From Phaeobacter sp. A36a-5a (GTDB lineage: Bacteria > Pseudomonadota > Alphaproteobacteria > Rhodobacterales > Rhodobacteraceae), in the NCBI RefSeq assembly GCF_037911135.1, contig NZ_JBBLYU010000001.1:1426001-1490000 (forward strand): a DNA stretch of 64,000 nucleotides, read 5' to 3'. Positions within the stretch are counted from its first letter, which is position 1. Each line of letters starts with the position of its first letter. Under the pieces are notes generated by a model that was given only the letters and a program-made list of their open reading frames with translations, did no database searches and was not told where the DNA came from. Shown piece by piece: positions 1 through 64,000 of this stretch. A program made the translations under genes and the position numbers.

Positions 1-874
1 CGCGCGTGGTGCTGCCGGCGTATTCTGAGAGGTAGATGGCGGCAAACAGGCCCACAGGCACCGCGACAGCAAGGGCGATTGCAGAGATATAAAGCGTACC
101 CCACAGCAGCGGCAGGATCGACAGATCGCTGTCGCCGCGGAAATTCGGCGCCCATGTGGTGCCAAAGAAGAAATCTGACCAGGCGTGAAGGCCAAAGAAG
201 TTGATGCTCTCAAACAGCATCGAGAAAACGATACCAACCGTGGTCAGGATCGCGAGGCTGGCCGCCAGAACCAGCAGTGCCATGATCCCCTGTTCCACCA
301 CATTGCGGGCGCGGAAATCCTTATGCGTGCGGCCATAGGCCCAGGCAAAGCCGACAATCGCCAGAAGACCGACGATCACCGACATGATGATCTGGCCTTT
401 GTTTGACTGGCTGCGATAGCTCTGGGCCGCGCTCAGAACCTCCGGGCGGACTTCAGACCCGAGGGCGACGCCGATGTCGCCGAGGCGGGCACGAATATCC
501 GTTTCACCGCTGTCGAGGCTGCGCGCCTCATCCGGCGAGAGCAGCCCCTGCGCCACCGCCTGATCCAGCCCATCGGCAAGACGGCGCACGTCGCTCATCA
601 CCAGACCCAGAGTGGAGTTCTCCGGCACCATCTCGGCGGGGATCATCGCCGAGACGCGATTTTCGATCACCATGGGCTGGGCCAATGTCCAGATCGCCAA
701 CACGGCAAGGGCAGGCACCAGCGCGCTGAAGGCCACGTTGTGACCATAGTAGGCCGGCAGGGAATGCAACGCCTTGGCGTCGCCCCCGGCCGAAGCAAGC
801 GCACGCTTGCGCCCAAGCACAAAGCCCAGCCCCGAAAGGGCGATCAGGGCAATAACGAGCCAGACTGTCGGCAT
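1..874 (-). CDS. pstC: Phosphate ABC transporter permease PstC (3' end outside window)
   Basis: Inner-membrane permease of the high-affinity phosphate importer PstSCAB. About 291 residues are visible from ATG at 874, and the gene runs off the left edge. The start MPTVWLVIALIAL is a membrane segment. A soluble stretch of about 90 residues follows, then further membrane segments, among them IIMSVIVGLLAIVGF and ISAIALAVAVPVGLF. The last of these opens the conserved permease domain with its LFAAIYLSEYA sequence. The extra N-terminal segment is common in long alphaproteobacterial PstC proteins. It lies downstream of pstS on the same strand, so pstA, pstB and phoU are expected further left. The family call rests on the visible permease part plus its neighbours. 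Confidence 0.88.
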   Translation of the reverse strand, partial: MPTVWLVIALIALSGLGFVLGRKRALASAGGDAKALHSLPAYYGHNVAFSALVPALAVLAIWTLAQPMVIENRVSAMIPAEMVPENSTLGLVMSDVRRLADGLDQAVAQGLLSPDEARSLDSGETDIRARLGDIGVALGSEVRPEVLSAAQSYRSQSNKGQIIMSVIVGLLAIVGFAWAYGRTHKDFRARNVVEQGIMALLVLAASLAILTTVGIVFSMLFESINFFGLHAWSDFFFGTTWAPNFRGDSDLSILPLLWGTLYISAIALAVAVPVGLFAAIYLSEYAGSTTR

Positions 875-965
875 CAGCTACTCCGTTTGAGTGGGGCGGA
901 AACTCCGCTCCTGCGGCGCCGGACGCGCCGACATGCAGGGGTATTTCATTTGGTGGTCGTGAAAT

Positions 966-995
966 GGGCCGGAGCAACCCTAGATGCCCCGGCCC
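966..995 (-). terminator. Stem-loop between pstS and pstC
   Basis: Inverted repeat GGGCCGG / CCGGCCC separated by 16 nt in the 144-nt gap after the pstS stop. It is followed on the minus strand by ATTTC rather than a real T-run, so it is more likely a transcript-stabilising or attenuating hairpin than a full terminator. Such an element would let the binding protein be made in excess of the permeases. Confidence 0.4.
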
Positions 996-1018
996 GTTGT
1001 CTCATTCTGGCCGAGCGA

Positions 1019-2074
1019 TCAGGAATTGCCGCCCATGACCTCTTCTTCGGAAACCACGGCTTGTGTCTTGCTCAGCTCGGGGTCGGCAACCAGACCGTAT
1101 TCCGCCAGCGGGCCATCGGGACCGGCCACTTCATCGGCGACGAAGAATTCAGCATATTCCTTCAGGCCGGGGATCACGCCGATATGGGCTTTCTTCACGT
1201 AGAAGAACAGCGGACGCGATACCGGGTATTCCCCTTCGGCAATGCTCTCGGTGGTGGGAACCACGCCGGACATGGTGGCAACCTGCAGCTTGTCGGTGTT
1301 GTTCTCGTAGAAGGCCAGACCAAAGACGCCGATACCGTCCTTGTTGGATTCAATCCGCGCCAGGGTCTCGGTGTAGTCGCCGTCGATGTCCACCGACACG
1401 CCATCGGTGCGCAGAGAGATGCAGGCTTTCTCGGCGGCTTTCTTCTTGGCCTTGTCGCTGTCGCCTTCGGCGTGGGCCAGCAGGTGTTCGAATGCGCCGG
1501 TGGCTTCACAGCCCGCCAGGATCACCTTGTCTTCGAAGACTTCACGGGTGCCGTGCTTGGTGCCGGGGATGAAGGCCTGGATGTTTTGTGCCGGGAAGGC
1601 GCTGTTGACGTCGGCCCAGGTCTTGTTCGGGTTGGCGACCATTTTGCCATCAACCAGGATTTCGTCGGAGAGCGCCAGGAACCAGTCGGTCGGCGTGTAT
1701 TCAAAGGCGTTGCCCTTGATGTCATTGGCAAACACGATGCCGTCATAGCCGATCTGAACTTCGATGATGTCGGTCACGCCGTTTTCGGCGCAGGCCTTGA
1801 TTTCCTTGTCCTTGATGCGGCGCGATGCGTTGGCCACGTCGATGGTGTTTTCACCAACACCTTCGCAGAACCGCTTGAGGCCAGCCGAGGACCCACCGGA
1901 TTCGACAACCGGTGTCGGGAAGTCGAAGTTCTCGCCGAAGGCTTCGGCCACGATGGAGGCATAGGGCAGAACGGTCGAAGAACCGGCAACCTGAACCTGA
2001 TCGCGCGCTGCCGCAGCAGTGGCAGAAACAGCCGAAATGGCCAGGGCGGATGCGGTGAGTTTCACAAAGGACAT
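1019..2074 (-). CDS. pstS: Phosphate-binding protein PstS
   Basis: Periplasmic phosphate receptor of the Pst importer, 351 residues. The N-terminus (MSFVKLTASALAISAV..ATAAAA) is a signal peptide of about 23 residues, followed by the family start with VAGSSTVLPY. The phosphate-loop sequence ESGGSSAG and the PGTKHGTREVFED region fit PstS. ATG at 2074 is chosen over the longer frame because AAGGAGA lies 6 nt upstream and the signal peptide starts there. It is the first gene of the pst operon and is preceded by a multi-unit Pho box, so induction by PhoB on phosphate starvation is expected. Confidence 0.93.
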   Translation of the reverse strand: MSFVKLTASALAISAVSATAAAARDQVQVAGSSTVLPYASIVAEAFGENFDFPTPVVESGGSSAGLKRFCEGVGENTIDVANASRRIKDKEIKACAENGVTDIIEVQIGYDGIVFANDIKGNAFEYTPTDWFLALSDEILVDGKMVANPNKTWADVNSAFPAQNIQAFIPGTKHGTREVFEDKVILAGCEATGAFEHLLAHAEGDSDKAKKKAAEKACISLRTDGVSVDIDGDYTETLARIESNKDGIGVFGLAFYENNTDKLQVATMSGVVPTTESIAEGEYPVSRPLFFYVKKAHIGVIPGLKEYAEFFVADEVAGPDGPLAEYGLVADPELSKTQAVVSEEEVMGGNS

Positions 2075-2151
2075 CTGTGTCTCCTTGGGTGTCAATTTTC
2101 AGGATCATCCCGTGATGATCTTGCGCCCTCACCTAAGGGCGGCGCGTGAGC

Positions 2152-2184
2152 CTTTTGTGACAGCTATGTAACAGCTGTATGACA
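2152..2184 (-). promoter_or_regulatory. Triple-repeat Pho box in front of pstS
   Basis: Read on the minus strand there are three contiguous 11-bp units: TGTCATACAGC, TGTTACATAGC and TGTCACAAAAG. This matches the PhoB layout of 7-bp TGTCA-type half sites every 11 bp. The block ends 78 nt before the pstS start codon. A further copy, TGTCACAAAAA, lies 19 nt upstream at 2204-2214, out of the 11-bp phase. PhoB binding is inferred from the consensus and from the gene it controls. Confidence 0.8.
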
Positions 2185-2297
2185 AACCCGGATTTCTGGC
2201 GGATTTTTGTGACAAAACGCTCCGGGTGCCCCGGCTTTTGTTAATCGCTGGCGGCTGTTGGCGCGGCTTAGGCCACATCGGTGCCCCGGTGGCCGGT

Positions 2298-3338
2298 TCA
2301 GCGCGGTAGGATGACGGTAAAGACGGTGCCAGTGGCGGCGCTGCTTTCAACCCGCAGGCGGCCGCGATGGCGGTTGACGATATGTTTGACAATCGCAAGC
2401 CCCAGACCGGTGCCGCCCTGCTCTCGGGATCGGTGGGTATCCACCCTGTAGAACCGTTCGGTCAGGCGCGGCAGATGCACGGGGTCGATCCCGCTGCCAT
2501 TGTCAATTACCTCGACCCTGACAGCAGCGGCGCGGACCGCTGGATCACGATCACGGGTCCGCAACCGCAGCGTGACGTGATCGCCGCCATATTTGATCGC
2601 GTTCTCAACCAGATTGGTGAAGACCTGCTGCAACTGGTCTGGATCGCCGGTAACGGCGGTTGGCGTCTCCGGTATGTCGAGCGTCAGCTGCACCTCGGCG
2701 GCCTCTGCAACCGGCTCCAGCGATTTCAGGGTCGAGGCCAGATGAGCGCCGAGATCCAGTTGTTCGCGCGGGCGCACCCGCTCCTCGCTTTCGACCCGGT
2801 TCAGCGACAGAAGATCACCAACCAGCCGGTTCATCCGATTGGCTTCATCCTGCATGATCTGCAAAAACCGATCCCGTGCCGCAGCATCATCGCGTGCAGG
2901 ACCGCGCAGCGTTTCGATAAACCCCATAAGCGCAGTGAGCGGCGTACGCAGTTCATGGCTGACATTGGCGACAAAATCACGCCGCATCTGGCTCGCCTGC
3001 TCGCGCTCGGTGATATCCGTGAGGCTGATCAGCGCCGCGCCGCCATTCACGGCGCCGATGCCCGGCACATAGCGCAGGGCCACCTCAAACGTGGTGTCCT
3101 GTGCGCCATCATTGGACAGGTGACGCGCGGTTTTGGCGCTGCGGTCGTAAAGGCAGCTTTCGATCGCCGTGGCCACATTGGGCTGGCGCAGGATGGTGGC
3201 GAAATGGCGCCCGACCAGATTGGCGCCCAGCAGCGTGGTCGCCGCCGCATTTGCGGCGATGAACCTTTCGCTTTGATCGACCAGCACAGCTGGCAAGGGG
3301 ATGGCCTCCATGAAACCGTTAATCAGATCGTCAGTCAT
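2298..3338 (-). CDS. phoR: PAS-domain sensor histidine kinase, PhoR-like
   Basis: Histidine kinase of 346 residues. A PAS domain (about residues 8-110) is followed by a HisKA dimerisation domain with phospho-acceptor H128 in SHELRTPL. The ATPase domain has the N box around N246 (NLVENAIKYGG), the G1 box DNGSGI near 279 and GTGLGLAIVKH near 309. No membrane segment is evident at the N-terminus, unlike E. coli PhoR. It could therefore sense through the PAS domain or through Pst/PhoU contacts. Its position directly upstream of pstS on the same strand supports the PhoR call; the partner phoB is not in the window. Confidence 0.85.
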   Translation of the reverse strand: MTDDLINGFMEAIPLPAVLVDQSERFIAANAAATTLLGANLVGRHFATILRQPNVATAIESCLYDRSAKTARHLSNDGAQDTTFEVALRYVPGIGAVNGGAALISLTDITEREQASQMRRDFVANVSHELRTPLTALMGFIETLRGPARDDAAARDRFLQIMQDEANRMNRLVGDLLSLNRVESEERVRPREQLDLGAHLASTLKSLEPVAEAAEVQLTLDIPETPTAVTGDPDQLQQVFTNLVENAIKYGGDHVTLRLRTRDRDPAVRAAAVRVEVIDNGSGIDPVHLPRLTERFYRVDTHRSREQGGTGLGLAIVKHIVNRHRGRLRVESSAATGTVFTVILPR

Positions 3339-3387
3339 GTGCCCCTCGCGTTTTAGCTGTGCCGGCCGTGTTACAAATCAATTGTAA

Positions 3388-4545
3388 CTATGACATGGCA
3401 GCCGCGACCGCTTCGGTGAAGACAGCGCAGAGCGTTGCCGGATCCTCAAGCCCGACCGAGACGCGGAAGAACCCTTCGCTCAGCCCCAGTTTGGCGCGAT
3501 CCTCCGCGCTGAGGGCGCGGTGCGAGGAAGAGGCCGGATGCGACAGCGTTGTGCCCACATCGCCAAGGGTCGGGGCAAAGTTCAGCCCATCTGCCGCCCG
3601 GGTAAAGGCATTGGCGGCAGCGCGCCCGCCCTCAAGCTCGAAGCTGACCATATTGCAGCCCCTGCCCTCCAACAGCGCCATTGCGCGCTCGTGATCGGGA
3701 TGATCCTTGCGGGTCGGGTAGATCACCCGCTTCACCCCCGGCAGCCCCGCCAGATGGTCCGCCAGCGTCACCGCCGTGGCCTGCGCGCGTTCAAACCGCA
3801 GCTCGAACGAGAGCATACCGCGTTCGGCGAGCCAGCAGTCGAACGGGCTGGGCGTCATGCCGGTGGTCACCACATAGACGCTGAGACGGGTGTTGATCTC
3901 AGGATCCTTGGCCACGACATAACCGAGCATCACATCGGAATGGCCGGCCAGCAGCTTGGTGATTGAATGGATGACGATATCGGCGCCGTGGTCAAAGGGA
4001 CGAAAGCCCCGCGGCGTGGTAAAGGTATTGTCCACCACCAAGAGAATATCGCGATCCTTGCAGAGCTGGGCCAGCCCGTCGATATCGGCGACGGCAAGCG
4101 TCGGGTTTGACACCGCCTCGACCAGGATCATCTTGGTTTCGGGGCGGATCGCGGCCTCCACTGCGGCCACATCACCGGGATTGGCCAAAGTGGTTTCAAT
4201 GCCCAGACGCGGCAGATCCTCGGCCATCAGGCGCATCGACCGCCCGTAGAGCTGATTGCCGCCAATCACGTGATCGCCGGTTTTCAGCAGGCCCAGCAGA
4301 ACGGCCGAAACCGCCGCCATGCCGGAGCCGGTCACGACACCGCCGGGCATACCTTCCATCGCATCCAGCCGCTTGGCGACCACATCGGCATTGGGATGGC
4401 CTTCGCGGGAGTAGGTATAGCCGTGCACCCGCCCTTCGTACTGGTCATCAAGCGCATCCGGCGTTTCGCTGGCATAGACCACCGACGGGCTGAGCGGTGT
4501 CACAACCGGATGGCTCGCGCTGAAGGGCAAGGGATCTGGCCGCAT
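3388..4545 (-). CDS. Trans-sulfuration family PLP enzyme (cystathionine gamma-synthase/lyase-like)
   Basis: PLP-dependent Cys/Met metabolism enzyme of 385 residues, a typical length. Visible motifs are YSREGHPNAD near 45, the cofactor-binding VVTGSGMAAV near 71, VDNTFTTP with Asp172, and the Schiff-base lysine K197 in HSITKLLAGHSD. ATG at 4545 is preferred over a GTG 24 nt upstream because AAAGGG lies 7 nt in front of it. Cystathionine gamma-lyase, gamma-synthase, methionine gamma-lyase and O-acylhomoserine sulfhydrylase share this fold, so the exact reaction cannot be fixed. It ends a leftward cluster with a carbonic anhydrase, gmk and yicC. Confidence 0.85.
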   Translation of the reverse strand: MRPDPLPFSASHPVVTPLSPSVVYASETPDALDDQYEGRVHGYTYSREGHPNADVVAKRLDAMEGMPGGVVTGSGMAAVSAVLLGLLKTGDHVIGGNQLYGRSMRLMAEDLPRLGIETTLANPGDVAAVEAAIRPETKMILVEAVSNPTLAVADIDGLAQLCKDRDILLVVDNTFTTPRGFRPFDHGADIVIHSITKLLAGHSDVMLGYVVAKDPEINTRLSVYVVTTGMTPSPFDCWLAERGMLSFELRFERAQATAVTLADHLAGLPGVKRVIYPTRKDHPDHERAMALLEGRGCNMVSFELEGGRAAANAFTRAADGLNFAPTLGDVGTTLSHPASSSHRALSAEDRAKLGLSEGFFRVSVGLEDPATLCAVFTEAVAAAMS

Positions 4546-4572
4546 CAGCGACCCTTTGGAATTTCTCACGTG

Positions 4573-5094
4573 TCAGACCTCTGTCAGTTCGTCGCGAAAA
4601 CGACGCATGTTTTCCTGGTAGTGCTCAGCGCTCTGGCGCAGCGACTGCACCAGAGCCTCGTCAACATCCCGGACAATCTTGCCGGGTGCGCCCATGACCA
4701 GAGAGTTATCTGGGATTTCTTTATTCTCTGTAATCAGGGCGCCCGCACCGATCAGGCAGTTCTTGCCGATCCTGGCACCGTTCAGAATGGTCGCACCCAT
4801 TCCGATCAGGGAGTTGTCGCCAATGGTGCAGCCATGCAGCATCACCTTGTGGCCGATGGTGCAGTTTTCACCAATGGTCAGCGGGTAGCCTGCGTCAATG
4901 TGCATGACGCAGTTTTCCTGCACGTTGGAGCCGCGACCGATACGGATCTCTTCGTGATCGGCCCGGATGGTGGTGCCAAACCAGACCGAGGCCCCCTCCT
5001 CCAGCACCACAAGGCCAATCAGGTTGGCGTCGGGCGCGACCCAGGTGTCGGCGTGGATGTTCGGGGTCTTGTCGCCCAGGGCATAGATGGTCAT
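4573..5094 (-). CDS. Gamma-carbonic anhydrase family protein
   Basis: Left-handed beta-helix protein of 173 residues built from hexapeptide repeats (for example [20 protein letters not shown]). The three metal-ligand histidines of the gamma class are present: H65 (CVMHID), H82 and H87 (GHKVMLHG). It belongs to the YrdA/PaaY/CaiE branch, whose members are either slow zinc carbonic anhydrases or of unknown substrate. The start overlaps the gmk stop by 4 nt (ATGA), so the two are translationally coupled. Confidence 0.87.
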
Positions 5095-5732
5095 GACAGC
5101 TCCTCAAATTCGCTTTGCAGGCCGCGCACGTGGTCCATCAGATGGGGCTGCTGGATCCGGCGCAGGCGGGTGGCGGTGATAATTGTCTTCAGCTGTGCCT
5201 CGGTCGCGTCGAGGTCATCGTTGATCAGCACGTGGTCATAGCTGCCCCAGTGGCTGATCTCGTCCCAGCTTTTCTCCATCCGGCGGGTGATCGTAGCGGC
5301 ATCGTCCTGCGCCCGGCTTTCCAGACGACGGCGCAACTCCAAGATCGAGGGGGGCAGCAGGAAGATCGACAGCGTGTGCTGGCCCAGATCCGAGTTGCGG
5401 ATCTGCTGGGCGCCCTGCCAGTCGATATCAAAAAGCACGTCGCGCCCGCTATCAATCGCCGCCTTTACCGGCCCCTTGGGCGAGCCGTAGAAATTGCCGA
5501 ACACATGAGCGTGTTCCAGCATGTCGCCTTCGCTCACCGCAGTTTTGAAGGCATCGGTGGTGATAAAATGATAGTCCTGCCCATCCACCTCGCCCGGGCG
5601 CGGGTTGCGCGTGGTGGCGGAGACGGAGAATTCGATGCTGGGATCCCAGGACCGCAGTCGTTTTGCCAATGTGGATTTCCCGGCCCCCGAGGGCGAAGAA
5701 AGGATGATCAACAGGCCGCGCCGATCTGCCAT
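5091..5732 (-). CDS. gmk: Guanylate kinase
   Basis: ATP:GMP phosphotransferase of purine nucleotide synthesis, 213 residues, cytosolic. The P-loop [10 protein letters not shown] (residues 12-21) sits at the N-terminus. It is followed by the GMP-binding segment [14 protein letters not shown] with the conserved Tyr and Phe (YHFITTDAF), and by [17 protein letters not shown] lies 8 nt before the ATG. It follows yicC by 46 nt, a gene order found in many proteobacteria. Confidence 0.96.
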
Positions 5733-5778
5733 GGCGTGCTCTCCTTATGTCTTATGACGTTGTTGTTATTCTGTGTCG

Positions 5779-6675
5779 TTATTCGATGTTCTGGACCTGC
5801 TCGCGCATCTGGTCGATCACCGCCTTCAGCTCAAGCCCGACCGCCGTCAGATCGCTGTTCTGCGCCTTCGCGCAGAGTGTGTTGGCCTCGCGGTTGAATT
5901 CCTGCATCAGGAAATCCAGTTTGCGCCCGACCGCCCCGCCCTTGGCCAGAAGGTCACGCGCTGCCGCAACATGGGCGGTGAGCCGATCCAATTCTTCGGT
6001 GACGTCGGATTTTACCGCCAGAAGCGCCAGTTCCTGCGCCAGACGGGTTTCATCGACGCCGTCGCTGTTGTCCAGAACCCGCGCAAGATTGGTCCGCAGG
6101 TTTGCGGCAACCTCATCCTTGCGCGCCTCGGCGCGGCGTGCGGCCTCATCGCGCAGCGTGCTGATCTGGTCCAGTTGGTCCATCAGCACGGTCTTCAGCG
6201 CGGCGCCCTCGCTGGCGCGCATGTTAACAAAGTCGGACAGGATTGCGGCGAAATCTGCGCTCAGTGCCGCCACGATCGGGGCGGGATCATCGGCACTGCT
6301 GGCCTGCTCCAACACGCCGCGCTGCGCCAGAAGATCGGCCGCCGTGGTCTGTGCCAGCACAATGCCGGCAGCATCGGCCTGACGCTCCACCTCGGCAATC
6401 GCCTGCAATAGCGATGCCAGCGCCGGCTGGTTGATCTCAAGCGCGCTTGCGGCGGCTTCGCTGCGGCTGATGCGCAGGGTCATGGAGACGTTGCCGCGCG
6501 ACAGCGCCTTGCTCAATTGGCCACGCAGGTTGGTCTCAAGCCCCTCCAGCCAGTCCGGAATGCGCAGCCGCAGATCCAGCCCCTTGGCGTTGACCGAGCG
6601 CAATTCGCACGACCAGCTATGGGCGCCGATGCTGCCCTGTCCCGCTGCAAAGCTCGTCATTGAATGGATGGTCAT
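5779..6675 (-). CDS. yicC: YicC family endoribonuclease
   Basis: YicC/YloC family protein of 298 residues. The family start IHSMTSFAAGQG and the middle motif SVNAKGLDLRLRIP are present, and the C-terminal DUF1732 domain contains KLDFLMQEFNREANTLCAK. E. coli YicC is described as an endoribonuclease that acts on a small RNA, so a role in RNA decay is plausible here. GGAGGG lies 9 nt upstream of the start. It is transcribed away from the PAS_5 gene, and the spacer between them carries CtrA-like sites. Confidence 0.92.
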   Translation of the reverse strand: MTIHSMTSFAAGQGSIGAHSWSCELRSVNAKGLDLRLRIPDWLEGLETNLRGQLSKALSRGNVSMTLRISRSEAAASALEINQPALASLLQAIAEVERQADAAGIVLAQTTAADLLAQRGVLEQASSADDPAPIVAALSADFAAILSDFVNMRASEGAALKTVLMDQLDQISTLRDEAARRAEARKDEVAANLRTNLARVLDNSDGVDETRLAQELALLAVKSDVTEELDRLTAHVAAARDLLAKGGAVGRKLDFLMQEFNREANTLCAKAQNSDLTAVGLELKAVIDQMREQVQNIE

Positions 6676-6778
6676 GTCCTGCTGCCCTCCGAGGCGCCCA
6701 AGGCGCAGTTTTGCGTGGTCAAAGGTTTACAAACGGGCAGCCGACAAGTCCATAAGCGCGCGGTCCTATCCTAAAGTG

Positions 6779-6793
6779 TTAACCATTGATTAA
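6779..6793. promoter_or_regulatory. CtrA-type binding site TTAA-N7-TTAA
   Basis: The sequence TTAACCATTGATTAA is an exact match to the alphaproteobacterial CtrA consensus (TTAA, 7 nt, TTAA). It lies 104 nt upstream of yicC and 128 nt upstream of the PAS_5 gene start, in an AT-rich patch. Either divergent gene could be controlled; the PAS_5 gene is more likely given the second site nearer to it. Confidence 0.55.
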
Positions 6794-6828
6794 AGAAGTA
6801 GTCCAAAATTGAATAAGATTGTGGCATG

Positions 6829-6843
6829 TTAACTTCAGGATAA
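6829..6843. promoter_or_regulatory. Second CtrA-like site, one mismatch
   Basis: TTAACTTCAGGATAA has the TTAA-N7-TTAA spacing with one mismatch in the second half (ATAA). It lies 36 nt right of the perfect site at 6779-6793 and 77 nt before the PAS_5 start. The pairing of a perfect and a near-perfect site is better than chance would suggest. Confidence 0.4.
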
Positions 6844-6920
6844 CCAATTCGGCATTAATCGTTAGGCAACCAACTTTAGCTTGGCGCATGACCCAGCCGG
6901 ATCCAGCGAGGATGACAGCG

Positions 6921-7754
6921 ATGTTTTTTGGCGGCCGCAAAGATAACGATCAGACCGATGGTCAAACTAAGGTTGTGGCAATGGACCGGTTCCGTGCTGC
7001 GGGATCGCTGTCTCCCATGCGTCAGGCGGAGGCCTATTGGACCGCCCTGCGCCGGGGTGATGACATTCCCAGCCGGTCGCAGATTGACCCGCGCGGGCTG
7101 GAGAACATCCTGCCCCAGACCTTTATTCTGGAACGGATCGCGCCCGGTATCGCCCGGTTCCGTCTTGCCGGACAGCGGGTGAATGAAATGGCTGGCATGG
7201 AAGTGCGCGGCATGCCGATCACCGCTTTCTTCACACCGGAGGCGCGCAAACAGATGAGCGCGGCAATGGAAACCATGTTCGACACGCCCGCCATCATCGA
7301 ACTGACGCTTCAGACCGAAAACAACCGTCTGCGCGGCGCACGTGAGGCGCGTATGCTGCTGCTGCCGCTGCGCAGCGATCTGGGCGACATCAGCCGTGCG
7401 CTGGGTGTTTTCATCTCCGAAGGCAACCCGACCGGTACGTCACAGCGGTTCTCCATCACCGAAACAAAGATCCGTCAGGTCAGCCATAAGGGCGACACCC
7501 CCTTTAAGGCCAAGCCACGAGCCGCTGATCCGGTCGCACCCCAGCGTAAACCGCAGGACGTCAACACACCCAATCCGGGGTTTGCCGAGACGCAGGCGCG
7601 GTTTGAGCCAGAGCCGAGCGTGATGACCGAAGCGCGTTCGCTGATTGAGCGCAGCCGCCAGATGTCGAGCGCGAAGGACGTGGCGCCAAAGGCCGAAAAA
7701 CAGCCCGCCAAGAAGCGCGGCAGCCACCTCCGACTGGTGGTCAGCAAAGACTGA
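6921..7754 (+). CDS. PAS_5 domain protein
   Basis: Cytosolic protein of 277 residues from ATG at 6921. GCGAGGA lies about 8 nt upstream of this start; a longer frame opens further upstream but has no ribosome site. Residues about 25-155 match the alphaproteobacterial PAS_5 family: an AEAYWTALRRG start, a DPRGLENILPQTFILER core and LAGQRVNEMAGMEVRG. The last 120 residues are charged, poor in predicted structure and end in a basic tail (KKRGSHLRLVV). No output domain is visible. PAS_5 proteins are found in groups in Rhodobacterales and their role is unknown. CtrA-like sites upstream suggest cell-cycle or motility control. Confidence 0.8.
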   Translation: MFFGGRKDNDQTDGQTKVVAMDRFRAAGSLSPMRQAEAYWTALRRGDDIPSRSQIDPRGLENILPQTFILERIAPGIARFRLAGQRVNEMAGMEVRGMPITAFFTPEARKQMSAAMETMFDTPAIIELTLQTENNRLRGAREARMLLLPLRSDLGDISRALGVFISEGNPTGTSQRFSITETKIRQVSHKGDTPFKAKPRAADPVAPQRKPQDVNTPNPGFAETQARFEPEPSVMTEARSLIERSRQMSSAKDVAPKAEKQPAKKRGSHLRLVVSKD

Positions 7755-7818
7755 GGCCTGAGACGGCACAGCATATTCCCGAGATACTTTCGCGCTACTG
7801 GACATAGCTAGAAAGCAG

Positions 7819-7855
7819 ACGCCCCGCGACAGAAAGTCCGGGGCGTTTCCCTTTT
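7819..7855 (+). terminator. Rho-independent terminator of the PAS_5 gene
   Basis: Stem ACGCCCCG / CGGGGCGT with a 12-nt loop, followed by TTCCCTTTT. Confidence 0.75.
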
Positions 7856-7980
7856 GTCAGATGCGCAAACGACCCTGTCGCCATGTCCAAGGTGCTGCGC
7901 CCACGGGGCTGGTGGCGTCTTGCGGATCGCTGCCGAAACTCTGGCTAAGGTGCATCAGCAACTTCTCCCAACCCTTTGAA

Positions 7981-8011
7981 TAAAAAGACCCTCACCCGGA
8001 TGGGGTGAGGG
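7981..8011 (-). terminator. Rho-independent terminator of the DAHP synthase gene
   Basis: On the minus strand a perfect stem of CCCTCACCC pairs across a short loop with GGGTGAGGG, followed by TCTTTTTA. It lies 48 nt after the stop codon at 8059. Confidence 0.8.
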
Positions 8012-8058
8012 CCCATTGCTAGGTGCCATCCTGATGATCAGGGTGGATCTGTGGGTGA

Positions 8059-9429
8059 TCAGCCGGCTTGACGCTCCGCAGTGCGGGCGCGCAGCTGCGA
8101 GACTTCTTCCGCAACGAGGAAGGCCAGTTCGAGCGACTGACTGGCGTTCAGGCGCGGGTCGCAGGCCGTGTGATAACGGTCGCTGAGATCCTCATCGGTG
8201 ACGGCGCGCACGCCGCCGGTGCATTCGGTGACGTCCTGACCGGTCATCTCGAAATGCACGCCGCCCGGGATGGTGCCCTCTGCGGTGTGGATCGCAAAGA
8301 AGTCGCGAACCTCGCGCAGGACGCTCTCAAACGGGCGGGTCTTGTAGCCGGTGGAAGATTTGATGGTGTTGCCGTGCATAGGGTCGCAGACCCAGGTCAC
8401 CTTGGCGCCCTCTTCCTGAACCGCCTTGATCAGGCGTGGCAGGTGTTCGCCGGCTTTGCCTGCGCCAAAGCGTGCGATCAGGGTCAGACGACCTTCCTCA
8501 TTCTCCGGGTTCAGCTTGGCCATCAGAACCTTCAGATCCTCGGCCGTTGTGGTTGGACCACATTTCAGACCAATCGGGTTCAGCACGCCGCTGCAGAATT
8601 CCACGTGTGCGCCATCCGGTTGACGGGTCCGGTCGCCGATCCACAGCATGTGGCCGGAGCCAGCCAGCCATTTGCCGGAGGTCGAATCCAGACGGGTCAA
8701 CGCCTCTTCATACTCCAGCAGCAAACCTTCGTGGCTGGTGTAGAATTCAACCGACTGCAAGGTGTGCGCGGTATCATTGTTGATGCCGGCCGCCTTCATG
8801 AAGTCGAGCGTATCGGTGATGCGATTCGCCATTTCACGATAGCTTTCGGCCTTCTCGCCCTCGGTAAAGCCCAGCGTCCAGGCGTGGACCTGGTTCACAT
8901 CGGCATAACCGCCGGTTGAGAACGCCCGGATCAGGTTCAGCGTCGCGGCGGCCTGAGTATAGGCCTGCAGCATCCGCTGCGGGTCTGGCACGCGGGAGGC
9001 CTCGGTGAAGGCCAGATCGTTGATGATGTCACCGCGGTAGCTGGGCAGCTCGACGCCATTCACGGTCTCTGTCGGTGCGCTGCGGGGTTTGGCGAACTGG
9101 CCCGCCATGCGGCCGACCTTGATCACCGGCACCTTGGCACCGTAGGTTAGCACCATCGCCATCTGCAACATCACCTTGAAGGTATCGCGGATCGCATCGG
9201 CGCTGAACTGGTCGAAGCTTTCGGCGCAGTCGCCGCCCTGAAGCAGGAATGCCTCGCCCCGGCCGGCCGCGCCGAGGTGTTGTTTCAGCCGCCGCGCCTC
9301 ACCGGCAAATACCAGCGGCGGATATTTTGACAGCTGAGCCTCAACAGCCGAAAGCGCGTCGGCGTTGGTATATTCTGGCATTTGCACCCGCGGTTTTTGG
9401 CGCCAGGTCGATTTTTGCCACTCACTCAT
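8059..9429 (-). CDS. aroG: Class II 3-deoxy-7-phosphoheptulonate synthase (DAHP synthase)
   Basis: First enzyme of the shikimate pathway, joining PEP and erythrose 4-phosphate; 456 residues, typical of the plant and actinobacterial class II type. Family sequences are [19 protein letters not shown] with the metal-ligand Cys68, the substrate loop [13 protein letters not shown], and [10 protein letters not shown] with a metal-binding His. GGAGA lies before the start. Regulation is not evident from the leader. The symbol follows mycobacterial usage and other names are in use. Confidence 0.95.
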
Positions 9430-9610
9430 AGCTGTGTCTCCGCATAAGAGGTCTCAAAGTTAACGAACGCCATCTATACGAAATCACACTCCGGCTGACC
9501 AGTTTAGATTTGCAAAGTCTTGACGACACCGCGAAGCTATGAACACGGTGCCCGAATTTCGCAAAATCCGCCCTTGCGAAGAACAGAAATATTGAATGAG
9601 GACGCTGGCC

Positions 9611-10615
9611 ATGCAGACGCAGAGCAAGCCAACACCAAGCCCGACCAAAGGGCCCCAATCCCGGCGTTATGCCTTTGTTTTGCTTGACCGTTTTACGATG
9701 CTGTCTTTTGCCTCGGCGCTGGAATGTCTGCGAATTGCCAACCGGATGATTGGCCGCGAAGTCTACACCTGGATGCTCTTGGCCGAAGGCGGCGGCACGG
9801 TCAGCTGTTCGGCCGGAACATCCTTTCAGGTGGATGATGACCTGATCGAACTCCAGCGCGATGACACAATTCTGTTGTGCTCCGGTATTTCGGTGCAGGA
9901 AGCCACCACAAAAAAACTGCTGTCCTGGCTGCGTCGCGAAGCGCGCAAGGGGTTGAAGGTTGGTGGGCTGTGCACGGCGTCATATGCGCTGGCGCGCGCG
10001 GGCCTGCTGGATGGCAGACGTGCCACGATTCACTGGGAGAATGCCGACAGTTTCAACGAGGAGTTTGACGAGGTCGAGCTGACCAAATCGGTCTTTGTCA
10101 TCGACGGCAACCGGATGTCGACAGCCGGCGGTACCTCCTCCATCGACCTGATGCTGAAGCTGATTGCCAATGATCACGGCGAGGATATCGCCAATTCGGT
10201 GGCCGATCAGCTCATCTATTCATCGATTCGGACCGATCAGGACACGCAGCGCCTGTCGATCCCGACCCGGATCGGGGTGCGCCACCCCAAATTGTCGATG
10301 GTGATCCAGATGATGGAAGCCAATATCGAGGAGCCGATCAGCCCCTCCATTCTGGCGCAGAATGTCGGCATGTCGACCCGCCAGCTGGAGCGGCTGTTCC
10401 GTCGCTATCTCAACCGATCTCCCAAACGCTATTATATGGAACTGCGGTTGCAGAAGGCGCGCAACCTGTTGATGCAGACCGATATGAGTGTGATCAATGT
10501 GGCGCTTGCCTGCGGGTTTGCATCACCTTCGCATTTCTCCAAATGCTACCGGGCGCATTACGACACGACGCCTTATCGCGAACGCGGCAGCAAATCGGCC
10601 CCGCCGACGTTGTGA
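9611..10615 (+). CDS. GlxA-type AraC family transcriptional regulator
   Basis: 334 residues from ATG at 9611, chosen because GAGGA lies 8 nt upstream. The N-terminal DJ-1/PfpI-like domain (about residues 18-190) has VLLDRFTMLSFASALE and a nucleophile-elbow cysteine in GGLCTASYALARAG. The C-terminal AraC helix-turn-helix pair includes SPSILAQNVGMSTRQLERLF and the second motif NVALACGFASPSHFSKCYR. Such proteins often control amine, carnitine, choline or amino acid catabolism. No catabolic gene lies next to it, so the ligand is unknown. It is divergent from the DAHP synthase gene. Confidence 0.9.
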   Translation: MQTQSKPTPSPTKGPQSRRYAFVLLDRFTMLSFASALECLRIANRMIGREVYTWMLLAEGGGTVSCSAGTSFQVDDDLIELQRDDTILLCSGISVQEATTKKLLSWLRREARKGLKVGGLCTASYALARAGLLDGRRATIHWENADSFNEEFDEVELTKSVFVIDGNRMSTAGGTSSIDLMLKLIANDHGEDIANSVADQLIYSSIRTDQDTQRLSIPTRIGVRHPKLSMVIQMMEANIEEPISPSILAQNVGMSTRQLERLFRRYLNRSPKRYYMELRLQKARNLLMQTDMSVINVALACGFASPSHFSKCYRAHYDTTPYRERGSKSAPPTL

Positions 10616-10697
10616 CCCGCGCCCCTACCGGATCAGGCCTATGCCGGATCGACACAGGATCAACAATGGATCGGCCCGGGGCACGGTTCGCGCCGGT

Positions 10698-11804
10698 TCA
10701 GCGCGACAGGCGGTAGAGCGCACCATTGGTCTCGGACAGGAACCAGATGCTACCATCCGGGGCCTCGCGCAGGTCCCGGATCCGTCCTGTCTCATCGCCC
10801 CTGATCTGCTCAACCTCCGCCAGTGGTTGCCCGGAGAGCCGCGCGATATAGCCGAACTTGAGCGAGCCGACAAAGATATCACCGCGCCAGTCCGGCCACA
10901 TGCTGCCGGAATACACCAGCAGGTTTGAGGGCGCCATCGAGGGGTCCCAATAGTGGGCCGGCTGCTTCAGGCCCGGCTTTGTGGTCCCTTCGCCGATTTT
11001 CAGCCCTGAATAATGCCGGCCGTAGGCGATGACCGGCCAGCCGTAATTTGCGCCTTTCTCGATCAGATTGACCTCATCCCCGCCACGGGCGCCATGTTCA
11101 ACAGACCAGAGCTGGCCATCGGCGGCAAAGGTCAGTCCCTGGGGGTTGCGATGCCCGTAGGACCAGATTTCCGGCTGCGCCCCTTTCTGTTTGGTAAAGG
11201 GGTTGTCGCGCGGGACGGATCCGTCGGGATTCAAACGCAGAATGCTGCCCTGATGTGAGGTGAGGGATTGGGCAGATGGCCGGTCGCCGCGATCACCCAG
11301 AGTGACATAGAGAGTTCCGTCAGGCCCTTCTGCCAGCCGCGATCCGAAATGGCGCCCACTGTCGGCGGGTGGCGCGGCGACGAAGATGTCCCGCAGCCCC
11401 TCAAGCTGGGTGTTGCGCCGGGCGAGCTGCCCGGTGGCCACCGCTGTGGCAGAGCCTCTTCCAAGCCGTTTCGAATAAGAGAGATATATCCGCCGGGTTC
11501 TGTCAAAATTGCGCGGAATCAATACGTCCAGCAGCCCGCCCTGCCCCTGATCTAGCACTTTCGAAGTGCCTTTGACGCGGGTCAGACGGCCGGCCGCCAG
11601 GTGCAACAGGTCACCGTCTTTTTCAGTGATCAGCACCGAGCCATCAGGCAGGAAATCAAAAGCCCATGGGATATCCAGCCCGTGGGCCATCCGCTCTATC
11701 TTCAACACTCTCTGATCGCTGCTCAGCGTCTGTGCCGAGACCGCGGTGCCAACGGTGGCCAGCAGGGTTAATGCGATAAAGCGCTGTGCCAGGGATGCCA
11801 GCAT
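10698..11804 (-). CDS. Exported PQQ-type sugar dehydrogenase (GSDH family)
   Basis: Beta-propeller protein of 368 residues with the soluble glucose/sorbosone dehydrogenase fold (as in E. coli YliI). The start at 11804 gives a clear signal peptide (LASLAQRFIALTLLATV..AVSAQ). An in-frame extension upstream lacks export features, and no good ribosome site is seen for either start. Family sequences are IPWAFDFLPDGSVLITEKDG, GRHFGSRLAEGPDGTLYVT, IWSYGHRNPQGL and EHGARGGDEVNLI. A PQQ-dependent aldose dehydrogenase role in the periplasm is the usual inference; the substrate is unknown. Confidence 0.88.
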   Translation of the reverse strand: MLASLAQRFIALTLLATVGTAVSAQTLSSDQRVLKIERMAHGLDIPWAFDFLPDGSVLITEKDGDLLHLAAGRLTRVKGTSKVLDQGQGGLLDVLIPRNFDRTRRIYLSYSKRLGRGSATAVATGQLARRNTQLEGLRDIFVAAPPADSGRHFGSRLAEGPDGTLYVTLGDRGDRPSAQSLTSHQGSILRLNPDGSVPRDNPFTKQKGAQPEIWSYGHRNPQGLTFAADGQLWSVEHGARGGDEVNLIEKGANYGWPVIAYGRHYSGLKIGEGTTKPGLKQPAHYWDPSMAPSNLLVYSGSMWPDWRGDIFVGSLKFGYIARLSGQPLAEVEQIRGDETGRIRDLREAPDGSIWFLSETNGALYRLSR

Positions 11805-12290
11805 CGGCCGGATCTGTCGCGTCTGGCTGGTCGATCTTTCCGGCTGACAAGCCGACGATTGCCGTCGCCGGGGTCGCATCGCCTGACACGATGGGTTGAC
11901 TTGGAGCACTCTAATAACAGACCTCCCCATATGCATGACGCCTCCTGCGCAATTCCGTGATCAGACCCTGGGGGGAGCGGTCCAATGGCTCATATTCATG
12001 CTATTCGACCGAATTTAGCGCGAATTTTCTATTTGGCCAGCTTTTGCGCCGCCCGGCATGAAATGCGACGCGGATCTGGGGACTTGCGACGAGCGCTGCG
12101 GTGAGCTGATCCCCGATGCCCAAGGGGCGAGCGGCCGTTGGGTCATCTACCCCATTGGGAACATTCCATTCTCCGTAACCGGGGCGAAAAAACCTGCGAC
12201 ATGTTGGCGCTAGAGGACTTCCCTTTTTTACCACGCTTGCCTAGGGTCCGATTTGAACAAATATGTTCCAACAAATGGGAGTTCACAAAA
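11805..12290. other. Divergent promoter region, sugar dehydrogenase / binding protein
   Basis: 486 nt between divergent genes. The only structured element I can support is the inverted repeat at 12255-12268, close to the binding-protein gene. In-frame extensions of both genes enter this region but lack coding character and ribosome sites. Confidence 0.5.
12255..12268 (+). promoter_or_regulatory. Inverted repeat GAACA-N4-TGTTC before the binding-protein gene
   Basis: Perfect 5-bp arms GAACA / TGTTC with a 4-nt spacer, ending 22 nt before the ATG at 12291. The position suits an operator or leader element. No regulator is assigned. Confidence 0.35.
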
Positions 12291-13484
12291 ATGAAAAAAA
12301 TGATGATGGCGACAGCCGCCGCTGCCCTGACTGCTGGCACTGCGTTTGCGGGTGGCCACGCCAAGGAAGTGAAGCTGGGTGTGCTTCTCGGCTTTACCGG
12401 GCCGATCGAATCCCTCGCCCCGGCCATGGGTTCCGGCGCTGAGCTGGCGATGGAGGAAGTGACCAAATCCGGCAAGCTGCTTGATGCGGCGACTGTCATT
12501 CCGGTGCGCGCAGACACCGGCTGTATCGACAATGGTCTGGCGACTGCAAACGGCGAGAAGCTGATTGCTGACGGTGTCAACGGCATCATCGGCGGTGACT
12601 GCTCCGGCGTGACCGGCGCGATCCTGCAGAACGTCGCGATCCCGAACGGCATGGTGATGATCTCGCCGTCTGCCACCTCGCCCGGCCTGTCGACCATGGA
12701 AGACAACGACCTGTTCTTCCGCACCTCGCCCTCCGATGCCCGCGAAGGCCAGGTGATGGCCGAAGTGCTGAAAGAGCGCGGCGTCAACTCCATCGCCCTG
12801 ACCTATACCAACAACGACTACGGCAAAGGTCTGGCCGACGCGATCAAAACCTCCTTTGAGGAAGTCGGCGGCGAAGTCACCATCGTGACCGCGCATGAAG
12901 ACGGCAAGGGCGACTATTCCGCAGAAGTCGCCGCACTGGCGTCCGCTGGCGGCGATATTCTGGTTGTTGCCGGCTACCTGGATCAGGGCGGCCTGGGCAT
13001 CATTCAAGCCTCGCTCGACTCCGGTGCCTATGACACCTTCGGTCTGCCCGGTGGCATGATCGGTGACACCCTGCCCAAGAACATCGGCCCGGATCTTGAT
13101 GGCTCCTTTGGCCAGATTGCCGGTTCCGATAGCGAAGGTGCGGCGATCTATGCTGAGCTGGCCAAAGCCGCCGGTTTCGACGGCACCTCCGCCTATTCCC
13201 CGGAGAGCTATGACGCTGCCGCGCTGTTCATGCTGGCAATGCAGGCCGCAAACTCCAAGGATCCGGCCGACTATGGCTCCAAGATCCTTGAAGTAGCCAA
13301 TGCGCCCGGTGAGAAGATCAACCCCGGCGAGCTGGGCAAGGCCCTGGAAATCCTCGCAAATGGCGGCGACATCGACTATGAGGGTGCGACTGGCGTAGAA
13401 CTGATCGGCCCCGGTGAGAGCGCAGGCTCCTACCGCGAGATCGAAGTCAAGGACGGCGCCAACGCCACCGTGAAATTCCGCTGA
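12291..13484 (+). CDS. Branched-chain amino acid type ABC transporter, substrate-binding protein
   Basis: Periplasmic receptor of 397 residues, Peripla_BP_6 fold. The start at 12291 opens a signal peptide (MKKMMMATAAAALTAGTAFA), and GGGAG lies 9 nt upstream. The mature part begins KEVKLGVLLGFTGPIESLAP and has GGDCSGVTGAIL and the SPSATSPGLS loop typical of LivJ/LivK relatives. Its substrate may not be a branched-chain amino acid, since this family also covers amides, urea and aromatic acids. It leads a five-gene unit with livG, livF, livH and livM. Confidence 0.9.
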   Translation: MKKMMMATAAAALTAGTAFAGGHAKEVKLGVLLGFTGPIESLAPAMGSGAELAMEEVTKSGKLLDAATVIPVRADTGCIDNGLATANGEKLIADGVNGIIGGDCSGVTGAILQNVAIPNGMVMISPSATSPGLSTMEDNDLFFRTSPSDAREGQVMAEVLKERGVNSIALTYTNNDYGKGLADAIKTSFEEVGGEVTIVTAHEDGKGDYSAEVAALASAGGDILVVAGYLDQGGLGIIQASLDSGAYDTFGLPGGMIGDTLPKNIGPDLDGSFGQIAGSDSEGAAIYAELAKAAGFDGTSAYSPESYDAAALFMLAMQAANSKDPADYGSKILEVANAPGEKINPGELGKALEILANGGDIDYEGATGVELIGPGESAGSYREIEVKDGANATVKFR

Positions 13485-13583
13485 TCCCGTAAAATCGGAT
13501 CGAACCAAGTTGATCAGCCCGGGTTTTGCCCGGGCTGTTCCAAATTCAAAAGCCGTCAAAAAGACGGTGGGGGATGAAATGAC

Positions 13584-14372
13584 ATGATCGTCGTCGAGGA
13601 CTTGCACAAGCACTTCGGCGGGTTCCATGCGGTTGATGGCGCGTCGCTGGAAATCGCTAAGGGCTCCATAACCGGTTTGATCGGGCCAAACGGCGCCGGA
13701 AAAACCACTCTTTTCAACGTGATTGCAGGCGTGCTTGAACCGACCTCCGGCCGGGTCACCATGGACGGTGAGGACATCACCGGCCTGCCGCCGCATGAGC
13801 TGTTCCACAAGGGGCTGCTGCGGACGTTCCAGATCGCGCATGAATTTGCGTCGATGACCTGCCGCGAGAACCTGATGATGGTGCCAAGTGCGCAGTCGGG
13901 TGAGACGCTGTGGAACACCTGGTTCGGCCGCAAGCGCATTGCGGATGAGGAACGCGCGCTGCGGGCCAAGGCAGATGAGGTTCTGGAATTCCTGACCATC
14001 AGCCATATCGCTGATCTGAAGGCCGGTCAGGTCTCGGGCGGGCAGAAGAAACTGCTTGAGCTGGGCCGCACCATGATGGTGGACGCCAAGATCGTCTTCC
14101 TCGATGAGGTGGGCGCAGGTGTGAACCGGACCCTGCTCTATACCATTGCCGATGCCATCAAGCGCCTCAACGAGGAGCGCGGCTATACCTTCGTCGTGAT
14201 CGAGCACGACATGGAGTTCATCGGGCGCCTCTGCGACCCGGTTATCTGCATGGCCGAGGGCAAGAAACTGGCTGAAGGCACGCTGGATCAGATCAAGGCC
14301 AACGAGCAGGTGATCGAAGCCTATCTCGGCACCGGCCTGAAAAACAAAGATAAACTGGAGGCTGGAGCATGA
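13584..14372 (+). CDS. livG: LivG-type ABC transporter ATPase
   Basis: 262-residue ATPase of the branched-chain type importer. Walker A GPNGAGKTT is near 34 and the signature VSGGQKK near 152. Walker B reads IVFLDEVGAGVN, where most relatives have DEPxAGLN, so the usual proline after the catalytic Glu is replaced by valine. The catalytic Glu and the later switch histidine (VIEHDMEF) are kept, so activity is likely. Its stop overlaps the livF start by 4 nt. Confidence 0.9.
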   Translation: MIVVEDLHKHFGGFHAVDGASLEIAKGSITGLIGPNGAGKTTLFNVIAGVLEPTSGRVTMDGEDITGLPPHELFHKGLLRTFQIAHEFASMTCRENLMMVPSAQSGETLWNTWFGRKRIADEERALRAKADEVLEFLTISHIADLKAGQVSGGQKKLLELGRTMMVDAKIVFLDEVGAGVNRTLLYTIADAIKRLNEERGYTFVVIEHDMEFIGRLCDPVICMAEGKKLAEGTLDQIKANEQVIEAYLGTGLKNKDKLEAGA

Positions 14373-15199
14373 GCGACAATCCCTACCAGAACGATCACGG
14401 CAATCGTGATGCCTCGATCACCAATCCGCATGGTGTTGGAACGATGCAGCCTGCCCACAGCAAAAGCGGCCCCACACGCAAGGTGGACGGTGGTCCCTTT
14501 CTGATCGGTGACACGATGACCGGCGGCTACGGCAAAGGGCCGGATATCCTGCACGACTGCACCATTGCCGTCGATAAGGGCGAGATCGCCGTTATCGTTG
14601 GCCCCAATGGTGCCGGGAAATCCACCGCGATGAAAGCTGTGTTCGGGATGCTCGATGTCCGCGCAGGTGCCGTGCGTCTGGACGGCGAGGATATCACCCT
14701 GCTGACCCCCCAAGACCGGGTGATCAAGGGCATGGGGTTTGTGCCCCAGACCAGCAATATCTTCACCTCGATGACGGTTGAGGAAAACCTGGAAATGGGT
14801 GCCTTCATCCGCACCGATGATTTCCGCGATACCATGGAGCAGGTCTATGAGCTGTTTCCGATCCTGCGTGAAAAACGCAACCAGCCGGCGGGCGAACTCT
14901 CCGGGGGTCAGCGCCAGCAGGTGGCCGTTGGCCGCGCGCTGATGACCAAGCCGAAGGTTCTGATGCTGGACGAGCCGACAGCAGGTGTGTCGCCCATCGT
15001 CATGGACGAGCTGTTCGACCGTATCATCGAGGTGGCCCGCACCGGCCTGCCGATCCTGATGGTCGAACAAAACGCCAAACAAGCGCTTGAGATCGCGGAC
15101 AAAGGTTACGTTCTGGTACAGGGCCGCAATGCCTACACCGGCACCGGCCAAGAGCTGCTCGCCGATCCCGAAGTGCGCAAATCTTTCCTTGGGGGCTAA
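14369..15199 (+). CDS. livF: LivF-type ABC transporter ATPase with N-terminal extension
   Basis: Second ATPase of the importer, 276 residues. Relatives are about 235, and the excess is a polar N-terminal extension of roughly 45 residues rich in Asn, His and Gly. The domain then has GPNGAGKSTAMK near 88, the signature LSGGQRQQVAVGRAL near 177, Walker B VLMLDEPTAGVSP and the switch MVEQNAKQAL. It starts inside the livG stop (ATGA). The extension could be real or reflect a later start, but no better start with a ribosome site is seen. Confidence 0.9.
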   Translation: MSDNPYQNDHGNRDASITNPHGVGTMQPAHSKSGPTRKVDGGPFLIGDTMTGGYGKGPDILHDCTIAVDKGEIAVIVGPNGAGKSTAMKAVFGMLDVRAGAVRLDGEDITLLTPQDRVIKGMGFVPQTSNIFTSMTVEENLEMGAFIRTDDFRDTMEQVYELFPILREKRNQPAGELSGGQRQQVAVGRALMTKPKVLMLDEPTAGVSPIVMDELFDRIIEVARTGLPILMVEQNAKQALEIADKGYVLVQGRNAYTGTGQELLADPEVRKSFLGG

Positions 15200-15202
15200 G
15201 AG

Positions 15203-16213
15203 ATGGACTTCCTCAACGCCCTTGTGGCGCTTACAAATTTTGTCGGGGTTCCGGCAATCGCTTACGGCAGTCAACTGGCGCTTGGTGCGCTGGGTGTGAC
15301 GCTGATTTATTCGGTGCTGCGGTTTTCGAATTTTGCCCATGGCGACACTATGGCCTTTGGCACAATGGTGACCATCATCGTGACCTGGTGGTTGCAGTCG
15401 ATGGGCATCAGCTTTGGCCCGCTGCCAACTGCGCTGCTGGCGCTGCCGCTTGGCATCGTGAGCTGTATGCTTCTGATGCTGGTCACCGATCGCACCGTTT
15501 ATCGGTTCTACCGGACACAGAAAGCCAAGCCGGTGATTTTTGTCATGGTGTCGCTGGGCGTCATGTTCATGATGAATGGCCTTGTGCGATTTGTCATCGG
15601 GCCGGGCGATCAGCGGTTTGCTGACGGCGAACGCTTTCTGATTTCCGCGCGGGATTTCAAGGCGATGACCGGCCTGAGTGAGGGGCTGGCGATCAAGACC
15701 ACGCAAGGCATCACTGTGGTCACCGCAGTGGTGGTTGTGGCGCTGCTGTTCTGGTTCCTGAACAAGACCCGCACCGGTAAATCCATGCGCGCCTATTCCG
15801 ACAACGAAGATCTGGCGCTGCTCTCGGGCATCAACCCGGAGCGGGTGGTGATGTATACTTGGCTGATCGTTGCGACCCTCGCGACCATTGCCGGCGTGCT
15901 TTATGGTTTGGACAAATCTTTCAAACCCTTCACCTATTTCCAGCTGCTGCTGCCGATCTTTGCCGCCGCTATCGTTGGTGGTCTGGGCAGCCCGGTCGGG
16001 GCCATCGCTGGTGGGTTCATCATCGCGTTCTCCGAGGTGACCATCACCTATGCCTGGAAGAAAGTGCTGACCTACGTCGTTCCGGAGTCGTTCGAGCCTG
16101 ATGGCCTCGTCCAGCTTCTGAGCACGGATTACAAATTCGCCGTGTCCTTTGCGATCCTTGTGGTCGTGCTTCTGTTCAAGCCCACGGGCCTTTTCAAAGG
16201 AAAAGTGGTATGA
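15203..16213 (+). CDS. livH: LivH-type ABC transporter permease
   Basis: Inner-membrane permease of 336 residues with about eight hydrophobic segments. Family features are SQLALGALGVTLIYSVLRFSN, FAHGDTMAFG, and the conserved cytoplasmic loop with MRAYSDNEDLALLSGINPERV that contacts the ATPases. AAIVGGLGSPVGAIAGG is typical of LivH. It begins 3 nt after livF and its stop overlaps livM by 4 nt. Confidence 0.92.
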   Translation: MDFLNALVALTNFVGVPAIAYGSQLALGALGVTLIYSVLRFSNFAHGDTMAFGTMVTIIVTWWLQSMGISFGPLPTALLALPLGIVSCMLLMLVTDRTVYRFYRTQKAKPVIFVMVSLGVMFMMNGLVRFVIGPGDQRFADGERFLISARDFKAMTGLSEGLAIKTTQGITVVTAVVVVALLFWFLNKTRTGKSMRAYSDNEDLALLSGINPERVVMYTWLIVATLATIAGVLYGLDKSFKPFTYFQLLLPIFAAAIVGGLGSPVGAIAGGFIIAFSEVTITYAWKKVLTYVVPESFEPDGLVQLLSTDYKFAVSFAILVVVLLFKPTGLFKGKVV

Positions 16214-17532
16214 GCGAGACAGTCAAAACCTCCCTGCTGTTTCTGTTTGTTGGCATTCTGATCCTGCTTGAGGGAAGCACAAGCTTTCTGTTTTTCTCCG
16301 GATCCTGGAACTCGGCTCTGGTGATCCTCAACATGGGGTTGGTGTCTGCGATCATGGCGATTGGCGTCAATCTTCAGTGGGGCTTTGCCGGTTTGTTCAA
16401 TGTCGGCATCATGGGCTTTGTGGCGCTTGGTGGTCTGGCCGTTGTGCTGGTCTCTACCGCGCCAACACCGGGCGCGTGGAGCCAGGGCGGTGTCGGGATC
16501 ATCATGGCCCTGGCCATGGGGGCGATGACGCTGGTCGCGGCCGTTGCAACCATGCGGATGGTCCCTGCCGGTAAGCTGCGCGTTGCGGTGCTGCTGGCGG
16601 TGCTGATCGTCGGCTTTGTGGTGTATCGCGCAATCTTCGATCCGGCGGTTGCCGGGGTCGAGGCGATCAACCCGGCGCTGGAGGGCAACCTAGGCGGGCT
16701 GGGTCTGCCGGTGCTTCTGGCCTGGCCTGCGGGCGGTCTGCTGGCGGCCGGCGTTGCCTGGCTGATCGGCAAGACGGCCCTCGGTCTGCGGTCTGATTAT
16801 CTGGCGATTGCGACGCTTGGCATTGCCGAGATCATCATCTCGGTGCTGAAGAACGAGGACTGGCTGTCGCGCGGCGTGAAAAATGTCGTCGGCCTGCCCC
16901 GGCCCCTGCCCTATGAGGTCGATCTGCAGAATGATGCGGAGTTTGTCGCCAAGGCGGCGGAGTATGGTCTGGACCCGGTTCTGGCCTCCACGCTCTATGT
17001 CAAGCTGGGCTACTCGCTGCTGTTCACCGTCGTGCTGCTGGTGCTGCTGTGGATGGCGCAGATGGCATTGAAGAGCCCCTGGGGCCGGATGATGCGCGCC
17101 ATTCGCGACAATGAGGTGGCAGCCGAGGCGATGGGCAAGGATGTGACCCGCCGCCATCTGCAAATCTTCATCCTTGGCTCTGCGATCTGTGGCATTGCCG
17201 GGGCTATGATGACCACGCTCGACAGCCAGCTGACGCCGGGCACGTATAATCCCTTGCGCTTCACCTTCCTGATCTGGGTGATGGTAATTGTCGGTGGCTC
17301 AGGCAATAACTTTGGCGCGGTGCTGGGAGGTCTGCTGATCTGGTTCCTGTGGATCAAGGTTGAGCCGATGGGCATCCTGCTGATCGAGACCCTGACCGCA
17401 GGCATGGCCGACACCAATGCGCTGAAGGTTCATCTGCTGGAAAGCGCGTCGCATATGCGTCTGCTGACCATGGGGCTGATCCTGCTGCTGGTGCTGCGTT
17501 TCAGCCCTCGTGGCCTGATCCCCGAGCGCTGA
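16210..17532 (+). CDS. livM: LivM-type ABC transporter permease
   Basis: Partner permease of 440 residues. It has membrane segments throughout, the LGLRSDYLAIATLGIAEI sequence, and the ATPase-contact loop MMRAIRDNEVAAEAMGKDV. The C-terminal VVGGSGNNFGAVLGG motif also fits LivM. It is the last gene of the unit and is followed after 48 nt by a strong terminator. Confidence 0.92.
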   Translation: MSETVKTSLLFLFVGILILLEGSTSFLFFSGSWNSALVILNMGLVSAIMAIGVNLQWGFAGLFNVGIMGFVALGGLAVVLVSTAPTPGAWSQGGVGIIMALAMGAMTLVAAVATMRMVPAGKLRVAVLLAVLIVGFVVYRAIFDPAVAGVEAINPALEGNLGGLGLPVLLAWPAGGLLAAGVAWLIGKTALGLRSDYLAIATLGIAEIIISVLKNEDWLSRGVKNVVGLPRPLPYEVDLQNDAEFVAKAAEYGLDPVLASTLYVKLGYSLLFTVVLLVLLWMAQMALKSPWGRMMRAIRDNEVAAEAMGKDVTRRHLQIFILGSAICGIAGAMMTTLDSQLTPGTYNPLRFTFLIWVMVIVGGSGNNFGAVLGGLLIWFLWIKVEPMGILLIETLTAGMADTNALKVHLLESASHMRLLTMGLILLLVLRFSPRGLIPER

Positions 17533-17580
17533 GGTCGCAGATCCGCGACCGGTCTGACAGTCGAACCTATGGAAACGCGA

Positions 17581-17623
17581 AACGCCGCCCGTGGATATGC
17601 TCCCCGGGCGGCGTTTTGTTTTG
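17581..17623 (+). terminator. Terminator of the livGFHM unit
   Basis: Perfect 11-bp stem AACGCCGCCCG / CGGGCGGCGTT with a 13-nt loop, followed by TTGTTTTG. Confidence 0.85.
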
Positions 17624-17643
17624 CTCTGGCAGGTCAGGCCTGC

Positions 17644-19188
17644 TCACCGCCCCTTGAACAGACCGCCGAGGATGCCGCGCACAAGCCGTCGACCGGTGGT
17701 GCCTTTCAATTCCTTGATGACCGCCTCCGACATGGCTGAGGCAAAACTGTCGCGTGGTTTTACCCGCCGCGCGGAGGACCGGCTGACCCGGCTGCCAGAA
17801 TAGCGCCGCCCGGCGTTATATTCGCGTGCCATCGGTTCGGGTGCCGCCTCGGCGTAATCTTCTGCGGCCTCAGCCTCGGCGGCGGCTTTCGCGGCGCGTT
17901 CCGCCAGGATTTCATAGGCGGACCGCCGGTCGGTGGTCTGGTCATATTTCCCGGCCATGTCCGAGCTCTGCAAGATTGCCCTGCGGTCCTCAGCGGTGAT
18001 CGGGCCGAGTTGAGAACTGGGCGGGCGGATCAGCGTGCGCTCAACAACGCCGGGGACACCTTTTTTCTGCAACATCGAGGTAACCGCCTCACCGACGCCG
18101 ACCTCGCGGATCGCCTCCTCGGTTGAGAACCGTGGATTCTCACGGTAGGTTTCGGCCGCCATGCGCAGGTTTTTCTGGTCGCGCGCGGTGAACGCTCGCA
18201 GTGCGTGCTGGATGCGGTTGCCAAGCTGGCCAAGGATGTCTTCCGGCACGTCAGCCGGGTTCTGGGTGATAAAATAGATCCCGACCCCTTTGGAACGGAT
18301 CAGACGCGCCACCTGTTCCACCTTGTCGATGAGCGCCTTGGGGGCATCATCAAACAGCAGATGCGCCTCGTCGAAGAAAAAGACCAGCCGGGGCTTTTCA
18401 GGATCGCCAACCTCTGGCAGCTCCTCGAACAGCTCGCTCAGCAGCCAGAGCAGGAATGTTGCGTATAGTCCCGGCGCCGCCATCAGTTTGTCAGCGGCGA
18501 GGATATTGACCATGCCACGCCCGTCAGCGGTGCCGCGCATCAGGTCGCTCAGCGCCAGGGCCGGCTCACCAAAGAGCTGCGCCCCGCCCTGGTTCTCCAG
18601 CACCAGCAGCCGCCGCTGGATTGCCCCGATTGAGGCTGTGGAGACATTGCCGTAGCGCAGCGATAGCTGCGCGCGGTTTTCACCCACCCAGACCAGCAGC
18701 GCCTGTAGATCCTTCAGGTCCAGCAGCGCCAGACCTTCCTCATCCGCGAGACGGAAGGCGATGTTCAGGATGCCCTCCTGTGCCTCGCTCAGTTCCAACA
18801 GCCGCGCCAGCAGCAATGGCCCCATCTCGGCCACGGTCGTCCTGACCGGATGCCCCTGCTCACCGTAGAGGTCCCAGAAGGTGACCGGGCAGGAATGGTA
18901 GCGGTAGTCGTCAAAGCCGATTTTGGTCGCCCGGCTGGTAAAGGCATCATGTAGCTTATGGTCGGCGCTGCCGGATTTCGCCAGGCCGGACAGATCGCCC
19001 TTCACATCCGACAGGATTACCGGCACGCCGGCATTGGAGAAACTCTCGGCGAGGATCTGTAGCGTGACCGTCTTGCCCGTGCCGGTTGCTCCGGCGATCA
19101 ACCCGTGACGATTGGCATATTTCAGCGCCAGCGCCTGTGGATCGGCATAGGCTTCGCCACCGCCGCCGATAAAGAGTTTGTCCTGCAT
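17644..19188 (-). CDS. HerA-like helicase (DUF853/YjgR family)
   Basis: Cytosolic P-loop ATPase of 514 residues in the YjgR branch of the HerA/FtsK superfamily. Walker A GATGTGKTVT is near 33, the strand with ILSDVKGDLSG follows, and Walker B LVFFFDEAHLLFDD is present. The family motif IYFITQNPADVPEDILGQLG follows, and the tail is Ala/Glu-rich and then basic. Biochemical function is unsettled; HerA itself works with NurA in DNA end resection, but no nurA is seen here. AGGGG lies before the start. Confidence 0.9.
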   Translation of the reverse strand: MQDKLFIGGGGEAYADPQALALKYANRHGLIAGATGTGKTVTLQILAESFSNAGVPVILSDVKGDLSGLAKSGSADHKLHDAFTSRATKIGFDDYRYHSCPVTFWDLYGEQGHPVRTTVAEMGPLLLARLLELSEAQEGILNIAFRLADEEGLALLDLKDLQALLVWVGENRAQLSLRYGNVSTASIGAIQRRLLVLENQGGAQLFGEPALALSDLMRGTADGRGMVNILAADKLMAAPGLYATFLLWLLSELFEELPEVGDPEKPRLVFFFDEAHLLFDDAPKALIDKVEQVARLIRSKGVGIYFITQNPADVPEDILGQLGNRIQHALRAFTARDQKNLRMAAETYRENPRFSTEEAIREVGVGEAVTSMLQKKGVPGVVERTLIRPPSSQLGPITAEDRRAILQSSDMAGKYDQTTDRRSAYEILAERAAKAAAEAEAAEDYAEAAPEPMAREYNAGRRYSGSRVSRSSARRVKPRDSFASAMSEAVIKELKGTTGRRLVRGILGGLFKGR

Positions 19189-19283
19189 GATCTGCCCCTG
19201 ACTGTTGTGATCCCGCGAAAAATGCGATCGGTCTCAAATGAAAATACAAAATTAACCTTTGAATGCGAGAGTGATAATTGCCC

Positions 19284-19362
19284 GTCGACCATCATGCGGT
19301 TGTGTCGGCGGACATTTCCTCCCTGTCAGACTGGGCCGTGCTTCGGGCACGGCCTTTTTTTT
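19284..19362 (+). ncRNA. Candidate small RNA 1 with CCUCC loop and strong terminator
   Basis: No rightward gene lies before a near-perfect rho-independent terminator at 19334-19362 (GGCCGTGC, loop TTCGG, GCACGGCC, then eight T). Upstream, GACA / TGTC closes a 9-nt loop TTTCCTCCC at 19311-19327, and CGACC / GGTTG forms a further small hairpin. A CUUCCUCCC-type loop is the hallmark of the CcsR/cuckoo RNAs known from Rhodobacter. The 5' end is a guess from a weak promoter (TTAACC at 19252, GATAAT at 19273). A real transcript is likely; the family link is an inference. Confidence 0.55.
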
Positions 19363-19487
19363 GCGCTCGCGGCCGGCCCGTGGCGATCAGCTGCGCCTTG
19401 CGGGCAGGTGTTTTGTGCATATTGCGCGCGCTATGGGCGTAGGCGTCAATTATTCCACCAACTGCGACATTTTTTTCTCTTTCCATG

Positions 19488-19516
19488 TTGACCGATGGCC
19501 GACCCTTTCGTAACGT
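19488..19516 (+). promoter_or_regulatory. Sigma-70 type promoter for candidate small RNA 2
   Basis: TTGACC at 19488-19493, an exact 17-nt spacer, then TAACGT at 19511-19516. No rightward coding region starts within the next 200 nt, which suggests a non-coding transcript. Confidence 0.45.
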
Positions 19517-19522
19517 CCTCCC

Positions 19523-19592
19523 AATAACTAAGTCGGCCAGTCCGACGGGGAGAAAAAATACGAAAAAGGGGGCAGTTATGCTCCCTTTTTTG
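19523..19592 (+). ncRNA. Candidate small RNA 2 (about 70 nt)
   Basis: Begins about 7 nt after the promoter at 19488-19516. It contains the hairpin GTCGG-CCAGT-CCGAC and a terminator at 19563-19592. The terminator stem is AAAAAGGGGGCA / TGCTCCCTTTTT with one mismatch and a GTTA loop, followed by TTGTTTTG. It lies between candidate 1 and the ialB gene, and the terminator would separate it from ialB. The hairpin could also end transcription from the right. No known family is recognised. Confidence 0.5.
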
Positions 19593-19733
19593 TTTTGTTC
19601 CAAGCGCTTCCAGTCATGACGCGCGATCCGGTCAATTCCCCGCCAGTGAAGCGGGCAAACATGGTTATTGGCCTGACACCGGGGTTCGGCCATGCTACAT
19701 CGAATCCGACACCACAGGATAGATGAGGCAATC

Positions 19734-20378
19734 ATGATCAAGTCCCTGACCCCGATGACCCTGGCCGCGCTGATGGCGCTGCCGCTGCCGCTGATGGCGC
19801 AGGAGACCGCCGGGGCGGCCGAGACCGAAGAGAGCCAGCCCGCCGCAGATGCCACAGCCACGGAGGCACCAAAAGCCGACGAGGTTCTGGATCTTGGCCA
19901 GCCCGTACAGGATGGCCCCAAGCTGGGGCAGCGCTATTCCAAAGAAACCCATGGCGATTGGGATCTGGCCTGCGTCAAAACCGAGGAAGAAACCGATCCC
20001 TGTTCGCTGTTGCAGATCATGTCCGACGACAGCGGCAATCCGATGGCGGAGTTTTCGCTGTTCCGGATTGATCAGGAAGGCAGCCAGGCTGTCGCCGGTG
20101 CGACGGTGATCGTGCCGCTTGAAACCTTGCTGCCGGCCGCGCTGACCATTTCCATCGATGGCGCCCCCGGCAAGCGGTATAATTATTCCTTCTGTAGCCC
20201 AATGGGCTGCGTCGCCCAGATCGGGCTGACCGAGACCGATATCGCCGCGTTCAAAAAGGGCAAGATCGCCACGCTGAGCCTGCGGCCCGCACCGGCGCCG
20301 GATCAGGTGATCAATATGGAGCTGTCGCTCAGCGGGTTTACCGCCGGTTACAATGTCGTGGACGTTGTGAAGCAATAA
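19734..20378 (+). CDS. IalB family exported protein
   Basis: 214 residues from ATG at 19734, with GAGG 6 nt upstream. A signal peptide (MIKSLTPMTLAALMALPLPLMAQ) leads to an acidic Ala/Glu linker to about residue 60. The invasion-associated locus B domain follows. It has HGDWDLACVKTEEETDPCSLLQIM with its paired cysteines, and FCSPMGCVAQIGLTETD with a second pair, which suggests disulfide bonds in the periplasm. IalB proteins are widespread in free-living alphaproteobacteria, so the name does not imply virulence here. The function is unknown. Confidence 0.88.
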   Translation: MIKSLTPMTLAALMALPLPLMAQETAGAAETEESQPAADATATEAPKADEVLDLGQPVQDGPKLGQRYSKETHGDWDLACVKTEEETDPCSLLQIMSDDSGNPMAEFSLFRIDQEGSQAVAGATVIVPLETLLPAALTISIDGAPGKRYNYSFCSPMGCVAQIGLTETDIAAFKKGKIATLSLRPAPAPDQVINMELSLSGFTAGYNVVDVVKQ

Positions 20379-20422
20379 ACATTCGGTGCGGCAAACAGAA
20401 AGCCGCTGTCCAGAAAACGATC

Positions 20423-20459
20423 ACCGCCGCACCCTGGATCAGGATGCGGCGGTTTTTTT
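20423..20459 (+). terminator. Terminator of the ialB-like gene
   Basis: Perfect 9-bp stem ACCGCCGCA / TGCGGCGGT with a 13-nt loop, followed by seven T. Confidence 0.85.
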
Positions 20460-20481
20460 CGGCTCTGCGGCTGGCGATCGC

Positions 20482-21690
20482 TCAGATCTTGCGCAGGGCA
20501 AGCACCGCGTTCAGCCCGCCAAAGGCAAAGGCATTGCTGAGGGCGACGGTCACGTTGGCCTGCCGTGCCTCATTCGGAACCACGTCCAGCGCGCATTCCG
20601 GATCAGGTTCCTCATAACCGATGGTTGGCGCAACGATACCGTCACGCAGCGCCATGATGCAGGCCAGCAGTTCGACCGCTCCGGTGCCGCCGATCAGATG
20701 GCCGTGCATGGATTTGGTCGAGGACATCATCAGATTATCCGCATGGGGCCCAAAGACATCCGCCACGGCCGCGCATTCCGTTTTGTCGTTGGCGGCGGTT
20801 CCGGTGCCATGGGCGTTGACGTAGCCGACGTCCTCGGGGTTGACCTTTGCGTCCTGCAGCGCGCCGGCAATGGCGCGCGCGGCGCCCTGTTTGCTGGGCA
20901 TGACGATATCTGCCGCATCCGAGGACATGGCAAAGCCAATGACCTCGCAGATGATATCGGCGCCGCGGGCGCGGGCGTGATCATAGTTTTCAAAAACGAA
21001 GATCCCGGCCCCCTCGCCCTGCACCATGCCGTTGCGGTTGGCACTGAATGGGCGGCAGGCATCCCGTGACATGACCCGCAGCCCTTCCCAGGCTTTGACC
21101 CCACCAAAGCAGAGCATCGATTCAGATCCACCGGTGATCATCACCGGCGCCATCCCGGAGCGGACCATCTGAAACGCCTGGGCCATGGCATGATTTGAAG
21201 AGGCGCAGGCTGTCGAGACGGTAAAGCTCGGCCCCTTCAGATTATGTTCCATCGAGACATGGCTGGCTGCGGCATTGTTCATAAGCTTGGGCACGACAAA
21301 GGGGTGGACCCGGTTTTTGCCGTCCTCGTAAACCGAGCGATAATTGTCGTCCCAGGTCGAGACCCCGCCGCCGGCCGTCCCAAGCACCACGCCGGATTTC
21401 TGCGACAGCTCGCCGTGAAACTCCAGCCCCGACTGCTCAATCGCCTCTTTTGCGGCGGTCAGCGTGAATTGGGTGAAACGATCATAAAGGCTCATCTGTT
21501 GCCGGTTGAACCGGCCCTCGGCCTCAAACCCGCGCACCTGTCCGCCGATGCGGATCGACAGGCGGTCAACGTCGCGAAAATCGAGTTCTCCGATGCCACA
21601 GCGACCTTCGGCCATTGAGGCCAGCGTGTCGGCCACCGTATGGCCAAGGGCGTTGATTGTCCCCATGCCAGTGATGACAACCCGGTTCAT
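20482..21690 (-). CDS. Beta-ketoacyl-ACP synthase, FabF-like
   Basis: Condensing enzyme of 402 residues. Catalytic residues are Cys162 in STACASS, His294 in NAHGTGT and His331 in KSMHGHLIGGTG, with Lys326 before it. It is a full-length, active-looking KAS II relative but separate from the usual fab cluster. It lies 28 nt downstream of a dedicated acyl carrier protein gene and near lpxD. A role in making a special acyl chain for lipid A is therefore plausible, as with the FabF-XL proteins of rhizobia. GGAGG lies before the start. Confidence 0.9.
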   Translation of the reverse strand: MNRVVITGMGTINALGHTVADTLASMAEGRCGIGELDFRDVDRLSIRIGGQVRGFEAEGRFNRQQMSLYDRFTQFTLTAAKEAIEQSGLEFHGELSQKSGVVLGTAGGGVSTWDDNYRSVYEDGKNRVHPFVVPKLMNNAAASHVSMEHNLKGPSFTVSTACASSNHAMAQAFQMVRSGMAPVMITGGSESMLCFGGVKAWEGLRVMSRDACRPFSANRNGMVQGEGAGIFVFENYDHARARGADIICEVIGFAMSSDAADIVMPSKQGAARAIAGALQDAKVNPEDVGYVNAHGTGTAANDKTECAAVADVFGPHADNLMMSSTKSMHGHLIGGTGAVELLACIMALRDGIVAPTIGYEEPDPECALDVVPNEARQANVTVALSNAFAFGGLNAVLALRKI

Positions 21691-21718
21691 CTTGTGCCTC
21701 CAACCCCGCTGAACATCG

Positions 21719-21973
21719 TTATTTTTCGGCGATCAGCTTATCAATGCCGACGATGATCGCAGCGACATTGGAGATGTCGAAATCGCTCTTGTCCGGTTCA
21801 TTTGCGTTGAAGGGGATGGTGATGTCGAACTCTTCCTCAATGGCAAAGATACTCTCGACAAGGCCAAGGCTATCGATACCGAGGTCTTCCAATGTGCTGT
21901 CGAGTGTCACATCCGATGGTTCCAGCACAGCCTGTTCGGCGATGATGGCGATGACCTTGTCCTGCGTGCTCAT
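21719..21973 (-). CDS. Acyl carrier protein, AcpXL-like
   Basis: 84 residues from ATG at 21973; AGGGA lies 8 nt upstream, whereas the longer frame from 22006 has no ribosome site. Phosphopantetheine attaches at Ser35 in LGIDSLGLVE. The helix FAIEEEFDITIP resembles the FAIDKEFGIKIP segment of rhizobial AcpXL more than housekeeping AcpP, which I recall having a TVELVMALEEEF type segment. Flanked by a ketosynthase and lpxD. The AcpXL assignment is by eye and needs a tree. Confidence 0.85.
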   Translation of the reverse strand: MSTQDKVIAIIAEQAVLEPSDVTLDSTLEDLGIDSLGLVESIFAIEEEFDITIPFNANEPDKSDFDISNVAAIIVGIDKLIAEK

Positions 21974-22021
21974 GAGGGATCCCTGATCAGTGGTATTTTG
22001 CGTCATGTAAGTGGTGCGCCG

Positions 22022-23095
22022 TTATTTGAAAACCGCCTTCTTCAGCGCCTCGATGTCGCGCATCAGACGGCCCAGACGCCGCTGCCCCTTATACATCTCG
22101 GTATGTGTCTCCATTTTGACAGCGGGATAGCCCATCACCACACGGCCTGCGGGCACGTTTGACAGGATCTTGGTTCCGCCCCCGGCAATCACCCCGTCAC
22201 CGATAAAGATATTGTCGGCAACCCCGGTCTGACCGCCCAGAACCACGTTGTTGCCAATATCGACGGAGCCTGAAATCCCGGTCTGACCACAAAGCAGACA
22301 GTCCCGACCAACGCGGGTGTTATGGCCAATATGAACGAGGTTATCGAGCTTGCTGCCGCTACCGATCACGGTGTTGCGGATGGTGCCATTATCAATGGTG
22401 CAATTGGTGCCGAGTTCGACGTCATCGCCAATCTCGACTGCGCCGAGCGAATGGATCCGCAGCCAGCTCTGCGCCTTGCTATCGCCTTGATCGCCCATGG
22501 TTTTGCGCGCAGTTTCCACGCCGGAGACCTCCGGTGTCACATAGGAAAACCCGTCGCCGCCAATCCGTGCGCCGGGCTGGGCGCGAAAGCGATCACCGAT
22601 GATGGCACGGGCACCAATGCTGACAGCTTCGCGCAGCTGCGCCTCGGTGCCGATGGTGACATCCGCCCCGATGTAGCACTGCGGGCCAATCACTGACCCT
22701 GCGCCGATCCGCGCACCTGCGGCGATCACCGCCATAGGGCCGACGGAGACATTCTCGCCCAGTTCTGCGGAGGGGGCGATCACAGCGCTGGGGTGAATTC
22801 CATCGCCAAAGCCCTGTCCCTGGTCCAGCAGCCGGGTCACACCGCCCATCGCGAGGCGCGGGCGCGGGGCAAAGATGGCGGCCTTCAGCCCCATTGCCTG
22901 CCAGTCGGCGCCCTCCCAGACCAATCCGACGCGGGCGCTGCCTTCGTTCAGGGTTTCGGCGTATTTCGGGGCCATGGCCATGGCCAGATCATCGGGGCCT
23001 GCATCCTGCGGTTCAGCGGCGCGCTGCACCACCAGGTCCAGATCTCCTGCGGCCTCTGCCTGAAGAGAGGCGGCTATTTCGCGGACTGTAAACAT
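22022..23095 (-). CDS. lpxD: UDP-3-O-acylglucosamine N-acyltransferase LpxD
   Basis: Lipid A enzyme that transfers a 3-hydroxyacyl chain from ACP to the glucosamine amine; 357 residues from ATG at 23095 (GGAAGGG 6 nt upstream). An N-terminal uridine-binding domain (1-100) is followed by hexapeptide repeats forming a left-handed helix. The catalytic histidine is H258 in HIGHNTRVG, and a C-terminal helix ends in EALKKAV. It is not in the usual bamA-lpxD-fabZ-lpxA cluster but next to a private ACP and ketosynthase. It may be the only copy or a second one using a different acyl donor. Confidence 0.88.
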   Translation of the reverse strand: MFTVREIAASLQAEAAGDLDLVVQRAAEPQDAGPDDLAMAMAPKYAETLNEGSARVGLVWEGADWQAMGLKAAIFAPRPRLAMGGVTRLLDQGQGFGDGIHPSAVIAPSAELGENVSVGPMAVIAAGARIGAGSVIGPQCYIGADVTIGTEAQLREAVSIGARAIIGDRFRAQPGARIGGDGFSYVTPEVSGVETARKTMGDQGDSKAQSWLRIHSLGAVEIGDDVELGTNCTIDNGTIRNTVIGSGSKLDNLVHIGHNTRVGRDCLLCGQTGISGSVDIGNNVVLGGQTGVADNIFIGDGVIAGGGTKILSNVPAGRVVMGYPAVKMETHTEMYKGQRRLGRLMRDIEALKKAVFK

Positions 23096-23133
23096 GTCGG
23101 GCCCTTCCGGTCTGTTGCCTTTGGGCCCGAGGA

Positions 23134-24768
23134 TTACCCTTGTACGCCCGGCAACACCACCCCTGCCCGTTCCAACGCGGCCCATACCTTGGCGTCACGA
23201 CCGTAGATGTCGCGACGGTATTCGGGCTGCCCTTTTGAGGACACAAAGGCGGTCCGATAGATGATATGCACCGGAACCTTCTGATCAAGAACCACCTTGG
23301 TCTCCTTGCCGCTGTTCAGAATACGGTGAAAGAAATCCTTTGGGTTTTCAGTCTGGCGAGCCAACAAAGCGTAAGCAAATTCAAATGGTTGCGCGAGCCG
23401 GATGCAGCCATGTGAGAAGGCGCGGACCTCACGCTGGAACAGGCTCTTCTGCGGTGTGTCATGCAGATAGATATTGTATTTGTTCGGGAACATGAACTTC
23501 ACCAGCCCCAGCGCGTTCTTGCTGCTGGGTGGCTGGCGCATGGCAAAGGGGAAGGTGCGCGCGGTATATTTGGAGAAATCAGCGGTTGCGCGATTCACCT
23601 TGCGGCCCCGACTGTCGGTGATTTCGATATGGCTCACCGCGTTTGGGTTGCTGCGCAGTTTGGGCAGATATTCCTTGGTCACGATGGACCGGGGCACGTA
23701 CCAGCTGGGATTGATCACCATATGCTCCATCTCGTCAGAGAATTCCGGCGAGCGTCGGTCGGCATTGTCCTTGCCGATGACCGAGCGGGTCACAAAGGTC
23801 ACTTCGCCATTGTCGATGATCTTTGCGGTGAAATCGGTCTGATTGACCAGAATATGACGGTTGCCGCGATCCGGGGTCAGCCAGCGTTCGCGCTCCATCG
23901 CTACCAGAACGGATTTGAGCCGGTCCGAAACCGGTTTGTTAATTTCCGCGATTGTCCCGCCACCGGCGACCCCATCGGCGGTCAGCCCGTGATCGGATTG
24001 GAACGCCTGCACGGCCTGCTCCAGCGCGCCATCGTAGCTGCGCGCTGCGCTGCGTGGCAGATACCCCATCGCAATAAGACGATTGCGCAGGGCAATCACC
24101 GCGGGGCCATTGTCGCCACGTTCCAGTTTCTGTGCCGCAACCCGTGGGCCCCAGCCGCCGGCCGCCTGCAGCTTTTCCAGTCGCATCTTCTCACGCAGCA
24201 GCGCTTGATACTGGGCGCTTTGCGGCGCCAGGCTGCGCAGATAGGCCACAGGAGACTGATCACGGATCCCGATCAGATAGGCGGCGAAATCCGGTTGGTG
24301 TTTCTCGCGGACGATACCGTCGTCGATCCGGCGCGGTTCAAGTAGACCTGTTTGCAGGTCGCTGGCATAGCCCACCAGCGCGCGGCTCATCGCGACTTCG
24401 GCACGACCGAGGTCACGGGTGGTCCGAACCTGGCTCAGCAGCTCCATCAGCGCATCTATTTCGGCGCTGCGATCCGGAAGCCCGTGAACCGGGGCCTCCT
24501 GCAGGGCGCGAAACAGAGCTGCGCGCCGGATGCGCGCGGCATCATCGCTGCCGGTCCAGATCGCAGCATAGCCCGTTTCGCGGTAAAACGCGGCAACCGG
24601 GTCGCTCGCTGAGGCCGCTTCGGCAACCGCCTGTTTGAACGCCGTCACCTCTGCCCTGGCACCGGAGGGCATGGCAAGGGCAACCCCGCCCAGTGCAAGT
24701 GCAAAAACTCCCGCCTTCAGCGTCGGGCCAACGGTCGAAATGGCACGGGTCATCAACACAGGCGACAT
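23134..24768 (-). CDS. L,D-transpeptidase, YcbB/LdtD type
   Basis: Peptidoglycan cross-linking enzyme of 544 residues from ATG at 24768 (GAGGA 10 nt upstream). A signal sequence at about 5-38 ends near PSGARAE. A scaffold region follows, then a peptidoglycan-binding domain around GDNGPAVIALRNRLIAMGYL. The YkuD domain carries NPSWYVPRSI and the catalytic SHGCIRL with its cysteine. Length and order match E. coli LdtD. It faces a DUF882 gene, the same pairing as ycbB-ycbK in E. coli. It lies 38 nt upstream of lpxD. Confidence 0.9.
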   Translation of the reverse strand: MSPVLMTRAISTVGPTLKAGVFALALGGVALAMPSGARAEVTAFKQAVAEAASASDPVAAFYRETGYAAIWTGSDDAARIRRAALFRALQEAPVHGLPDRSAEIDALMELLSQVRTTRDLGRAEVAMSRALVGYASDLQTGLLEPRRIDDGIVREKHQPDFAAYLIGIRDQSPVAYLRSLAPQSAQYQALLREKMRLEKLQAAGGWGPRVAAQKLERGDNGPAVIALRNRLIAMGYLPRSAARSYDGALEQAVQAFQSDHGLTADGVAGGGTIAEINKPVSDRLKSVLVAMERERWLTPDRGNRHILVNQTDFTAKIIDNGEVTFVTRSVIGKDNADRRSPEFSDEMEHMVINPSWYVPRSIVTKEYLPKLRSNPNAVSHIEITDSRGRKVNRATADFSKYTARTFPFAMRQPPSSKNALGLVKFMFPNKYNIYLHDTPQKSLFQREVRAFSHGCIRLAQPFEFAYALLARQTENPKDFFHRILNSGKETKVVLDQKVPVHIIYRTAFVSSKGQPEYRRDIYGRDAKVWAALERAGVVLPGVQG

Positions 24769-24948
24769 ATGGGTACGGTCCTCAAATGAATTGCTTTTCA
24801 CAGTCTGCAGTTGCCTACATGAAATCCTGGTGAACGCCAGCCCCTGCTGTCCATTCACATTTTAAACAGCGCAAACAGGCAACAGGCACCTGCGTCTTAT
24901 CGGTCTCAATTACCGCCACTCGGGCCGTGATCGCCACGACACATTGAG

Positions 24949-24971
24949 GGGAAATTAACCATTTATTTCCC
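24949..24971. promoter_or_regulatory. Inverted repeat in the divergent spacer of two cell-wall genes
   Basis: GGGAAAT / ATTTCCC, perfect 7-bp arms with a 9-nt spacer that contains TTAACC-like sequence. It lies in the 374-nt gap between the L,D-transpeptidase and DUF882 genes and could be a shared operator. Nothing else in the gap has coding character. Confidence 0.4.
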
Positions 24972-25142
24972 TTTTGCGCAAAAAATTGCCGAAAATCACA
25001 GTTCATGTCGAGCTGCAACATTCAAAACTTGGCGCGCGATTCTGTATGTGCAATACAGTTCTCGCGTGGAAACAGGACCACACCCTGTCCGTAACATCGG
25101 GCACAGGCAGAGACATCAGGCGTACGGGACAGCGCAGTGACA

Positions 25143-25712
25143 ATGGCTAAAACTGAAAAATCGGGTTTCTCCCGTCGTGCTCTATTGGGTGCGTTCGCGG
25201 CAACAACCATGGTCGCCGCTCCGACCTTCTCCAATGCAGCGGGCTTCCTGCGCGGCGCAGGTGATATCCGGCGGATCCGGATGTACTCAGGCCGCACCGG
25301 TGAGCGGATCGACATGGTGTATTGGATCGACGGCAAATACATCAAGGATGCGATCAAGGAAGTGAACCACTTCATGCGCGACTGGCGCAACGATCAGGTC
25401 AAGGAAATCGACCTGCGTACGATCGACATCATGGCCGCCTCCCACAATCTTCTTGATGTGAATGAACCCTATATGATGCTGTCGGGCTACCGCAGCCCGA
25501 AAACCAACGCGATGCTGCGCAGCCGCTCGCGCGGGGTTGCGAAGAACTCGCTTCACATGCGCGGCCAGGCCGCTGACCTGCGGCTCTCCTCGCGCTCCGT
25601 ATCGCAGATGGCGAAAGCCGCGATGGCCTGCCGTGCCGGTGGCGTTGGCAAATACAGCGGCTCGAATTTCGTTCATATGGACTGCGGTGTTGTCCGCAGC
25701 TGGAACGGCTAA
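25143..25712 (+). CDS. DUF882 (YcbK-type) peptidase M15 family protein
   Basis: 189 residues. A Tat-like signal has SRRALLGAFAATTMVAAP, with the twin arginine followed by a hydrophobic stretch. The DUF882 domain has the metal-site pattern of M15A peptidases: SLHMRGQAADLRL (His and Asp) and NFVHMDCG (His), plus GYRSPKTNAML. It is probably a periplasmic zinc murein endopeptidase or a binding relative. ATG at 25143 is preferred, although a GTG two codons earlier is possible. It is divergent from the L,D-transpeptidase gene. Confidence 0.88.
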   Translation: MAKTEKSGFSRRALLGAFAATTMVAAPTFSNAAGFLRGAGDIRRIRMYSGRTGERIDMVYWIDGKYIKDAIKEVNHFMRDWRNDQVKEIDLRTIDIMAASHNLLDVNEPYMMLSGYRSPKTNAMLRSRSRGVAKNSLHMRGQAADLRLSSRSVSQMAKAAMACRAGGVGKYSGSNFVHMDCGVVRSWNG

Positions 25713-25754
25713 ACAGCCTGCCTCGCCTGTTCTCGTGTCCCGAGCCTCTGCAAG

Positions 25755-25783
25755 CCCATGTTGCCCGACAACATGGGTTTTTT
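25755..25783 (+). terminator. Terminator of the DUF882 gene
   Basis: Perfect 9-bp stem CCCATGTTG / CAACATGGG with a 5-nt loop, followed by six T. Confidence 0.85.
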
Positions 25784-25950
25784 GCTGTGCTCTGACGTCT
25801 GAATTAAGCGAGTTTCCCGCGCGCACCATAGTCTGTCCAATGTCCATACTCTGCATAATCATACAGATCACAAACGCCTGAATTGAATTATGGTTCCCAT
25901 GTTTTTTGCCATTGCAGAGCCACCGCGCGGCAGCTATACGACGCATATAG

Positions 25951-26027
<77 letters not shown>

Positions 26028-26363
26028 TCTCTCACACCATATTTCGCATATGCAACGATGCCGCTGGCGCCTGTGTGCTGTGCTTGTGTTGCGCGGGCTG
26101 TGTGGCAAGGGCTTGCCGGTCCAAGGGCCATAAGTGGACGCTGTTGCGCCCTCGCACTATTATTGGTTAATCCCGACAAATCCGGGGCGGGAGAGAGCGG
26201 CCTGCGTCCATTCAGGAATGGTTTTACCCGTGGGTCGCTCGTTTTAGCGCCAATCGGGACGCCGCAGCCCCGCGCCATACAGCTTGCGAAACAACTGGAT
26301 TTCCAGGCAAAAAAAGAGGCCAGACCAGTGGTCTGACCTCTCATAGCTTGTATGGGCGGCGTG
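26028..26363. other. Intergenic region after tRNA-Arg
   Basis: 336 nt between the tRNA and the stop of the leftward methyltransferase gene. Apart from the leftward terminator at 26308-26341 I see no gene or structured element. Confidence 0.5.
26308..26341 (-). terminator. Terminator of the leftward methyl-transfer operon
   Basis: Stem AGAGG-x-CAGACC / GGTCTG-x-CCTCT with one mismatch and a 3-nt loop, followed on the minus strand by seven T. Confidence 0.85.
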
Positions 26364-27425
26364 TCAGGCGCGACGGCGACGGCTGCCGGCGCGACCACCG
26401 CGACCACGGCTTTCCTCGCCCTCTTTTGCGGGCTCTTTGTTGGCCTTGATCCATTCACCACCGTGAGGATCGTTGTTGGTCAACAGGTTGGCGGCGCGGA
26501 TCGCTTCCATCTCCTTGCCCGGACGTGGCTTGGTGGATCCAAGACCGAACATCTGAACAAAGGCCTCGTCTTCCATGCCCTCGGGCAGGATGATCCCGGC
26601 GGCCTCTACTTCGGCTCTCTTTTCGGCAATCTTCTTCTGGGTTACCGGCAGTGCCACCGGGTTCATGATCGCAGAGGTCATCCCCGCGCCCATCGCCATC
26701 GGCAGGAAGGCATTGTTGATGCCGTGACGGTTCGGCAGGCCAAAGGAGACGTTCGAGGCACCACAGGTGGTGTTCACGCCCAGTTCTTCACGCAGACGGC
26801 GAACCAGTGCAAAGACCTGCTGGCCTGCGGTCGCCATCGCGCCAATCGGCATCACCAGCGGGTCAACCACGATGTCATGGGCAGGAATGCCGAAATCTGC
26901 GGCGCGCTCGACGATCTTCTTGGCGACGGCAAAGCGGACGTCGGGATCTTCGGAGATGCCGGTGTCGTCGTTGGAAATGGCCACGACCGGCACGTTGTAC
27001 TTTTTGACCAGCGGCAGCACGTGCTCCAGGCGCTCTTCCTCGCCGGTGACCGAGTTCAGCAGCGGACGGCCCTCGGCGGCCTGCAGACCGGCTTCAAGCG
27101 CGCCGGGCACCGAGGAGTCGATGCAGAGCGGCGTGTCGGTAAGACCTTGCACCAGCTGGACGATCTTGGTCATCAGCGGCGGCTCGGTCTCGTTCGGGTT
27201 CGGGTTGGAGTTGTAGACAACGCCCGCGTTGATATCGAGGATGTTGGCGCCGGCCATCACCTGCGCAATCGCGTCTTGTTCAACGGTGGAGAAATCGCCG
27301 GCTTCCAACTCGGCCGCGAGTTTCTTGCGGCCTGTGGGGTTGATCCGTTCGCCGATCACACAGAACGGCTCATCAAATCCCAGGATTGCGGTTTTTGTCT
27401 TAGATTCTACGACGGTACGGGTCAT
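26364..27425 (-). CDS. Methyltetrahydrofolate:corrinoid methyltransferase (stand-alone MetH pterin domain)
   Basis: Cytosolic protein of 353 residues with the pterin-binding TIM-barrel fold. Typical sequences are VIGERINPTGRKKL, ANILDINAGVV, PLCIDSSVPGALEAGL, LLNSVTGEE and ISNDDTGI. It matches the folate-binding module of cobalamin-dependent methionine synthase as a separate protein. The last 25 residues are Glu/Lys then Arg/Gly-rich (RGRGGRAGSRRRR), an unusual basic tail. A three-part split MetH has been reported from Phaeobacter (recalled, not checked). The homocysteine and B12 modules are not in this window. AAGGA lies before the start; it follows the metF-like gene by 3 nt. Confidence 0.87.
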   Translation of the reverse strand: MTRTVVESKTKTAILGFDEPFCVIGERINPTGRKKLAAELEAGDFSTVEQDAIAQVMAGANILDINAGVVYNSNPNPNETEPPLMTKIVQLVQGLTDTPLCIDSSVPGALEAGLQAAEGRPLLNSVTGEEERLEHVLPLVKKYNVPVVAISNDDTGISEDPDVRFAVAKKIVERAADFGIPAHDIVVDPLVMPIGAMATAGQQVFALVRRLREELGVNTTCGASNVSFGLPNRHGINNAFLPMAMGAGMTSAIMNPVALPVTQKKIAEKRAEVEAAGIILPEGMEDEAFVQMFGLGSTKPRPGKEMEAIRAANLLTNNDPHGGEWIKANKEPAKEGEESRGRGGRAGSRRRRA

Positions 27426-27428
27426 TTT

Positions 27429-28361
27429 TTATCCTTGGGAATTGACCGGCTGCGCTGCTGCGCCGCCGTTGTTGATGGCCCAGGTGGCGTTGGTCTTGAT
27501 GCCACCCAGCGGGAAGAAATGCACATTGGTGATGTTGAAATCGGGGTTGGCGGCCTTGTGGGCAGCCAGCTCGGCAATCACATCTGTCGGCTCATAGGGC
27601 AGCAGCAGCTTGGAGACATCCATCGCGCGCTTTTGCAGCACCTTGAGGGACGGTCCAACACCGCAGGCGATGGCGAATTTGATCAGCGTCTGCAGTTTGG
27701 CCGGGCCGGCAATGCCGATATGGATCGGCAGATCTACGCCTGCGGCCTTGATGCTGTCGGCCCATTCGATGATCGGCTTCGCCTCAAAGGCGAACTGGGT
27801 TGCCAGCGCCATCTTCGCATCGGTGCGTTCGGAGAATTTCTGTTTCCACAGAAGCGCATCCGAGACGTTCTTCATGCTGCCGTCAGGATCGATATCCTTG
27901 TTGCCTTCGGGGTGGCCCGCGACATGCAGGTTGGTGAACCCGGCCTTGTCGAACAATCCGGTTTCCAAGAGCTGCATGGAGCTGTCAAAGGCACCATGAG
28001 GTTTGGCAACACCACCGGCCAGCAACAGCGCCTGCTTGACATCGGCCTCCCCCTGATAGCGGGCGATCCAGTCGGCCAGCGTGGCCTCGTCCTGGATGAT
28101 CCGCGCGGGAAAATGCGGCATCACCGGGTAGCCTTCGGCATTGAGCCGCTTGGCGGTTTCCACCATTTCCTCGATCGGCGTACCTTCGATATGGGCGATG
28201 TAGACGCGGGTGCCTGCGGGCAGCAGATCGCGGAAGCTCTCGACCTTGGCAGCGGTACGGGGCATCACCTCGATCGAGTAGTTTTCCAGAAAGGCCTCGA
28301 CCTCGGGGCTGCTGGGCTGCGCTACGCCAGCATCGCGTTTCTTGAAGTTCAACAAAGCCAT
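27429..28361 (-). CDS. Methylenetetrahydrofolate reductase family protein
   Basis: MetF-like TIM-barrel protein of 310 residues from ATG at 28361, with GGGAGG 7 nt upstream. SIEVMPRTAAKVESF and VYIAHIEGTPIEEMVETAKRL fit the family start, and AGHPEGNKDIDPDG, ATQFAFEAKPIIEW and HIGIAGPAKLQTLI fit the active-site face (Gln in TQF). It would supply methyl-THF to the methyltransferase encoded 3 nt downstream. It differs from canonical E. coli MetF in its N-terminus, so a second, main metF may exist elsewhere. Confidence 0.85.
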   Translation of the reverse strand: MALLNFKKRDAGVAQPSSPEVEAFLENYSIEVMPRTAAKVESFRDLLPAGTRVYIAHIEGTPIEEMVETAKRLNAEGYPVMPHFPARIIQDEATLADWIARYQGEADVKQALLLAGGVAKPHGAFDSSMQLLETGLFDKAGFTNLHVAGHPEGNKDIDPDGSMKNVSDALLWKQKFSERTDAKMALATQFAFEAKPIIEWADSIKAAGVDLPIHIGIAGPAKLQTLIKFAIACGVGPSLKVLQKRAMDVSKLLLPYEPTDVIAELAAHKAANPDFNITNVHFFPLGGIKTNATWAINNGGAAAQPVNSQG

Positions 28362-28387
28362 CGTGGCCTCCCAAAAAGATGTCAGGC

Positions 28388-28684
28388 TCATGCCCATCCG
28401 TCGTTAGCGATCAGTGTCTTGAGCCGGTCCTGATCATAATCCGCTTCCAGACGCTTGGCCTCGGCCTCGGCGATATCGGCCGGTTCACCATCCATGGCGT
28501 AGGGCGCAGCCTTGCGCCATTCCGCGAGATAGGCGTCGGCGTCCTTCGCGTTCACCTTCATTGCCGCACGGTCGATGGCTTGTTCAAACCGCTCTTCCAA
28601 TTGACGTTTGGCCCCGCGACGGCCTTTGCCGACGATGATCTGTGCTGGGATGTCGCGCCAATATACGATGGTGACGTCGGGCAT
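28388..28684 (-). CDS. Small Virulence_fact family protein
   Basis: 98 residues, charged, no membrane or signal segment. The start DVTIVYWRDIPAQIIVGKGRRGAKRQL is characteristic of the short proteins named virulence factor (PF13769) in alphaproteobacteria. AAGGA lies 10 nt upstream and the gene ends 26 nt before the metF-like gene, so it leads this three-gene unit. The name has no functional meaning here; the context points to one-carbon or methionine metabolism. Confidence 0.8.
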   Translation of the reverse strand: MPDVTIVYWRDIPAQIIVGKGRRGAKRQLEERFEQAIDRAAMKVNAKDADAYLAEWRKAAPYAMDGEPADIAEAEAKRLEADYDQDRLKTLIANDGWA

Positions 28685-29007
28685 TGCCTGAGCTTCCTTT
28701 GCGTCTGTGTAGTTGCGTTTCTAGTGTGGCATCGCCGGGCGCGTTCGTCGGATTTCGACCTGACATTGGTTCTGAGCGACCTTTTCCGGGTCGCTTCTGG
28801 ATAGCAATGGCGGGCCGGGCTGGCTACCGGGCAGCGCCCTCATAATATTCAACAGCTTTATGAATTTGATCGGCAAAGCGCTCAAAACCGTTCAAGAAAC
28901 GTCAATTCGTCAATCGGCAAATCGTCATCGGGGCATTCGGGCCACCTTGCACGTGGCGGTCAGCCCACATATGCTTGGATCAACACGATTATCGGAGGGC
29001 GTGAATC
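28685..29007. other. Divergent promoter region
   Basis: 323 nt between divergent genes. There is a short hairpin near 28774-28796 (AGCGACC / GGTCGCT). No coding sequence is supported, and the promoter elements cannot be placed with confidence. Confidence 0.4.
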
Positions 29008-30120
29008 ATGGCGCCCAGGCGTTCCAAAGGTGCGGGCGCATTTCCCCGAGTGGTAGAGAGCCCTGCACCGGCCCGCCCAGATCCTGATGCGCTCTATGCG
29101 GCGCTCGATCTGGGGACAAATAGCTGCCGGATGCTGATTGCCCAACCCAAGGGCAGCGGCTTCCATGTGGTGGACAGCTTTTCAAAATCGGTGCAGCTTG
29201 GCGCCGGTTTGGAGCGGACCGGGCGCTTGTCGCGCGCGTCGATGGCGCGCACCATCCAGGCTCTGCGTATCTGCCAGCAAAAGCTCAAACGTAACCGGGT
29301 GAAACGGATGCGGCTGGTCGCGACCGAGGCCTGTCGTCGGGCGAAGAACGCGCGAGAGTTCATTCGTCAGGTGCGCCGCGAGACCGGTCTGACGCTGGAG
29401 ATCATCCAACCCGAGGAAGAAGCGCGTCTGGCAGTGATTTCCTGCGCGCCTTTGGTGTCGACGAAGACGGATCAGCTGCTGGTGGTCGATATTGGCGGCG
29501 GCTCCACCGAACTGGTCTGGATCGACATCTCCTCGATCCCGCGCCGCGACCGGCCATCGGCGATTATGCGACTGCACGCAGGGTTTCATCCCGTTGAAAG
29601 CCCCTTCCCCGCGGCCAAGGTTGTTGACTGGATCTCAGTGCCACTTGGGGTCGCGACGCTGCGCGATCAGTTCCACGACGTCGAGGATGACGCGGCCCGT
29701 TTTGCCCTGATGAGCTGGTTCTTTGAAGAGAACCTCGCCGATTTTGCGCCCTATAAGGACGAGCAGACCCGACAGGGCTTTCAGATCGTTGGCACCTCTG
29801 GCACCGTCACCACCGTTGCCGCCTCGCATCTGGGGCTGAAACGCTATGACCGGACCAAGGTGGACGGGCTGCGCATGACCAGCGATCAGATTGACAAGGT
29901 TATCCGCTCTTATTTAGAACTCGGCCCTCAGGGGCGCCGCAGCGACCCGCGTATTGGCGAAGACCGTCAGGCGCTGATCATGTCAGGGGCGGCAATTCTA
30001 CAGGCGCTCTTGCGGTGCTGGCCGACGGACAGGTTGTCCGTTGCGGACCGGGGCCTGCGCGAAGGCCTGCTTTATGCACAGATGAGCGCCGACGGCGTTC
30101 TGGAAGACGGGCCGTTCTGA
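29008..30120 (+). CDS. ppx: Ppx/GppA family exopolyphosphatase
   Basis: 370-residue ASKHA-fold phosphatase that removes phosphate from polyphosphate or pppGpp. Phosphate-binding loops are ALDLGTNSCRMLI (near 33) and VVDIGGGSTELVW (near 160), with ATEACRRAKNAREFI and GTSGTVTTVAA also typical. The C-terminal extension of long Ppx proteins is absent, as in most alphaproteobacterial short forms. GGAGG lies about 10 nt upstream. It is followed after 71 nt by rlmE. Confidence 0.9.
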   Translation: MAPRRSKGAGAFPRVVESPAPARPDPDALYAALDLGTNSCRMLIAQPKGSGFHVVDSFSKSVQLGAGLERTGRLSRASMARTIQALRICQQKLKRNRVKRMRLVATEACRRAKNAREFIRQVRRETGLTLEIIQPEEEARLAVISCAPLVSTKTDQLLVVDIGGGSTELVWIDISSIPRRDRPSAIMRLHAGFHPVESPFPAAKVVDWISVPLGVATLRDQFHDVEDDAARFALMSWFFEENLADFAPYKDEQTRQGFQIVGTSGTVTTVAASHLGLKRYDRTKVDGLRMTSDQIDKVIRSYLELGPQGRRSDPRIGEDRQALIMSGAAILQALLRCWPTDRLSVADRGLREGLLYAQMSADGVLEDGPF

Positions 30121-30191
30121 CGGCCACACACAGGATATGAGCGTCCGACAGTTGGCCCCGATGCGGCCACGGACGACAGGGAACAGCAAAT

Positions 30192-30947
30192 ATGGCAAAG
30201 ACACCCACGGGAAAAACACCCACTGGCAAGAACACCTCCGGGCGCGGACAGCGTGACCTGAAGGTCAAGGTCAAGACTGCCCGTGGGCGTAAACTCAGCT
30301 CCACCCGCTGGTTGCAGCGGCAGTTGAACGACCCTTATGTGAAACGCGCCCAGGCCGAAGGCTACCGTGGGCGCGCGGCCTATAAGATCATGGAAGTCGA
30401 CGATAAATTCCGCTTCCTTGTGAATGGCGCGCGGGTGGTCGATCTGGGCTGCGCCCCGGGCGGCTGGGCGCAGGTAGCGGTGAAGCGGATCAATGCGCTG
30501 GGGGAAAAGCCGGGTAAGGCGGTAGGCCGCATCATCGGCGTTGATCTGCAGGAGGTCGAGCCGCTGGCGGGTGCCGAGTTCCACCAGCTGGATTTCATGG
30601 ACGAAGGGGCCGACGACAAGGTCAAGGAATGGCTTGGTGGCAAGGCAGATGTGGTGATGTCGGATATGGCAGCTGCCAGTTCCGGTCACAAGCAGACCGA
30701 CCATTTGCGGATTATCTCGCTTTGTGAAACCGCGGCCTATTTTGCCTTCGACGTTCTGGAAGAAGGCGGTACCTTCGTGGCCAAGGTATTGGCCGGCGGG
30801 GCCGAGGGTGATCTGCAAAAGCTGCTGAAGCAGAAATTCACCAAGGTTTTCCACGTCAAACCGCCATCGTCACGTTCGGACAGTTCGGAAAAATTCGTGG
30901 TTGCAACCGGGTTTCGCGGTGAGCCTTCGGATGCGTCTGACGATTGA
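30192..30947 (+). CDS. rlmE: 23S rRNA (uridine-2552-2'-O) methyltransferase RlmE
   Basis: 251-residue FtsJ-type methyltransferase. A basic N-terminal tail of 45 residues is longer than in E. coli. The catalytic tetrad K-D-K-E is visible: Lys in [10 protein letters not shown], Asp in SDMAAAS, Lys in FVAKVLAGG, and Glu in [11 protein letters not shown]. The SAM-binding motif is [20 protein letters not shown] lies upstream of the start. It acts on the large ribosomal subunit A loop. Confidence 0.95.
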
Positions 30948-31014
30948 TCTCTAACCGGGCTGTGGCCGAGCGCATGGCAACCGCCGCCCTGCCCCGGCTT
31001 TCAGGTCTGGGCGA

Positions 31015-31281
31015 TCAGCTGCCGCGCTGAGCGGTGCTGGAAAACGACCGCAGCGCCAGCGCCTGCAAGGCGATGGTTTCCAGTGAGGTGCCTTCAGCGC
31101 GCAGCGTCACGCGCGGGCTGTCCTTCTCGATGCGATGAGGCGCCGCGACAGGCTGTTTCAGCAGGCGTTGCACCAATTGGCGGGGCGGAAGTTTGCTTTG
31201 CAAAAGACGCATCAGTTCCTCGTACCGTATGAGCGTTCGGGCTGTTCTCATCGAAGAATAGACCGGCCACTGGGCCAGCAT
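31015..31281 (-). CDS. Small hypothetical protein
   Basis: 88 residues, no recognised domain. The frame ends within the convergent gap after rlmE. Codon third positions are GC-rich in the latter two thirds, which supports coding, while the first 25 codons are less convincing and no strong ribosome site is visible. The true start might be the internal ATG at 31251. The sequence is basic with leucine-rich helices (RLLQSKLPPRQLVQRLL). Confidence 0.45.
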   Translation of the reverse strand: MLAQWPVYSSMRTARTLIRYEELMRLLQSKLPPRQLVQRLLKQPVAAPHRIEKDSPRVTLRAEGTSLETIALQALALRSFSSTAQRGS

Positions 31282-31386
31282 CGTGGCTCAATTGTGGCAG
31301 AACTGCCTTATTGTTGCGATTTTCGAAACAATTTCACTTCAGGCACGGGCAGGTGCACTCGGACGGTTGCAAACGCCAGCGACAGG

Positions 31387-32238
31387 TCAGGAGGTTGGAT
31401 GCAGCAGCACCCCGTTGAGTTCCGCGCCAAGGATCAGAATGGCTGAGTTCAGATAGAGAAAGATCAGCGCCGCCATAGCCCCCGCCAGCCCTGCATAGGT
31501 GGCCGAATAGGCCGCAAAACTGCTGATGTAGATGGCAAAGGCGAGGCCGGCCGCCCACCACAGCACCACTGTCAGCAGCACCCCCGGTAGCACCTGGGAG
31601 AGCCGGTGACGCTTCGCCGGAAGCAGCATGTGGAAGGCAAACACAGCAACGAGCGGGATCACCGCAACCAGAACCCCGTTCAGACCGCCCTCCCAGTTGC
31701 CTCTCAGCGGGACTTGCGGGAAGAAACTGGCCAGATGGCGCGCATAAAGCGGCAGGATCAGCTCAAACACCGCCGCCGCCATAATGCCCGCGCCCCCCAG
31801 GATCACCAGACCAATGCACAGGCCCCGGGTCTTCCAGAACGGCCTGGTATCGCGTTCATGATAGGCCTGCACCATTGCCAGACGCACCGCATCCACCCCG
31901 TTGGAGGCAAAGTAGATAGCGATGACACCACCTAGCGTGACCACCCCGGTGGAAGATGTGGCAAGCACCGAATAGACCTCCCGCACGATGGGATCCGAGA
32001 CGCTTTCCGGCCAGGAGCCAAAGACCAGCTCCACCAGGTTTTCCAGATCAACCCCGCCCGACAGTGACCCCGCCACCGCACCGGTGAGCGCCACGGTAAA
32101 AAGGATAAAGGGAAACAAGGCGAGCATCAGCGACATGGCGATATGGCTGCTCAGCACCCAGCCGTTCTTGTCGTTGAACCGCTTGGCGGCCAGATACAAC
32201 GCATAGGCGCCGGGTTTCACATAGGGTCGCATGCTCAT
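31387..32238 (-). CDS. YihY/BrkB family membrane protein
   Basis: 283 residues with six hydrophobic segments, of the YihY/virulence factor BrkB family. Typical parts are SSHIAMSLMLALFPFILF near the N-terminus, GVIAIYFASNGVDAVRLAM, and the C-terminal LAGAMAALIFLYLNSAILILGAELN. An inner-membrane role is certain from the hydrophobicity. The biochemical function is unknown (the older RNase BN claim for this family was withdrawn). Confidence 0.9.
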   Translation of the reverse strand: MSMRPYVKPGAYALYLAAKRFNDKNGWVLSSHIAMSLMLALFPFILFTVALTGAVAGSLSGGVDLENLVELVFGSWPESVSDPIVREVYSVLATSSTGVVTLGGVIAIYFASNGVDAVRLAMVQAYHERDTRPFWKTRGLCIGLVILGGAGIMAAAVFELILPLYARHLASFFPQVPLRGNWEGGLNGVLVAVIPLVAVFAFHMLLPAKRHRLSQVLPGVLLTVVLWWAAGLAFAIYISSFAAYSATYAGLAGAMAALIFLYLNSAILILGAELNGVLLHPTS

Positions 32239-32351
32239 GGCCTGACGGTCTCATAGCTCGCTTCAAAAAACCAGCCCTTTCAGGGAGATATAGCCAAACC
32301 CATCCGCCGGATGTAGGTTTGGCCAGAAGATATGCGACAGGGAGCGCGGCG

Positions 32352-33770
32352 ATGGCCTGGATTGCGATAAGCACATCGGCAGTGCTGATGATGTGGGTGC
32401 TTGCGGGTCTGGCCTCTCTGAAGGCGGCCCGCACCGCCCGCACGCCGCAAGGGGCGATCGGCTGGGTGGTATTTTTGCTGTCCGCTCCGCTGGTGGCGCT
32501 GCCGCTCTATCTGTTTTTCGGGCAACGCCGGTTTTCGAGGTATCGCGCCACCCGGCGCGAGGCGGAGCGGGTCTTGAACGCGCTGCGCGTCTACTCAGAT
32601 CTTCACACACAGGACCGCGATCAATTGGCCGCGAACCAGGCCCCCTTCGAACGGTTGGCCGGTTATCCGGTCTGCCGGGGCAACGGGTTTGAGCTGCTCA
32701 AAAACGGCTCTGAAATCGCCGATGCGATTATCGAGTCCATTGATGCGGCAGAGGATTACGTTCTGGTCCATTTCTACATCGTGCGCAATGACAAGATCGG
32801 ACAGCGGTTCAAGACCGCCTTGCTTGACGCACGCGCGCGCGGCGTTGCTGTCTGGTTCATGACGGATGCGGTAGGCAGTCACGGGCTGTCAAACCGATAC
32901 CGCGAGGCGTTGGAGGCGGCAGGTGTCAATCAGGTTGACCCCAGCACCCGCCCCGGCCCGAAACATCGGTTTCACCTGAACTTCAGGAACCATCGCAAGA
33001 CGGTCATCGTCGATGGGCGTGTCGGCTTTACGGGCGGAATGAATATCGGCGATGAATACATGGGGCGCGACCCGGCCTTTGGCGCTTGGCGCGATACGCA
33101 GGTGCGGTTGACCGGTCCGGTCGTGCAGCAGCTACAGCTGGGCTATGCGGAGGATTGGTTCTGGTTGACCGAGGATCCGATCCTTGACCTGCTGACCTGG
33201 GACTGCGCCCCGGTTGAGGGCACAGGCAAACCCGCGCTGGTGGTCGAAACCGGGCCGGGAGACAGTACGATCAACGGCTCGATGCTGTATTTCTCTGCCA
33301 TCTCCGCAGCGCGTTCCCGGATCTGGCTTGCCTCGCCTTATTTCGTGCCGGATCAGGATGTTGTGGCTGCGTTGAAGAACGCCGCCATGCGCGGGGTCGA
33401 TGTGCGTATCCTTTTGCCCGAGACTGCGGATCACTACGCACCCTGGCTGGCTGCCTACGCCTATTTTGACGACCTGCGCGAGGTTGGTGTCAAAATCTAT
33501 CGGTATCAGGCCGGATTTGTGCACCAGAAGGTTTTTGTCGTGGATGATACCATCGCGGCGGTGGGCACGATGAACCTCGACAACCGTTCTTTCCGGCTGA
33601 ATTTTGAGAGTATGGCGCTGTGCTTTGATGCGGAAACGGCAGAACAGGTGGCGCAGATGCTGGATGAGGACATGGCATCGTCAATGCTGCTGGAGACGGA
33701 TCTGGACGCGCAACCGGTGACCATCCGCTTTGGTGCGCCTGTCGCGCGCCTGCTGGCGCCAATCCTGTAG
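32352..33770 (+). CDS. cls: Cardiolipin synthase (phospholipase D family)
   Basis: 472 residues from ATG at 32352 (GGGAG 7 nt upstream). Two N-terminal membrane segments are followed by two phospholipase D domains. HKD motif 1 is HRKTVIVDG with H214, K216 and D221; motif 2 is HQKVFVVDD with H391 and K393. It joins two phosphatidylglycerols into cardiolipin at the inner membrane. Length and layout match bacterial Cls. Confidence 0.93.
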   Translation: MAWIAISTSAVLMMWVLAGLASLKAARTARTPQGAIGWVVFLLSAPLVALPLYLFFGQRRFSRYRATRREAERVLNALRVYSDLHTQDRDQLAANQAPFERLAGYPVCRGNGFELLKNGSEIADAIIESIDAAEDYVLVHFYIVRNDKIGQRFKTALLDARARGVAVWFMTDAVGSHGLSNRYREALEAAGVNQVDPSTRPGPKHRFHLNFRNHRKTVIVDGRVGFTGGMNIGDEYMGRDPAFGAWRDTQVRLTGPVVQQLQLGYAEDWFWLTEDPILDLLTWDCAPVEGTGKPALVVETGPGDSTINGSMLYFSAISAARSRIWLASPYFVPDQDVVAALKNAAMRGVDVRILLPETADHYAPWLAAYAYFDDLREVGVKIYRYQAGFVHQKVFVVDDTIAAVGTMNLDNRSFRLNFESMALCFDAETAEQVAQMLDEDMASSMLLETDLDAQPVTIRFGAPVARLLAPIL

Positions 33771-33793
33771 GGCACCACGCCGGAGGTTACGGG

Positions 33794-34243
33794 TCAGCGC
33801 ACTCTCACCGGCGCGGTATCTTCCAGCAGAAACACCTCTCGCAATGCAGCCACCAGAAACGCCGTGCTGATGCCAAAGGCAAAGAGCCCGGTAACCGCGC
33901 CGAACGCGGCAAAGATCCGCATCCCCTCGCCAAGGACGATATCGCCGTAGCCGAGGGTGGTATAGGTCGCGAGCGAGAAATAAATAGCAGTATTCCAGTC
34001 ACCTATGGCACCAGAGAAAATCAGCGCCGTGGCCCAGATCCAGACCTGCAGCGTATGGGCAAAGACGATTAGCCCGATCGCAACCGCCAGCACTGCGCTC
34101 ATCTGCACAAAGCGCCGCCCACGTTGCAGCACGCCAAGCCGCCTGCGCAGAACATGGATGCAGAACACCAGCAACCCAGCCTCCACGACAAGGCAGATCC
34201 CGAGGTACAGGCTGCCGAGCAGCAGCTGCTGGATGAGTGTCAT
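33794..34243 (-). CDS. Two-transmembrane ion channel (potassium channel family)
   Basis: 149 residues with three to four hydrophobic segments and a pore loop with filter sequence TTLGYGD, the potassium selectivity signature. No regulatory RCK or cyclic-nucleotide domain follows; the protein ends shortly after the last helix. GAGGG lies before the start. A small Ion_trans_2 channel of unknown gating. Confidence 0.87.
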   Translation of the reverse strand: MTLIQQLLLGSLYLGICLVVEAGLLVFCIHVLRRRLGVLQRGRRFVQMSAVLAVAIGLIVFAHTLQVWIWATALIFSGAIGDWNTAIYFSLATYTTLGYGDIVLGEGMRIFAAFGAVTGLFAFGISTAFLVAALREVFLLEDTAPVRVR

Positions 34244-34339
34244 GTCCCTGCCCTCATTCGTTGACCTTGCGCCGATGGATCTGTCGGTCAGCCGCGATCG
34301 GCTCTGCTCACGGCTCCGGTTTTGGCGCAGTCTACGAAA

Positions 34340-34732
34340 TCAGCGCTGCGACATGCAATCGCGATAGTATTGTTTGACCAGCCGCTTGCGCTGCGCCTCG
34401 GGCGTGTTGAAGTAATCATCGCGGTCCTCGGCTTCGGAACCGCTGCGTGATCTCGCGCGGCGCAGCTTGCCCTCCTGCACACTGATCCCGATCCGAACTG
34501 TCCCGGAGAAAGTGATCCCGGCGCGATCATTGCCCAGCCGCAGACCGTCAGGGGCATCACTGCGCGGCGCGCCGGCGTAGGCCTCCGCCCGGCTGCGGCA
34601 GAGCGCTTCGCGGCTGCCGGATGCCGTTTGCGCCACGGCGACCTCCGTCAGTGGGACCGCTGCCAGAGCGGCCAGAATGGCAGGTGCCAGACCTCGCGAT
34701 GACCAGCGGAATGGCAGTGAGAACAGCGACAT
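34340..34732 (-). CDS. Exported hypothetical protein
   Basis: 130 residues. The N-terminus has a signal peptide (GLAPAILAALAAVPLTEVAVAQ), followed by a small soluble part with two cysteines (ALCRSRAEAYAG and RDCMSQR) and an acidic-basic middle. AAAGG lies 8 nt upstream. No family is recognised. The ion-channel gene is 96 nt downstream on the same strand. Confidence 0.7.
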   Translation of the reverse strand: MSLFSLPFRWSSRGLAPAILAALAAVPLTEVAVAQTASGSREALCRSRAEAYAGAPRSDAPDGLRLGNDRAGITFSGTVRIGISVQEGKLRRARSRSGSEAEDRDDYFNTPEAQRKRLVKQYYRDCMSQR

Positions 34733-34932
34733 GGCATAGCCTTTGTTGAGCCCAACCCCATTATTGCATGGGCAAGCTTCAAATGGGGCCTACATCAGGG
34801 CGCGTCAATGTTATCTGTTGTCTTGGGCCGGGATCCCCGGAAAGGTCAGCCTGCAAGATCAGCCTGTCTGGTCGCCGGATGTATCGCGGTGCAGTCGCAC
34901 AAACCATAACAGCCGCAAGGGGTTATACGTCG

Positions 34933-35598
34933 ATGCTAATCATTGAGGAGGTCAGCAAGTCCTATTCGGGGCCGTCCGGTGCTGTTCCGGTTTTGGACCG
35001 TGTCTCGCTGGATCTGGCCGCCGGGTGCAGCCTCGCACTCACCGGAGACAGCGGATCCGGCAAAAGCACGTTGCTGCATCTGGCGGCCGCGCTGGATCAG
35101 TTCGACCGCGGCCGCATAGTGGTGGATGATGTTTCCCTCGCCGAGCTGGATGACACCGGGCGCGCGGCGCTGCGGCGACGACATGTGTCCCTTGTGTTTC
35201 AGCAGTTCAACCTGATCCCGGCCCTGACCGTTGGTCAGAACATCAGCCTGCATGCCCGGCTGGCCGACACGGTTGATGCCCCTTGGATCGAGGCATTGAC
35301 CCGTCGGCTGGGGCTGGCCGAACTACAGGGGCGCTACCCCGAACAGCTGTCTGGCGGACAGCAGCAGCGGGTCGCTATTGCCCGCGCGCTGGCGCTGCGC
35401 CCAAAGCTGCTGCTGGCGGATGAGCCGACCGGTAATCTGGACGAAACGTCAAGTGCTTCGGTCATGGAGCTGATGCTGGATCTCGTGCGGGAAACTGGCG
35501 CGGCGCTGCTGCTCGTCACCCATTCGCAGGCCATTGCGGGCTTGCTAGACAGGCAAATCCACCTCAGCAATGGCCGCCTGCGTGAGGCCGGGACATGA
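34933..35598 (+). CDS. ABC exporter ATPase, LolD/MacB-like (AttE-type)
   Basis: 221-residue ATPase from ATG at 34933; AAGGGG lies 11 nt upstream and the ABC domain begins at once. Walker A is GDSGSGKST, the signature LSGGQQQRVAIARAL and Walker B LLLADEPTGNLDE. The DEPTGNLD form is typical of ATPases that pair with FtsX-type permeases. It is coupled by a 4-nt overlap to such a permease gene and followed by an AttH-like gene. Confidence 0.9.
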   Translation: MLIIEEVSKSYSGPSGAVPVLDRVSLDLAAGCSLALTGDSGSGKSTLLHLAAALDQFDRGRIVVDDVSLAELDDTGRAALRRRHVSLVFQQFNLIPALTVGQNISLHARLADTVDAPWIEALTRRLGLAELQGRYPEQLSGGQQQRVAIARALALRPKLLLADEPTGNLDETSSASVMELMLDLVRETGAALLLVTHSQAIAGLLDRQIHLSNGRLREAGT

Positions 35599-38045
35599 GA
35601 GCGGCTGCATTCTCCGCGATCCTGTCTCACTGGCGCCAGCACCCGCTGCAATTGGCCATGCTGATCACCGGTCTCGCGCTGGCCACCGCGCTCTGGTCTG
35701 CGGTGCAGGCGATCAATGCCGAGGCGCGTGCAAGCTATGCCGAAGCCGCAGCGCGCATCTCCCCGTCCGGACAAAGATATCTCGTAAATCCAGAGGGAGA
35801 TATTAATATTTCCCAATATGTTGCGCTGCGACGTGAAGGTTGGCAGCTCTCGCCGATACTGATCGGTGACCTCACAAACCAACAAACAGGCTCCGGCCGA
35901 AGGCGCCTTGAAATGGTGGGCATTGATATCCTCTCGCATCCGATGATGGAGCGGCTGAGCGAAGCCGGAACCGCAACGGAATCCGACGGCGACACATCCG
36001 TGGCGCTTTCCCCGGCGGATCTGCTGCTGGCACCTGGTCACCTGTTCTTGCACCCCGAGACGGATGTGACCGGCCTCGATCTTGATCTGCCTCCGACAAC
36101 GCGCAGCACAGCGGTTCCCCGAGACGTTTTGATCAGTGACATAGCGACTGCGGCGCGACTGCTCGCGCGACCGGATGCGATCAGCCGCCTGATGGTGCTG
36201 GATGCGCAACCCAGCGGGCTCAGATCGCTGGGCGAACTGGTGCCTGACCTGCGTTTGCAGAGCGCATCAACCGGCGCGGATACGGCGCAGCTCACCCGCA
36301 GTTTTCACCTCAACCTCACCGCCTTTGGGCTGCTGTCCTTTGCGGTGGGCCTGTTCATCGTACAGGGCACCATCGCATTGGGGATTGAGCAGAGACGCGG
36401 CATGTTCCGCAGCCTGCGCAGTTTAGGGTTACCGCTCAACACTTTGGTCTGGCTTGTTTTTACTGAACTACTGGCTATCACGCTTGTGGCGGCGTTGCTT
36501 GGCCTGATCCTTGGCTATCTGATCGCGGCGGCTCTCCTTCCCGGTGTCAGCGCAACCCTTTCGGGGCTATATGGCGCCTCGGTCGACGGCAGCCTGAACC
36601 TGCGTCCGGGTTGGGTGCTTTCTGGCCTTGCGATGGCCTTGGCGGGCATGATGCTGGCCGGTGGTCAAAGCTGGTACAGCCTGTCACGATTGCCCATTCT
36701 CGCAGCGCCAGCGGCAACCGCGCGCGGTCAGCAGGCGCTGCGTGGCCATCGGCTCTCTGCTGCGACCGGTGCGCTGATGGTGCTGGCGGCTGCAGCAATC
36801 CCGGTGCTGTTCGACGGGCTGCTGGCTGGCTTTGTCTTTCTCGGCTGTCTGATGCTGGGGGCCGCGCTGCTGCTGCCGCTGGCGCTGTCGCGGCTGGCCT
36901 TGGTCGGAACCCGAATGGCGCGTGGCCCGGTGACGCTCTGGTTATGGGCGGACATGCGCGCGCAGCTGCCGGGTCTGTCGCTGGCGCTGATGGCACTCCT
37001 TCTGGCGCTGGCGACAAATATCGGTGTTGGCACAATGGTTTCCAGCTTTCGCCTCACCTTCCTTGGCTGGCTAGATCAACGGCTGGCCTCGGAGCTCTAT
37101 ATGACGCTTCCGCGCGACGAGATGGCCGATGAGGTGCTGCCCTGGCTGGCGGAGAGGGGTATCCGCGCCCTGCCAATCCGCCACAGTGATGAGCGCTACA
37201 GCGGCGCCCCGATGGACGTTTACGGTGTGGTCGATGATTCCACCTATCGCGACAACTGGCCGCTGTTGCAGGCCGATGCAACCGTCTGGCAGCAGGTGGC
37301 CGACGGCAGCGGTGCGCTGATCAACGAACAGCTGGCGCGCCGTGGCGACCTGGAAACCGGAGATCTGCTGCAGATTGCACCGGATTGGAACATGCGGATA
37401 GCAGGCGTCTATTCCGACTATGGCAACCCCAACCCGCAGGCGATTGTCGGTCTCGCCACCCTGCTGGAGCATCGCCCGCTGATCGAGAACCGCCGTTTCG
37501 GCCTGCGTCTGCCGGTTGAGGACGTGGCGCGCCTGCGCCGTCAGCTGCAACAGGATTTCGATCTGCCGTCCAGTGCTTTCATCGACCAGAGCGCGCTTAA
37601 ACGGCAGTCGCTGGCGATTTTTGACCGTACTTTTGTCGTGACCGGAGCGCTGAACCTGCTGACCTTCGGCGTCGCTGGCTTTGCAATGCTGACCAGCCTG
37701 CTGACGCTCTGGAGTCAACGTCTGCCGCAGCTGGCGCCGATCTGGGCGATGGGGCTGACACGCCGTCAACTGGCCAGATATGAACTTCTGCGCAGCGTGA
37801 TCCTGGCCGGGCTGACGGCCCTGCTTGCCCTGCCTCTCGGCCTGCTGCTGGGCTGGGCATTGCTCGCGGTTGTCAATGTCGAAGCCTTCGGCTGGCGCCT
37901 GCCGATGTTTCTGTTTCCGCTGGACTGGCTAAGGCTGTTCCTGATGGCGCTGGCGGCGGCCGCGCTGGCGGCGGCCCTGCCGGCACGGCGGCTGTCAAAG
38001 CTGAAACCCGCCGATCTGCTGAGGGTCTTTGCCAGTGAACGTTAA
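35595..38045 (+). CDS. FtsX-type ABC permease, two-domain (AttF/AttG-like)
   Basis: 816 residues. Layout is one N-terminal membrane helix, a large periplasmic domain (about 40-230), a three-helix FtsX block near 250-370, a middle set of helices, a second periplasmic domain (about 490-660) and a last FtsX block (about 680-810). This corresponds to two permease halves fused. PARRLSKLKPADLLRVFASE is the usual FtsX end. It does not look like a classical importer; lipoprotein or lipid handling is more likely for this class. Confidence 0.88.
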   Translation: MRAAAFSAILSHWRQHPLQLAMLITGLALATALWSAVQAINAEARASYAEAAARISPSGQRYLVNPEGDINISQYVALRREGWQLSPILIGDLTNQQTGSGRRRLEMVGIDILSHPMMERLSEAGTATESDGDTSVALSPADLLLAPGHLFLHPETDVTGLDLDLPPTTRSTAVPRDVLISDIATAARLLARPDAISRLMVLDAQPSGLRSLGELVPDLRLQSASTGADTAQLTRSFHLNLTAFGLLSFAVGLFIVQGTIALGIEQRRGMFRSLRSLGLPLNTLVWLVFTELLAITLVAALLGLILGYLIAAALLPGVSATLSGLYGASVDGSLNLRPGWVLSGLAMALAGMMLAGGQSWYSLSRLPILAAPAATARGQQALRGHRLSAATGALMVLAAAAIPVLFDGLLAGFVFLGCLMLGAALLLPLALSRLALVGTRMARGPVTLWLWADMRAQLPGLSLALMALLLALATNIGVGTMVSSFRLTFLGWLDQRLASELYMTLPRDEMADEVLPWLAERGIRALPIRHSDERYSGAPMDVYGVVDDSTYRDNWPLLQADATVWQQVADGSGALINEQLARRGDLETGDLLQIAPDWNMRIAGVYSDYGNPNPQAIVGLATLLEHRPLIENRRFGLRLPVEDVARLRRQLQQDFDLPSSAFIDQSALKRQSLAIFDRTFVVTGALNLLTFGVAGFAMLTSLLTLWSQRLPQLAPIWAMGLTRRQLARYELLRSVILAGLTALLALPLGLLLGWALLAVVNVEAFGWRLPMFLFPLDWLRLFLMALAAAALAAALPARRLSKLKPADLLRVFASER

Positions 38046-39141
38046 GCCTGCTCTCCAAGCGATTTTCTGCGGCCTTGTCGCGGTGCTGGTGCTGGTCATC
38101 CGGCTTGCCGGTCCGGCTGCGGCGCAGGGGTATGCCGGGCTCGGAACCGAGGTGGACGGGTTTGCAGTACCTGCACGCGGCACCCAGCTGGTTTTCCCGC
38201 GTGATCACGGCGCCCACCCCGAGTTCCGCATCGAGTGGTGGTATCTGACCGCCAATCTGACCGGAGATGACGGGCGTGACTACGGGGTTCAGTGGACGCT
38301 GTTCCGGTCTGCCCTGCAACCGGGTGATGCCCGTTCGATGCCGACCGCATCCGCCTGGGAAGACCCCCAGATCTGGATGGGCCACGCCGGTCTGACGACG
38401 CCCGACGCCCATTTTCACGCCGAGCGGCTGGCGCGGGGTGGCATTGGGCAGGCCGGTGTCACCACCGCTCCGTTTGAGGCCTATATCGACGATTGGTTCA
38501 TGCGCGGCCGCGATGCCGGTCTGGATGCGCTGAGCCTGCGCGCGACCGGGCAGGATTTTCGCTATGATCTCTCTCTCACAGCCAATGGTCCCTTGGTCTT
38601 GCAGGGGGATGGCGGCTATTCGGTGAAATCGGCGGATGGACAGGCCAGCTACTATTATTCCCAGCCGCACTATCAGCTGAGCGGCACATTGCAGCTGCCC
38701 GGCGGCCCGGTGCAGGTGACCGGAGAAGGCTGGCTGGACCGTGAATGGTCAAGTCAGCCCCTGTCTGAGGATCAGAGCGGCTGGGACTGGTTTTCGCTGC
38801 GCTTTGATAGTGGCGAAAAGCTGATGGGGTTTCAGTTGCGGGGCAGCAGCCTGTTCACCTCAGGCACATGGATCGCAGCCGATGGCGCGCCCTCTCCGCT
38901 GGAGCCGGGGCATCTTCAGGCGACGCCGCGCGGGCTGACACAGGTTGCCGGTCGCGCGGTCCCAACGGAGTGGAACCTGCGCCTGCCCGAACGCGGCCTC
39001 GATATCGAAGTCACCGCGCTGAACCCGCAGGCTTGGATGGCGATGTCCTTTCCCTATTGGGAGGGACCGGTGCGGATCACCGGCAGCCACAGCGGTAAGG
39101 GATATCTGGAGATGACAGGTTACGCGCCGCCACCCGACTAA
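38035..39141 (+). CDS. AttH/CrtC-like lipocalin-fold protein, exported
   Basis: 368 residues from GTG at 38035, chosen because GAGGG lies 9 nt upstream; a TTG two codons earlier is too close to it. It overlaps the permease by 11 nt. A signal segment (FCGLVAVLVLVIRLAGPAAAQ) leads to the carotenoid 1,2-hydratase/AttH domain with EFRIEWWYLTANL, GHAGLTTPDAHFHAERL and the Trp-rich GWLDREWSSQPL. With the upstream ATPase and permease it forms an AttEFGH-like cassette. The ligand is unknown, and carotenoid hydration is unlikely given the context. Confidence 0.87.
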   Translation: MNVKPALQAIFCGLVAVLVLVIRLAGPAAAQGYAGLGTEVDGFAVPARGTQLVFPRDHGAHPEFRIEWWYLTANLTGDDGRDYGVQWTLFRSALQPGDARSMPTASAWEDPQIWMGHAGLTTPDAHFHAERLARGGIGQAGVTTAPFEAYIDDWFMRGRDAGLDALSLRATGQDFRYDLSLTANGPLVLQGDGGYSVKSADGQASYYYSQPHYQLSGTLQLPGGPVQVTGEGWLDREWSSQPLSEDQSGWDWFSLRFDSGEKLMGFQLRGSSLFTSGTWIAADGAPSPLEPGHLQATPRGLTQVAGRAVPTEWNLRLPERGLDIEVTALNPQAWMAMSFPYWEGPVRITGSHSGKGYLEMTGYAPPPD

Positions 39142-39167
39142 AGGCAGACCGGGCGCATGGGCGACGG

Positions 39168-39194
39168 AAAAAGGGGCGCCCGATCGGACGCCCC
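39168..39194 (-). terminator. Terminator of the TRAP/usp operon
   Basis: GGGGCG / CGCCCC stem with a 10-nt partly self-pairing loop, followed on the minus strand by five T. It lies 37 nt after the usp stop. It may also act for the rightward AttH-like gene. Confidence 0.75.
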
Positions 39195-39230
39195 TAAAAT
39201 AAGGAGATATGCGGCTAGAATGCCTGCGGA

Positions 39231-39662
39231 TCAGCGCACCACATAGACCGAACAGGTGGAATGGCGGATCACCCGCGCCGCATTGGGTCCCAGCAGATAA
39301 TCCGACAGCTCCGGCTTATGCGCGCCGATCACGATCAGATCGGTTCCCGCCTTGTCCGCGACCTTCAGGATTTCCTGATAGGCTTTGCCGGTGGCCACCA
39401 GATGCCGCACCTTGGCGTTGCGTTCGGCGCCGAGGACCTCCTCGCAGAGCTTGCCCAGATGATCTGCGGTTTCCTTTACCGCGCGTTCATGGTGGTGCTC
39501 TTCGAAGAACCCCGAGACCCAGCTTTCGCCAAAATCGGGCAGCACATTGACGACATCCAGCTGCGCGCCATCCAGATCGGCCAGTCGGGCCGCCTCTGCC
39601 AGCACCTTGCGGTCCGTCGTGTCGCCGTTCAGTTCCAGCGCGCAGAGAACAGATTTACTCAT
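39231..39662 (-). CDS. Universal stress protein family
   Basis: 143-residue UspA domain. The start SVLCALELNGDTTDRKVLAEAARLA and the end IVIGAHKPELSDYLLGPNAAR fit the family. The ATP-binding G-2X-G-9X-G pattern is incomplete, since the second glycine is missing, so ATP binding is uncertain. The start overlaps the stop of the TRAP permease by 4 nt, like the teaD arrangement in Halomonas, where a Usp modulates a TRAP transporter. Confidence 0.9.
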   Translation of the reverse strand: MSKSVLCALELNGDTTDRKVLAEAARLADLDGAQLDVVNVLPDFGESWVSGFFEEHHHERAVKETADHLGKLCEEVLGAERNAKVRHLVATGKAYQEILKVADKAGTDLIVIGAHKPELSDYLLGPNAARVIRHSTCSVYVVR

Positions 39663-42265
39663 GCCATTGCCTCCTCTTTGCGGGCACGGCCCGTCTGCAT
39701 CAGGGCAACAAGCCCCAGCAGCAGCAGCGCCGGGATAAAGATCAGCTCCTTGGGCAGCTGATCCGACGGCACCTGCACCGAGGTCAAGGATACCGGGTCA
39801 TCCAGATAGAAATCAAACCCGTCCAGCATCGGCTGCGCCGGGGTACCGAACATCGGCTCTTCCAGTTTGACAATGCCGTCTTCTTCCAGCGGCAGCAGTC
39901 CGAACTGATCGAGGCTTGTCTGCCCGCCCTCTGCGCCGACGGTCAGAACCAAAGTGGTTTCGGTCATCTCGCCAGTGTCGAAATCGGGACCCGCCACTTT
40001 CACGCGCACTTCGGTGCCTTCGGGGACATCGTCGAGCGCGGTGACCAGCTCGGCCGGCTCTACCTGCGTGAACGGCGGCTGGATGTAATCCATGAAGAAG
40101 CCGGGACGGAAGATTGCAAAGGCAATTGCCACCAGCGCCACGCTTTCATAGATCCGGCTGCGGGTCAGGAAATATCCCATGGTGCCGGCAGTAAAGACAA
40201 GGATCGCAATGGTGGCGGTCACCGCAACCAGTATCCCCTCAGCCCAGGTGACATCAATCAGCAGAAGATCGGTGTTGAAGATGAACACAAACGGCAGCGC
40301 CACGGTGCGCAGGCTGTAGAAGAACGCGATGAAGCCGGTACGGATCGCATCGCCCCCGGAGACAGCCGCCGCGGCAAAGCTCGCAAGGCCCACAGGCGGT
40401 GTCACATCCGCCATGATGCCGAAGTAGAACACAAATAGATGCACCGCGATCAGCGGCACGATCAGACCGGATTGCGCCCCCAGTTCGACCACAACGCCCG
40501 CCATCAGCGAGCTGACAACGATGTAGTTCGCCGTCGTGGGCAGACCCATGCCGAGGATCAGGGACAACAGCCCTACCATCACCAGCATCAGGATCAGGTT
40601 GCCGCCCGACAGGAACTCAACCAGATCGGCCATGACCTGACCAACACCGGTGAGGGTCACCGTGCCCACGATCACGCCGGCTGTTGCTGTTGCCAGCGCG
40701 ATGCCGATCATGTTGCGCGCACCATCCACCATGCCGTGCCACAGGTCGTTGAGCCCATCCATGAAGTTGTGCAGCAGGTTGCTCTGCCCGCGGAACAGCG
40801 CCTTAAGCGGTTTCTGGGTGAGCAGGATCACGAATAGCAAAGCGGTCGCCCAGAAAGCCGACAGGCCCGGCGATTTCTGTTCGATCATCAGGAAGTAAAC
40901 CAGCACGATGATCGGCAGCAGGTAATGCAGACCGGCCTTGTAGATCTCGCCAACCTCGGGCAGTTCGATGTCCTTGGCGTTGGGGTCATCGGGTTCAAGG
41001 TCGGGAACCTGCGCTGCCATATAGACCAGCGCGACATAGACCAATGCAACCAGACAGGTGATGATCAGGCCGGCTGCACTTGGTGCGACGGCTTCGATCG
41101 CATCAACCGGGAATTGGGTGCCATAGCACAGCCCCGCAAACACCAGGAAGAAGCTCAGCATACCCAGCGCCGTGCGCATCAGGTTTACTTCGCGGTTGCC
41201 CAGGGTCGGCATCTTCCGCTTTACGGCTTCCAGATGCACGATGTAGATCAGCGCGATATAGGAGATGGTCGCCGGCAGGAACGCATGGGTGATCACCTCG
41301 ACATAAGAAATGCCGACATATTCCACCATGAGAAACGCAGCCGCGCCCATAACCGGCGGCATGATCTGGCCATTGACAGAGGAGGCAACCTCTACCGAAC
41401 CGGCCTGCTCCGAGGTGAAGCCAACCCGCTTCATCAGCGGAATGGTGAAGGTACCGGTGGTCACGACATTGGCAATCGAGGAGCCGGAGATCAGACCGGT
41501 TGCGGCCGAGCCGACCACCGCCGCCTTTGCCGGGCCACCGCGCAGGTGACCAAGCGCGCCAAAGGCCATCTTGATAAAGTAATTGCCCGCACCCGCCTTA
41601 TCCAGAAGTGCACCGAACAGCACGAAGAGAAACACGAATTTCGTCGACACCCCCAGCGCGATGCCAAACACACCTTCCGAGGTGATCCACATCTGCTCCA
41701 TCGCGCGGTCCAGCGATGCGCCTTTCCAGCGGATCACATCGGGGACCAGCTCGGATGAGCCGAAGAAAACATACAGCAGGAACACAGAGGCCACGATTGC
41801 CATCGCCGGGCCAAGGGCGCGGCGCGCGCCCTCAAACAGCAGCACAAGACCGATCGCAGCAAAGACCGTGTCGATGTCATCACCTTTGCCACCGGCATTC
41901 ACGATCTTCTCGTAGAAGATATAGCCATAAAGTGCGGTAAATGTGCCCATCAGCGCCAGGATCCAGTCCTGAACCGGGATCCGGTCCGTCGGGCTGCTCT
42001 TCAGCGCGGGATAGGCCGCATAGGCGAGAAAAATGGCAAAAGCCAGATGGATCTGGCGCGCATTGTTTACGACGCTGCCCGGTAGCACGAGATTGGCAAC
42101 CGGAGAGGCCAGCAGCACCTGAAAGACCGACCAGATGCAGGCCACAATGGCCAGGAACAGCCCTACGCTGCCAATCGGGTTGCGGGCGCCGGAGTCTGAT
42201 GAGGCAACAAGAGCCTGAAGCTCTTCCTCCGACAGCGGACCTTTGCCCTGTGTTTCACTTGTCAT
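39659..42265 (-). CDS. TRAP transporter fused permease, TAXI type
   Basis: 868 residues from ATG at 42265 (GAGGGG about 8 nt upstream). N-terminal helices correspond to the small DctQ-like part, and the large DctM-like domain follows with LGMGLPTTANYIV and the GVASFA-type VGLASFAAAAVSGGD. A C-terminal region of about 150 residues (DUF3394-like) is mostly soluble and ends in one more helix. It is an inner-membrane sodium-driven importer working with the TAXI binding protein encoded upstream. Confidence 0.92.
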   Translation of the reverse strand: MTSETQGKGPLSEEELQALVASSDSGARNPIGSVGLFLAIVACIWSVFQVLLASPVANLVLPGSVVNNARQIHLAFAIFLAYAAYPALKSSPTDRIPVQDWILALMGTFTALYGYIFYEKIVNAGGKGDDIDTVFAAIGLVLLFEGARRALGPAMAIVASVFLLYVFFGSSELVPDVIRWKGASLDRAMEQMWITSEGVFGIALGVSTKFVFLFVLFGALLDKAGAGNYFIKMAFGALGHLRGGPAKAAVVGSAATGLISGSSIANVVTTGTFTIPLMKRVGFTSEQAGSVEVASSVNGQIMPPVMGAAAFLMVEYVGISYVEVITHAFLPATISYIALIYIVHLEAVKRKMPTLGNREVNLMRTALGMLSFFLVFAGLCYGTQFPVDAIEAVAPSAAGLIITCLVALVYVALVYMAAQVPDLEPDDPNAKDIELPEVGEIYKAGLHYLLPIIVLVYFLMIEQKSPGLSAFWATALLFVILLTQKPLKALFRGQSNLLHNFMDGLNDLWHGMVDGARNMIGIALATATAGVIVGTVTLTGVGQVMADLVEFLSGGNLILMLVMVGLLSLILGMGLPTTANYIVVSSLMAGVVVELGAQSGLIVPLIAVHLFVFYFGIMADVTPPVGLASFAAAAVSGGDAIRTGFIAFFYSLRTVALPFVFIFNTDLLLIDVTWAEGILVAVTATIAILVFTAGTMGYFLTRSRIYESVALVAIAFAIFRPGFFMDYIQPPFTQVEPAELVTALDDVPEGTEVRVKVAGPDFDTGEMTETTLVLTVGAEGGQTSLDQFGLLPLEEDGIVKLEEPMFGTPAQPMLDGFDFYLDDPVSLTSVQVPSDQLPKELIFIPALLLLGLVALMQTGRARKEEAMA

Positions 42266-42361
42266 GATGGTTCCCCTCGAAAGCTCGTACCGCTTGGGTG
42301 CAGGTACTGCTCCACTTGTTCTTGACACCCCGGTCAGCGGACGTGGAGACCGCAGGTGCAA

Positions 42362-42385
42362 AACGGGGCGCCATGGCGCCCCGTT
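42362..42385. terminator. 24-bp perfect palindrome between TRAP binding protein and permease genes
   Basis: Arms AACGGGGCGCCA / TGGCGCCCCGTT with no spacer, 15 nt after the binding-protein stop, followed on the minus strand by TTTTG. It probably works as a partial terminator or RNA stabiliser that lowers permease expression relative to the receptor. Confidence 0.6.
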
Positions 42386-42400
42386 CGATCATCGGTCTGG

Positions 42401-43366
42401 TTATTCAACCCAGCCCTGTTCTTTGTAGTACTTCGCCGCGCCGGGATGCAGCGGTGCGGACAGGCCCGCAGTTGCCATTTCCTCAGGCTTCAGGTTGGCG
42501 AAGGCCGGGTGCAGTTTTTTGAAGTCTTCGAAGTTTTCAAAGACCGCTTTTACCACGGTGTAGACCGCCTCGTCCGAGACCTGATCAGAGGTCACGAAGG
42601 TCGCGCCAACGCCGAATGTGCTCACATCCGCGTCGGAGCCACGGTACATGCCGCCGGGAATGGTTGCAGTCCGGTAGAAGGAGTTGTCAGCGATCAGCTT
42701 TTCAACCGCTTCGCCATCCACGGTCACCAGGACGGAGTCGCAGGCGGTGGTGGCTTCCTGGATCGAGCCGGAGGGGTGGCCAACGGTGTAGACCATGGCG
42801 TCGATCTGGTTGTCGCAGAGCGCTGCGGACTGTTCGGCGGCCTTCAGCTCGGTTGCCAGCGCAAAGCTGTCCATGCCCCAGCCTTTGGCTTCCAGCAGCA
42901 CTTCCATGGTGCCGCGCTGACCGGAACCGGGGTTGCCGATGTTGACGCGCTTGCCCTGGAGGTCGTCGAAATTGGTGATGCCGGCATCGGCACGCGCCAC
43001 AACGGTAAAGGGCTCCGGGTGAACGGAGAACACGGCACGCAGACCTTCAAAGGCGCCCTGCTCTTCGAATTTGGAGGTGCCGTTATAGGCGTGGTACTGC
43101 CAGTCGGACTGCGCCACACCAAATTCCAGCTCACCATCACGGATGGTGTTGATGTTGTAGACGGAGCCACCGGTGGATTCCACGGAGCAGCGGATACCGT
43201 GCTCTTTGCGGGTCTTGTTGACCAGACGGCAGATCGCGCCACCGGTCGGGTAGTACACGCCGGTCACACCGCCGGTACCGATTGTGATGAATTCTTCTGC
43301 CATCGCGGCAGGTGCCATGAAGGCGGTAGCCACAAGGGCGCTAACGGCCAGCTTGGTGTTGGTCAT
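42401..43366 (-). CDS. TAXI family TRAP transporter receptor
   Basis: Periplasmic binding protein of 321 residues from ATG at 43366 (GGGAGA 10 nt upstream). A signal peptide ([23 protein letters not shown]) is followed by the family signature [17 protein letters not shown]. The sequence [19 protein letters not shown] and the end with [14 protein letters not shown] also fit. TAXI receptors bind small acids such as glutamate or 2-oxoglutarate; the ligand is not predictable here. Confidence 0.93.
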
Positions 43367-44078
43367 ATGTAGTGTTCTCCCACGTTTTTGTCTTCGAAAC
43401 CGTAGAGCCGCACACGGCGCGGCTGGGGTCGTTGAACCCTTGGGGACATGTAGACGCCAGGTGTGTTTTGTCGCGCGTTCTGGCAACAATTTCCGGCAGG
43501 TCCAGCGGTTAAAGCGTTTCAGGCGCATCAGACCAAGTCAAGGCTTACGATCTGCCCGTGGCCCCGCAGGCACGAGGTTTCAGCGTATCTGATACCAATC
43601 CCGGAATATTCCCCCGCATCCACATCCATTGGATTCGGCGCACTGTGGCAGATTGTCACACCCATGCGCAACCCAACTTCGCCATTCAAACCCCTTTGAT
43701 GGCGATATTTTCTAGAATATTTCTGGAATTGCCGCCGCCATAAAAGACTGGATCCGACACCGCAAGGGGCAAAAGCGTAATACCCTCCCCGTTTATGGGC
43801 CCCTGCCACCTAAGCGCGCCCTCGGTCGTTGCCCGGTGCGGTATGTGAACATCACTGCCGATTGTACTTTGCGAGCGTGAGATTTCACGCCTATGTCCGA
43901 AACCGGCTGCGATGGCGGCTTGCCGAAGACTGCGCAAGGACGCAAGATACCGCAAAGCGCACCGCCTTGGCCCGCGGCCAGGCATATGCGTCGAGACAGC
44001 CCGCAGCGCATTCCATGCCCCGGACATCCGGACCCACCCATCAGCCACCTGCAGCAGGCCAGCAAAAGGACAGTCCCA
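43367..44078. other. Divergent promoter region, TRAP / molybdenum hydroxylase operons
   Basis: 712 nt, the longest spacer outside the island. It contains palindromes at 43603-43612 (GGAATATTCC) and 43875-43890 and an AT-rich patch near 43700-43730 (TTCTAGAA). Open frames here have biased, shadow-like compositions and I do not call any gene. Confidence 0.5.
43875..43890 (+). promoter_or_regulatory. Palindrome GCGTGA-GATT-TCACGC upstream of the hydroxylase operon
   Basis: Perfect 6-bp arms with a 4-nt spacer, about 190 nt before the first gene. A possible operator; no regulator gene is adjacent. Confidence 0.35.
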
Positions 44079-44945
44079 ATGAACTATCACCAACCAACCA
44101 GCTTTGCCGAAGCGGCGGAGCTGGCGGCTTCAGCATCGGGGGTTACCCGTGTTCTGGCCGGCGGCACCGATGTGCTGGTGCAGATGCGCGCCGATATCGT
44201 CACGCCCGATACGCTGATCGACATCAAGGCGATTGATGGCGTCCGCGACATCCGCAAGGAAAGCGATGGCAGCTGGACCATCGGCGCCGCGGTGGCCGGA
44301 GCCGAAATGTCCGAACATGATGACCTGTCGGCCGCATGGCCGGGCGTGGTCGAGGCGATGGACCTGATCGGATCCACCCAGGTGCAGGGCCGGGCCACGC
44401 TTGTCGGCAACCTCTGCAATGCCTCCCCTGCCGCCGACAGCGTGCCGGCTATGGTTGCGGCAGGTGCATCGGTCAGCATCACCGGACCTGACGGCAATCG
44501 CCGCGCCGCGGTCGTGGATATTCCGGCAGCTCCCGGCAAGATCACGCTGAAGCCCGGCGAGTTGATCACGGCGGTGCATCTGCCGCCCGCCGTACCCGGT
44601 CAGGGCGACGCCTATCTGCGGTTTATCCCGCGAACCGAGATGGACATCGCCGTGGTCGGCTGTGGTGTCTGGCTTCGGCTGGAGGGCGACACCGTCGCGG
44701 ATGCCCGCGTTGCCCTCGGAGCTGTCGCGCCCACGGTACTGCTGGTGCAGGCCTGTGCCGATGCCCTGATCGGCTCCAGGCTGGACGACGCGGCCTTGGG
44801 GCGACTGGCCACCGCTGCCTCTGATGCCTGCTCACCGATCACCGACAAACGCGGCACCATTGCCTTTCGCACGCAGGTGGCGGGCGTAATGGCCCGCCGC
44901 GCCGCAGAAACCGCCTATGCCCGCGCCAAGGGAGACAAAGCATGA
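44079..44945 (+). CDS. Molybdenum hydroxylase FAD-binding subunit (CoxM/XdhB-like)
   Basis: 288 residues from ATG at 44079, AAGGA 7 nt upstream. FAD-binding motifs are AGGTDVLVQMRAD near 29 and RATLVGNLCNASPAADSVPAM near 105. FAD_binding_5 and CO_deh_flav_C domains are in the normal order. It passes electrons from the iron-sulfur subunit. It overlaps the next gene by 4 nt. Confidence 0.93.
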   Translation: MNYHQPTSFAEAAELAASASGVTRVLAGGTDVLVQMRADIVTPDTLIDIKAIDGVRDIRKESDGSWTIGAAVAGAEMSEHDDLSAAWPGVVEAMDLIGSTQVQGRATLVGNLCNASPAADSVPAMVAAGASVSITGPDGNRRAAVVDIPAAPGKITLKPGELITAVHLPPAVPGQGDAYLRFIPRTEMDIAVVGCGVWLRLEGDTVADARVALGAVAPTVLLVQACADALIGSRLDDAALGRLATAASDACSPITDKRGTIAFRTQVAGVMARRAAETAYARAKGDKA

Positions 44946-45424
44946 GCACGAAGATCCACGTCTCGGCCACCGTCAACGGCGATGCCGTCGATTACCTCTG
45001 CGATCCGCGCGAAACGCTGCTTGATGTGCTGCGCGACCGTTTGAACCTTACCGGTGCCAAGGAAGGCTGCGGCACCGGCGACTGTGGCGCCTGTTCGATC
45101 ACTCTCAACGGGCGGCTGGTCTGTTCCTGTCTGGTGCTCGGCGTCGAAGCCGCAGGCCAGGAAATCGCCACCGTCGAAGGCATCGCTGCTGGCGAAACAC
45201 TGCATCCGCTGCAACAGAAGTTCATCGACCACGCCGCGCTGCAATGCGGTATCTGCACGCCGGGCATTCTGGTCGCGGCCAAGGCGCTGCTGGAGAAGAA
45301 CCCCGACCCCAGCGAGACCGAAGTGCGCTATTGGCTGGCGGGCAATCTGTGCCGCTGTACCGGCTATGACAAGATCATTCGCGCCGTCATGGACGCGGCG
45401 GCAGAGATGCGGGAGGCATCATAA
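44942..45424 (+). CDS. Molybdenum hydroxylase [2Fe-2S] subunit (CoxS/XdhC-like)
   Basis: 160 residues with both cluster sites. The plant-type ferredoxin part has EGCGTGDCGACSI and the fourth Cys in CSCLVLG. The C-terminal four-helix part has QCGICTPG and LCRCTGYDKI. Its stop overlaps the large-subunit start by 1 nt (TAATG). Confidence 0.95.
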   Translation: MSTKIHVSATVNGDAVDYLCDPRETLLDVLRDRLNLTGAKEGCGTGDCGACSITLNGRLVCSCLVLGVEAAGQEIATVEGIAAGETLHPLQQKFIDHAALQCGICTPGILVAAKALLEKNPDPSETEVRYWLAGNLCRCTGYDKIIRAVMDAAAEMREAS

Positions 45425-47694
45425 TGGCTCTGGATCAACGCAAGACCGATTTCACCCAGGTGGGCACCCGTCCCAACCGCCCCGATGGTCTGGACAAGGT
45501 CACGGGCAAGGCGCGCTTTGGCGCCGATATCACGGCACCGGGAATGCTCTTCGGGGCCATCCTGCGCAGCCCTCACGCCCATGCCCGGATCAAACATATC
45601 GACACCAGCAAGGCCGAGGCGCTGAGCGATGTGAAGGCGATCGTCACCCGTGCCGATTTCTCGGACGCCATCAAACCCGCGCCGGGGCTGGAAGGCGAAC
45701 AATGGAATGTGCTGGAAAACGTGATGGCGGGCGATACCGCGCTCTATGATGGCCATGCCATCGCGGCTGTGGCGGCCACCTCGGCCCTCGCCGCTCGTGA
45801 CGCGCTGAAGCTGATCGAGGTCGAGTATGAGGTACTGCCCCATGTGACCGATGTCGATAAGGCGATGGCCAAGGATGCACCGGTGATCCGCGAGGGCGCT
45901 GCCGATTACTCTGTGCCGGAGGGGATGCACCCAAACGTGGTGCGCTACCACGAAAGCGGCCATGGCGATGTCGAGGCGGGCTTTGCCAAGGCCGATCTGG
46001 TGGTCGAGGAGCATTTCGTCACCGAGGCGACGCATCAGGGCTATATCGAACCCCATGCCTGCCTTGCCCAGCTGGGACAGGACGGCAAGGGTGAACTGTG
46101 GTGCTGTACGCAGGGCCACTGGTATGTGCAGAAGAACTGCGCGGCGCTGTTGGGGATTGAGACATCGCAGCTGCGCGTCACCGCCTCGGAAATCGGCGGT
46201 GGCTTTGGCGGCAAGACCACGGTGTTCATCGAACCTGTCGCACTGGCCCTGTCGCGCAAGTCCAATCGCCCGGTCAAACTGGTGATGAGCCGCCCCGAGG
46301 TGTTCCGCGCCACCGGCCCCACCGCCTCGACCTCCATGGATATCAAGATCGGCATGACCGCTGATGGTATCATTACCGCAGCACAGGGCACCTTCCGCCT
46401 ACAGGGCGGTGCCTTTCCGGGTGCGCCTGCGGATATGACCGCAATGTGTGCCTTTGCGCCCTATGATCTGAAGAACGTCCAGCAGATTGGCTATGACGTC
46501 ATGAGCAACCGCCCCAAACAGGCGGCCTATCGCGCGCCCGGCTCGCCGATGGCGGCCTACGCGGTGGAATCCGTGATTGACGAGCTCTGCCGTAAACTGG
46601 ATCTCGACCCAATCGAAGTGCGCTTGAAAAATGCCGCGCGCGAGGGCACCAAAGCCTCCTACGGGCCAAAGTTCGAACGCATTGGTCTGGTCGAAACGCT
46701 CGAGGCTGCCAAGGCGCATCCCCACTACAGTGCCCCGCTGAAGCCCGGTCAGGGGCGCGGGATCTCCTGCGGCTTCTGGTTCAACCATGGTGGCGAAACC
46801 TCGGTGTCATTGTCGCTGTCAGAGGATGGCACCTGTCAGATTTCTGTTGGCACGCCCGATATCGGCGGCTCCCGCGCCTCCATGGCGCTGATGGCGGCAG
46901 AGGTTCTGGGCATTCCCTATGAGAGCATCCGCGTCACCATCGCCGATACTGCCACGCTTGGTTATAATGACGTCTCCCACGGCAGCCGGGTGACCTATGC
47001 CAGCGGCCTTGCCACGATCAAGGCGGCAGAGGATGCCGTGGCCAAGCTCAGCAAACGCGCCGCGGTCAAATGGGGTATCCCCGAGGATGCTGTGAAATGG
47101 GAGGACGGCCATGCCGTGCCCTCCGGTCCCAATGCGGGCAACTTCGACCCGATGCCGCTGGCGGAGATTACCCGCGACATGGGCAAGACCGGTGGACCGA
47201 TCTCCGGCCATTTCGAGGCGACGCCCGAAGGGGCCGGCGTCTCTTTTGCCACCCATATCGTCGATGCGGAGGTGGATCCCGAAACCGGCAAGACCGCTGT
47301 GACGCGCTATACGGTCATTCAGGATGCGGGCAAGGCGATCCATCCCACCTATGTCGAAGGTCAGTTTCAGGGCGGTGCCGCACAGGGCATCGGCTGGGCG
47401 CTGAATGAGGAATATATCTACGGCGAGGACGGGCGGTTGCAGAATGCAGTATTCCTCGACTATCGGATCCCCGTCGCCTCGGACCTGCCAATGATCGACA
47501 CGGTGATTGTCGAGGTGCCGAACCCCGGTCATCCCTTCGGCGTGCGCGGTGTCGGCGAAACCTCGATCTGTCCGCCTCTCGCGGCCATCGCCAATGCAGT
47601 CTCAGCGGCGGCGGGGGTGCGCTTGCATGCGCTGCCGATGTCGCCACCGCGCATTCTGGCCGCCCTGGAGCAGCAGCGCGCCAAGACGGGCTGA
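45424..47694 (+). CDS. Molybdenum hydroxylase large subunit (xanthine dehydrogenase family)
   Basis: 756 residues, molybdopterin cytosine dinucleotide-type catalytic subunit. GGGFGGKTTVFIEP and QAAYRAPGSPMAAYAVES contact the cofactor, and the catalytic Glu lies in GVRGVGETSICPP near the C-terminus. The CODH active-site cysteine loop (AYRCSFR) is absent, so it is not a CO dehydrogenase. The substrate could be a purine, an aldehyde or an N-heterocycle. It is cytosolic, with no Tat signal. Confidence 0.92.
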   Translation: MALDQRKTDFTQVGTRPNRPDGLDKVTGKARFGADITAPGMLFGAILRSPHAHARIKHIDTSKAEALSDVKAIVTRADFSDAIKPAPGLEGEQWNVLENVMAGDTALYDGHAIAAVAATSALAARDALKLIEVEYEVLPHVTDVDKAMAKDAPVIREGAADYSVPEGMHPNVVRYHESGHGDVEAGFAKADLVVEEHFVTEATHQGYIEPHACLAQLGQDGKGELWCCTQGHWYVQKNCAALLGIETSQLRVTASEIGGGFGGKTTVFIEPVALALSRKSNRPVKLVMSRPEVFRATGPTASTSMDIKIGMTADGIITAAQGTFRLQGGAFPGAPADMTAMCAFAPYDLKNVQQIGYDVMSNRPKQAAYRAPGSPMAAYAVESVIDELCRKLDLDPIEVRLKNAAREGTKASYGPKFERIGLVETLEAAKAHPHYSAPLKPGQGRGISCGFWFNHGGETSVSLSLSEDGTCQISVGTPDIGGSRASMALMAAEVLGIPYESIRVTIADTATLGYNDVSHGSRVTYASGLATIKAAEDAVAKLSKRAAVKWGIPEDAVKWEDGHAVPSGPNAGNFDPMPLAEITRDMGKTGGPISGHFEATPEGAGVSFATHIVDAEVDPETGKTAVTRYTVIQDAGKAIHPTYVEGQFQGGAAQGIGWALNEEYIYGEDGRLQNAVFLDYRIPVASDLPMIDTVIVEVPNPGHPFGVRGVGETSICPPLAAIANAVSAAAGVRLHALPMSPPRILAALEQQRAKTG

Positions 47695-47703
47695 GGCGCC
47701 GCA

Positions 47704-47994
47704 ATGGCACCTGAGTACAGCACCACAGGTCAGGGCGCGGGCACACCGCGCCTGACCGTACACCTCTGGTCAGGCCTGCGACGGTTTGCAGATGGGCAGG
47801 ACGCTGTGGAGGTTCAGGCCACCACAATCGGCGGGATGATCGCAGCGCTCAAATCTGCCTATCCCGCACTTGCACCGGCTCTCGACGCAGGCGTATCCGT
47901 TGCCGTGGACGGCCGGATCATTGCTGCCAGTCTTGATGAACCGCTCCGGCCCCAGAATGAAATCTACCTCATGCAGAGGTTGCGCGGCGGCTAG
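47704..47994 (+). CDS. MoaD/ThiS family small sulfur-carrier-like protein
   Basis: 96-residue ubiquitin-fold protein. It has a LTVHLWSGLRRFADG beta strand, DGRIIAASLDEPL and a C-terminal double glycine (RLRGG), the form needed for thiocarboxylation. It starts 9 nt after the hydroxylase large subunit, so it is part of that operon. No moaE, moeB or thiF partner lies nearby. It may serve cofactor supply for the hydroxylase or sulfur transfer to another product. Confidence 0.82.
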   Translation: MAPEYSTTGQGAGTPRLTVHLWSGLRRFADGQDAVEVQATTIGGMIAALKSAYPALAPALDAGVSVAVDGRIIAASLDEPLRPQNEIYLMQRLRGG

Positions 47995-48081
47995 CTGCGC
48001 AAGAGGATTGCACTTTACCGCCAATGCGCTAGGACGGCATCAGCGGCGGCGCTGGGCCAGCCATCAACGGAGGACACCGCA

Positions 48082-49185
48082 GTGAAGGTCAACGGCACAC
48101 ATTATCGCTCGCTCTGGTGGGACGAGGATCAATCGGTTCTGATGATTATCGACCAGCGTTGGCTGCCCCATGAGTTTCGCATTCAGCCGGTTGCAACACT
48201 GGATGATTTCGCGACCGCCATCGTCGAGATGCGGGTGCGTGGCGCGCCGTTGATCGGAGCCACCGCCGCCTATGGCATGGCGCTGGCGGCCGAGCTTGAT
48301 CCTTCGGACGGTGCGCTGGAGGCCGCTTGGGAGCAGCTCAATGCGACCCGCCCCACTGCGATCAACCTGCGCTGGGCGCTAAACCGCTGCATGGAGGTCC
48401 TGCGTCCCCTGCCCGAGGATGAGCGTGCTGACGCCGCACTGAAACTGGCCCATGCAATCGCCGATGAGGATGTTGAAATCAACCGGCGCATCGGCACTTA
48501 CGGGCTGACCCTGATCCGTGGGATCGCACAGAAGAAACCCGCAGGTGAGCCGGTGCGGCTGCTCACCCATTGCAATGCAGGCTGGATCGCCACGGTTGAC
48601 TGGGGCACCGCCACCAGCCCGATGTATCAGGCCCATGATGCCGGAATTCCGATCCATGTCTGGGTCGATGAGACCCGCCCGCGCAATCAGGGCGCGCTGA
48701 CCGCCTGGGAACTGGGCAGCCATGGTATTAGCCACAGCTACATCACCGACAATGCCGGCGGTCATCTGATGCAGCACGGACAGGTCGACCTGGTGATCAC
48801 CGGCACCGACCGCACCACGCGTCAGGGTGATGTCTGCAACAAGATCGGCACCTATCTGAAAGCACTGGCAGCCCATGACAACGGGGTGCCCTTCTATGTC
48901 GCCCTGCCCTCGCCGACCATCGACTGGACGGTGACCGATGGCGTTGCCGAGATCCCAATCGAGGACCGCGACAGCCGCGAGGTAAGCCATGTTCAGGGCG
49001 TGCTTGATAGCGGCGATATCGGGCTTGCGCGTGTGACACCGGACGGCACGGTCTGCGGCAACCCGGCCTTTGACGTGACCCCCAATCGGCTGGTCACCGG
49101 GCTGATCACAGAGCGCGGCATCTGCGATGCCTCTGCCGACGGGCTGGCGGCGCTGTTCCCCGATCTTGTCCGCAAGGCCGGGTGA
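48082..49185 (+). CDS. mtnA: S-methyl-5-thioribose-1-phosphate isomerase
   Basis: Converts 5-methylthioribose 1-phosphate (or 5-deoxyribose 1-phosphate) to the ribulose form. 367 residues from GTG at 48082, GGAGG 8 nt upstream. The family start has [16 protein letters not shown]; the active-site Cys is in [12 protein letters not shown] and the Asp in [20 protein letters not shown]. It is 7 nt upstream of an aldolase gene, the pairing found in the DHAP shunt. Confidence 0.95.
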
Positions 49186-49192
49186 CCGCGCC

Positions 49193-49864
49193 ATGATCAG
49201 ACCCGCCCCGGATGACAGCCGCGCCCTGCGTCAGTCCATCATTGATGCCTGCCTGGAGATGAACCGGACCGGCATCAATCAGGGCACCTCCGGCAATATC
49301 TCCCTGCGGATCGCCGGGGGTGACATGCTGATCACCCCGTCCGGCATCCCTTATGAGGCGATGAGCCCGGAGATGATCGTCCGAATGCCGCTTGCGGGCG
49401 GGCCTGATCCCGAGGATGCACAGCCGGCCCCGTCGTCGGAGTGGCAGTTTCATCAGGCGCTGCTTGCGGCGAAGCCGGAGGCGATGGCGGTCGTCCATGC
49501 CCATCCGGCGCATTGCTGCGCTCTCGCCGTGAACCACATGACGATCCCGGCCTGCCACTATATGGTCGCGGCCTTTGGCGGAGATGACGTGCCGCTGGCG
49601 GATTACGCGCTGTTCGGTACGGCTGAATTGTCGGATCATGTCGTCCACGCCATGGCCGACCGCCACGCCTGCCTGATGGCAAACCATGGGGCTCTTGTGA
49701 CCGGTGATACGCTGGCGCGGGCGATGTGGCGCATGGTGGAGCTGGAGAGTCTGGCGCGGACGTACATACTGGCCCGCAGCATCGGCACACCAAAACTGCT
49801 AAGCACGGCGCAGATGGAGGAGGCGCTTGCTGCCTTCGCCACCTACGGGCTGAAACAGGCCTGA
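49193..49864 (+). CDS. Class II aldolase, FucA-like; probable methylthioribulose/deoxyribulose-1-P aldolase
   Basis: 223 residues from ATG at 49193. The zinc ligands H102, H104 (VVHAHPAHC) and H165 (MANHG) and catalytic E83 (SSEW) sit exactly 10 residues beyond their counterparts in E. coli FucA (E73, H92, H94, H155). The close match to FucA, not MtnB, argues for aldol cleavage to DHAP plus an aldehyde rather than dehydration. No mtnC or mtnD lies nearby, which agrees. The next step after mtnA in one operon. Confidence 0.88.
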   Translation: MIRPAPDDSRALRQSIIDACLEMNRTGINQGTSGNISLRIAGGDMLITPSGIPYEAMSPEMIVRMPLAGGPDPEDAQPAPSSEWQFHQALLAAKPEAMAVVHAHPAHCCALAVNHMTIPACHYMVAAFGGDDVPLADYALFGTAELSDHVVHAMADRHACLMANHGALVTGDTLARAMWRMVELESLARTYILARSIGTPKLLSTAQMEEALAAFATYGLKQA

Positions 49865-50017
49865 CCAGCCGAGTCGCCATTGCGCGATAATCGAACATCT
49901 TCCCGGCCCGGTCGAACGACCAGCGGGCAAGATGACCGCTGTCACGCCATTCCTCCCAGTTAGATGGCAGTTTTTGGGCCGTCGTCCGTCTTATCCGGGA
50001 AACGGGCGTAAATTCCC

Positions 50018-50031
50018 TTGCGTTAGCGCAA
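50018..50031. promoter_or_regulatory. Palindrome TTGCG-TTAG-CGCAA before the dipeptidase gene
   Basis: Perfect 5-bp arms with a 4-nt spacer, 36 nt before the start at 50068. It suits an operator of the dipeptidase and peptide-transport operon. Confidence 0.4.
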
Positions 50032-50067
50032 AAGATACGACCTCATATCAGGGAATTAGGAAGAAAT

Positions 50068-51138
50068 ATGACTGACCCTCTGATTTTCGACGGCCACAAC
50101 GATGTTTTGCTGCGATTGCACAATCGCGATATTTCATCCGGCGTGGACGGGTTCCAAGGCAACGGCGGGCGCCAGATTGATCTGGCCAAAGCGCGCACGG
50201 GCGGCTTTGGCGGCGGCTTCTTTGCGATCTATATTCCGGATGGCCACAGTCTGGATAGCGAAGACGAGATGATGGCAGACAGCTATGATATGCCGCTGTC
50301 GGCGGCGATCAGCTGGCCCGATGCCGCCCCTGTCGCGCTGTCGCAGGCGTCCCTGCTGTTTCAGCTGGAAAGCGACGGCGCGCTGAAGGTCTGCCGCACA
50401 ACCGAAGATATCCGCGACTGCCTCTCGACCGGGATGATGGCGGCGGTGCTGCATATGGAGGGCGCGGAGGCAATTGATCCGGATTTCCACATGCTCGACC
50501 TGCTTTATCAGGCCGGGCTTCGCTCAATCGGTCCGGTGTGGAGCCGCCCGACAAGGTTCGGCCATGGCGTGCCCTTCCGGTTTCCGGGATCACCCGATAC
50601 CGGTCCGGGGCTGACGGAGGATGGCAAACGGCTGATCCGGCGCTGCAATGATCTGGGTGTTATGATCGACCTGTCGCATCTGAACGAGGCCGGTTTCTGG
50701 GATGTGGCCAGGCTGAGCGCAGCGCCGCTGGTGGCCACCCATTCCAATGCCCATGCGCTGACGCCGCACAGCCGTAACCTCACCGACCGCCAGCTGCACG
50801 CGATCCGCGACAGTGACGGGATGGTCGGCCTGAACTTTGCGGTCGCCTTTCTGCGCGAAGATGGCCGGATGGACGAAAACACCCCGATTGACCGGATGCT
50901 GCGCCATATCGACCACCTGATCAGCCAGCTCGGCGAGGATCGGGTTGGTTTCGGCTCCGATTTCGACGGGGCCACCGTGCCGCGGGAGATCAGGACCGTT
51001 GCAGGCCTGCCCGCGCTTCGCGCCGCTCTGCGTCACCACGGTGTGGATGAGACGTTGATGAAAAAACTATGTCACGACAACTGGCTGCGGGTTCTGGATG
51101 CCACCTGGCGCAGCCCGAAAACGGAGGCGCGCAGCTGA
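50068..51138 (+). CDS. Membrane dipeptidase (peptidase M19)
   Basis: Zinc dipeptidase of 356 residues, renal dipeptidase fold. Metal ligands are His and Asp in FDGHNDVL, Glu in HMEGAEAI, and His in VATHSNAHAL. Despite the family name there is no signal peptide, so it is cytosolic. AGGA lies before the ATG. It leads the dipeptide ABC transporter genes and would cleave the imported peptides. Confidence 0.92.
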   Translation: MTDPLIFDGHNDVLLRLHNRDISSGVDGFQGNGGRQIDLAKARTGGFGGGFFAIYIPDGHSLDSEDEMMADSYDMPLSAAISWPDAAPVALSQASLLFQLESDGALKVCRTTEDIRDCLSTGMMAAVLHMEGAEAIDPDFHMLDLLYQAGLRSIGPVWSRPTRFGHGVPFRFPGSPDTGPGLTEDGKRLIRRCNDLGVMIDLSHLNEAGFWDVARLSAAPLVATHSNAHALTPHSRNLTDRQLHAIRDSDGMVGLNFAVAFLREDGRMDENTPIDRMLRHIDHLISQLGEDRVGFGSDFDGATVPREIRTVAGLPALRAALRHHGVDETLMKKLCHDNWLRVLDATWRSPKTEARS

Positions 51139-51229
51139 CCGGTGCGCGCTCCGGTTCAGACCCACACAACAACAAGACGCTGACAACAGCGCGATATTCC
51201 AAGATCAAAAACACAATAGGGAGTTAAAG

Positions 51230-52825
51230 ATGAAAACCATTCATACCCTTCTTGGCACCGCCGCGCTGGGGCTGGCGATTGGCCTCACCCCGATGGCGAC
51301 CATGGCTGAGACGCCCGCCAATATGCTGGTTATCGCCAACCGCATTGACGATATCACCACGCTGGATCCGGCGCAGAGCTTTGAATTTGCGGGTGCCGAT
51401 GTGATCCGCAACATCTATGGTAAGCTGGTCAACTTTGACCCCTCCGATCTGGACGCAGGCTATCAGCCCGATCTGGCCGAAAGCTGGACCGTCTCCGAGG
51501 ATGGCCGCACCATCACCTTTACCATGCGCGAAGGCGTGACCTTCCAGTCCGGCAACCCGGTCCGGGCCGAGGATGCGGCGTTTTCGCTGAAGCGCGCGGT
51601 CATTCTGAACAAGACGCCGTCCTTCATCATCACGCAGTTTGGCTTTACGCCCGAAAACGTCGATGAAACCATCAAGGTTGACGGCAATACGCTGTCTATC
51701 ACCACCGACAAACGCTATGCGACCTCCTTTGTTCTGAACTGCCTTACGGCGACCATCGGCGCCATCGTCGACAAGGAACTGGTCATGGCCAATGAGGTCG
51801 ATGGCGATATGGGCAACAATTGGCTGACCACCAATTCGGCAGGCTCCGGCCCCTACAGCCTGGCCAGCTGGAAGCCGAAGGAAAGTGTCACCCTGAGCGC
51901 AAACCCCTCGTATTATGGCGGTGAGCCAGAAATGAAGCGCGTCATCGTGCGCCACGTTCAGGAAAGCGCAACCCAGCGCCTGATGCTGGAACGCGGTGAT
52001 ATCGACGTGGCCCGCGATCTGACGCCCTCGGATGTGGACGGTCTGGCCGGTGTTGAGGGTGTCGAGGTGCTGCGCGAAATGCGCGGCCGCCTGATGTATG
52101 TCTCCTTCAACCAGAAACACCCGGAACTGTCGAAGCCGCAGGTCCGTCAGGCGCTGAAATATCTCATCGACTATGACGGGATGGAGAACAGCTTCCTGAA
52201 GAACTGGTATGTCGGCCACCAGAACTTCCTGCCGAAGACCTATCTGGGCGCTGTGGACGAAAACCCCTTCTCGCTCGATGTCGAAAAGGCCAAGGCGCTG
52301 CTGGCGGAGGCCGGTGTCGAGAATCTGGAGCTGACGGTCGGTGTGCGCGAGGCGCAGGAACGGCTGGAAATTGCACAGTCGCTGCAAAACACCTTTGCAC
52401 AGGCCGGGATCACGCTGAACCTTGAGGTTGGCACTGGCAAACAGATCCTGGGCAAATACCGCGCGCGGGAACTGGATATCTATCTGGGCGCATGGGGCCC
52501 GGACTATCCTGATCCGCATACCAATGCGGGGACCTTTGCCTATAACCCGGACAATTCGGACGAAGCCAATGCAACCGGTCTTCTGGCCTGGCGCAACGGC
52601 TGGGACACCGGCGGGCTGACGGAAAAGGTTGCCGCCGCCGTGGTCGAGGGCGACACCGACAAGCGCGCCGAGATGTACCACGAAATTCAGGCAGAGTTCC
52701 GCGACACAGCCCCCTTTGCCATCATGTTCCAGCTGATCGAACAGGCTGGCATGGCCGACAATGTCGAAGGGCTGAGCCTCGGCGGGGCGATCACCTCCGT
52801 CGCCTACTGGGACGTGACCAAGTAA
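51230..52825 (+). CDS. Peptide ABC transporter substrate-binding protein (DppA/OppA family)
   Basis: 531 residues from ATG at 51230, GGGAG 8 nt upstream. A signal peptide (MKTIHTLLGTAALGLAIG..ATMAE) is followed by the SBP_bac_5 fold, with DDITTLDPAQSFEFAGADVI and the YQPDLAESWTVSEDGRTITF segment. A dipeptide or oligopeptide receptor of the periplasm; the ligand is unproven. Confidence 0.93.
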   Translation: MKTIHTLLGTAALGLAIGLTPMATMAETPANMLVIANRIDDITTLDPAQSFEFAGADVIRNIYGKLVNFDPSDLDAGYQPDLAESWTVSEDGRTITFTMREGVTFQSGNPVRAEDAAFSLKRAVILNKTPSFIITQFGFTPENVDETIKVDGNTLSITTDKRYATSFVLNCLTATIGAIVDKELVMANEVDGDMGNNWLTTNSAGSGPYSLASWKPKESVTLSANPSYYGGEPEMKRVIVRHVQESATQRLMLERGDIDVARDLTPSDVDGLAGVEGVEVLREMRGRLMYVSFNQKHPELSKPQVRQALKYLIDYDGMENSFLKNWYVGHQNFLPKTYLGAVDENPFSLDVEKAKALLAEAGVENLELTVGVREAQERLEIAQSLQNTFAQAGITLNLEVGTGKQILGKYRARELDIYLGAWGPDYPDPHTNAGTFAYNPDNSDEANATGLLAWRNGWDTGGLTEKVAAAVVEGDTDKRAEMYHEIQAEFRDTAPFAIMFQLIEQAGMADNVEGLSLGGAITSVAYWDVTK

Positions 52826-52826
52826 A

Positions 52827-53885
52827 ATGGCGAATTTCGCAACAGAAACGGAGCGGCGGCCCTGGCTGCCCCTCCCCCCCTGGGCGCGCGGCACACTGGT
52901 GACCCTGTCGTCCATCGCAGTCACCATGCTGGGCCTCTTGTTCGTGACCTTCCTGATCGGTCGCGTGATGCCCATCGATCCGGTGCTGGCCATCGTGGGC
53001 GAACGCGCCACCGAGGAGCAGTATAATGCCGCCTATCGTGAGCTGGGTCTGGACCGGTCGCTGGCTATTCAGTTTTTCTACTATGTCACCGATGTGCTGC
53101 GCGGTGATTTCGGAACCTCGCTGCTGACCGCGCGGGATGTCTCCTCCGATATCGCGCGCGTGTTTCCGGCGACCTTTGAACTTGCCACTATTGGCATTCT
53201 CTTCGGCTGCATTCTGGGCGTGCCGCTGGGGGTCATCGCCGCCGTACGCCGGGGCAGCTGGATCGACCAGATTGCCCGCGTGATTGCACTTGTGGGCTAT
53301 TCCATGCCGATCTTCTGGCTCGGCCTGATGGGGCTCTTGCTGTTCTACGGCATTCTGGGCTGGGTCGGAGGCCCCGGACGTCAGGGTATTTTCTACGAGG
53401 ATATGATCCCGTCGGTCACAGGCATGATCCTGGTGGACTCGCTGATTGCAGGTGACTGGGGCGCGTTTCGCGACGCGTTTTCTCATATCGTGCTGCCCGC
53501 CGCGCTGCTCGGCTATTACAGCCTTGCCTATATCAGCCGCATGACGCGCTCGTTCATGCTCGAACAGCTCTCGGCGGAATATATCACCACCGCCCGCGTC
53601 AAAGGCATGAGTGAATGGGCCGTGGTCTGGACGCACGCATTTCGCAATATCCGCGTGCAGCTGATCACCGTGATCGCCCTCAGCTATGCCAATCTGCTTG
53701 AGGGATCGGTTCTGACCGAAATCATCTTTTCCTGGCCGGGGATCGGCAGCTATATCACCACCGCACTTTTGTCGGCTGACATGAATGCAGTACTGGGCGG
53801 TACAGTTGTTGTGGGGCTCGTGTTCATCTGCCTCAATATCTTCTCCGATCTTCTCTACAAAGTCTTTGATCCGAGGTCGAAATGA
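52827..53885 (+). CDS. Peptide ABC transporter permease (DppB-like)
   Basis: 352-residue permease with six hydrophobic segments, one nucleotide after the binding-protein stop. ARDVSSDIARVFPATFELA and the EAA loop around EYITTARVKGMSEWAVVWTH fit DppB/OppB. The N-terminal cytoplasmic tail is rather long (about 25 residues). It overlaps the next permease gene by 4 nt. Confidence 0.93.
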   Translation: MANFATETERRPWLPLPPWARGTLVTLSSIAVTMLGLLFVTFLIGRVMPIDPVLAIVGERATEEQYNAAYRELGLDRSLAIQFFYYVTDVLRGDFGTSLLTARDVSSDIARVFPATFELATIGILFGCILGVPLGVIAAVRRGSWIDQIARVIALVGYSMPIFWLGLMGLLLFYGILGWVGGPGRQGIFYEDMIPSVTGMILVDSLIAGDWGAFRDAFSHIVLPAALLGYYSLAYISRMTRSFMLEQLSAEYITTARVKGMSEWAVVWTHAFRNIRVQLITVIALSYANLLEGSVLTEIIFSWPGIGSYITTALLSADMNAVLGGTVVVGLVFICLNIFSDLLYKVFDPRSK

Positions 53886-54817
53886 GCCTGTCATCGCAAA
53901 CCCCGGCCCCTCAGCAGGGCCTGCGCGCCTGGCTGCTGACCGACACGCCGAGATCGCGGCGTCAGGCCCGGCTGGCGGCACTCTATCAGGGCTGGCTGTC
54001 GCTGAAGCAGAACCATATGGCGATGGTCGGGCTGGCCATCCTGATTTTATTGATTTCCATCGCGCTGCTGGCGCCGGTGATCGCGCCCCATGACCCATAT
54101 GTGCAGAATCTCGCCAATCGGCTGCAACCGTTGGGCAGCGAGGGGCATATTCTGGGCACGGATTCCCTTGGTCGTGATATCCTCAGCCGGTTGATCCATG
54201 GCGCCCGCATCACCCTCTATATCGTGGCGCTGGTGGCGCTGATTGCACCGGTTGCGGGCCTTCTGGTTGGCACCGTCTCCGGCTACGTCGGCGGCTGGGC
54301 CGATATCATTCTGATGCGGATCACCGATATTTTCCTGGCGTTTCCACGGCTGGTGCTGGCGCTGGCCTTTGTCGCTGCTCTTGGCGCCGGGATTGAAAAC
54401 GCGGTGCTGGCGATCTCGCTCACTGCCTGGCCGCCCTATGCACGGATGGCGCGGGCCGAGACACTGACGATCCGCTCCTCAGACTATATCAGCGCGATCC
54501 GCCTGCAAGGCGCAGGCCCGCTCAGGATCATTATCAAACATATCTGGCCACTCTGCATCTCCTCGCTGATCGTTCGGGTGACGCTCGATATGGCAGGCAT
54601 CATTCTGGCCGCCGCCGGTCTGGGATTCCTCGGCCTTGGCGCCCAGCCACCAAGCCCGGAATGGGGCGCGATGATCTCCGAAGGGCGCCGGTTCATCCTC
54701 GATCACTGGTGGGTGGCCACCATGCCCGGTCTTGCCATTTTTGCCGTTTCGCTGGCGTTCAACCTGCTCGGAGATGGCCTGCGCGACGTATTGGACCCAA
54801 AGGACAGCGCCTCATGA
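53882..54817 (+). CDS. Peptide ABC transporter permease (DppC-like)
   Basis: 311 residues. The DppC/OppC N-terminal domain precedes the permease core, with GTDSLGRDILSRLIHGARI and the EAA loop SSDYISAIRLQGAGPLRIII. Couples to DppB in the membrane. Its stop overlaps the dppD-like start (ATGA). Confidence 0.93.
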   Translation: MSLSSQTPAPQQGLRAWLLTDTPRSRRQARLAALYQGWLSLKQNHMAMVGLAILILLISIALLAPVIAPHDPYVQNLANRLQPLGSEGHILGTDSLGRDILSRLIHGARITLYIVALVALIAPVAGLLVGTVSGYVGGWADIILMRITDIFLAFPRLVLALAFVAALGAGIENAVLAISLTAWPPYARMARAETLTIRSSDYISAIRLQGAGPLRIIIKHIWPLCISSLIVRVTLDMAGIILAAAGLGFLGLGAQPPSPEWGAMISEGRRFILDHWWVATMPGLAIFAVSLAFNLLGDGLRDVLDPKDSAS

Positions 54818-55671
54818 GCCCGCTTCTGGATATCGAAAACCTCTGGGTGCGGTTTCCCACCCGCAATGGCATCTTTGACGCAGTGCGCGGTGTGTCCTTC
54901 TCGCTCGGCCGTGAACGGCTCGGCATCGTTGGGGAAAGCGGCTCCGGCAAGTCAATGACCGGTCGCGCCATCCTACGACTGATCCGGCCACCCGGCATCG
55001 TCGAGGCGGATCACATCAATCTGCACGGCGAGAACCTGCTGGCAAAATCGGAGCGCGAGATGCGCAAGGTTCGCGGCGAACAGATCTCCATGGTGATGCA
55101 GGATCCCAAATTCTCGCTCAACCCGGTGATGACCATCGGCGATCAACTGATCGAAGCCCACCGCCTGCACAGCAAATCCACCAAGACCGAGGCCTATGCC
55201 AAGGCCTTGGAAATGCTGGAGGCCGTGTCGATCCGCGACCCGGAGCGCGTGATGACCGCCTACCCGCATGAGATGTCGGGTGGCATGGGACAACGGATCA
55301 TGATTGCCATGATGCTGATCCCAAACCCGGAAATCCTGATCGCGGATGAGCCGACCTCGGCGCTGGATGTCTCGGTGCAGGGACAGGTGCTGTCGATCAT
55401 GGATCGGCTGGTGAAGGAACGCGGCATGGGGCTGATCTTTATCAGCCACGATCTCAATCTGGTGTCGCAGTTCTGTGATCGGGTGCTGATTATGTATGCA
55501 GGCCGCATCGTCGAGGTCTGCGACGCCGATCAGCTGCACGAAGCGCAGCACCCTTATACACGAGGTCTGCTCGGCAGCCTGCCCCGATTTGATGCTCCGC
55601 GTCCTCGGCTTGAGGTGCTGCAACGTGATCCCGCCTGGCGGGATGCGCCCAGCGTGGAGGGTCGCAGATGA
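54814..55671 (+). CDS. Peptide ABC transporter ATPase (DppD-like)
   Basis: 285 residues from the ATG overlapping the permease stop. Walker A GESGSGKSMT, signature MSGGMGQRIMIAMML and Walker B ILIADEPTSALDVSV are present. The C-terminal oligo_HPY region has HPYTRGLLGSLPRF but is short compared with the usual 320-330 residues, and the iron-sulfur cysteines of some DppD proteins are not obvious. Confidence 0.92.
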   Translation: MSPLLDIENLWVRFPTRNGIFDAVRGVSFSLGRERLGIVGESGSGKSMTGRAILRLIRPPGIVEADHINLHGENLLAKSEREMRKVRGEQISMVMQDPKFSLNPVMTIGDQLIEAHRLHSKSTKTEAYAKALEMLEAVSIRDPERVMTAYPHEMSGGMGQRIMIAMMLIPNPEILIADEPTSALDVSVQGQVLSIMDRLVKERGMGLIFISHDLNLVSQFCDRVLIMYAGRIVEVCDADQLHEAQHPYTRGLLGSLPRFDAPRPRLEVLQRDPAWRDAPSVEGRR

Positions 55672-56423
55672 CAATGGCGCTGGAAATCAATAACTTAAAC
55701 GTCTATTTCGGCGACCGTGGCGCATTGGTCCATGCCGTGAAATCGGCGTCTCTGGCGGTCGAGACCGGCGCCAGTTTCGGCCTCGTCGGCGAAAGCGGCT
55801 CAGGAAAATCCACTATCCTGAAAGCCATCACTGGTCTCGCGCCGCAGTGGAATGGTGAGATATCGGTTGAGGGCAAACGGCTTGGACCGACCCGTGACCG
55901 CGCATTCTACAAGACCGTTCAGATGGTGTTTCAGGATCCCTATGCCTCGCTGCACCCGCGTCAATCCGTGGATCAGGTGCTGTCGGAGACACTGCATCTG
56001 CACGGGTTCCGCGACATCGATGCACGGGTGGAACAGCTGCTGCAGGATGTTGGCCTTGGACCGTCGTTCCGCTTTCGCTATCCGCACCAGCTGTCCGGTG
56101 GTCAGCGGCAGCGCGTCGCCATCGCCCGCGCGCTGGCCCCACGGCCGGATATCCTGCTGCTGGACGAGCCGACCTCGGCGCTGGATGTCTCGGTACAAGC
56201 GGAGATCCTGAACCTTCTCAGCGATTTACGTGCCGCGCATGGGCTGACCTTTGTGATGGTGTCTCATGACCTCGCGGTCGTTGCGCATATGTGTGATGCG
56301 GCGGCGGTGATGCAGCATGGCGAGATTGTAGAGGTGCTCAGCATTGATGCCATGCGCGCCGGGCAGACACAGCACCCCTATACGCAAACGCTGCTGCGGG
56401 CCTCGGCCAATCGGGTGGCCTGA
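55668..56423 (+). CDS. Peptide ABC transporter ATPase (DppF-like)
   Basis: 251 residues, overlapping the previous gene by 4 nt. Walker A GESGSGKSTIL, signature LSGGQRQRVAIARAL and Walker B ILLLDEPTSALDVSV are clear. The usual C-terminal extension of DppF (about 320 residues) is missing, and the protein ends just after HPYTQTLLRAS. Last gene of the transporter unit. Confidence 0.92.
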   Translation: MTMALEINNLNVYFGDRGALVHAVKSASLAVETGASFGLVGESGSGKSTILKAITGLAPQWNGEISVEGKRLGPTRDRAFYKTVQMVFQDPYASLHPRQSVDQVLSETLHLHGFRDIDARVEQLLQDVGLGPSFRFRYPHQLSGGQRQRVAIARALAPRPDILLLDEPTSALDVSVQAEILNLLSDLRAAHGLTFVMVSHDLAVVAHMCDAAAVMQHGEIVEVLSIDAMRAGQTQHPYTQTLLRASANRVA

Positions 56424-56558
56424 AATGGGGCTGTCAGAGGTCTGACAGAGAGCTGCCAAACGGGCGACGCCCCTCGGAATGCGCCGCGCACGGGGCGGTA
56501 ACCTGAGATTAAGGCCAAGATAGTAGGCTTGACGCGCGTTTGAACAAGGATGCGCGTC

Positions 56559-58037
56559 ATGGTGGCCACGCCGACCCCCTATTCGCTGTCCGGACCGGGT
56601 CCGGGGATGATGGTTGCGACCGTCTCCTCTGGCGTCCTGCATGGCGTGACCTACCCAAAGGTTGGCGGCCAGACCGTCCAGCTGGGCGAACTCCTCGGCG
56701 CGCTCAGCCACGCGCTTGATCTTACAGAAGGCCAGCCAGAGGGTCATTGCGTAAGATGCTGCTGGATCGGCATGCAGGTCGCCGATTACCTCGATCTGTC
56801 GCAGGAGGATCGCGCTGATCTCTACTTTACCCTGCTTCTGAAGGATCTTGGCTGTAGCTCTAACGCCGCCCGCATCTGCGCGCTCTACCGCACGGATGAT
56901 CTGACCTTCAAACGCAATTTCAAATTCGTAGACGGAACCACCCGGCAGAAGCTCGAATTTGTCCTGCGCCATACCGGCCAGGGCGACAGCCGGTTGAAGC
57001 GGTTGAAAACAGTGACCGGCGTGATTGGCCGCAGCGGCAGTCTGGCGACTGAGCTGATCCAGACCCGCTGCGATCGCGGCGCGGAGATCGCCCGGCTGAT
57101 GCGGTTCTCCGAACAGGTCGCAGAAGGGATCGCAGGGCTGGACGAGCATTGGAACGGCGGCGGCCATCCGGCCGCCATCAGCGGCGACGAGATTCCGCTG
57201 TTCTCGCGCATTGCGCTGATGGCTCAGGTCACCGATGTGTTCACGCTGCAGATGGGCTCAAAAGCCGCCGCTACCGAGCTGGAGGAGCGTGCCGGAAGCT
57301 GGTTCGATCCCGATCTCGTTCCGGTGTTTACCCGGGTGATCCGATCCCCCGGTTTCTATGACGCATTGACCAGCAGTCGACTGGAAGCGAGCGTGTTCTC
57401 GGATCGCTCCGCCCGGGCGACCCTCACGGTTGATGAAACCTATCTCGATGAAATTTCCTACGCTTTTTCAAAGGTTATCGACGCAAAAAGCCCCTTTACC
57501 TACGGCCATTCCGAACGGGTCGCCCATTACACGGACATGATCTGTGAACAGTTGGGCCATGATCTGGTGCATCGTCGCTGGATGGTGCGGGCCGGACTTC
57601 TGCATGATCTGGGAAAGCTGGGGGTATCCAATGCGATCCTCGACAAACCGGGCAAGCTTACGGAGGAAGAGTTCGCCTGCATGAAGCTGCATCCCGTGCT
57701 GGGACACGACGTTCTGCGGCGGATTTCAGTCTTTGAAGACGTGGCGGAGGTGGCAGCGGCCCATCATGAACGGCTCGATGGGAAAGGCTACCCGTATGGG
57801 CTTGCAGCCGCCGATCTCACCACTGACATGCGCGTGCTGACGGTTGCTGACATCTTTGACGCGCTGACCGCGGACCGGCCCTATCGCTCAGCACTGCCGC
57901 TGGAAAAGGCCTTTGAGATAATGGATGATATGCAGGGAACGGCCATAGATCCGGCGATATATCACGCCCTGAAGGATGCCATAGCCGCCAGCCCTTGGCC
58001 TGCCCGCGAAGAGCGGCCATTCTCACCAAAACTCTAG
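56559..58037 (+). CDS. Tandem HD-GYP domain protein, probable c-di-GMP phosphodiesterase
   Basis: 492 residues from ATG at 56559, with AAGGA about 9 nt upstream; an ATG three codons earlier is also possible. The N-terminal half is a decayed HD-GYP domain, where HD is KD (LLLKDLGCS) and GYP is GHP (EHWNGGGHPAA). The C-terminal half (about 310-480) has the full set: HSERVAHYTD, LLHDLGKLGVSN and HHERLDGKGYPYG. It should hydrolyse c-di-GMP or a related dinucleotide. No sensor or membrane domain is seen, so the first half may be the regulatory part. Confidence 0.88.
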   Translation: MVATPTPYSLSGPGPGMMVATVSSGVLHGVTYPKVGGQTVQLGELLGALSHALDLTEGQPEGHCVRCCWIGMQVADYLDLSQEDRADLYFTLLLKDLGCSSNAARICALYRTDDLTFKRNFKFVDGTTRQKLEFVLRHTGQGDSRLKRLKTVTGVIGRSGSLATELIQTRCDRGAEIARLMRFSEQVAEGIAGLDEHWNGGGHPAAISGDEIPLFSRIALMAQVTDVFTLQMGSKAAATELEERAGSWFDPDLVPVFTRVIRSPGFYDALTSSRLEASVFSDRSARATLTVDETYLDEISYAFSKVIDAKSPFTYGHSERVAHYTDMICEQLGHDLVHRRWMVRAGLLHDLGKLGVSNAILDKPGKLTEEEFACMKLHPVLGHDVLRRISVFEDVAEVAAAHHERLDGKGYPYGLAAADLTTDMRVLTVADIFDALTADRPYRSALPLEKAFEIMDDMQGTAIDPAIYHALKDAIAASPWPAREERPFSPKL

Positions 58038-58101
58038 CGCCCCAGATGCCTATCTGGCGTTTGTCAGCAGTCCACCGGATGCATGCAAAACGGCGCTGGA
58101 G

Positions 58102-58135
58102 TCAAAAAAGCAGAGAGGCAGCAATCGCGCTCTCT
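58102..58135 (-). terminator. Native terminator of the disrupted tRNA-Leu gene
   Basis: Perfect 8-bp stem GCAGAGAG / CTCTCTGC with a 12-nt loop, followed on the minus strand by six T. It lies 8 nt beyond the encoded CCA of the tRNA remnant, which shows that this side is the original chromosome. Confidence 0.85.
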
Positions 58136-58143
58136 GCTTTTCA

Positions 58144-58200
58144 TGGTACCCAAGGCCGGACTCGAACCGGCACGCCCGCAAAGGCGGGGGATTTTGAATT
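58144..58200 (-). pseudogene. tRNA-Leu(CAA) 3' half: attachment-site scar of an integrated element
   Basis: On the minus strand the sequence runs from the anticodon loop TTCAAAA (anticodon CAA) through the 3' anticodon stem, a long variable arm (CCCCGCCTTTGCGGG), the T arm CCGG-TTCGAGT-CCGG region and acceptor CTTGGGT to A and an encoded CCA. The 5' half is missing: upstream of the loop neither the matching anticodon stem nor a D arm nor the acceptor 5' strand occurs. The break lies at the anticodon, a classic tyrosine-integrase crossover point. A rebuilt full tRNA is expected at the far end of the element. Confidence 0.85.
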
Positions 58201-58203
58201 CTC

Positions 58204-58540
58204 ACGAAACTATTATTTTTTAACGCATTGGGAGAGATGACTCCCACAGAAATCGTATGAGAAACAGGGTGGTGTGGGAGTCGAAATTGCACTGCGCACG
58301 CGCTGTCCGACCCTCCTTCAAGAGGGTTATCTTCAGAGCGGCTTACCTGCCCCAACACTTCTCCTACGCGAGACAGAGATCCTGCGTCAGGCTGTCGCCA
58401 TTGCCTTCCGGTCGGATCATACGTTTCAGACCGCGACGTTCCAAGAACTGCGATCTTGGACTAAAGTTACGTACGGTCTAACACATCCAGAGCGGCGCTG
58501 GACGTGTTTGATGCTGCCGCCTTCCTCACCAGTCCAGCTT
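58204..58540. other. Left end of the integrated element, non-coding
   Basis: 337 nt between the tRNA scar and the first island gene. It is more AT-rich than the chromosome to the left (a run near 58211-58222). It holds the inverted repeats at 58239-58282. A rightward open frame from 58274 has no coding character and is not called. Confidence 0.5.
58239..58282. repeat. Inverted repeat GACTCCCAC ... GTGGGAGTC at the element end
   Basis: Perfect 9-bp arms at 58239-58247 and 58274-58282. A further GGGAG lies just left of the first arm and can also pair with it. The place, 40-80 nt inside the crossover site, is where arm-type integrase or excisionase sites are expected. Confidence 0.45.
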
Positions 58541-58978
58541 TCATACCCGAGACATGACCACCCGCTCAGCTGCCAGACGAGCCTCGATCACCTGCAACAT
58601 GTGCTGCACCCGACGAAGGCGGTCGCACCATCGCTGAATGCGGTCACCCCTCTCCGTAAGGACGCGCATGGCAACGACTTCTCCTACATCGCCCTCTTCC
58701 GGGTCAATCGAACCGCAAAAGATGTTGCGATGGCCCACTGTCTCGCTTTCGGTTTCACGCTCCAGCAGCGCAATGATTGGGGTCAGCGCCGAGGCGGCGT
58801 GGCGAAGATCAATGTCCCCGCCCACACTTGCGGCCCAACGAGCCAAGCGAAGCCGATCGTGTGCGCTTGCTGCAAGGTCCGCGGAGGTTATCCGTTCCCC
58901 AGCTGTTTTGAGCTCAAAGAGGGCTTTCGCGCAAAGCCTCTCGAGGGGCATTTCCAGATAGTGTCTATGCATGACCAT
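58541..58978 (-). CDS. Hypothetical island protein
   Basis: 145 residues, with GGAG 6 nt before the ATG at 58978. A helical, charged protein without signal or membrane segments. It contains RVLTERGDRIQRWCDRLRRVQHMLQV, broken here as RVLTERGDRIQ then RWCDRLRRVQHML, which looks like a coiled-coil stretch. No family is recognised. It is the element's last leftward gene, 68 nt after another unknown gene, and the two may form one transcript. Confidence 0.65.
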   Translation of the reverse strand: MVMHRHYLEMPLERLCAKALFELKTAGERITSADLAASAHDRLRLARWAASVGGDIDLRHAASALTPIIALLERETESETVGHRNIFCGSIDPEEGDVGEVVAMRVLTERGDRIQRWCDRLRRVQHMLQVIEARLAAERVVMSRV

Positions 58979-59046
58979 TTTCTCCGGTCTTCGCGCAGCA
59001 CCATGCTACGCTTCAAGCTCCCCGGCACGGATCGCCGGGGATTAGG

Positions 59047-59430
59047 TCATGCGAGCTTTGTCAGCATTTTGCTCATATCGATTGGTGCCCGATCGGGGCC
59101 AATTCTCTGCAGGAGACTTTCGAGCTTGCCGGCCATTTGATCGATGGCCGCCAGATCATGATCGTTCAAACGCTCAAGCTCACGCTCATCTGCCCGTGCC
59201 AGGCTCAACAATTCTTGGAAGCGCTTGAACTCAGCCCGCACAGGACGCGTCAGCCTTTGCGCCTCCGCAATATCACAAAACAGCTGAAGGCAATTTTGAC
59301 GGGCGCGCGGTCCGCCCGCTGCCGCGACCGCGCCAAGCAGCGAATGCCCATTCTCATGGACGAACCTCTTTATTGCAGCGATAGGGTCCTCTTCCCCGCT
59401 GTAATCAGGGGTGTTGATCATTGGTAACAT
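59047..59430 (-). CDS. Hypothetical island protein
   Basis: 127 residues, with AAGGAG 8 nt before the ATG at 59430. The sequence is acidic to neutral and helical, with no signal or membrane segment. Recognisable stretches are FVHENGHSLLGAVAAAGGPR and ARADERELERLNDHDLAAID. No known domain is recognised. It precedes the 145-residue gene on the same strand. Confidence 0.68.
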   Translation of the reverse strand: MLPMINTPDYSGEEDPIAAIKRFVHENGHSLLGAVAAAGGPRARQNCLQLFCDIAEAQRLTRPVRAEFKRFQELLSLARADERELERLNDHDLAAIDQMAGKLESLLQRIGPDRAPIDMSKMLTKLA

Positions 59431-59589
59431 GTGATGCTCCTTGTCGCGCTGTCGTTCGTGACAGCAGCTTCAAGCACCCGGGACGTCTCCTTTCATGATC
59501 GGGTGTTCTGTCTCTGCCCGGCGTTCCGGTAGCAGCGGAGGTGTTCCTCGCCGGTCAGAGTGCCTTCCTTCATTGAAGCGCCATATCAT

Positions 59590-59629
59590 CTTTGGGCCGC
59601 GCTCTCGTCAGCAAGAGCGCGGCCCAAAG
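59590..59629. repeat. 16-bp perfect inverted repeat, 8-nt loop
   Basis: Arms CTTTGGGCCGCGCTCT / AGAGCGCGGCCCAAAG. Neither strand has a following T-run, so a standard terminator is unlikely. It could be a protein-binding or recombination structure, or a bidirectional barrier. Confidence 0.75.
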
Positions 59630-59722
59630 GGGATGTGGCCAAATCCTTACAGCTTATTATGCGTTATTTATCAGCTGGGTAGGTGCAAAATTGAACCTGA
59701 TCGTCTCTCGCAACGGTAGTTG

Positions 59723-59824
59723 ACGGAAGTTAAAGAAGCCCACGGAAAATGTTTAGAAAGGGGCTGTTTCATCCCGTGCGGATGATGTTGCCCCTTTCTA
59801 AACACGCCACGGAAATAACGGAAA
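59723..59824 (+). repeat. Direct repeats ACGGAA(A/G), four copies
   Basis: Copies at 59723-59729 (ACGGAAG), 59742-59748, 59809-59815 and 59818-59824 (ACGGAAA). They flank the nested hairpin at 59751-59803. The same heptamer recurs near the HTH gene at 63623 and at 63980. Candidate arm-type binding sites for the element's recombinases or HTH protein. Confidence 0.45.
59751..59803. repeat. Nested hairpin with 14-bp outer arms
   Basis: Outer arms GTTTAGAAAGGGGC / GCCCCTTTCTAAAC are perfect; inside them CATCC / GGATG forms a second stem (59770-59784). It lies 54 nt after the stop of the shorter recombinase, followed on the minus strand by ATTTTCC. It may be a terminator for the recombinase genes or a recombination site. 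Confidence 0.7.
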
Positions 59825-59857
59825 ACACGGCATTGGACGGCAATCGGCGGTACTGCG

Positions 59858-61183
59858 TCACAGGATCAATTCCGCTGATACCTTGCGGCGTTTTTCGATG
59901 AAATCATCGAAATCACAGGCAGCTTTGAGCCCTTCAGAGTGGTCATAGTGCCGTCGCGTGATCGCCTCGTCCACATGACGAAGCAGGGTTTTTCCGGCGT
60001 AGGCCCCGCCGATGAGGTTTTCCGAGGCTTCCGTGGCGACGTTGTCACGCAGCCGGTGGATCGGGATGCGCACGCCGAACTCGCGCTCTGTGAGATCTCC
60101 GGTCAACCGACCAAGATGGGCCGGTGTGATAGCGCCGAGCTTTCCATGGACCGACGGGAAGAGGTGAAGTCCGTCGTCGAAGAGAGGGCGGAAATCTGTG
60201 CGATAGGCGTGCAGGGCCTCCGCGAGACCTAAGTTTTCAAAGATGACATCATAGCCTTCCTGCGCCTTGCGTGCCTCCGGATACTTCAATGCTTCCCCAG
60301 GCAGATCGATGTGAATGTGCGTGCCATCGATCAACCTTAGGCTCCGGTCGAATTCGAGCCAGGTCAGCGCACGCGCTCGCTCCGGCAGCGCGGCACCGAC
60401 CGCGAAGATGAGACCGTTTCGGAAGATCTTAGCGGCTTCCAGGCCGCGCACGGGGCGCTCGTTAGCCTCTGCCATCAGCCGAAAACCGAAGCCGTAGAGT
60501 GAGCTCGCGCCAACAAGCTGGCTGCCGGTTTTTGTGGAGGTGCCCTCCATCCTTGACCGTTCCCGCCAGTCCGCGACAACAAAATCACAGGCTTTGGATC
60601 GAAAACGCCCTCGTGTCGCCACCCCAAGACCAGCCATGATCCTCTGAAGGTAATTTGCCGCCGTTCCCGTTGTTGTGGGCTCGCCATCTGCGTCCGGCCA
60701 AACGAGATGACGGCCGTAGGCGTGGAGCGAGGTGGCCGTTGGAAGAGTGGTCTGCCGCCGAGACACGCAGTATGCAGCCCAGCGGCCGAGCGCAGCCAAA
60801 ACAGCTTTCGTGTAATCGGCACTCCAGATTGTCCGGCCGAGAACAGCCTGTCCCTTCCTCGAGATGGCAATCTGCTCAAGCAGCGGAGTTCGCCACTCGA
60901 CCGGTAGTGATCCGGCCAAGCGCTCCGCGGTCTGCCAAGGGCACGTATTCTGGGCCTTTGGCGAGACCCGTGCGTCCCTCAGGACGCGTGCGAAATGGGC
61001 GGTTCTTTCTGCGCCCCATGTCTTGGCTGCTACCATTTGCAGGTAAGCGAACTCGGTAAAGGCCGGGGCGCCGACCTCATCGACACGTGCGGCCAGATGA
61101 CAAGACAATGCTTCACGCGTCGGAACCTCGTCCAGGGGCGATGCCGCGCGCAACCTGCGCAGGAGAGTAAGGTGATCGTTCAT
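59858..61183 (-). CDS. Tyrosine recombinase/integrase, shorter member of a pair
   Basis: 441 residues. The C-terminal catalytic part has H376-RL-R379 (IPIHRLRDN), H403 and the nucleophile Y413 (RRHYDHS). The first catalytic arginine is not clear: in the aligned segment AALPERARALTW the usual Arg position holds Leu266, with R269 the nearest substitute. The N-terminal 230 residues would be the arm- and core-binding part. It lies 40 nt downstream of a larger recombinase on the same strand, so both are probably made together. Confidence 0.82.
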   Translation of the reverse strand: MNDHLTLLRRLRAASPLDEVPTREALSCHLAARVDEVGAPAFTEFAYLQMVAAKTWGAERTAHFARVLRDARVSPKAQNTCPWQTAERLAGSLPVEWRTPLLEQIAISRKGQAVLGRTIWSADYTKAVLAALGRWAAYCVSRRQTTLPTATSLHAYGRHLVWPDADGEPTTTGTAANYLQRIMAGLGVATRGRFRSKACDFVVADWRERSRMEGTSTKTGSQLVGASSLYGFGFRLMAEANERPVRGLEAAKIFRNGLIFAVGAALPERARALTWLEFDRSLRLIDGTHIHIDLPGEALKYPEARKAQEGYDVIFENLGLAEALHAYRTDFRPLFDDGLHLFPSVHGKLGAITPAHLGRLTGDLTEREFGVRIPIHRLRDNVATEASENLIGGAYAGKTLLRHVDEAITRRHYDHSEGLKAACDFDDFIEKRRKVSAELIL

Positions 61184-61223
61184 CAGTCATTTCCGGGATT
61201 ACAAGGTTTCGCCGGACGGCCGC

Positions 61224-63320
61224 TCACGCGGCCGTCTTCGTCTTGGTTTCGAGGAAAGTCTGCCAGCCATCCATAACCAGCGTGTCATCCAGCTCTGCAT
61301 AGTACTCCACGGTCGTCTGCAGGCTCTTGTGACCAAGCAGCCGCTGAACGCGCGGCAGGTTATCCATGCTTTCTTTGAGCCAGATCCAGCCGACGAGGTG
61401 CCGGTAAAGGTGCGGATTGATCCGCACGCCGACCTCTTGATGGAGCAGCCGTACGACGCGTTTCAGAAGCCCACGATACGGAGAATTCAATGTGAACTGA
61501 CGGCCTTTTTGACCTGGAAACAGGTACGGGTTGTCGTCGTCGCCTGGCTGCAGCAGTAGCGGACGGATCTTGTCGATATAGTTCCGCATCAACCGACTGG
61601 CGCGTTCGCCCAAACGAACGACGTAATCCGCATCGCCCTTTTTCCGCCCCTTCACTTTGGGCGCGGGTATCGAAATAACGGCTTTGCCATCTTGAAACGC
61701 TATCCAATCGAGCCGCGCTTCGATGACATTCGAGCTTCGCGGCGCCCGCGTGAGCAGGATGTCATGGGCCAGCACGGCAGCGATGTCGCGGGCCAATTCG
61801 AGGTTGATTGCGCCAACGCGATCCGGAAGTACACCGGTCTTCTTTCTTTCGGCTTTTCGCCGCCGATCGATCTCGGCGTTAATCCGTTTCATCACACTAC
61901 CGGACAAGTCTATCGTCGACTGGATCCGTGACTCTGTAAATTTCCGCAGTTTCGCCTTGTTCTGTGGTGCAATACCTCGGCGCCCAGTTTCATAAAACCG
62001 GATCAAACTTTTGATGTCATCAACTTCCGGATCTGAAACGGCCGCGTAACCGATAGCGATCTTCTTCATCGTCTTGAGCACCGAGACGAGATAGCCAGTA
62101 TCCTTTCGCCCGCCATTTGCTTCGGACAAAGCTTTGGCCGCCTCAGTCAGGTATTCATAGTCGACCAGCTCGCGTAGGCTGGTCACGATAATGTCGTGCG
62201 AGCCAGCCAGCGCCTTGGCCAATGAAATTACATAGCCGCGGCGGGTTTTTAAGGTCGTCGACGACCAGCGAGCATCCTCCGTCAGGAAGCCATACTCTCG
62301 CATCTTCGCCTCTCTGCGCTCGACCCGCTCTTCCTTGCCAGCTTTGGCACAATGCTTTGATTTTGACGCAACGCTCTTGCGCAAGCGGGCCTTTTTCTCG
62401 CAAACCGGCTTGGCTTCCTCCCGATCCAATTCAGCCAGGAAGGCCTCATAGGTCGAACCGTCACGCGATGCGTTCCCGGACGCCCATGGTGCGAGGCAGT
62501 TGTCGTACTCGTTTAAGAGATCCTTCAGTTCCCCTGTGGCCACGCCGAACTTGTCGCGGCGATCAGAAAAAGGCGACGCTGCGGCTACGAAACCGAAATG
62601 AGCCGTCGAGGGGGCAGTCTGCATATGACGCAGTAGCGTGACTACGTTCCCGACATGCTTCCGACACTTTGCCTCGGTTACGACCCCCATCTCGAGTCGG
62701 TAAGCGTAATAGCCTGCCAGTGTTTCACTGGTGATTTGGTCAGGCATGATGCCCTGATTAAACAAATAGACGAAAAATGGACCTGCTTTCAGCCTGCAGT
62801 CTGTCGGAATATCGGAGTCCTTCACGGCTGCGTAGGCATCAGCCCAGATGCCCCCAATATCTGCGACACCACGATGACGATCCCGTCGACCATGGCGATC
62901 GATAGCCGCAAGTATGTCGCACTTGTATGTCGAGCGGCTGTTCGGTGAGAGGCCGAGACTTGCTGCACTGTGCTGTTCAAAAAAGTCGATCACATCATGT
63001 CTGCAGACGCGCTTGTTTCCGTACCAATTTGCCTCCGCCATAATCCGGCGGACCCGGCTCGCCCGTGTCTTCTCTCCGCAGCTGTTTAGCTTCTCGGTCA
63101 GCTCCCCCCATGTCAGTTGCTTCGAGCCCGTCTCAGCAGTCAGCAGGTCACGACCGATTGCCGCTGAAAGTGCAGCCAGCGTACTGTGCCGCGGCTTGAG
63201 TCCCTCGATCGACAAGATATCTGTGATCGCCTTGGCATTGAGCCCGGCACGCAAGGACAGAGCACGCTTGGATTCACCAGTCTCAGCTAAATGCGCACGG
63301 ATTTCATCTCGAAATGACAT
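61224..63320 (-). CDS. Large tyrosine recombinase with N-terminal HTH
   Basis: 698 residues, much larger than typical integrases (350-450). Residues 1-60 look like an XRE-type helix-turn-helix (ESKRALSLRAGLNAKAITDI). A long middle region follows, with a Lys/Arg-rich stretch around 310-350. The C-terminal catalytic domain is complete: Arg in APRSSNVIEARLDW, Lys in KVKGRKKGD, H637-LY-R640, H664 in LLGHKS and Y673 in TTVEYY. The HTH might give self-regulation or site choice. Confidence 0.85.
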   Translation of the reverse strand: MSFRDEIRAHLAETGESKRALSLRAGLNAKAITDILSIEGLKPRHSTLAALSAAIGRDLLTAETGSKQLTWGELTEKLNSCGEKTRASRVRRIMAEANWYGNKRVCRHDVIDFFEQHSAASLGLSPNSRSTYKCDILAAIDRHGRRDRHRGVADIGGIWADAYAAVKDSDIPTDCRLKAGPFFVYLFNQGIMPDQITSETLAGYYAYRLEMGVVTEAKCRKHVGNVVTLLRHMQTAPSTAHFGFVAAASPFSDRRDKFGVATGELKDLLNEYDNCLAPWASGNASRDGSTYEAFLAELDREEAKPVCEKKARLRKSVASKSKHCAKAGKEERVERREAKMREYGFLTEDARWSSTTLKTRRGYVISLAKALAGSHDIIVTSLRELVDYEYLTEAAKALSEANGGRKDTGYLVSVLKTMKKIAIGYAAVSDPEVDDIKSLIRFYETGRRGIAPQNKAKLRKFTESRIQSTIDLSGSVMKRINAEIDRRRKAERKKTGVLPDRVGAINLELARDIAAVLAHDILLTRAPRSSNVIEARLDWIAFQDGKAVISIPAPKVKGRKKGDADYVVRLGERASRLMRNYIDKIRPLLLQPGDDDNPYLFPGQKGRQFTLNSPYRGLLKRVVRLLHQEVGVRINPHLYRHLVGWIWLKESMDNLPRVQRLLGHKSLQTTVEYYAELDDTLVMDGWQTFLETKTKTAA

Positions 63321-63348
63321 GGACTTTTACTCCTGCATAAAGTGGCCG

Positions 63349-63582
63349 TCATTCGTCATCGAGCTCGAGATCCGGCCTTCCGCCTCCCGAAGGCCGGGAT
63401 CGATGCTCGAAGAGAAGGACATCTTCTTCGGTGGCGAACCAGCGACGTCCCAGCTTCCGGGCCGGCAGCTTCACCCGCCCCTTCTCCACTGGGCAACCTT
63501 TGCGGATCCAATCAGTGATGCAACGCGGCGTGCACCTGAATCTCACCGCAAGTTCTTCTGTCGTATATATTTTTCTTGTCAT
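63349..63582 (-). CDS. Excisionase-like helix-turn-helix protein
   Basis: 77 residues from ATG at 63582, with AGGAG 10 nt upstream. IYTTEELAVRFRCTPRCITD followed by WIRKG and LGRRWFATEEDVLLFE is the HTH_17 (MerR/excisionase) pattern. It ends 28 nt before the large recombinase and leads that transcript. It may act as recombination directionality factor or as repressor of the operon. Confidence 0.82.
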   Translation of the reverse strand: MTRKIYTTEELAVRFRCTPRCITDWIRKGCPVEKGRVKLPARKLGRRWFATEEDVLLFEHRSRPSGGGRPDLELDDE

Positions 63583-63609
63583 TTCCTGTTTCTCCTCTTC
63601 CGGCAAAAG

Positions 63610-63638
63610 CGGAAATAGGGAAACGGAAACGGATTCCC
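63610..63638. promoter_or_regulatory. GGAAA-type repeats in front of the HTH gene
   Basis: Successive units CGGAAAT, AGGGAAA, CGGAAA and CGGATT at 6-7 bp steps. The outer GGGAA / TTCCC (63618-63638) also form an inverted repeat. They lie 28-56 nt upstream of the HTH start and share the heptamer ACGGAAA with 59723-59824. A candidate operator for the HTH protein. Confidence 0.45.
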
Positions 63639-63771
63639 AAACGCCGGTTGGAGAATCTTCAGATCCTGTCGATAGTTGCGTCAGGCGGGGAAACCCCGCT
63701 GGAACCAAGCAACTCCAGCCTTTCAGAAAAGGCGCCCGACTTTTGTTCGATAGAGGAGCTCAAACTTGCTT

Positions 63772-64000
63772 TCATGAACCTTCCGCAGATTCACGCAATG
63801 CCTCTCCAAGGCTCCGTAGCATACTGAGCCTCTCATGCGCGGAGGACGGTCGTTGCGGCTTCACATCGTAGACATCTCGGCCTGGCTCCATCAGGACAGC
63901 GCAGCCAAGACGCTGTAGGAGCAGGGCCGCTTTGCCCGCAATGCTTTTCCGACGGTCTCGATCGTCGTTTGTTCCGGAAACGGAAATGAAAGCCAGTCGA
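63772..64000 (-). CDS. Hypothetical island protein (5' end outside window)
   Basis: C-terminal 75 residues of a leftward gene that enters from the right edge; stop TGA at 63772-63774. Readable stretches are AFISVSGTNDDRDRRKSIAG, KAALLLQRLGCAVLMEPG and LSMLRSLGEALRESAEGS. Continuous coding character and the same direction as the recombinase genes support it. No family is recognised from this part. Confidence 0.6.
   Translation of the reverse strand, partial: RLAFISVSGTNDDRDRRKSIAGKAALLLQRLGCAVLMEPGRDVYDVKPQRPSSAHERLSMLRSLGEALRESAEGS

Follow-up and report, generated by a model that had tools for sequence, protein, structure and literature searches.

A predicted phage-defence island at tRNA-Leu(CAA) of Phaeobacter sp. 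A36a-5a and its two-recombinase module with a palindromic site

The right end of the 64,000-nucleotide stretch of Phaeobacter sp. A36a-5a analyzed here (the window) is the beginning of a 26,289-bp integrative genomic island that very probably entered a tRNA-Leu(CAA) gene by site-specific recombination (Table 1). The island is ordinary in kind; it also carries a module of two recombinases and a palindromic site that is apparently undescribed, and a literature search by title and abstract start returned no paper describing such a module. The first-pass annotation had noted that of tRNA-Leu(CAA) just the 3' half and its own terminator are left here and had expected an element reaching from about 58200 to beyond 64000, with a complete tRNA-Leu(CAA) repeating that half at its far end, all of which was borne out: the half copy lies at 58144-58199, no whole tRNA-Leu was found by ARAGORN in the 64-kb window, and the intact gene (G000:C1:1510433-1510518) forms the island's right end outside the window, 26.3 kb to the right of the half copy and in the same orientation. 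The 56-bp half matches within the genome at E 1e-14, more than chance would give; its reading as a chance match or as an sRNA was rejected, and a weak Rfam SpF41 match (E 0.07) was taken as a tRNA-like artefact.

Table 1. Features at the left end of the island, in positions of the window
Feature	Position	Strand	Basis or remark
Native intrinsic terminator of the original tRNA-Leu gene	58102..58140	-	by eye; similar to the terminator next to the complete tRNA gene of congener G004 (L009)
attL, displaced 3' half of tRNA-Leu(CAA)	58144..58199	-	56 bp, 89% match to the intact tRNA
Island portion inside the window	58190..64000	.	other 20.5 kb (BREX type I, Kiwa-like pair, integrase, intact tRNA) beyond the window
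Arm-type repeat GTGGGAGTC, left end	58239..58247	-	
Arm-type repeat GTGGGAGTC, left end	58274..58282	+	
145-aa protein	58541..58978	-	relatives recur in module-bearing islands
127-aa protein	59047..59430	-	relatives in L104 and L130
Conserved palindromic site of the recombinase module, 127 bp	59703..59829	-	dyad centre CCGCAyGG, outer arms TGTTTAGAAAGGGGC/GCCCCTTTCTAAACA
TR441, 441-aa tyrosine recombinase, Cre-like fold	59858..61183	-	predicted fold and catalytic residues
TR698, 698-aa tyrosine recombinase, XRE-like N-terminal HTH	61224..63320	-	PF00589; HTH by eye
Small 119-aa HTH_17 protein of the module	63349..63708	-	PF12728

The surroundings of the tRNA agree with an insertion. Comparison of this locus in sister strains, which had been proposed as a check, gave an empty site in four of six congeneric genomes: a single intact tRNA-Leu(CAA) between the same two flanking genes, HD-GYP on the left and, on the right, a gene that we take to be YqaA-like, with a flanking gene 92-292 bp from the tRNA. 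The G+C content of the island is 55.8%, against 60.9% and 61.7% in its flanks, and the left flank looks native in sequence because the terminator beyond the tRNA half is much like that next to the complete tRNA gene of congener G004. With an intact tDNA and a same-orientation displaced 3'-side fragment, a tyrosine integrase gene inside, and an uninterrupted site in relatives, the element has the features of a tRNA-integrated island. Islander describes such islands by an intact tRNA, a displaced 3' fragment, and an integrase inside, 2083 of them with anticodon-centred attachment (PMC4383910); our island is alike in all four features, with no essential difference.

The enzyme responsible is likely to be a third recombinase. 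Here the earlier reading needs a correction: a 372-aa integrase with a small HTH partner, distinct from the window's pair, adjoins the intact tRNA at the island's far end, outside the window, and is likely the island's integrase. Its PF00589 score of 24.9 bits is under the cut-off of 27.1, and its relative in L105 (71% identity) scores 30.4 bits, above it; this relative and another at 45% identity (G076) likewise lie beside tRNA-Leu(CAA). The far end of the L105 island was sought via a second tRNA-Leu(CAA), and only one copy was present in that genome. The closeness of TR698 and TR441 to the island's left end could suggest that they integrated the island into tRNA-Leu, but this is highly improbable, given that their relatives occur in islands at other tRNAs and beside other integrases and that it is the 372-aa integrase and two of its relatives that adjoin tRNA-Leu(CAA); the window's two recombinases do not look like the tRNA integrase. 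The 9-bp repeat GTGGGAGTC has four copies in the island, two per end. Two were found in the window against 0.33 expected (reached in 5 of 100 shuffles) and two in L004 against 0.13 expected (1 of 200 shuffles); the count alone is modest, so that the argument lies in their placement at both ends. The layout of the half copy and the intact tRNA is plain in the sequence, and we infer the acting enzyme and the strand exchange as follows: the island's own 372-aa integrase, with its small HTH partner and the GTGGGAGTC arm sites, would have recombined the host gene with an attP that carried a tRNA 3' half, so that a whole tRNA gene would have been rebuilt at the right end, the host's own 3' half and terminator being left at the left end.

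The crossover most likely took place in the anticodon stem-loop. The half copy matches the whole tRNA-Leu(CAA) from the anticodon stem-loop to CCA, placing the island start in this stem-loop at about 58190-58199, in keeping with the break that the first-pass annotation had put at the anticodon loop. A crossover in the T arm instead, after which the working tRNA would have kept its own variable arm, is a rival that we consider rather unlikely. It would account for the variable arm GCCTTTGCGGGC of the half copy, which looks recombinant beside a CAGAGAG-type terminator: two genomes, G002 and G004, combine such terminators with the arm GCTGGTGACAGC, which is now in the intact tRNA, and G004 is the one that shares the terminator. 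On the other hand, the duplicated half starts at the same anticodon-stem base in two elements whose integrases are 45% identical, ours and that of G076 (its halves on different contigs), with the identical 5' boundary of identity AGAATTCAAAATCC; moreover, variable arms differ among members of the genus, and the same picture of the arms would result from a later gene conversion between the halves.

The cargo starts 1336 bases past the window end and reads rightwards, so that the statement that all genes read leftwards holds up to the window's end and fails beyond it. It had also been suggested that the cargo lies outside the window, as it does, and that it might be an undescribed system; the latter was rejected as the main content of the island, PADLOC assigning it to known systems. 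By homology the cargo is phage defence, composed of BREX type I and a Kiwa-like pair. The BREX operon is complete, with BrxA, BrxB, BrxC, PglX, PglZ, and BrxL as open frames in one operon behind a WYL regulator (PADLOC E 1.7e-79 to 0); BREX type I has a characteristic gene order, and the island's six genes follow it with no difference seen. The second system resembles Kiwa in its adjacent candidate KwaA and KwaB (DUF4868) and differs from it in being divergent: it is strong in PADLOC (E 6e-55 and 8e-110) but under the cut-offs of Pfam (KwaB, 26.1 of 26.3 bits) and NCBIfam (49 of 100 and 22 of 200 bits). A 303-aa protein encoded between BREX and Kiwa has a relative in one other genome of 295, and a 208-aa ORF (L004:8251-8877) was rejected as coding, as it sits in IS-like debris (the IS reading was made by eye).

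Inside the window, five recognized genes follow the tRNA half (145, 127, 441, 698, and 119 aa), all leftward. The two tyrosine recombinases and the HTH protein named in the first-pass annotation are supported as follows. TR698 matches Phage_integrase (PF00589) above the cut-off (E 1.3e-14) and XerD and XerA chains in the PDB (E 1e-6), and its residues R528, H637, R640, H664, and Y674 are kept in 26 of 26 alignable copies. At E 0.001, TR441 is matched by no Pfam or NCBIfam family; its AlphaFold model (mean pLDDT 84.7) finds Cre structures as best Foldseek matches (E 1.7e-5). All 28 alignable copies of TR441 retain the catalytic R/K/H/R/Y, and 20 of them retain the second H. These counts include our own copy and leave out gapped rows (1 of 29 for TR441, 2 of 28 for TR698), and L107 is off the TR698 rows with a match of <300 residues. 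The 119-aa protein matches HTH_17 (PF12728) at E 1.2e-5 with 25.9 of 27 bits, just under the curated cut-off.

The small HTH protein, TR698, TR441, and the 127-bp palindromic site make up the four parts of the module. The search returned 33 loci, cut at 10-kb flanks or contig ends, of which five weak relatives (L110-L114; 24-30% identity, no match to the HTH protein, the site absent from all five) were left out. The 28 good relatives are alphaproteobacterial, 27 of them with Rhodobacterales names, and not all Rhodobacteraceae. The three genes stay together, the HTH gene being found in 25 of the 28 loci, with the other three starting at or near a contig edge; in L106, L108, and L109 the match to TR698 is broken into separate pieces, as is that to TR441 in L108, so that some modules are decayed. 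Module DNA at 59682-63646 is common to L082-L085 at 72-75% identity in mostly different surroundings, the further shared parts being BREX in L083 and two short stretches in L085. The modules lie in islands with different integrases and at other tRNAs, many with a separate integrase; a member of one further integrase cluster (ORF clusters being single-linkage BLAST groups, not trees) is within 10 kb in 12 of 28 loci. In a survey of 18 chosen proteins among 484 called ORFs, several module-bearing islands showed defence genes. For mobile elements in general, none of 85 pattern matches of TR698 in IMG/VR was confirmed, TR441 was absent from 50,697 phage records, and TR698 was found in 12 of 72,556 plasmid records, one match covering at least 80% of the query.

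The palindromic site occurs at one place in each of the 28 module loci, downstream of the recombinases, and as one downstream copy in a plasmid relative at 33% identity. In an alignment (A3) of 23 of the 28 sites, the other five having been found later by profile, the symmetry persists although both sides carry changes, the loop and centre hardly vary, and TTTCCG-like repeats lie outside the palindrome on the left in 18 of 23 copies and on the right in 19. A scan of 145 related genomes, whose filters can lose weak matches, found no site in 140 of them, and there was no second copy in the flanks of the 28 loci, the window, L003, or L004. We infer that the palindrome is a recombination site. That it is only an RNA hairpin, a terminator or regulatory element of the recombinase operon, is improbable: it does follow TR441 closely in most loci and forms a long stem, after which our own copy shows a short T run, but the near-invariant loop and centre and the kept outer repeats argue otherwise, as do a distance from TR441 that can be about 0.65 or 5 kb and the two genomes in which the site persists without a module within 10 kb.

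There is, in our estimate, about an even chance that the module resolves multimers of the excised, replicating island, in the manner of Cre/lox or Xer/dif. This role is favoured because each locus has a single site and TR441 a Cre-like fold, because 3 of the 27 stretches examined (our own included) have 21-bp repeat arrays upstream of the module, because DUF3987 genes are near modules (three tested by Pfam, 11 loci by clustering), and because many module-bearing islands have a separate integrase. The other 24 of the 27 stretches show no array of three or more copies; L089, L091, and L097 offer <0.6 kb upstream. A loose pattern of our own repeat was found seven times in L003 against 3.95 expected, not above chance (23 of 200 shuffles reach seven), and our own array therefore rests on its tandem spacing. 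No replication gene was recognized in the island and no circular excised form was observed, both of which count against this explanation. The main rival, which we regard as somewhat unlikely, is that the HTH protein, both recombinases, and the site constitute a mobile element in its own right, comparable to GInts, RITs, or Tn554, that lies nested within the tRNA island, with the palindrome as its attachment site. The module DNA common to L082-L085 and the variety of integrases in the host islands would fit such an element, as would a weak likeness of TR698 (26%, E 1e-5) to recombinases carried by two staphylococcal plasmids, one of these recombinases bearing a transposase annotation; however, the site has no second copy in the flanks examined, no similar chromosomal target was seen with the filters used, and the neighbouring integrase cluster marks the module as often internal to larger islands.

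As in Cre/loxP and XerCD/dif, a catalytic tyrosine recombinase fold (Cre-like in TR441) goes with one palindromic site in cis, beside the recombinases; unlike them, the module has two different recombinases and an HTH protein, and against the lox and dif layout its site is longer, has outer arms separated by 25 bp, and is flanked by TTTCCG repeats. RITs are three consecutive tyrosine recombinases, whereas the module has only two. GInts (ginABCD, PMC5385486) are alike in placing several tyrosine recombinases and a small helix protein in an operon beside variable cargo, but they have three recombinases and GinD, whereas here there are two recombinases, the genes read toward the site and not away from an end, and the module-bearing island owes its ends at a tRNA to a separate integrase. 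SEs (IntA-Tfp-IntB-Srap) likewise have two catalytic recombinases in their core gene set, whereas the module lacks a third recombinase-fold protein between them and is set apart by gene order; homologues of SEs have been reported only from Gammaproteobacteria (PMC10214605).

Together, these data allow the tentative proposal, which we consider less likely than not, that the HTH protein, the XRE-fused recombinase, the Cre-fold recombinase, and the 127-bp palindrome are a new heteromeric site-specific recombination system maintaining a family of plasmid-like, self-replicating, defence-carrying chromosomal islands of Rhodobacterales. If so, the system would come into play once the tRNA integrase has excised the island, and islands with BREX and Kiwa would live partly as replicating circles. 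Small and testable, the module turns up repeatedly in Rhodobacterales islands and is a possible marker for finding them, and its palindromic site offers a direct handle on whether these islands replicate and resolve like plasmids. The island illustrates how an alphaproteobacterium can acquire a complete BREX together with a Kiwa-like pair in a single step, its ends being defined and an empty site available for comparison.

The left end of the island lies in the window as a tRNA-Leu(CAA) 3' half, and the gene appears to have been cut at its anticodon with the 3' half kept, as the first-pass annotation had proposed; the complete tRNA-Leu(CAA) it predicted at the far end is present in equal orientation (see table). 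Measured from anticodon loop to anticodon loop, the island spans 26,289 bp, with a G+C content of 55.8%; its left flank has 60.9% and its right flank 61.7%. Comparison within the genus revealed an uninterrupted site in 4 of 6 congeners (genomes G003-G006), where a single intact tRNA-Leu(CAA) lies between HD-GYP and YqaA-like genes, 92-292 bp from the former; here, the HD-GYP gene ends at 58037 and the YqaA-like gene lies right of the island. The HD-GYP gene is about 3 kb from the tRNA in G002, and no HD-GYP match was found in G001. None of the six congeners matched either TR698, the 698-aa tyrosine recombinase of the left-end module, or the module's palindromic site. The half copy, the intact tRNA, and the empty sites confirm an integrated element in tRNA-Leu(CAA), of a kind already known.

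Features of the island (the window is G000:C1:1426001-1490000; bare coordinates count from the window start and continue beyond it, i.e. genome position minus 1426000)
Feature	Position	Strand	Remarks
tRNA-Leu(CAA) 3' half	58144-58199	minus	anticodon stem-loop to CCA
Five iteron-like 21-bp repeats	64299-64404 (L003:299-404)		core TTGCGTCA
WYL regulator	65336-66211		
BrxA	66208-66828		
BrxB	66825-67427		
BrxC	67432-70953		
PglX	70946-74449		
PglZ	74449-76944		
BrxL	76954-79014		
303-aa protein	79192-80103 (L004:5192-6103)		between BREX and Kiwa
KwaA	80559-81113		strong PADLOC match, under NCBIfam cut-off
KwaB	81117-81986		strong PADLOC match, under NCBIfam cut-off
HTH_17-like protein, 70 aa	83052-83264		overlaps integrase start
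Tyrosine integrase, 372 aa	83221-84339		adjoins intact tRNA
Right-end arm repeats	84341-84349, 84354-84362		
Intact tRNA-Leu(CAA)	84433-84518 (G000:C1:1510433-1510518)	minus	orientation as in half copy

The 70-aa HTH_17-like protein is likely an excisionase. Relatives of the integrase also adjoin tRNA-Leu(CAA) in the Pseudosulfitobacter koreensis module locus L105 (71% identity) and in genome G076 (45%), and another, in G074 (54%), lies 5 kb from such a tRNA; integrases 47-52% identical occur in phage records PP395635.1, ON968455.1, and PP395636.1, named for Microcystis and Pseudanabaena. The arm repeat GTGGGAGTC is found twice at each end of the island and is absent from the rest of the window and of the stretches to its right (L003 and L004); in L105 the right-hand pair recurs, again spaced by 13 bp. 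Because the displaced tRNA half of G076, on another contig, begins at the identical base (AGAATTCAAAATCC), the comparison favors crossover in the anticodon loop, which PMC4383910 gives as one common class of tRNA-island attachment. The variable arms oppose this reading, being GCCTTTGCGGGC in the left half and GCTGGTGACAGC in the intact tRNA, whereas G004, whose intact tRNA-Leu adjoins a terminator similar to that beyond the left half, has GCTGGTGACAGC. Replacement of the variable arm by the island, a T-arm crossover, or later conversion of the halves could each account for this. Within one genus (L004, L007-L012), tRNA-Leu(CAA) occurs with no fewer than three variable arms and with differing downstream sequences, as if 3' halves had been exchanged by past insertions.

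The cargo lies outside the window, as anticipated, but the undescribed system thought possible there gave way to BREX type I, in complete gene order with all frames open, and a Kiwa-like KwaA/KwaB pair, which, judged by homology, makes the cargo known phage defence. The 303-aa protein had no match in Pfam, PADLOC, or NCBIfam and one other relative among 295 family genomes. Between KwaB and the integrase (L004:8000-8900), debris with an IS3-like transposase was seen by eye.

The left-end module comprises a small HTH protein, TR698, the 441-aa recombinase TR441, and a 127-bp palindromic site. By eye, TR698 is XRE-like at its N terminus, and it carries a Phage_integrase domain; R528, H637, R640, H664, and Y674 are kept in 26/26 alignable copies. 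TR441 had no Pfam match; in a Foldseek search with its predicted structure (mean pLDDT 84.7, 22 aligned sequences), Cre structures came out nearest (E 1.7e-5; TM-scores of 0.52 relative to the query and 0.69 relative to the target), and R271, K300, H376, R379, and Y413 are kept in all 28 alignable copies, the second histidine in 20. A scan with the TR698 alignment across contigs of 84,980 species genomes returned 33 loci, 28 of them good relatives, all from Alphaproteobacteria and 27 with Rhodobacterales names (five genera were looked up; the others we take to belong there); the remaining locus, L102, is titled Maritalea mobilis, placed by NCBI in Hyphomicrobiales. TR441 follows TR698 in 28/28 loci (in pieces in L108), the TR698 match is itself split into separate pieces at L106, L108, and L109, and the HTH protein precedes TR698 in 25, the other three loci beginning at or near a contig edge. 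Within the family, TR441 matches at E 1e-20 came from 12/394 sampled genomes; two were partial, and the other ten, our own among them, were nearly full length. Genome G420 has two nearly full-length copies (contigs C24 and C11), so that two modules may coexist there. No confirmed TR698 relative was found in viral contigs, nor any TR441 relative in phage records; among plasmids, Sulfitobacter dubius pDSM109990_c encodes one relative covering most of TR698 (33% identical), preceded by an HTH gene and followed by a second integrase.

The conserved site, downstream of TR441, has the inner palindrome ATCAyCCGCAyGGGrTG between outer arms near GTTGAAAACGGG / CCCGTTTTCAAC, flanked in turn by TTTCCG-like repeats. 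A profile built from 23 copies (E < 1) hit exactly one place in the window and exactly one at every one of the 28 loci; L003, L004, and the five weak relatives gave no hit. On pDSM109990_c, too, the site is present at the equivalent position (E 1e-10). In most loci the site is close behind TR441; the distance is about 0.65 kb in L101, L102, L104, and L109 and 5 kb in L100. Dyad symmetry is kept in 85.1% of cells, falling to 41-56% when partners are slid by 1-3 columns; in shuffled controls, which leave relatedness in, 0/500 reached that value, 3/500 reached the 31 cells changed on both sides, and 126/500 reached the 8 pairs with two-sided change. A search that can lose weak matches placed the site in 5/145 related genomes, with the module in our own, G012, and G030, and solo in G065 (L130:9724-9850) and G078 (L131:9965-10091), where nothing within 10 kb matched the module. 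Downstream of the solo site, G065 resembles module islands and encodes relatives of two proteins (127 and 145 aa) whose genes lie here between the left tRNA half and the site.

One integrase cluster (mostly 693-822 aa; frames shorter in L085 and L104) is represented in the flanks (up to 10 kb) of 12/28 module loci, four of them at tRNA-Asn(GTT) (L089, L097, L098, L104), and in the single member scanned DUF6538 was found, along with a Phage_integrase match below threshold; L105 has the tRNA-Leu(CAA) integrase. Each island has one site, tied to its two recombinases, separable from the tRNA integrase, and not seen as a chromosomal target; this is compatible with the module resolving multimers of an excised replicating circle, to which we give about an even chance. 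Iteron-like 21-bp arrays, a possible replication origin, lie upstream of the module in 3/27 stretches examined (own, L085, L093). That the module is instead a nested mobile element appears rather unlikely, and that its palindrome acts as an RNA hairpin improbable.

Defence genes near the module were sought with 18 chosen proteins, of which PADLOC gave E below 1e-8 for 8 and not for 10, and by BLAST with the island's own genes. These identified BREX (L083), type III R-M with a UvrD-like helicase (L098), type I R-M (L095), ZorD/DpdE-like (L082) and UvrD/GajB-like (L085) helicases, Cas3e (L093), and MzaC (L101). A cassette of large proteins upstream of the module is common to L098 and L102 (the latter by clustering only), its L098 part including the type III methyltransferase and UvrD-like helicase.

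RIT elements have three recombinases, whereas the module has two. GInt elements differ likewise, three being the number given in PMC5385486. Both classes were ruled out on this count. The literature searched held no description of the module with its site, which together are a variant of known recombinase-plus-site systems.
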